NCBI GenBank assembly: GCA_943325485.2
Contig: CALPPP020000011.1
Coordinates: forward strand, 1-15,810
From: Rickettsia typhi
Lineage (GTDB): Bacteria > Pseudomonadota > Gammaproteobacteria > Burkholderiales > Burkholderiaceae_C
Direction: 5' to 3'
Length of the DNA: 15,810 bases
The notes beneath the pieces are model-generated. The model saw nothing but the letters and a program-made list of their open reading frames with translations. It searched no databases and was not told where the DNA came from. Made by a program: the position numbers and the translations under genes. Within the stretch, counting starts at the first letter, position 1. Every line of letters begins with the position of its first letter. This document shows positions 1 through 15,810 of this stretch, piece after piece.

Positions 1-213
1 CGTGCAGTTTCTTCTTTGGGTATTCCCTTACACCACCTGCCCAGCGGGGCGGGCCACGATGCCATGCAACTGCACCGCATCATGCCGCAAGCCATGCTGT
101 TTGTACGGGGCGAAAACCAAGGAATCAGCCATAACCCGCTTGAAAGCACCACGGCGGACGATATGCAACTGGCCATCAACGCCTTCCAATCCATCCTAAA
201 ACTTTTAAATTAA
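1..213 (+). CDS. C-terminal end of M20-family amidohydrolase (allantoate / N-carbamoyl amino acid amidohydrolase type), 5' partial
   Basis: The reading frame is open from the first base and ends at TAA 211-213, so only about 70 C-terminal residues are present. They contain LPSGAGHDAM, then MLFVRGENQGISHNPLE, then a helix with D-D-x-x-L-A-x-N. In the M20 hydantoinase/carbamoylase group the GAGHDA segment and the G-I-S-H-x-P-x-E segment are conserved in the C-terminal part; the His of ISH is a metal or substrate ligand. Members hydrolyse allantoate, N-carbamoyl-beta-alanine or N-carbamoyl amino acids, releasing ammonia. Allantoate would fit a urea/ureide neighbourhood, but the specificity cannot be told from this fragment. 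The frame continues left of the window, so an internal TTG at 16 is not taken as a start. Confidence 0.8.
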   Translation, partial: RAVSSLGIPLHHLPSGAGHDAMQLHRIMPQAMLFVRGENQGISHNPLESTTADDMQLAINAFQSILKLLN

Positions 214-309
214 ATTTAGTCAAATTACCAAATATGACGGTAATTTCTAGTTTTTTAGATATTTAGTAATTTCGCTTTTTTTGCGAATATCATGCTCGGG
301 CATCAGATA

Positions 310-332
310 AAGGGATTTATCCCTTATTTTTC
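310..332. promoter_or_regulatory. Short perfect hairpin with T-run in the 138-bp leader before the 352 gene
   Basis: AAGGGA (310-315) pairs perfectly with TCCCTT (320-325) around TTTA, followed by ATTTTTCTT. It could be a weak intrinsic terminator for the upstream amidohydrolase or an operator/leader hairpin for the gene starting at 352. The rest of the 214-351 gap is AT-rich, as expected of a promoter region. No convincing -35/-10 pair was identified. Confidence 0.4.
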
Positions 333-351
333 TTGAGAAAGTGAATACACC

Positions 352-897
352 ATGAACAGTTCCTCAACCTCGCCCAAGGTCGGCACCGGTCCGACTTTTT
401 CCGACTGGATTTTCATTCTGATCGTTATGGGTGCCATTGCTTTGGTGGCTTACTTGGGTGAAATTGCCTTTGAGCACGCCCAGCAAACTGAGAAAACCAA
501 GCGTAATGGCGAAGCCTTGGTGGCTTGGCTGGGTAAAGCCAGTGCGGAACGCTTCAATCCCGACTACCCCGTCAAAGCCTGTGCAGGTGGTGGGGACGCC
601 AAAACCAGTACTTGGGGTCCATGTTTAGAGCACCTTTTGGCCAATGACTTCAAAAACATGACAAACCCTTTCAAGGGAAAAACGCCCGAGTTCATTGAGC
701 AATGCAACCCTGCCGACAAAACCCTGACCGGTGAAATTGTGTTGCTGAAAGTGACACCCACCCCAGCGGGCTCGGCTGTTCCCACGATCAGTTCCAAACT
801 GGCAGCTGAAGACAGCATTGACCAAAAACTTCAATTGAGTATTGGTATCTGTGACAAAGGTTCTTACCTGGTCAAAGTTTCTGACCTTGAATTCTGA
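352..897 (+). CDS. Small membrane-anchored protein of unknown function, pilin-like topology
   Basis: This 181-residue protein is not assigned to a known family. Residues 1-18 are polar and Ser/Thr/Pro-rich. Residues 19-40 form one hydrophobic helix (WIFILIVMGAIALVAYLGEI), followed by a charged amphipathic helix to about residue 65 and a soluble domain with four cysteines, in C-A-G-G, G-P-C-L-E, E-Q-C-N and G-I-C-D. A single N-terminal hydrophobic helix running into an amphipathic helix and a Cys-containing globular head recalls pilin-like proteins. However, no prepilin peptidase site (G before F-T-L-x-E) is visible, so this is only a topological analogy. The head should be periplasmic if the positively charged side were cytoplasmic, but charge is balanced and orientation is uncertain. 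The gene ends 8 bases before the tandem-sensor channel gene, so the two are probably co-transcribed and this may be an accessory subunit. The start ATG 352 has only a weak GAGAAAG ribosome site. Confidence 0.75.
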   Translation: MNSSSTSPKVGTGPTFSDWIFILIVMGAIALVAYLGEIAFEHAQQTEKTKRNGEALVAWLGKASAERFNPDYPVKACAGGGDAKTSTWGPCLEHLLANDFKNMTNPFKGKTPEFIEQCNPADKTLTGEIVLLKVTPTPAGSAVPTISSKLAAEDSIDQKLQLSIGICDKGSYLVKVSDLEF

Positions 898-905
898 GGC
901 CCACC

Positions 906-2573
906 ATGACAACTGACACAAACACCCCAAGCGCACCCCAAAAACTCATAGACATTGATGCCCTTGACGCGAAAGCGCTGTTAGGTCTTGAAGAGTCTGG
1001 CCCGCCCATCTCCAAAGACCAACCCTTTCGCAAATGGTTGTACGACTGGACGTTGAACCCCAACATCCCAGGTAACTTCCAGCCGGTGTTGGACAAGTGG
1101 ATTGGCGTTTTGATTGTGGTCAATCTGTTTGCATTGGTGCTAGAGCACGTGCCAGCCTTGTTTGACCCCTACAAGCAACTCTTTCATTACTTTGATATTT
1201 TTTCAGTCACTGTTTTCGTTTTGGAATATGCGCTGCGCTTTTACTTAGCGCCTGAGGATGAAGAATTCCAAAAGAAAAACACACCACGTGTAGCCTATGT
1301 TTTTAGCCCTTTTGCCATCATCGACTTTTTGGCTGTCGCTCCATTCTTTTTGCAAGCCTTTATCCCTATCGATTTAAGGGCGCTGCGGTTCTTGCGACTC
1401 TTGCGAATCCTGAAGCTGTTTCGCATTGTCATTCCAGCCATCAAAGAGTTTGCCGAACTCAACCGCGGCCGCACTTTCCGTCAAAAAATCCATGCCATGG
1501 TGTTTGAAAGCGCTTATGGCGGCAAATTACAAACCATCTTCGACACCTTCATCGGCATTTGGGTCATTATTTCCGTGCTGGCCGTGGTTTTGGAGTCGGT
1601 CCAAAGTGTCAGCTACCTCATCAACTTAGAGTTCGTCATTCTGGATACGGTGGCGGTGGGCATTTTCACCATCGAGTACTTGATGCGCATCTACGCTTGC
1701 GTGGAAGAACCCAAGTTCAAGCACGGGTTTTTAGGCAGGTTCAATCAAGCCCGCAGCACATCCACCCTGATTGATTTGCTGGCGATCTTGCCTTTCTTCT
1801 TGGAAGTCTTGCTGGGGTCTGTGCTGGACTTGCGTTTCTTGCGAACCTTCCGTTTGGCGCGTTTGCTCAAACTCACCCGCTACAACGACTCCACCAAGAT
1901 TTTGACCACCGTCATCGCGCGCGAGTGGCCCGTCATCAGCGCCTCCGCCTTCATCATGATTTTGATGGTGATCATGACCGCCAGCTTGGGCTATGTGTTC
2001 GAACACGAAGCGCAGCCCGAGAAGTTTGACAACATCCCCAACTCGGTTTACTGGGCCATCATCACACTGGCTTCAGTGGGTTACGGCGATATCTCACCCA
2101 TCACCCCCATAGGGCGCTTCATGACGGTGGTGATGTCCTTGCTGGGTATCGGTATCTTTGCTATCCCAGCGGCTTTGCTGGCATCTGCCTTTGGCGATCA
2201 ATTGCACAAAGAGCGTGAATTGATGAAAAGCAATTTGCGCAACATGATGAAAGATGGTCACTTAGACGATTCTGAAATCGAAATTTTGCGTGCAGAAGCA
2301 AAACGACTGCACATCACCATCGAAGAGCTCAATGCCTTGCTAGAGCATGTTCACAATGAACGCATCAGCTCGCAACATAAGTCCGTACTTCCCTTGCATA
2401 TCATTGCTGAGCGACCGGAGCATGCCATCGAACATTTCAAAATGTTGGTATCTCAAATCAATCAGCTGGCTTTGTTGACAGACGCCGCCAAATTTGAGCA
2501 AGAAGCCAAGGCTTCTGACAGCCTCACCGCCAAAGAATTGGCCGTGTGGCAGCAGTTGCGCAGCCGCAGTTGA
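906..2573 (+). CDS. Voltage-gated K+-channel-like protein with two voltage-sensor domains and one pore
   Basis: This 555-residue membrane protein has an unusual order. The first voltage sensor covers about residues 60-178: S2 carries E107, S3 carries D140, and S4 has six basic residues at every third position (R158, R161, R164, R167, K170, R173). The second covers about 210-330: S2 E257, S3 D290, S4 R310, R313, R316, R319, K322, R325. One pore module follows: S5 about 342-362, pore-helix W383, filter S-V-G-Y-G-D at 390-395, S6 about 402-430. The GYGD filter predicts K+ selectivity. The cytoplasmic tail has an acidic segment (DGHLDDSEIEIL, 450-461) that recurs in the next two channels, then about 80 further helical residues. 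Ordinary bacterial Kv channels have one sensor per pore; two-domain channels have two pores. The first sensor has no pore of its own. GAGG just before ATG 906 is a plausible ribosome site, and the gene is coupled to the 352 gene. Confidence 0.9.
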   Translation: MTTDTNTPSAPQKLIDIDALDAKALLGLEESGPPISKDQPFRKWLYDWTLNPNIPGNFQPVLDKWIGVLIVVNLFALVLEHVPALFDPYKQLFHYFDIFSVTVFVLEYALRFYLAPEDEEFQKKNTPRVAYVFSPFAIIDFLAVAPFFLQAFIPIDLRALRFLRLLRILKLFRIVIPAIKEFAELNRGRTFRQKIHAMVFESAYGGKLQTIFDTFIGIWVIISVLAVVLESVQSVSYLINLEFVILDTVAVGIFTIEYLMRIYACVEEPKFKHGFLGRFNQARSTSTLIDLLAILPFFLEVLLGSVLDLRFLRTFRLARLLKLTRYNDSTKILTTVIAREWPVISASAFIMILMVIMTASLGYVFEHEAQPEKFDNIPNSVYWAIITLASVGYGDISPITPIGRFMTVVMSLLGIGIFAIPAALLASAFGDQLHKERELMKSNLRNMMKDGHLDDSEIEILRAEAKRLHITIEELNALLEHVHNERISSQHKSVLPLHIIAERPEHAIEHFKMLVSQINQLALLTDAAKFEQEAKASDSLTAKELAVWQQLRSRS

Positions 2574-2581
2574 TTTTTTCA

Positions 2582-2653
2582 GAGCAAGCTCCTTCGACCG
2601 CTTAAGTTTGACGGTTATGTGCGGGGAGCTTGCTCGCCCCTTTTCTCTTTTTT
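2582..2653 (+). terminator. Hairpin plus T-rich tract between channel 1 and channel 2 genes
   Basis: GAGCAAGCTCC (2582-2592) pairs perfectly over 11 bp with GGAGCTTGCTC (2625-2635). Inside the 32-nt loop a second short stem, ACCG (2597-2600) with CGGT (2612-2615), can form. A T-rich run, TTTTCTCTTTTTT, follows at 2641-2653. It would reduce or end transcription after the first channel gene. Because C residues separate stem and T-run and the loop is long, it may act as a partial terminator or RNA-processing hairpin rather than a full stop. Confidence 0.6.
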
Positions 2654-2664
2654 AGCATCGCGCC

Positions 2665-3561
2665 ATGTTCGAGCAACAAAAAACCACTTTGATGGAGATC
2701 CTAGAAGGCTCTCCCAAGCAAGCGCTGTCGCGTTACGCTGAATGGATGATTTCTGCTGTGGTGTTGGTCAACTGTACCGCGGTGATTTTGGACTCGGTAC
2801 CCGAGATACATGCGCAGTACAAAGATTTTTTCCACGAGCTTGAGTTTTGGAGCGTGATGTTTTTCACCGCCGAGTACCTGATGCGGGTTTGGTCATTGGG
2901 TGCGAAATACGCTGACAGCGCATGGAAAGGTCGGCGCGAATACATGTTCAGCGCCTTTGGCTTGGTCGACTTCTTTGCCACCATGCCTTATTACTTGCAT
3001 GTGTTCTTCCCGTTGCTTGACTTGCGAATCTTGCGGGTTTTGCGTTTGCTGCGAATTTTGAAATTATCCAAATACAACTCCGCCCTGCAAGACTTGTTTT
3101 CTGCGGTGTACTCTGAGCGACGTGCGTTTGGCTCTGCCGCATTTTTGCTGACCATCGCTACCATCGTGTCTGCTTCGCTGATGCACTTTGCCGAAGGCCA
3201 TGCACAGCCAGAACACTTTGGAACCATTCCGCACTCCATCTATTGGGCCATCGTCACCATCACCTCTGGCTTTGGCAATGTGGACCCGGTCACCAAAGGG
3301 GGCGAAGCCATCGCCCTGCTCACCGGTTTCTTGGGTGTGTGTATGGCGGCCATCTTGACCGGTATCGTGGCATCGGCTTTTGCCAATCAACTTGCACGCA
3401 AAAAATCCGCCTACCAAGCGCAATTGCGGCAAGTGCTGGCCGATGATGTCGTCACCGACGATGAGAAGGACGCCCTCAAACGCTTGCAAATGCAATTTCG
3501 CTTGAGCGATAAAGAAGTGCAAACCATGATGGAACAGGCCCAAGCTGGGAAAAAACCATGA
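2665..3561 (+). CDS. Voltage-gated ion channel subunit with non-canonical selectivity filter (TSGFGN)
   Basis: This 298-residue, six-helix channel has a voltage sensor with S2 E70, S3 D102 and an S4 of evenly spaced R121, R124, R127, R130, K133, K136. S5 is about 155-175. The pore helix contains W194 (SIYWAIVTIT), and the filter is T-S-G-F-G-N at 200-205, followed by V-D-P. Compared with the Kv pattern W-A-V-V-T-M-T-T-V-G-Y-G-D, the stretch from Trp to the filter end is one residue shorter, Val is lost or replaced by Ser, Tyr by Phe, and the outer Asp by Asn. S6 is about 213-240. The tail contains DDVVTDDEKDAL, matching the acidic element of the other two channels. K+ selectivity therefore cannot be assumed. 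The stop overlaps the next start (ATGA), so the next channel is translated in coupling and may be a partner subunit. No strong ribosome site precedes ATG 2665. Confidence 0.88.
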   Translation: MFEQQKTTLMEILEGSPKQALSRYAEWMISAVVLVNCTAVILDSVPEIHAQYKDFFHELEFWSVMFFTAEYLMRVWSLGAKYADSAWKGRREYMFSAFGLVDFFATMPYYLHVFFPLLDLRILRVLRLLRILKLSKYNSALQDLFSAVYSERRAFGSAAFLLTIATIVSASLMHFAEGHAQPEHFGTIPHSIYWAIVTITSGFGNVDPVTKGGEAIALLTGFLGVCMAAILTGIVASAFANQLARKKSAYQAQLRQVLADDVVTDDEKDALKRLQMQFRLSDKEVQTMMEQAQAGKKP

Positions 3562-4493
3562 ACAGCACGCTGGAGTTGTCCGCCTTTCGCCGCGCCAAAC
3601 GCCGCATCTTCCACATTTTGGAAGGCGATGTGGCCGACCCTGCCAGCCGATTTTGCGAAATCTTTATTGCTTTACTGGTGGTTTTGAATGTCTTGGCCAT
3701 CATCTTGGAATCTGTCCCTGATATTCACGAAGCTTGGGGCAGCTACTTCCATGTTTTTGACCTCTTCAGTGTGGGGGTGTTCTCTGTCGAGTATGTATTG
3801 CGCGTATGGTCTTACAGCGAAAAATACACCGAGCCAGGCGACAGCCCTTGGAAGGGACGCAAAGAATACATCTTCAGCTTCTATGGCTTGGTGGATTTTT
3901 TCAGTACCGTGCCGTTTTACCTGCAACTGCTGATGCCTGGCACCGATTTGCGTGTGTTGCGAATGTTTCGTTTGCTGCGTATCTTCAAGCTCTCACGCTA
4001 CAACAGCGCCATGGACGATATGTTTGAAGCCATCAAATCAGAGAAGGATTCATTTTCCTCAGCACTGTTTTTGTTATTTATAAGTGGACTGCTGTTTTCC
4101 TCTTTGATTTACATCATTGAAGGTCATGACCAACCAGAGGTCTTCCCCTCCATTCCCGCTGCCATGCACTGGTTTATGTTGACCATCATTTCAGGCTGGG
4201 GCAATGCGGATCCAGTGACCTTTCCTGGCGTGGTGCTGGTCATCGTTACGCAGATTTTGGCCATTGCCTTGGCTGCTATCTTGACGGGTGTGGTGTCTAC
4301 CGCCTACACCACCCAAGTGGCACGGCGCGAAGCACTGTATGAAATGGAAATCCGCGAAGTATTGGCCGATGGTGTGGTCTCAGATGAAGAAGCCATCAAA
4401 CTCAAAAACATGCAAGCCAAGTACGGCATGTCAGACGAGCAAGTAGAAGCGATCGCAGCACAAGTTCGTGCTGAAAAGGATTTACCGCCGTAA
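3558..4493 (+). CDS. Voltage-gated ion channel subunit with non-canonical selectivity filter (ISGWGN)
   Basis: This 311-residue paralogue of the preceding channel overlaps it by 4 bp (ATGA at 3558-3561). The voltage sensor has S2 E78, S3 D113 and S4 R132, R135, R138, R141, K144, R147. The pore region reads AAMHWFMLTI then I-S-G-W-G-N at 211-216, followed by A-D-P. As in its neighbour, one residue is missing between Trp and the filter end relative to Kv channels. The aromatic is Trp instead of Tyr and the outer Asp is Asn. The Thr that starts the K+ filter is replaced by Ile. The C-terminal tail (DGVVSDEEAIKL, 271-282) is the same acidic two-helix element as in both upstream channels. Tandem coupling of two diverged copies makes a heteromeric channel plausible (inference). 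The gene is followed after 34 bases by the ZIP-like gene. Confidence 0.88.
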   Translation: MNSTLELSAFRRAKRRIFHILEGDVADPASRFCEIFIALLVVLNVLAIILESVPDIHEAWGSYFHVFDLFSVGVFSVEYVLRVWSYSEKYTEPGDSPWKGRKEYIFSFYGLVDFFSTVPFYLQLLMPGTDLRVLRMFRLLRIFKLSRYNSAMDDMFEAIKSEKDSFSSALFLLFISGLLFSSLIYIIEGHDQPEVFPSIPAAMHWFMLTIISGWGNADPVTFPGVVLVIVTQILAIALAAILTGVVSTAYTTQVARREALYEMEIREVLADGVVSDEEAIKLKNMQAKYGMSDEQVEAIAAQVRAEKDLPP

Positions 4494-4527
4494 TTCAACC
4501 GCGATTTATCCGCAACCGGAGACGATG

Positions 4528-5913
4528 ATGCAAGACATGGGAAGCACTTTGATCATTTGGGCAGCCATTTTGGGTGCGATTGCGGCGGGATCTATGGTGC
4601 TTGGCGCCATTGTCGGCATCACCACGCCGATGTCAAACTCCACCGTTGGCGCCATGTGCGGCTTTGGCGCTGGCGCTTTGATATCCGCTTTGGCGCTGGA
4701 ACTGGTGTCGCCCACGGTTGAAGCCTTGGCCCACGCCGACATCGCAGACCGAGCTGAGGAAATTCACCATTTCATCACTCTCTTGCTGGCCATGGTGGGG
4801 GGTGGCTTGATCTTCATACTGCTTGACCAGTTGCTCAGTGCGCATGGCGGCTATTTACGCAAAGGGGCTTACGTCATCGCCCAACATGCCCGCAACAAAT
4901 CCAAGCGCCAAGCCGACTTGATGCAATCCATTGGCAACTCCTCTTTCTTCAGCAGCATGTCAGCTGAGATGATGCAGGATTTGGTCAAGCAGCTTCACCC
5001 TAAATTCTTGGTGCAAGAGGAAACCTTGTTTGCGATAGGCGACCCTTCCACCGAGCTGTACATCGTGCGCTCTGGCACCCTCACCCTGACCCATGCAGAT
5101 GGCAGCAGCCACACAGTAGAGCGCGGTGATTTATTGGGTGAGGTGTCTTTCTTGTCGCACCAAGCCCACAGCACCACCGCTGTGGCAGAGCATGGCCCAG
5201 CCGAGTTATTGGTCTTGCATAAATCGCAGTACGACATCTTTGCGCGTACTCACCCAGAGTTTTCGGCTTCGGTTCGTGAACTCGCTGCACAACGTATTTT
5301 GGAAAACAAGCGCCATATCGACCAAGCAGCGGTTGCCAAACAAGCCTGGGCCAATTTGGCGATTGATGCCATCCGAACCGGTGGCAGCGAAGTCCCCACA
5401 GCCACTGACTTGAACAATATGAAAGAAGAGCACAACAACGCTGGCATGGCGATTTGGTTGGGCAATTTGCTGGACGTGATTCCTGAGAGCTTTGTCATCG
5501 GCACGGTCATGCTGTCTATCGTTGCAGCCAAAACCGCCACAGGCATCACCTTGGGTTTTTGGGATGTCATGCCCTTGACTTTGGTAGGTGCTTTGTTTTT
5601 ATCTAACTTTCCTGAAGCCTTGTCGGCTAGCGTGAACATGAAGCAACAAGGCTTCTCCACCAGCAAAATCCTCTTTCTTTGGACCGTACTGACCGTGATC
5701 TGCGCAGTGGGCGCTGCGTTTGGGGCTTATGTGGGTGAGTCCATTCCTCACTCAGCCATGATTGTGGTGGAAGGGATTGCCGCAGGTGCCATGCTGACCA
5801 TGATCGGCTCTGCCATGCTGCCCGAAGCCGCGCATTTATCCACGCCGAACATGGCGGGGTTTTCAACCTTGGTGGGTTTTGTGGCCGCGGTAGGATTCAA
5901 GCTTTTTGAATAA
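4528..5913 (+). CDS. ZIP-like metal transporter with an inserted cyclic-nucleotide-binding-like domain
   Basis: This 461-residue protein has three N-terminal hydrophobic helices (about 7-30, 38-60, 82-102), a long cytoplasmic loop, and about five C-terminal helices (307-460). The second half has two ZIP-type helices: GNLLDVIPESFVIG (312-325) and SNFPEALSASVNM (359-371), comparable to the N-x-P-E-G metal-site helices IV and V of GufA/ZIP transporters. The protein ends with a further GSAMLPEAAH helix. In the loop, about 140-245, lies a CRP-like beta-roll: FLVQEETLFAIGDPSTELYIV, G-T-L-T-L, then GDLLGEVSFLSHQAHSTTAV. The G-E of the phosphate cassette is present, but the conserved Arg that contacts the cyclic phosphate is His (H214), so ligand and binding are uncertain. 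ZIP proteins move divalent metals into the cytoplasm. Start chosen at ATG 4528 with GGAGA 6 bases upstream; ATG 4525 is the alternative. The GTG at 4468 would overlap the preceding gene and lacks a ribosome site. Confidence 0.82.
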   Translation: MQDMGSTLIIWAAILGAIAAGSMVLGAIVGITTPMSNSTVGAMCGFGAGALISALALELVSPTVEALAHADIADRAEEIHHFITLLLAMVGGGLIFILLDQLLSAHGGYLRKGAYVIAQHARNKSKRQADLMQSIGNSSFFSSMSAEMMQDLVKQLHPKFLVQEETLFAIGDPSTELYIVRSGTLTLTHADGSSHTVERGDLLGEVSFLSHQAHSTTAVAEHGPAELLVLHKSQYDIFARTHPEFSASVRELAAQRILENKRHIDQAAVAKQAWANLAIDAIRTGGSEVPTATDLNNMKEEHNNAGMAIWLGNLLDVIPESFVIGTVMLSIVAAKTATGITLGFWDVMPLTLVGALFLSNFPEALSASVNMKQQGFSTSKILFLWTVLTVICAVGAAFGAYVGESIPHSAMIVVEGIAAGAMLTMIGSAMLPEAAHLSTPNMAGFSTLVGFVAAVGFKLFE

Positions 5914-5917
5914 AGCC

Positions 5918-6748
5918 ATGGGCTGGAAAGCCAAACTCAGCATCGATTACAGCCTTGAAGATGGTCATTGTGTGGCACGACACCTGCACGATGGCCCTCT
6001 TCGCATTTTGAAGAGCCTCTATCCCGAGGGCGATAAGGTTTGTCACAACATCTTGGTTCATCCGCCCAGCGGTTTGGTGGGTGGTGACGAACTGCACATT
6101 GGTCTGAACTTGCAGCCTCAGGCACATGCCTTGGTCACCACCCCTGGGGCCACACGTTTTTACCATTCCGATGGTCAAACCGCATCCCAATATGTCAACG
6201 CCACCTTAGCCGCAGGCAGTCGGCTTGAATGGCTGCCCTTGGAAGCCTTGGCCTACAGCGGTTGCCAAGCGCATAACCAAGTCAAATTCCATATGGCGGC
6301 CGACAGTCAACTCATGGCGTGGGACATCACTGCCTTGGGCTTGCCCCATGCAGGTCAAGCGTTTACCTCGGGGCAATATCAACAGCATCTGGAAATTGAG
6401 GGCTTGTGGCTTGAGCGGGGATTGATTCAAGCCAGCGACCACCGCTTGTTGCACAGTCCCTTGGGGATGGATGGTCACAGCTGCCAAAGTACCTTGGTGT
6501 TTGCGCAAGGCAGCGCCATGTCAGGCGAGAAGTTGCAGCACGTCATCACTTTGGCGCGTAGCGTGTGTGATCAACATGCGCTTGAAATGCAAGCGGGTGT
6601 GACCTCTCCAGATGCCAAACTGGTGGTCGTGCGTGTCTTGTCCGCGCAAGTCGAGCAAGCCATGGACTTGCTGCGCCGTATTTGGTTGCTTTGGCGCTCG
6701 GATGTTTGGTCACTGCCTTGTGTGTTGCCCCGTATATGGGCAATGTAA
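5918..6748 (+). CDS. ureD: Urease accessory protein UreD (UreH)
   Basis: UreD binds the urease apoprotein and, with UreF and UreG, delivers Ni2+ (with CO2 carbamylating the active-site lysine). The 276-residue protein starts MGWKAKLSIDY and shows family landmarks: GPLRILKSLYPEG, ILVHPPSGLVGGD, LVTTPGATRFYHS, LEWLPLEALAYSG and the C-terminal PRIWAM. Length is normal and the gene looks intact. ATG 5918 matches the usual N-terminus; an upstream TTG at 5906 would lie inside the previous gene. It starts 4 bases after the stop of the ZIP-like gene, so it is the last gene of the channel/transporter operon rather than the first gene of ureDABC. Its partners ureABC begin about 8 kb downstream behind an inverted urt block. 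Confidence 0.95.
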   Translation: MGWKAKLSIDYSLEDGHCVARHLHDGPLRILKSLYPEGDKVCHNILVHPPSGLVGGDELHIGLNLQPQAHALVTTPGATRFYHSDGQTASQYVNATLAAGSRLEWLPLEALAYSGCQAHNQVKFHMAADSQLMAWDITALGLPHAGQAFTSGQYQQHLEIEGLWLERGLIQASDHRLLHSPLGMDGHSCQSTLVFAQGSAMSGEKLQHVITLARSVCDQHALEMQAGVTSPDAKLVVVRVLSAQVEQAMDLLRRIWLLWRSDVWSLPCVLPRIWAM

Positions 6749-6753
6749 ACAAA

Positions 6754-7041
6754 CTATTTAAAAGCAAACAAGTACTTCACCCCAGCCGGTCCCGCCTGTA
6801 ATTCAAAGCGAGTCACCTTATCGATGAAGAACAATTCCCCCATCAAATAGTTGGTGGTTTCACCTTTGGCCTTAAGTGCCAAATCGCCTTCTAAAACAAG
6901 ACCCAAAACCTCTTGCCGGTTGGTAGATTCAGGCACATTGCGCAGCGGCTCCAACTCACCTAAAACAGGTGAAATGAATCCCTGTTCAGCAAGATGTTGT
7001 TTAAACTGTCCAATACCCTGACCCAAAATAACAGTGTTCAT
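6754..7041 (-). CDS. Small cupin-like protein of unknown function
   Basis: This protein has 95 residues from ATG 7041. The second half, E-G-D-L-A-L-K-A-K-G then Y-L-M-G-E-L-F-F-I-D, looks like the strand-turn pattern of a single cupin barrel, and the end is YLFAFK. The usual metal-binding His cluster is not seen, so a metal-dependent enzyme role is doubtful; it may be a binding or sensor protein. Start choice is uncertain: in-frame ATGs also lie at 7047, 7065 and 7107 and none has a clear ribosome site. It is convergent with ureD, with only 5 bases between the stops and no visible terminator. Confidence 0.65.
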   Translation of the reverse strand: MNTVILGQGIGQFKQHLAEQGFISPVLGELEPLRNVPESTNRQEVLGLVLEGDLALKAKGETTNYLMGELFFIDKVTRFELQAGPAGVKYLFAFK

Positions 7042-7067
7042 TTCCATAGAAACATCATGACGCATAA

Positions 7068-7232
7068 ATATGTTCGCTTGATGACAATGTTTCGCCTGTG
7101 ACAGCATTGGCCAAGCAACAAAACTTGCCTGACTACGGCGTGCTTGTCACCCAAGCGGAAAGTGGCGGTTTTACGGTGGTGGTGACCGCTCAAAGCCCAG
7201 GCGCCTTGTTCACCCAGTATGTTTGCAGATGA
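7068..7232 (+). pseudogene. Possible 3' remnant of a lost gene
   Basis: A 55-codon open stretch encodes a protein-like sequence (NLPDYGVLVTQAESGGF, then TVVVTAQSPGALF) with codon use like the neighbouring genes. It has no ATG start; the first in-frame candidate is GTG 7098, giving 44 residues, and TAA at 7065 closes it upstream. The stop TGA 7230-7232 lies inside a compact hairpin, as at a real gene end. It may be the tail of a truncated gene or a very small real gene; the product is not recognised. It overlaps the probable upstream region of the cupin-like gene. Confidence 0.35.
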
Positions 7233-7251
7233 CACAAGGTGTCATCAAATT
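7228..7251 (+). terminator. Perfect 8-bp hairpin with short T-run
   Basis: GATGACAC (7228-7235) and GTGTCATC (7239-7246) form a perfect stem around AAG, followed by AAATTTT. It could terminate the possible remnant on its left or serve as an operator for the phosphodiesterase gene whose start lies about 40 bases downstream. The near-palindromic form leaves both options open. Confidence 0.4.
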
Positions 7252-7287
7252 TTCATGCGGCGTTTTTAATATGTGAAATCTTTATCA

Positions 7288-8526
7288 ATGCCTATCCACA
7301 TGTTCAAGCACTTTGCAAAATTTTCAGTGACTGTTTTTTTATTGACCGCATTGGGCGCAACGGCTGAACAACAGGGTCCCATTCAAAATATTCAACTGGG
7401 ACCCAGGCCATTTTTCTTGGTGTCTCAAATGCAGGATTCGCCCTTGAAGCGAAAACTGCAAAGCTGTACCAAGGGACCTTTTAAGAAATCGGATTTTTCC
7501 ATTGGCCACCGCGGTGCGGCCTTGATGTTTCCCGAGCACACCGTGGAGTCCTATGAAGCCGCAGCTCGCATGGGTGCGGGTGTGATGGAGTGCGATGTCA
7601 CCTTCACCAAGGACAAAGAATTGGTGTGCAGACATGCGCAAAATGATTTGCACACCACGACCAATATTTTGCTCACCCCCTTGGCCTCGCAATGCACCAA
7701 GCCCTTTATACCCTTTGATCCCATCACCAACACACCCGCCAATGCGGAGTGCAGGTCCAGTGACATCACTTTGGCCGAATTCAAAACACTGCGCGGAAAA
7801 ATGGATGGCTTTAACCCCAAGGCCCGCACAGCACAAGAGTTTGTGGCTGGCACACCCGCTTGGCGAACAGATTTGTATTCAGGCCCGACCAGCGGCACGC
7901 TGTTGAGCCACAAGGAAAGCATTACGCTTTTCAAACGGCTGGGGGTAAAGATGACGCCAGAGTTGAAAGAAGCCTCTGTGCCCATGCCTTTCGAGGGCTT
8001 CACGCAGCAGCAATACGCCCAAAAAATGATCGATGAATACAAACAAGCTGACGTCAAACCCAGCCATGTGTTCCCCCAATCATTCAATGAGCAAGATATT
8101 TTGTATTGGATTGGAAACGAGCCAATGTTTGCCAAGCAAGCGGTTTTCCTCGATGCGGCAGAAACGGTCAAAGACTTGCCCTCCCTAGACAAGCTCAATG
8201 ACTACAAAAGAAAAGGTGTCAAGATTGTGGCGCCTCCGCTGTTCGCTTTGTTGACTTTAGAAGATGGAAAACTTGCCGCTTCTGCATATGCAAAAAATGC
8301 CAAAAAAGCTGGACTAGACATCATCACCTGGTCGCTTGAAAGATCGGGGGTCATGGCCTTGGACAAGGGTGGGTGGTATTACCAATCGGTTTCGGCTGGG
8401 ATACACCATGAAGGTGACATCCTTGAAGCTTTGCATGTTTTGAACAAAGACGTGGGTATTCGCGGCATCTTTTCAGACTGGCCAGCGACAACCACTTTCT
8501 ATGCCAACTGCATGGGGCTTAAGTGA
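7288..8526 (+). CDS. Secreted glycerophosphodiester phosphodiesterase (GDPD family)
   Basis: It hydrolyses glycerophosphodiesters from phospholipid head groups to glycerol-3-phosphate and an alcohol, presumably in the periplasm. Numbered from ATG 7288, a signal peptide spans about residues 5-26 (hydrophobic core [12 protein letters not shown], cleavage near ATA-EQQ). The catalytic core follows: GHRGAA (H74, R75), [19 protein letters not shown] (metal ligands E101 and D103) and [12 protein letters not shown] (H116). These are the general-acid/base His pair and metal-binding acids of the family. A Cys-containing insertion of about 90 residues lies between this block and the PELKEAS strand. The C-terminal FSDWPA is also family-typical. 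The length (412) matches larger periplasmic members rather than the short cytosolic UgpQ type. GTG 7273 and ATG 7300 are alternative starts; none has a good ribosome site. The stop overlaps the start of the next gene. Confidence 0.88.
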
Positions 8527-8978
8527 AAACATTTTCAAAGCGCTTATCCCAACTTATTGTTATTTTTATTTCATTACTGATACCTGTCTCTCCCTTGTTG
8601 ATGTTCCTGCTGTTTTGGAAGAAGAAGTTCATTCTTGAGTACAGCAGCAGTGTGAAAAAAATGCGAATCCACTTGGAGGCAATATCCCAAGGTCCTGTTT
8701 TGCATTTTTTGGAAGATGTTTTTTTACGGAATAAAAATATTCCTGTTCAGATACAAGGCTCTTGTGTGCAGTGTGGCAATTGCTGTCTAGAAAAAAAGTG
8801 CTTCTTTCTAGAACCTGTAGGTAAAGATAAATTCCAATGCGGCATTTACGATTCAACTTGGCGTCGATTCTCCAACTGCAATTCCTACCCACTCCATGCA
8901 GAAGATATAGAGCGGTACAACTGCCCTAGTTTTTCTGTGGTTCCTGTGCGGGTGAAAATTCAAATAGAGACCAACTGA
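8523..8978 (+). CDS. Membrane-anchored YkgJ-like cysteine-cluster protein
   Basis: A 151-residue protein. Residues 8-32 form one transmembrane helix followed by K-K-K. The C-terminal domain has CVQCGNCC (C81, C84, C87, C88), then C93, C106, C119 and C134, with a Y-P-L-H segment. This is the CxxCxxCC pattern of the YkgJ family, thought to bind Zn or an Fe-S cluster; the molecular function is not established. It starts at GTG 8523 inside the stop of the phosphodiesterase gene (GTGA overlap), so the pair is translationally coupled. The DNA is clearly more AT-rich than its neighbours, which suggests a different origin. Its last 19 bases overlap the 3' end of urtE on the other strand. Confidence 0.75.
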
Positions 8979-9652
8979 CGAATCCCTTTTGACTGCATCT
9001 CGCTACCTGGCCCTTGGGCAATGACTTCACCACGCTCCATGACAAGGTAGTGGTCGGCCAATTCCTCTGCAAAATCGTAGTACTGCTCGCACAACAGAAT
9101 TGCCATATCGCCTCGCTTGGCCAGTTGTTGGATGACGCGGCCAATGTCTTTGATGATGCTGGGCTGAATCCCCTCGGTAGGCTCGTCCAACACCAAGAGT
9201 TGAGGCTTGCCCGCCAGCGCTCGGGCAATGGCCAACTGCTGTTGCTGTCCTCCTGACAGGTCCCCACCTCGGCGATGCCGCATTTGGTCCAAGATGGGAA
9301 ACATCTCGAACAACTCCGTGGGTATGGGTGTGCCGGCTTTTTGTGTGGCCAAGCCCATGCGCAAATTGTCTTCCACGGTTAAACGGTTGAAAATTTCGCG
9401 TCCCTGAGGCACGTAACCAATGCCAGCTCTTGCTCTTTCATAAGGGGTTGCTTGGGTGATCAACTGGCCATTGAAGGAGATGCTGCCTTCACGCAAAGGC
9501 ACCAAGCCCATCAGGGCTTTGAGCAAGGTGGTTTTTCCCACGCCATTGCGTCCGAGCAAAACAGTGACCTGTCCAGCATGGGTCTGCAAACTGACATTGC
9601 GCAAAATATGCGAGCCGCCATAGTACTGATGGATGTTTTGTACATTCAACAT
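8960..9652 (-). CDS. urtE: Urea ABC transporter ATP-binding subunit UrtE
   Basis: A 230-residue ABC ATPase that pairs with UrtD to energise urea uptake through UrtB/UrtC. It has Walker A GRNGVGKT (34-41), Q-loop YVPQG (80-84), signature LSGGQQ (132-137) and Walker B LLVLDEP (152-158), followed by T-E-G-I-Q-P-S-I-I-K-D-I as in UrtE/LivF proteins. The sequence closely follows the UrtE form (MLNVQNIHQYYGGSHIL at the N-terminus). It is the last gene of the urt operon, starting 3 bases after the urtD stop. Its 3' end overlaps a convergent gene by 19 bp, and no terminator is visible in the overlap. Confidence 0.96.
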   Translation of the reverse strand: MLNVQNIHQYYGGSHILRNVSLQTHAGQVTVLLGRNGVGKTTLLKALMGLVPLREGSISFNGQLITQATPYERARAGIGYVPQGREIFNRLTVEDNLRMGLATQKAGTPIPTELFEMFPILDQMRHRRGGDLSGGQQQQLAIARALAGKPQLLVLDEPTEGIQPSIIKDIGRVIQQLAKRGDMAILLCEQYYDFAEELADHYLVMERGEVIAQGPGSEMQSKGIRQLVSI

Positions 9653-9655
9653 GGC

Positions 9656-10528
9656 TTAGCGTCCCAAATACACATCAATCACACGTTCATCGGCTTGCAC
9701 TTGTTCAAAGCTGCCTTGGGCCAATACAGAGCCGTCGCAAAGCACGGTCACAATGTCTGAAATTTTTTGAATAAAACCCATATCGTGTTCGACCACCATC
9801 AAGGAGTGTTTCCCCTTCAAAGACAAGAACAGCTCTGCAGTACGTTCGGTTTCTTGGTCTGTCATGCCGGCCACCGGTTCATCGAGCAAAAGCAGTTTGG
9901 GGTCTTGCATCAGCAACATGCCAATCTCTAGCCATTGTTTTTGGCCATGGCTGAGCAAGCCTGCCATTCGTCCTACGTCATCAGTTAAGCGAATGGTTTC
10001 CAAGACTTCACACAGCCGGTCTTGTTGCACCCCGTTCAAACGAAACACCATGGAAGCAGTTACATTTTTAGCAGTTGCCAGCGCAAGTTCTAAGTTTTCC
10101 CACACACTTAAATGTTCAAACACGGTAGGTTTTTGGAATTTACGTCCAATACCCAGTTGCGCAATCTCGGGCTCGTTGTGGCGAAGCAAATCAATGGTGC
10201 TGCCAAAAAACACCTGTCCACTGTCGGGTCGGGTTTTGCCGGTGATGATGTCCATCATGGTGGTTTTGCCTGCGCCATTGGGGCCAATGATGCAGCGCAG
10301 CTCGCCAGGCGCAATGTCCAAGGACAAATTGTTGATGGCCTTAAAGCCATCAAAGCTCACGTTCACATCTTCCAGATACAAAATGCGACCGTGGGTCAGG
10401 TCCAGTTCACCTGCTTGCAACACATGGCCATAGCTGGCCTCTCTGTCGCCCGATGATGACTGTTGAAGCCGTCTGAACTGATGCGCTTGCAGTCGCTTGC
10501 TGCCTTCATCAAATAAATCGGGTGTCAC
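9656..10528 (-). CDS. urtD: Urea ABC transporter ATP-binding subunit UrtD
   Basis: A 290-residue ABC ATPase. Walker A GPNGAGKTT is at 82-90, the signature LSHGQ at 192-196 (the SHGQ form common in UrtD/LivG), and Walker B LLLLDEP at 212-218. About 45 polar residues precede the ATPase core (ILYLEDVNVSF), longer than in LivG. The start is set at GTG 10528: it overlaps the urtC stop in GTGA and has AAGGAG 8 bases upstream. The frame stays open 47 codons further, to 10669, but that part lies inside urtC and does not resemble an ATPase. It works with UrtE on the cytoplasmic face. Confidence 0.95.
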   Translation of the reverse strand: MTPDLFDEGSKRLQAHQFRRLQQSSSGDREASYGHVLQAGELDLTHGRILYLEDVNVSFDGFKAINNLSLDIAPGELRCIIGPNGAGKTTMMDIITGKTRPDSGQVFFGSTIDLLRHNEPEIAQLGIGRKFQKPTVFEHLSVWENLELALATAKNVTASMVFRLNGVQQDRLCEVLETIRLTDDVGRMAGLLSHGQKQWLEIGMLLMQDPKLLLLDEPVAGMTDQETERTAELFLSLKGKHSLMVVEHDMGFIQKISDIVTVLCDGSVLAQGSFEQVQADERVIDVYLGR

Positions 10529-11646
10529 GACGAGGCTCCTTTGGCTTGCAAAGCCAAACGCGCTTTGTTCCATAAACCCACCACACCCTGCGGCATGAAC
10601 AAAGTCACGGCAATGAACAAGGCACCCAATACATACAACCAAAACTCGGGCGCCACCATGGTCAACCAACTTTTAGCACCATTCACCATGAAGGCGCCGA
10701 CGATAGGTCCGAGCAAACTGCCCCTGCCCCCCACCGCCGCCCACACGGCGATCTCAATGGAGTTAGCGGGACTCATTTCGCTGGGGTTGATGATGCCGAC
10801 CTGCGGCACATACAAAGCACCCGCCACACCGCACATGACAGCAGAAATTACCCAAATGCTGAGCTTGTAGGGCAAGGGTGAGTAACCGCAAAACATCACA
10901 CGGCTTTCGGCGTCTCTGATGGCTTGCAAAACGCGGCCAAATTTACTCAACACCAACCAACGGGCCATCAAAAAGAAACCAAGCAACGCTGCTGCCGTCA
11001 TGACAAACAGCAGCATTCGCATATTCGGCGTGGCAATGGTCATGCCCAAAATGCGCTTGAAGTCGGTAAAACCGTTGTTGCCACCAAAACCCGTTTCATT
11101 GCGGAAAAACAGCAACATGAACGCAAACGTCATGGCCTGGGTGATGATGGAGAAATACACGCCCTTGATACGCGAGCGAAATGCAAAGTAGCCAAAGACA
11201 GCGGCCAGCAGGCCAGGGGCTAACACCACCAACAGCAGCGTCGCAATGAAGCTGTCACTGAAATACCAATGCCAAGGCAAAGACTTCCAATTTAAAAACA
11301 CCATGAAGTCGGGAAGCTCAGATTTGTAATTGCCATCCAAGCCAATTTGACGCATCAGGTACATGCCCATGGCATAGCCACCCAAGGCAAAAAACAAACC
11401 ATGACCCAAGGACAAAATACCTGTGTAGCCCCAAATCAAATCCATGGCCAAGGCGCAGATGGCGAAGCACATGATCTTGCCAACCAAAGACACCAGAAAA
11501 TCGCTCATATGCAATGGATGACCTTCTGGAACATACAAATTCAGCACGGGAGTTACCACCCCCAAAAACAGCACAAAACCCAAGAATGCAAGCCATCCCA
11601 TAGGGCTGAGCAATGCAGCTTTGGAGGGTATTTGGATGGTGCTCAT
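10525..11646 (-). CDS. urtC: Urea ABC transporter permease UrtC
   Basis: A 373-residue inner-membrane permease of the branched-chain amino acid (LivM) type, with about ten hydrophobic helices. Recognisable segments are the GYTGILSLGHGLFFALGGYA loop, FRNETGFGGNNGF, SRVMFCGYSPLPYKL and GGRGSLLGPIVGAF. These are characteristic of UrtC. It forms the transmembrane pathway with UrtB. Start ATG 11646 lies one base after the urtB stop and has GGAGG 6 bases upstream; the upstream in-frame GTG at 11661 lies inside urtB and is rejected. The gene overlaps urtD by 4 bp. Confidence 0.95.
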   Translation of the reverse strand: MSTIQIPSKAALLSPMGWLAFLGFVLFLGVVTPVLNLYVPEGHPLHMSDFLVSLVGKIMCFAICALAMDLIWGYTGILSLGHGLFFALGGYAMGMYLMRQIGLDGNYKSELPDFMVFLNWKSLPWHWYFSDSFIATLLLVVLAPGLLAAVFGYFAFRSRIKGVYFSIITQAMTFAFMLLFFRNETGFGGNNGFTDFKRILGMTIATPNMRMLLFVMTAAALLGFFLMARWLVLSKFGRVLQAIRDAESRVMFCGYSPLPYKLSIWVISAVMCGVAGALYVPQVGIINPSEMSPANSIEIAVWAAVGGRGSLLGPIVGAFMVNGAKSWLTMVAPEFWLYVLGALFIAVTLFMPQGVVGLWNKARLALQAKGASS

Positions 11647-11647
11647 C

Positions 11648-13234
11648 TCAGGCCTCCGCACTTCTGCCCTTCATCGCAAACAAACCTTGGGGTCGTTTTT
11701 GAATGAAGACAATGATGAACACCAAGACCGCAATCTTGGCAAGTACAGCGCCAGTCCAACCCTCTAAGAATTTATTGAGCACACCCAAGCCCAGTGCAGC
11801 GTAGACCGTGCCTGCCAACTGCCCCACACCGCCCAACACAACCACCATGAAGGCGTCCACGATATAGCCTTGGCCCAGGTCGGGACCGACGTTGCCGATT
11901 TGGCTCAAGGCACATCCTGCTAAACCTGCAATACCAGAACCCAGCGCAAACGCATAGGTGTCAATACGCGCGGTGTTCACGCCCATGCAAGATGCGATAG
12001 AGCGGTTTTGCGTGACGCCTCGCACAAACAAACCCAAACGGGTTTGGCTGATCAGCAAAGCCATGCCCAGCAAAACAGCAAGGGCAAACAACACGATCAG
12101 TATGCGGTTCCATGGAAGGCTTAGGTTGGACAGCACTTGTATGCCGCCACTCATCCAGCTTGGGTTTTCAACCGCCACGTTTTGTGCGCCAAATATGGAG
12201 CGAACCGCCTGCATCAATATCAAGCTGATGCCCCACGTGGCAAGCAGTGTCTCCAAAGGACGCCCATACAAAAACCGCAGCACACTGCGTTCAAGCACTG
12301 CGCCCACAGCAGCAGCGGTTAAAAACGCCATGGGCAGCGCTGCCAATAAATACCAGTCAAATGCGTTGGGCAAGTATTGGCGAAACATGACTTGCACCAC
12401 ATAAGTGGCATAAGCACCCACCATCATCAATTCACCGTGCGCCATGTTGATGACGCCCATCAAACCATAGGTGATGGCCAAACCCAGCGCCACCAACAAC
12501 AAAATAGAGCCCAAGCTGATGCCGGTGAAGACCACGCCCAAGCGTTCTCCCCAGGCCAACGCAGCTTTGATGGTGGCGAGTGAGGTATTGATTTGGACTT
12601 TGACTTTGGGATCAGTTTCTACGCTCAGTTGTTGGTTCAATAACAACTGCGCTTCAGGGCTTTTCGCTTCACCCAATATTTGTGCAGCTTGTAAACGCTC
12701 TACGGGGTCAGCCACGCTGATGGCCATGGCAGCCTTGGCTAGCATCAATGCATTTTTCACTTGCTCGTTGGCTTCGGCTTGCAAAGCCTTGTTGATCAAA
12801 GGCAACTTAGCCGCGTCGGGTTCCTTGGCAAGCGCCATGGCAGCTTGTAAGCGGACTTTGTCATCTGGATTGAGCAGCTTCAGTGCAGCCAGGGCCGCGT
12901 CAATTTCACCACGCATGCGGTTGTTACTGATCACATCTTCAGCATTGGAGGGCATTGGAATTTCAGCAGCAGTCACGGGATCAAAGGCCTTGCCATCGCG
13001 CAGGACCAACACTTGTTTTCCTGCGACTTTGACAGCGTCTTCTGCCAGTGCTTGCAAGAAAACAGCAGTGGCAGCATCCGCCTCTTGCAATGCTTGATTC
13101 AGTACTTCTAAACGGTTGTCGGTTTCACCTTGCACCATGCCGATAGCTTGGGTGTTGGTCAGTGCTTGAGCTAAAGACAAACTCAAACAGCTGCATAAAA
13201 AGACAAAGCTCAACCTGATGCGGATGGTCCACAT
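11648..13234 (-). CDS. urtB: Urea ABC transporter permease UrtB with periplasmic N-terminal extension
   Basis: A 528-residue permease. Residues 1-24 are a signal peptide (hydrophobic core SFVFLCSCLSLSLA). Residues about 25-220 form an Ala/Leu-rich helical periplasmic region with repeated helix pairs of HEAT-like character (LLNPDDKVRLQAAMALAKEP; VERLQAAQILGEAKSPEAQL). From about 230 the LivH-type permease starts: YGLMGVINMAHGELMMVGAYA, then GRPLETLLATWGISLILMQ and GGVGQLAGTVYAALGLG. The long N-terminal extension is usual for proteobacterial UrtB and absent from LivH. The start is ATG 13234 with a GAGAG ribosome site. An 89-bp gap with a strong hairpin separates it from urtA. Confidence 0.95.
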   Translation of the reverse strand: MWTIRIRLSFVFLCSCLSLSLAQALTNTQAIGMVQGETDNRLEVLNQALQEADAATAVFLQALAEDAVKVAGKQVLVLRDGKAFDPVTAAEIPMPSNAEDVISNNRMRGEIDAALAALKLLNPDDKVRLQAAMALAKEPDAAKLPLINKALQAEANEQVKNALMLAKAAMAISVADPVERLQAAQILGEAKSPEAQLLLNQQLSVETDPKVKVQINTSLATIKAALAWGERLGVVFTGISLGSILLLVALGLAITYGLMGVINMAHGELMMVGAYATYVVQVMFRQYLPNAFDWYLLAALPMAFLTAAAVGAVLERSVLRFLYGRPLETLLATWGISLILMQAVRSIFGAQNVAVENPSWMSGGIQVLSNLSLPWNRILIVLFALAVLLGMALLISQTRLGLFVRGVTQNRSIASCMGVNTARIDTYAFALGSGIAGLAGCALSQIGNVGPDLGQGYIVDAFMVVVLGGVGQLAGTVYAALGLGVLNKFLEGWTGAVLAKIAVLVFIIVFIQKRPQGLFAMKGRSAEA

Positions 13235-13280
13235 GCGACAACTCTCGGGAAAGGGGGATGGTGAGAAAAGAATTTAAATG

Positions 13281-13308
13281 GTCAGTGGCGCCTCACCGCG
13301 CCACTGAC
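13281..13308 (-). terminator. Perfect 11-bp hairpin between urtA and urtB
   Basis: GTCAGTGGCGC (13281-13291) and GCGCCACTGAC (13298-13308) pair perfectly around six bases. On the minus strand it comes right after the urtA stop and is followed by CATTTAAATTCTTTTCTC, a broken T-run. Such hairpins between a binding-protein gene and its permease genes commonly raise binding-protein yield, through partial termination or 3'-end protection of the mRNA. No separate promoter for urtB was recognised in the gap. Confidence 0.75.
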
Positions 13309-13323
13309 TTCACTCAAGGAGGT

Positions 13324-14595
13324 TTACTTCTTGGCAGGTTCGTCAGGCTTGACGTCGTTGCCAGGAATGAAGGGGCTCCAAGGCTTGGCTTTCACAGGAC
13401 CGGGTGTTTTCCAGACCACATTGAATTGACCGTCGGCCTTGATCTCACCAATGAACACGGATTTGTGCAAGTGGTGGTTTTTCTCGTCCATCTTGGAAGT
13501 GATACCGCTTGGGGCTGTGAAGGTTTGACCTGCCATGGCGGCGATCACTTTATCGACGTCTGTGGACTTGGCTTTTTCAACCGCTTGTTTCCACATATTG
13601 ATGCCGATGTAAGTAGCTTCCATGGGATCGTTGGTCAAAGGCTTGTCTTTGTGACCGGCAATGCCTTTGGCCTTGGCGTAGCTTGCCCATTTTTTGATGA
13701 AGGCATCGTTGGTGGGGTTCTTGATGGATTGGAAGTAGTTCCATGCTGCCAAGTGACCAACCAAGGGTTTGGTGTCAACGCCACGCAGCTCTTCTTCACC
13801 GACAGAGAAGGCCACCACAGGAACGTCTTTGGCTTTCAAACCCGCATTGCCCAGTTCTTTGTAGAAAGGCACATTGGAGTCACCGTTGATGGTAGACACC
13901 ACAGCAGTTTTACCGCCAGCTGAGAATTTCTTGATGTCAGCCACGATGGTTTGGTAATCCGAATGTCCAAACGGTGTGTATTTTTCGTCGATGTCAGACT
14001 CTTTCACGCCTTTGCTGATCAGGTAGGCGCGGAGAATTTTGTTGGTGGTGCGGGGGTACACATAGTCGGTACCGAGCAAAACCCAACGCTTGGCAGAGCC
14101 ACCGTCTTTGCTCATCAAATAGTCGACAGCTGGGATGGCTTGTTGGTTAGGCGCAGCGCCTGTGTAGAACACGTTTTTGGACAGCTCTTCACCCTCGTAC
14201 TGCACGGGGTAGAACAACAGGCCGTTCATTTCTTCAACCACAGGCAACACGGATTTGCGTGACACCGAAGTCCAGCAACCGAAGATAACGGCCACTTTGT
14301 CTTGACCCAGCAACTGCTTGGTTTTCTCAGCAAACAAAGGCCAGTTAGATGCGGGATCGACCACCACGGGTTCGAGTTTTTTGCCCAGCACGCCACCCTT
14401 GGCATTGATTTCATCAATGGCCATCAACACAGTGTCTTTCAACACAGTTTCAGAAATAGCCATGGTGCCAGAGAGGCTGTGCAAGACGCCCACTTTGATG
14501 GTGTCTGCAGCGTGTGCAATAGAAAGTGTCAGAGATCCGCTGACCAAAGCAGCAGCAGCGGCCAAGGTTTTGAGATGGTTGCGACGGTTAAGCAT
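13324..14595 (-). CDS. urtA: Urea ABC transporter substrate-binding protein UrtA
   Basis: A 423-residue periplasmic urea-binding protein. The signal peptide is MLNRRNHLKTLAAAAALVSG and onward, with cleavage near AHA-ADTIK at about residue 29. The mature protein carries UrtA hallmarks: KVGVLHSLSGTMAISE, IFGCWTSVSRKSVLPV, LLFYPVQYEGEE, FYTGAAPNQQ, STINGDSNVPFYKEL and FQSIKNPTN. These match the amide/urea-binding branch of periplasmic binding fold type I. Start ATG 14595 is chosen because it begins the signal peptide and has GGAG 8 bases upstream; the open frame running to 14778 reads through the promoter. It is the first gene of urtABCDE, preceded by a sigma-54-type promoter. Confidence 0.97.
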   Translation of the reverse strand: MLNRRNHLKTLAAAAALVSGSLTLSIAHAADTIKVGVLHSLSGTMAISETVLKDTVLMAIDEINAKGGVLGKKLEPVVVDPASNWPLFAEKTKQLLGQDKVAVIFGCWTSVSRKSVLPVVEEMNGLLFYPVQYEGEELSKNVFYTGAAPNQQAIPAVDYLMSKDGGSAKRWVLLGTDYVYPRTTNKILRAYLISKGVKESDIDEKYTPFGHSDYQTIVADIKKFSAGGKTAVVSTINGDSNVPFYKELGNAGLKAKDVPVVAFSVGEEELRGVDTKPLVGHLAAWNYFQSIKNPTNDAFIKKWASYAKAKGIAGHKDKPLTNDPMEATYIGINMWKQAVEKAKSTDVDKVIAAMAGQTFTAPSGITSKMDEKNHHLHKSVFIGEIKADGQFNVVWKTPGPVKAKPWSPFIPGNDVKPDEPAKK

Positions 14596-14660
14596 GAGAG
14601 TAACTCCAAGTCGTTCGAGGTTGAAAAGAAACGCGCCTTGTGGGCTACGCTTGAAGTACA

Positions 14661-14678
14661 TCGCAAGCCTTGTGCCAA
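14661..14678 (-). promoter_or_regulatory. Sigma-54 promoter for urtABCDE
   Basis: The minus strand reads TTGGCACAAGGCTTGCGA, an exact match to the sigma-54 core TGGCAC-N5-TTGC. The -24 GG (14676-14675) and -12 GC (14664-14663) are spaced by exactly 10 bases. Transcription would start near 14652, about 57 bases before urtA. Sigma-54 promoters need an enhancer-binding activator, here probably NtrC. Confidence 0.8.
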
Positions 14679-14770
14679 CCATGTCGGGGCATAAAAGGCG
14701 CGGGTTTTCACTGTTCTTCACCAGTTTAGTGAGGGAATTGCACCAAAATAGATTTGCCTTGCCTGCTTTG

Positions 14771-14787
14771 GGCACCATTTAGATGCA
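14771..14787. promoter_or_regulatory. Candidate NtrC-binding dyad between the divergent promoters
   Basis: GGCACCATTTAGATGCA matches the enteric NtrC dyad TGCACCA-WWW-TGGTGCA at 14 of 17 positions by hand alignment. It lies about 120-135 bases upstream of the predicted urtA start point, a usual enhancer distance, and 30 bases upstream of the -24 box for ureA. A weaker half-site, TGCACCAAAAT, starts at 14739. Confidence 0.5.
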
Positions 14788-14815
14788 AAGTTTGGATGCA
14801 CAGCAACATACTTCA

Positions 14816-14831
14816 AGGCACGACACTTGCA
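14816..14831 (+). promoter_or_regulatory. Sigma-54 promoter for the ureA operon
   Basis: AGGCACGACACTTGCA agrees with the sigma-54 consensus TGGCACG-N4-TTGCA except the first base. GG (14817-14818) and GC (14829-14830) are exactly 10 bases apart. A start near 14842 would leave a leader of about 30 bases before ureA. Confidence 0.75.
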
Positions 14832-14873
14832 TGACAATGCAGGCATTCATTCCGCTTTCACTGACAGGTCAAC

Positions 14874-15176
14874 ATGGAACTCACGCCCCGCGAAAAAGAC
14901 AAGCTCTTGATCTTCACAGCCGGTTTGCTGGCCGAGCGCCGCAAGGCACGCGGCTTGAAGCTCAACTACCCTGAGGCCGTTGCCTTCATCAGCGCGGCCG
15001 TCATGGAAGGTGCGCGTGACGGCAAGACCGTGGCGCAACTCATGAGTGAAGGGCGCACCCTGCTCACCCGTGCCGATGTGATGGAGGGCATTGCTGAAAT
15101 GATTCCCGACATCCAAGTCGAAGCCACTTTCCCCGACGGCACCAAGCTGGTGACGGTGCACCAACCGATTGTTTGA
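14874..15176 (+). CDS. ureA: Urease gamma subunit UreA
   Basis: The 100-residue smallest structural subunit of urease, cytoplasmic, assembles with UreB and UreC into the (UreABC)3 enzyme that hydrolyses urea to ammonia and carbamate. The whole sequence is typical: [53 protein letters not shown] and the C-terminal VTVHQPIV. Length is normal. Here it is the first gene of its operon because ureD lies elsewhere. Only a weak ribosome site (ACAGG) precedes the ATG. Confidence 0.98.
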
Positions 15177-15223
15177 TCCCCATCCACCACAAACCTCATA
15201 TATACAGTTTGGAGGCACTCCCC

Positions 15224-15385
15224 ATGAAAAAACTTTTCATATTGTCCGCAGTCAGTTTGAGCAGCTGGGCCCAGGCCCATGACGGCCATGGTTTGGCGGG
15301 TTCGCACTGGCACCCCACCGATGCCCTGGGCTTTTTGGCGGTGCTGGTGGTCGTGGCCGCTGTGTGGTGGGCTGGCCGCAAATGA
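15224..15385 (+). CDS. 53-residue His-rich single-span membrane protein between ureA and ureB
   Basis: The protein has a signal peptide (residues 1-18, cleavage at AQA-HDG), a short His-rich segment [15 protein letters not shown] with four His, and one hydrophobic helix ([18 protein letters not shown]) ending R-K. Many urease operons carry the nickel permease HupE/UreJ at this position. The H-x-G-H-G...H-P segment resembles the mature N-terminus of HupE/UreJ, but only one membrane span is present. It may be a reduced relative or an unrelated metal-binding peptide. GGAGG at 15211-15215 gives a strong start at ATG 15224, and its stop overlaps the ureB start (ATGA). The strong ribosome site and tight coupling argue for a functional gene. 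Confidence 0.8.
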
Positions 15386-15711
15386 GTCAACGCTTCATCC
15401 CTGGTGAGTTGTTCACCGACCCTGGCCACCACCCACTCAACACCGGCAGGCGCACCCACACTTTGGTGGTGAAAAACAGCGGCGACCGCCCGATTCAAGT
15501 GGGCTCGCATTACCACTTCGCCGAAACCAACACGGGTTTGCTGTTTGACCGCGCGGCTGCCCACGGCATGCGCTTGAACATCGCCTCGGGCACCGCGGTG
15601 CGCTTTGAGCCCGGCCAAGAACGCACCGTGGAATTGGTGGACTACGCCGGAACGCGCGAGGTCTATGGCTTTCGCGGCGAGGTGCAAGGCGCATTGAAAG
15701 GAGCCGCGTGA
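15382..15711 (+). CDS. ureB: Urease beta subunit UreB
   Basis: A 109-residue structural subunit of urease with no catalytic residues of its own, packing on UreC. Family landmarks are [14 protein letters not shown]-like [67 protein letters not shown] and a GFRGEVQG end. Length is normal. It starts in ATGA overlap with the small His-rich gene and ends by sharing one base with the ureC start. Confidence 0.98.
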
Positions 15712-15810
15712 TGGCCCAGATTGAAAAACGCGCTTACGCCGAAATGTTTGGCCCCACCGTGGGCGACCGCTTGCGCTTGGCCGATACCGACCTCATTGTC
15801 GAGGTAGAAC
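15711..15810 (+). CDS. ureC: Urease alpha (catalytic) subunit UreC, 3' partial
   Basis: Only the first 33 codons are in the window. They read [20 protein letters not shown], then [13 protein letters not shown], the conserved UreC N-terminus. The catalytic residues (nickel-binding His and Asp, carbamylated Lys) lie beyond the window. An AAAGGAG ribosome site 7 bases upstream supports ATG 15711, which shares its first base with the ureB stop. Confidence 0.97.

Follow-up and report, generated by a model that had tools for sequence, protein, structure and literature searches.

Genes A and B, which overlap in the window (the whole 15,810-nucleotide stretch of DNA that was analysed), encode six-helix channel subunits whose selectivity filters are both one residue short. 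Judged from their sequences, they are Kv-type channels with a natural shortened filter. The reading tentatively favoured here, at a little under even chances, is that A and B act as partners within a single voltage-gated cation channel, derived from a canonical K+ channel, whose filter has three sites and which is weakly selective for K+. A stricter version is possible but doubtful: A and B would form an obligate heterotetrameric voltage-gated channel, its natural three-site filter would have arisen from a K+ channel by the loss of one codon, and it would be non-selective or have a new cation preference. The relevant features of the window are as follows.

906..2573, + strand: K2, the 555-aa channel upstream of A, with two tandem voltage-sensor modules (two Ion_trans stretches, two S4-like segments) and one pore with a canonical ASVGYGD filter
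2665..3561, + strand: gene A, 298-aa six-helix channel subunit, filter TSGFGN (Ion_trans, 1.2e-28)
3019..3072, + strand: S4 of A, DLRILRVLRLLRILKLSK, read from the sequence
3262..3279, + strand: filter of A, T200-N205, T-S-G-F-G-N, one residue short, with a spacing common to all distinct A
3558..3561, + strand: ATGA stop/start overlap of A into B, read from the sequence
3558..4493, + strand: gene B, 311-aa six-helix channel subunit, filter ISGWGN (Ion_trans, 2.4e-25)
3945..3998, + strand: S4 of B, DLRVLRMFRLLRIFKLSR, read from the sequence
4188..4205, + strand: filter of B, I211-N216, I-S-G-W-G-N, one residue short, with a spacing common to all distinct B
4504..5913, + strand: cNMP-binding domain within a ZIP-like membrane protein (Pfam; the Zip match is below the cut-off, and the ORF list opens this frame earlier, with a GTG at 4468)

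The initial annotation had described two coupled channel paralogues joined by an ATGA overlap and endowed with intact voltage sensors, and this description is borne out. A and B share 47% identity, the Ion_trans profile spans S1-S6 in both proteins with scores that exceed the 25-bit cut-off, the overlap is found at 3558-3561 and both S4 segments carry an Arg or a Lys at each third residue. In the S4 of A, R121, R127, R130 and K133 are invariant in a 59-row alignment (A5). The sequence matches among solved structures are all potassium channels or their chimeras, mostly Kv/KCNQ (best 60 of 308 for A, best 60 of 213 for B), and the top fold matches of the AlphaFold2 model of A (mean pLDDT 77.8) are KCNQ2 and Kv4.2, at TM-scores of about 0.4-0.5; the mean pLDDT of the model of B is 84.7. 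Neither A nor B has a Pfam match to a cNMP_binding domain, and the cyclic-nucleotide-binding domain that follows S6 in CNG/HCN-type channels is thus not found in them.

Both genes are present in 53 of the 57 genomes of the window's genus that have either. Three of the four exceptions have a single gene at a contig edge (G303, G368 and G371); in the fourth, G301, A is split over two frames and B has an internal stop. In 54 pairs whose starts were chosen by script, the gap between A and B never exceeds 11 nt, and in 25 of them it is -4 nt; the two genes lie within 200 nt of each other in 73 of the 80 loci of the named set. They are not neighbours in six loci (L215 and L218-L222). Whole-genome searches of five MAGs without B beside A recovered B each time, about 2-7 kb off or on another contig, and all five carriers of family f18 have both genes; in the MAG of L215, whose completeness is not established, A was found and B was not. 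The check proposed with the initial annotation, i.e. whether the members of the pair always occur together, therefore has a positive answer apart from a few cases (three single genes at contig edges, a disrupted pair and a MAG in which A alone was found). This near-constant co-occurrence favours a joint function, of which a heteromer is the likeliest form, and A and B probably belong to a single channel as its two components. It must be counted against the favoured reading that adjacent paralogues can be co-inherited without assembling.

The K2 gene is located -4 to 160 nt ahead of A (50 loci), and the pore helix of B has a His or a Lys where relatives have Trp or Tyr, at what we take to be the position of Shaker W434. 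Both observations would suit A and B being non-conducting alone and serving as silent or modulatory subunits, or as voltage sensors, for the upstream double-sensor K+ channel or for another channel. However, three genomes that carry A and B (G304, G646 and G702, assemblies 85-88% complete) gave no K2 orthologue at E<=1e-30, the matches being A and B themselves and, in G304, another short channel. Furthermore, the loci L174 and L182 differ by 4% in A and 1% in B but by 33% in K2, which suggests that K2 has been exchanged independently in some lineages. The genomes without K2 and this exchange weaken an obligate partnership with K2, and a non-conducting role of the pair is considered quite unlikely. 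Over 61 loci, the distances of A and B correlate at r=0.87, and the correlation with K2 is 0.65 for A and 0.70 for B. The unit, as these comparisons indicate, is the A-B pair and not a trio with the upstream channel.

Channels of the K2 type, whose layout is unusual, are frequent in the genus, and homologues of similar length occur in other Burkholderiales (L140, L141, L219 and L222). Directly 5' of K2, a gene at 352-897 encodes a 181-aa single-helix protein without Pfam match, a candidate accessory subunit; counterparts sharing 25-28% identity are found upstream of the double-sensor channel at L140, L141, L298 and L301. Several Limnohabitans-type genomes also carry, on the opposite strand and near a second double-sensor-like channel, a distant channel with a TTTGYGD filter (L188:8738-9766).

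Counted from the IP motif of the pore helix, the first filter Gly is reached after 12 residues in 93/93 distinct A and 93/93 distinct B, and the corresponding spacing in the upstream K+-type channel K2 is 13 in 49/49 readable sequences. ORFs entered this count if they were at least 200 aa long and more than 52% identical to a protein of the window; failure to match the search expression, or a sequence that was not distinct, removed 2 of the 95 ORFs of B and 41 of the 90 of the upstream channel. The three f18 carriers found later (G1412, G1413 and G1416) have the same short spacing, and the HMMER alignments to Kv structures, three shown per subunit, all have a gap of one residue at the filter. 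All 186 pores have GxG (the search expression demanded it, and two B ORFs did not match). Two further statements of the initial annotation, that the filters are one residue shorter than those of Kv channels and that they differ from the T-L-E-S-W-A-S type, are in agreement with these data.

The same holds for its view that such a shared change is unlikely to reflect decay. One genome (G301) does have a broken A-B pair, and nothing in favour of decay or of a sequencing artefact was found for the window itself. The identical short spacing recurs in 186 distinct pores from many assemblies, including the strains Limnohabitans sp. JirII-31 and Jir61, the records of which bear no MAG label. In addition, dN/dS is low, ranging from 0.025 to 0.068 for A and from 0.025 to 0.073 for B in nine genome pairs (own script, Nei-Gojobori), although the ratios are rough since several dS exceed 1 and reach up to 1.9 for A or B. 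The invariant spacing and the low dN/dS together rule out a decayed or artefactual filter, to which practically no credence is given. Both genes appear to be under strong purifying selection and to have been largely co-inherited since their duplication.

The outer filter position (+3 from the first filter Gly) is occupied by Asn in 92/93 A and 91/93 B, and an acid is found at +5, i.e. two residues beyond this Asn, in 93/93 A and 93/93 B. The replacement of the outer Asp by Asn that had been claimed for both proteins is therefore general, but its special nature does not stand, since the filter of hERG (Kv11.1) reads SVGFGN (PMC12259024). For the same reason, Asn and Phe were rejected as marks of a lost K+ selectivity, as hERG carries both. 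The middle residue of GxG is mainly Tyr in A (Y 83, F 5, N 2, W 2 and S 1 among 93 distinct A) and Trp in 93/93 B. Two residues before the first filter Gly, A has Thr (91 of 93) or Ser (2 of 93), the next residue varying between Ser, Ala and Thr, and B has Ile or Val in 93/93. Neither protein has the full-length T-x-G-Y/F-G of K+ channels in register with the pore helix, both being one residue short, while the letters of A alone still fit TxGYG and B has Ile/Val at the Thr position.

Where the residue was lost matters for the expected selectivity. If it was lost from the pore helix, A would keep a four-site TxGYG filter (TSGYG, with Ser for Val) and would be K+ selective, B (ISGWG) would only tune it, and the pair would be a heteromeric K+ channel of the usual kind, unusual only in its signature. 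The fit of the T-S-G-Y-G of A to TxGYG counts against the favoured reading, the Thr or Ser that A always has at this position, followed by a variable residue, is what the hydroxyl of the S4 ion site would demand, and the hERG filter makes Phe and Asn compatible with a K+ channel. On the other hand, B always has Ile or Val at the Thr position, the filter Tyr of A is replaced by Asn, Ser or Trp in 5/93 sequences, and both AlphaFold2 models, which are single chains of low local confidence, extend the pore helix up to the Ser directly before GxG (filter block means of pLDDT of 59 for residues 201-210 of A and 70 for residues 211-220 of B). The models thus point weakly to the filter, and not the pore helix, as the shortened part. 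A shortened filter is held to be likelier than a shortened pore helix, and an ordinary K+ channel with a shortened pore helix is regarded as an unlikely but serious alternative. With the register of the pore helix kept, the Ser would presumably stand where the lower Thr is otherwise found and no counterpart of the Val would remain, so that S-G-Y-G would provide about three sites.

In a tree of 95 rows, A and B each form a clade (100/93 and 100/100, respectively) and together form a third one (100/100), to which the nearest row is L119, a channel with a TTVGYGD filter (joined at 98/96). S6 and its surroundings are much alike in L119 and A, and the most visible change concerns the filter region. 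Since A and B make up one clade beside a TTVGYGD channel, a single deletion probably preceded the duplication, this order of events being the simplest history. The filter of the common ancestor would have lost one residue, passing from TTVGYGD to a TS-GYGN type, and in the same ancestor the outer Asp would have become Asn while an acid was fixed two residues further out. The gene would then have duplicated and the copies specialised. In the A copy, Thr/Ser would have been kept ahead of a small residue, and the aromatic filter residue would mostly have stayed Tyr/Phe; the B copy would have acquired Ile/Val before the small residue, Trp in the filter and His/Lys in the pore helix.

The carriers found belong to the Burkholderiales, mainly Limnohabitans and its kin. 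In the family sample, 17 of 299 genomes gave a match, and short filters were found in three only, all from the window's genus and including the window's own genome. A match to B at E<=1e-60 is present in 57 of the 84 genomes of this genus. The order sample (399 genomes) yielded two further carriers, both from family f18, in which five of 26 genomes, these two among them, carry the pair, with A and B adjacent in all five. Within the 55 best-scoring new loci of the class (369) and phylum (299) samples, to which the reading of filters outside Burkholderiales is limited, none has a short filter and all are of the full-length T-x-G-Y-G-D type. Ten plasmid records match at about 30-38% identity. In the named collection (best 80 of 341 places), the carriers are Limnohabitans, other Comamonadaceae MAGs and a few MAGs labelled Polynucleobacter or Oxalobacteraceae. 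The titles of MAGs are not fully reliable: the pair-carrying L197 is titled Bordetella parapertussis, a label that looks wrong.

The window also encodes the urea transporter UrtABCDE, the gamma and beta subunits of urease and ureD. Of the 59 genus loci, to which two genomes contribute two each, 50 are long enough to be read for ureD, and in 22 of these the gene lies downstream of B on its strand. In the named set, which overlaps the genus set, it is found 3' of B in 34 of the 61 readable loci; in G304, it is about 4.8 kb further downstream. In 19 of these 34 named loci, the ureD frame opens at most 60 bases from the end of B (the true start may be later), and A-B and ureD may form one transcript there. 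In 11 genus loci, window included, a gene for a ZIP-like/cNMP protein separates B from ureD. This link to ureD leaves room for an ammonium role, and A and B could form an ammonium channel working with the adjacent urea uptake and urease genes. However, ureD is absent from at least 2.5 kb downstream of B in 28/50 genus and 27/61 named loci (it may lie further off), and it had no match in wider stretches from f18 and from Polynucleobacter/Oxalobacteraceae MAGs. The urea setting mentioned by the initial annotation is thus real in part but not constant, and elsewhere the pair has another setting.

A different series of genes is found in f18, G300 and G304: DUF1538, two genes of P-II-like or related type, a gene for an uncharacterised 244-aa protein, A, B and CLC. 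The same four genes (DUF1538, two P-II-like genes and the 244-aa gene) stand ahead of A in a Polynucleobacter MAG; this order was recognised by clustering, and Pfam was applied to the genes of f18 and to the G300 CLC. One example, with a cation-homeostasis-like content, is L293:3620-10447, and the arrangement recurs in L295, L296 and partly L297. Its two P-II-like genes could be taken as a further hint at ammonium, but one of the P-II matches is below the Pfam cut-off, P-II-like proteins serve non-nitrogen systems too, and the filter has no feature that points to ammonium. An ammonium channel is accordingly rated improbable. The DUF1538 proteins UmpA and UmpB are described as a heterodimeric Na+(Li+,K+)/H+ antiporter (PMC5484666), and such a setting would suit a channel involved in the homeostasis of cations and membrane potential.

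Under the favoured reading of a weakly K+-selective cation channel, the working of the pair can be pictured as follows: A and B would assemble as a heterotetramer, probably 2:2; the loss of the Val equivalent would leave three cation sites instead of four; once S4 is moved by voltage, monovalent cations would pass, K+ being only weakly preferred over Na+; and the channel would contribute to membrane-potential and cation homeostasis. Should A and B indeed make up one channel, bacteria would have a voltage-gated channel encoded by two genes; no report of such a channel was found in a narrow literature search, most subscription journals being outside its reach. No channel paper on these filter strings was found in the open literature by title or abstract start, nor any channel paper on Limnohabitans by title.

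Among known channels, the closest is L119, a canonical bacterial Kv-type channel from the same order, which resembles A and B in its six helices, its S4, its S6 pattern (VGVC..A.LTGIVA) and its C-terminal region. It shares 45% identity with A but has a full-length filter with Asp. At E<=1e-40 its genome gives this one match, and its short locus shows no B. Since close relatives kept the residue that this natural and long-conserved K+-channel filter has lost, the change is testable in its own protein background. Na+ channels of the NaChBac type, like A and B, are voltage-gated six-helix subunits with a single repeat. Their filter is of the Glu-bearing TLESWAS type, without GxG, and no such filter is found in A and B; none of these channels appears in the best 60 PDB sequence matches of A (308) and B (213), nor among the 50 fold matches listed for A. 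NaK has no voltage sensor, and the number of contiguous sites needed for a preference of K+ over Na+ has been studied largely on engineered NaK variants.

The hERG channel has Ser, Phe and Asn at places equivalent to those of A but keeps a Val between Ser and Gly, where A and B have no residue; a cNMP-type domain was not found in A or B. Published reports on NaK and its derivative describe two sites in the non-selective NaK, a four-site mutant of which is K+ selective (PMC9822992), and three contiguous sites (S2-S4) in NaK2CNG, which is also non-selective (PMC12376597). Like the filter proposed for A and B, those of NaK and NaK2CNG derive from K+ channels and have fewer than four sites, and their lack of selectivity supports a weak selectivity of a three-site A/B filter. 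It is the outer filter that is altered in NaK and NaK2CNG (TVGDGN, TVGDTPP), whereas A and B keep GxG and have lost an inner residue. NaK2CNG is engineered, unlike A and B, which are natural; if the pair is truly a three-site heterotetramer, it would parallel in nature what site-number mutants such as NaK2CNG achieve by engineering.
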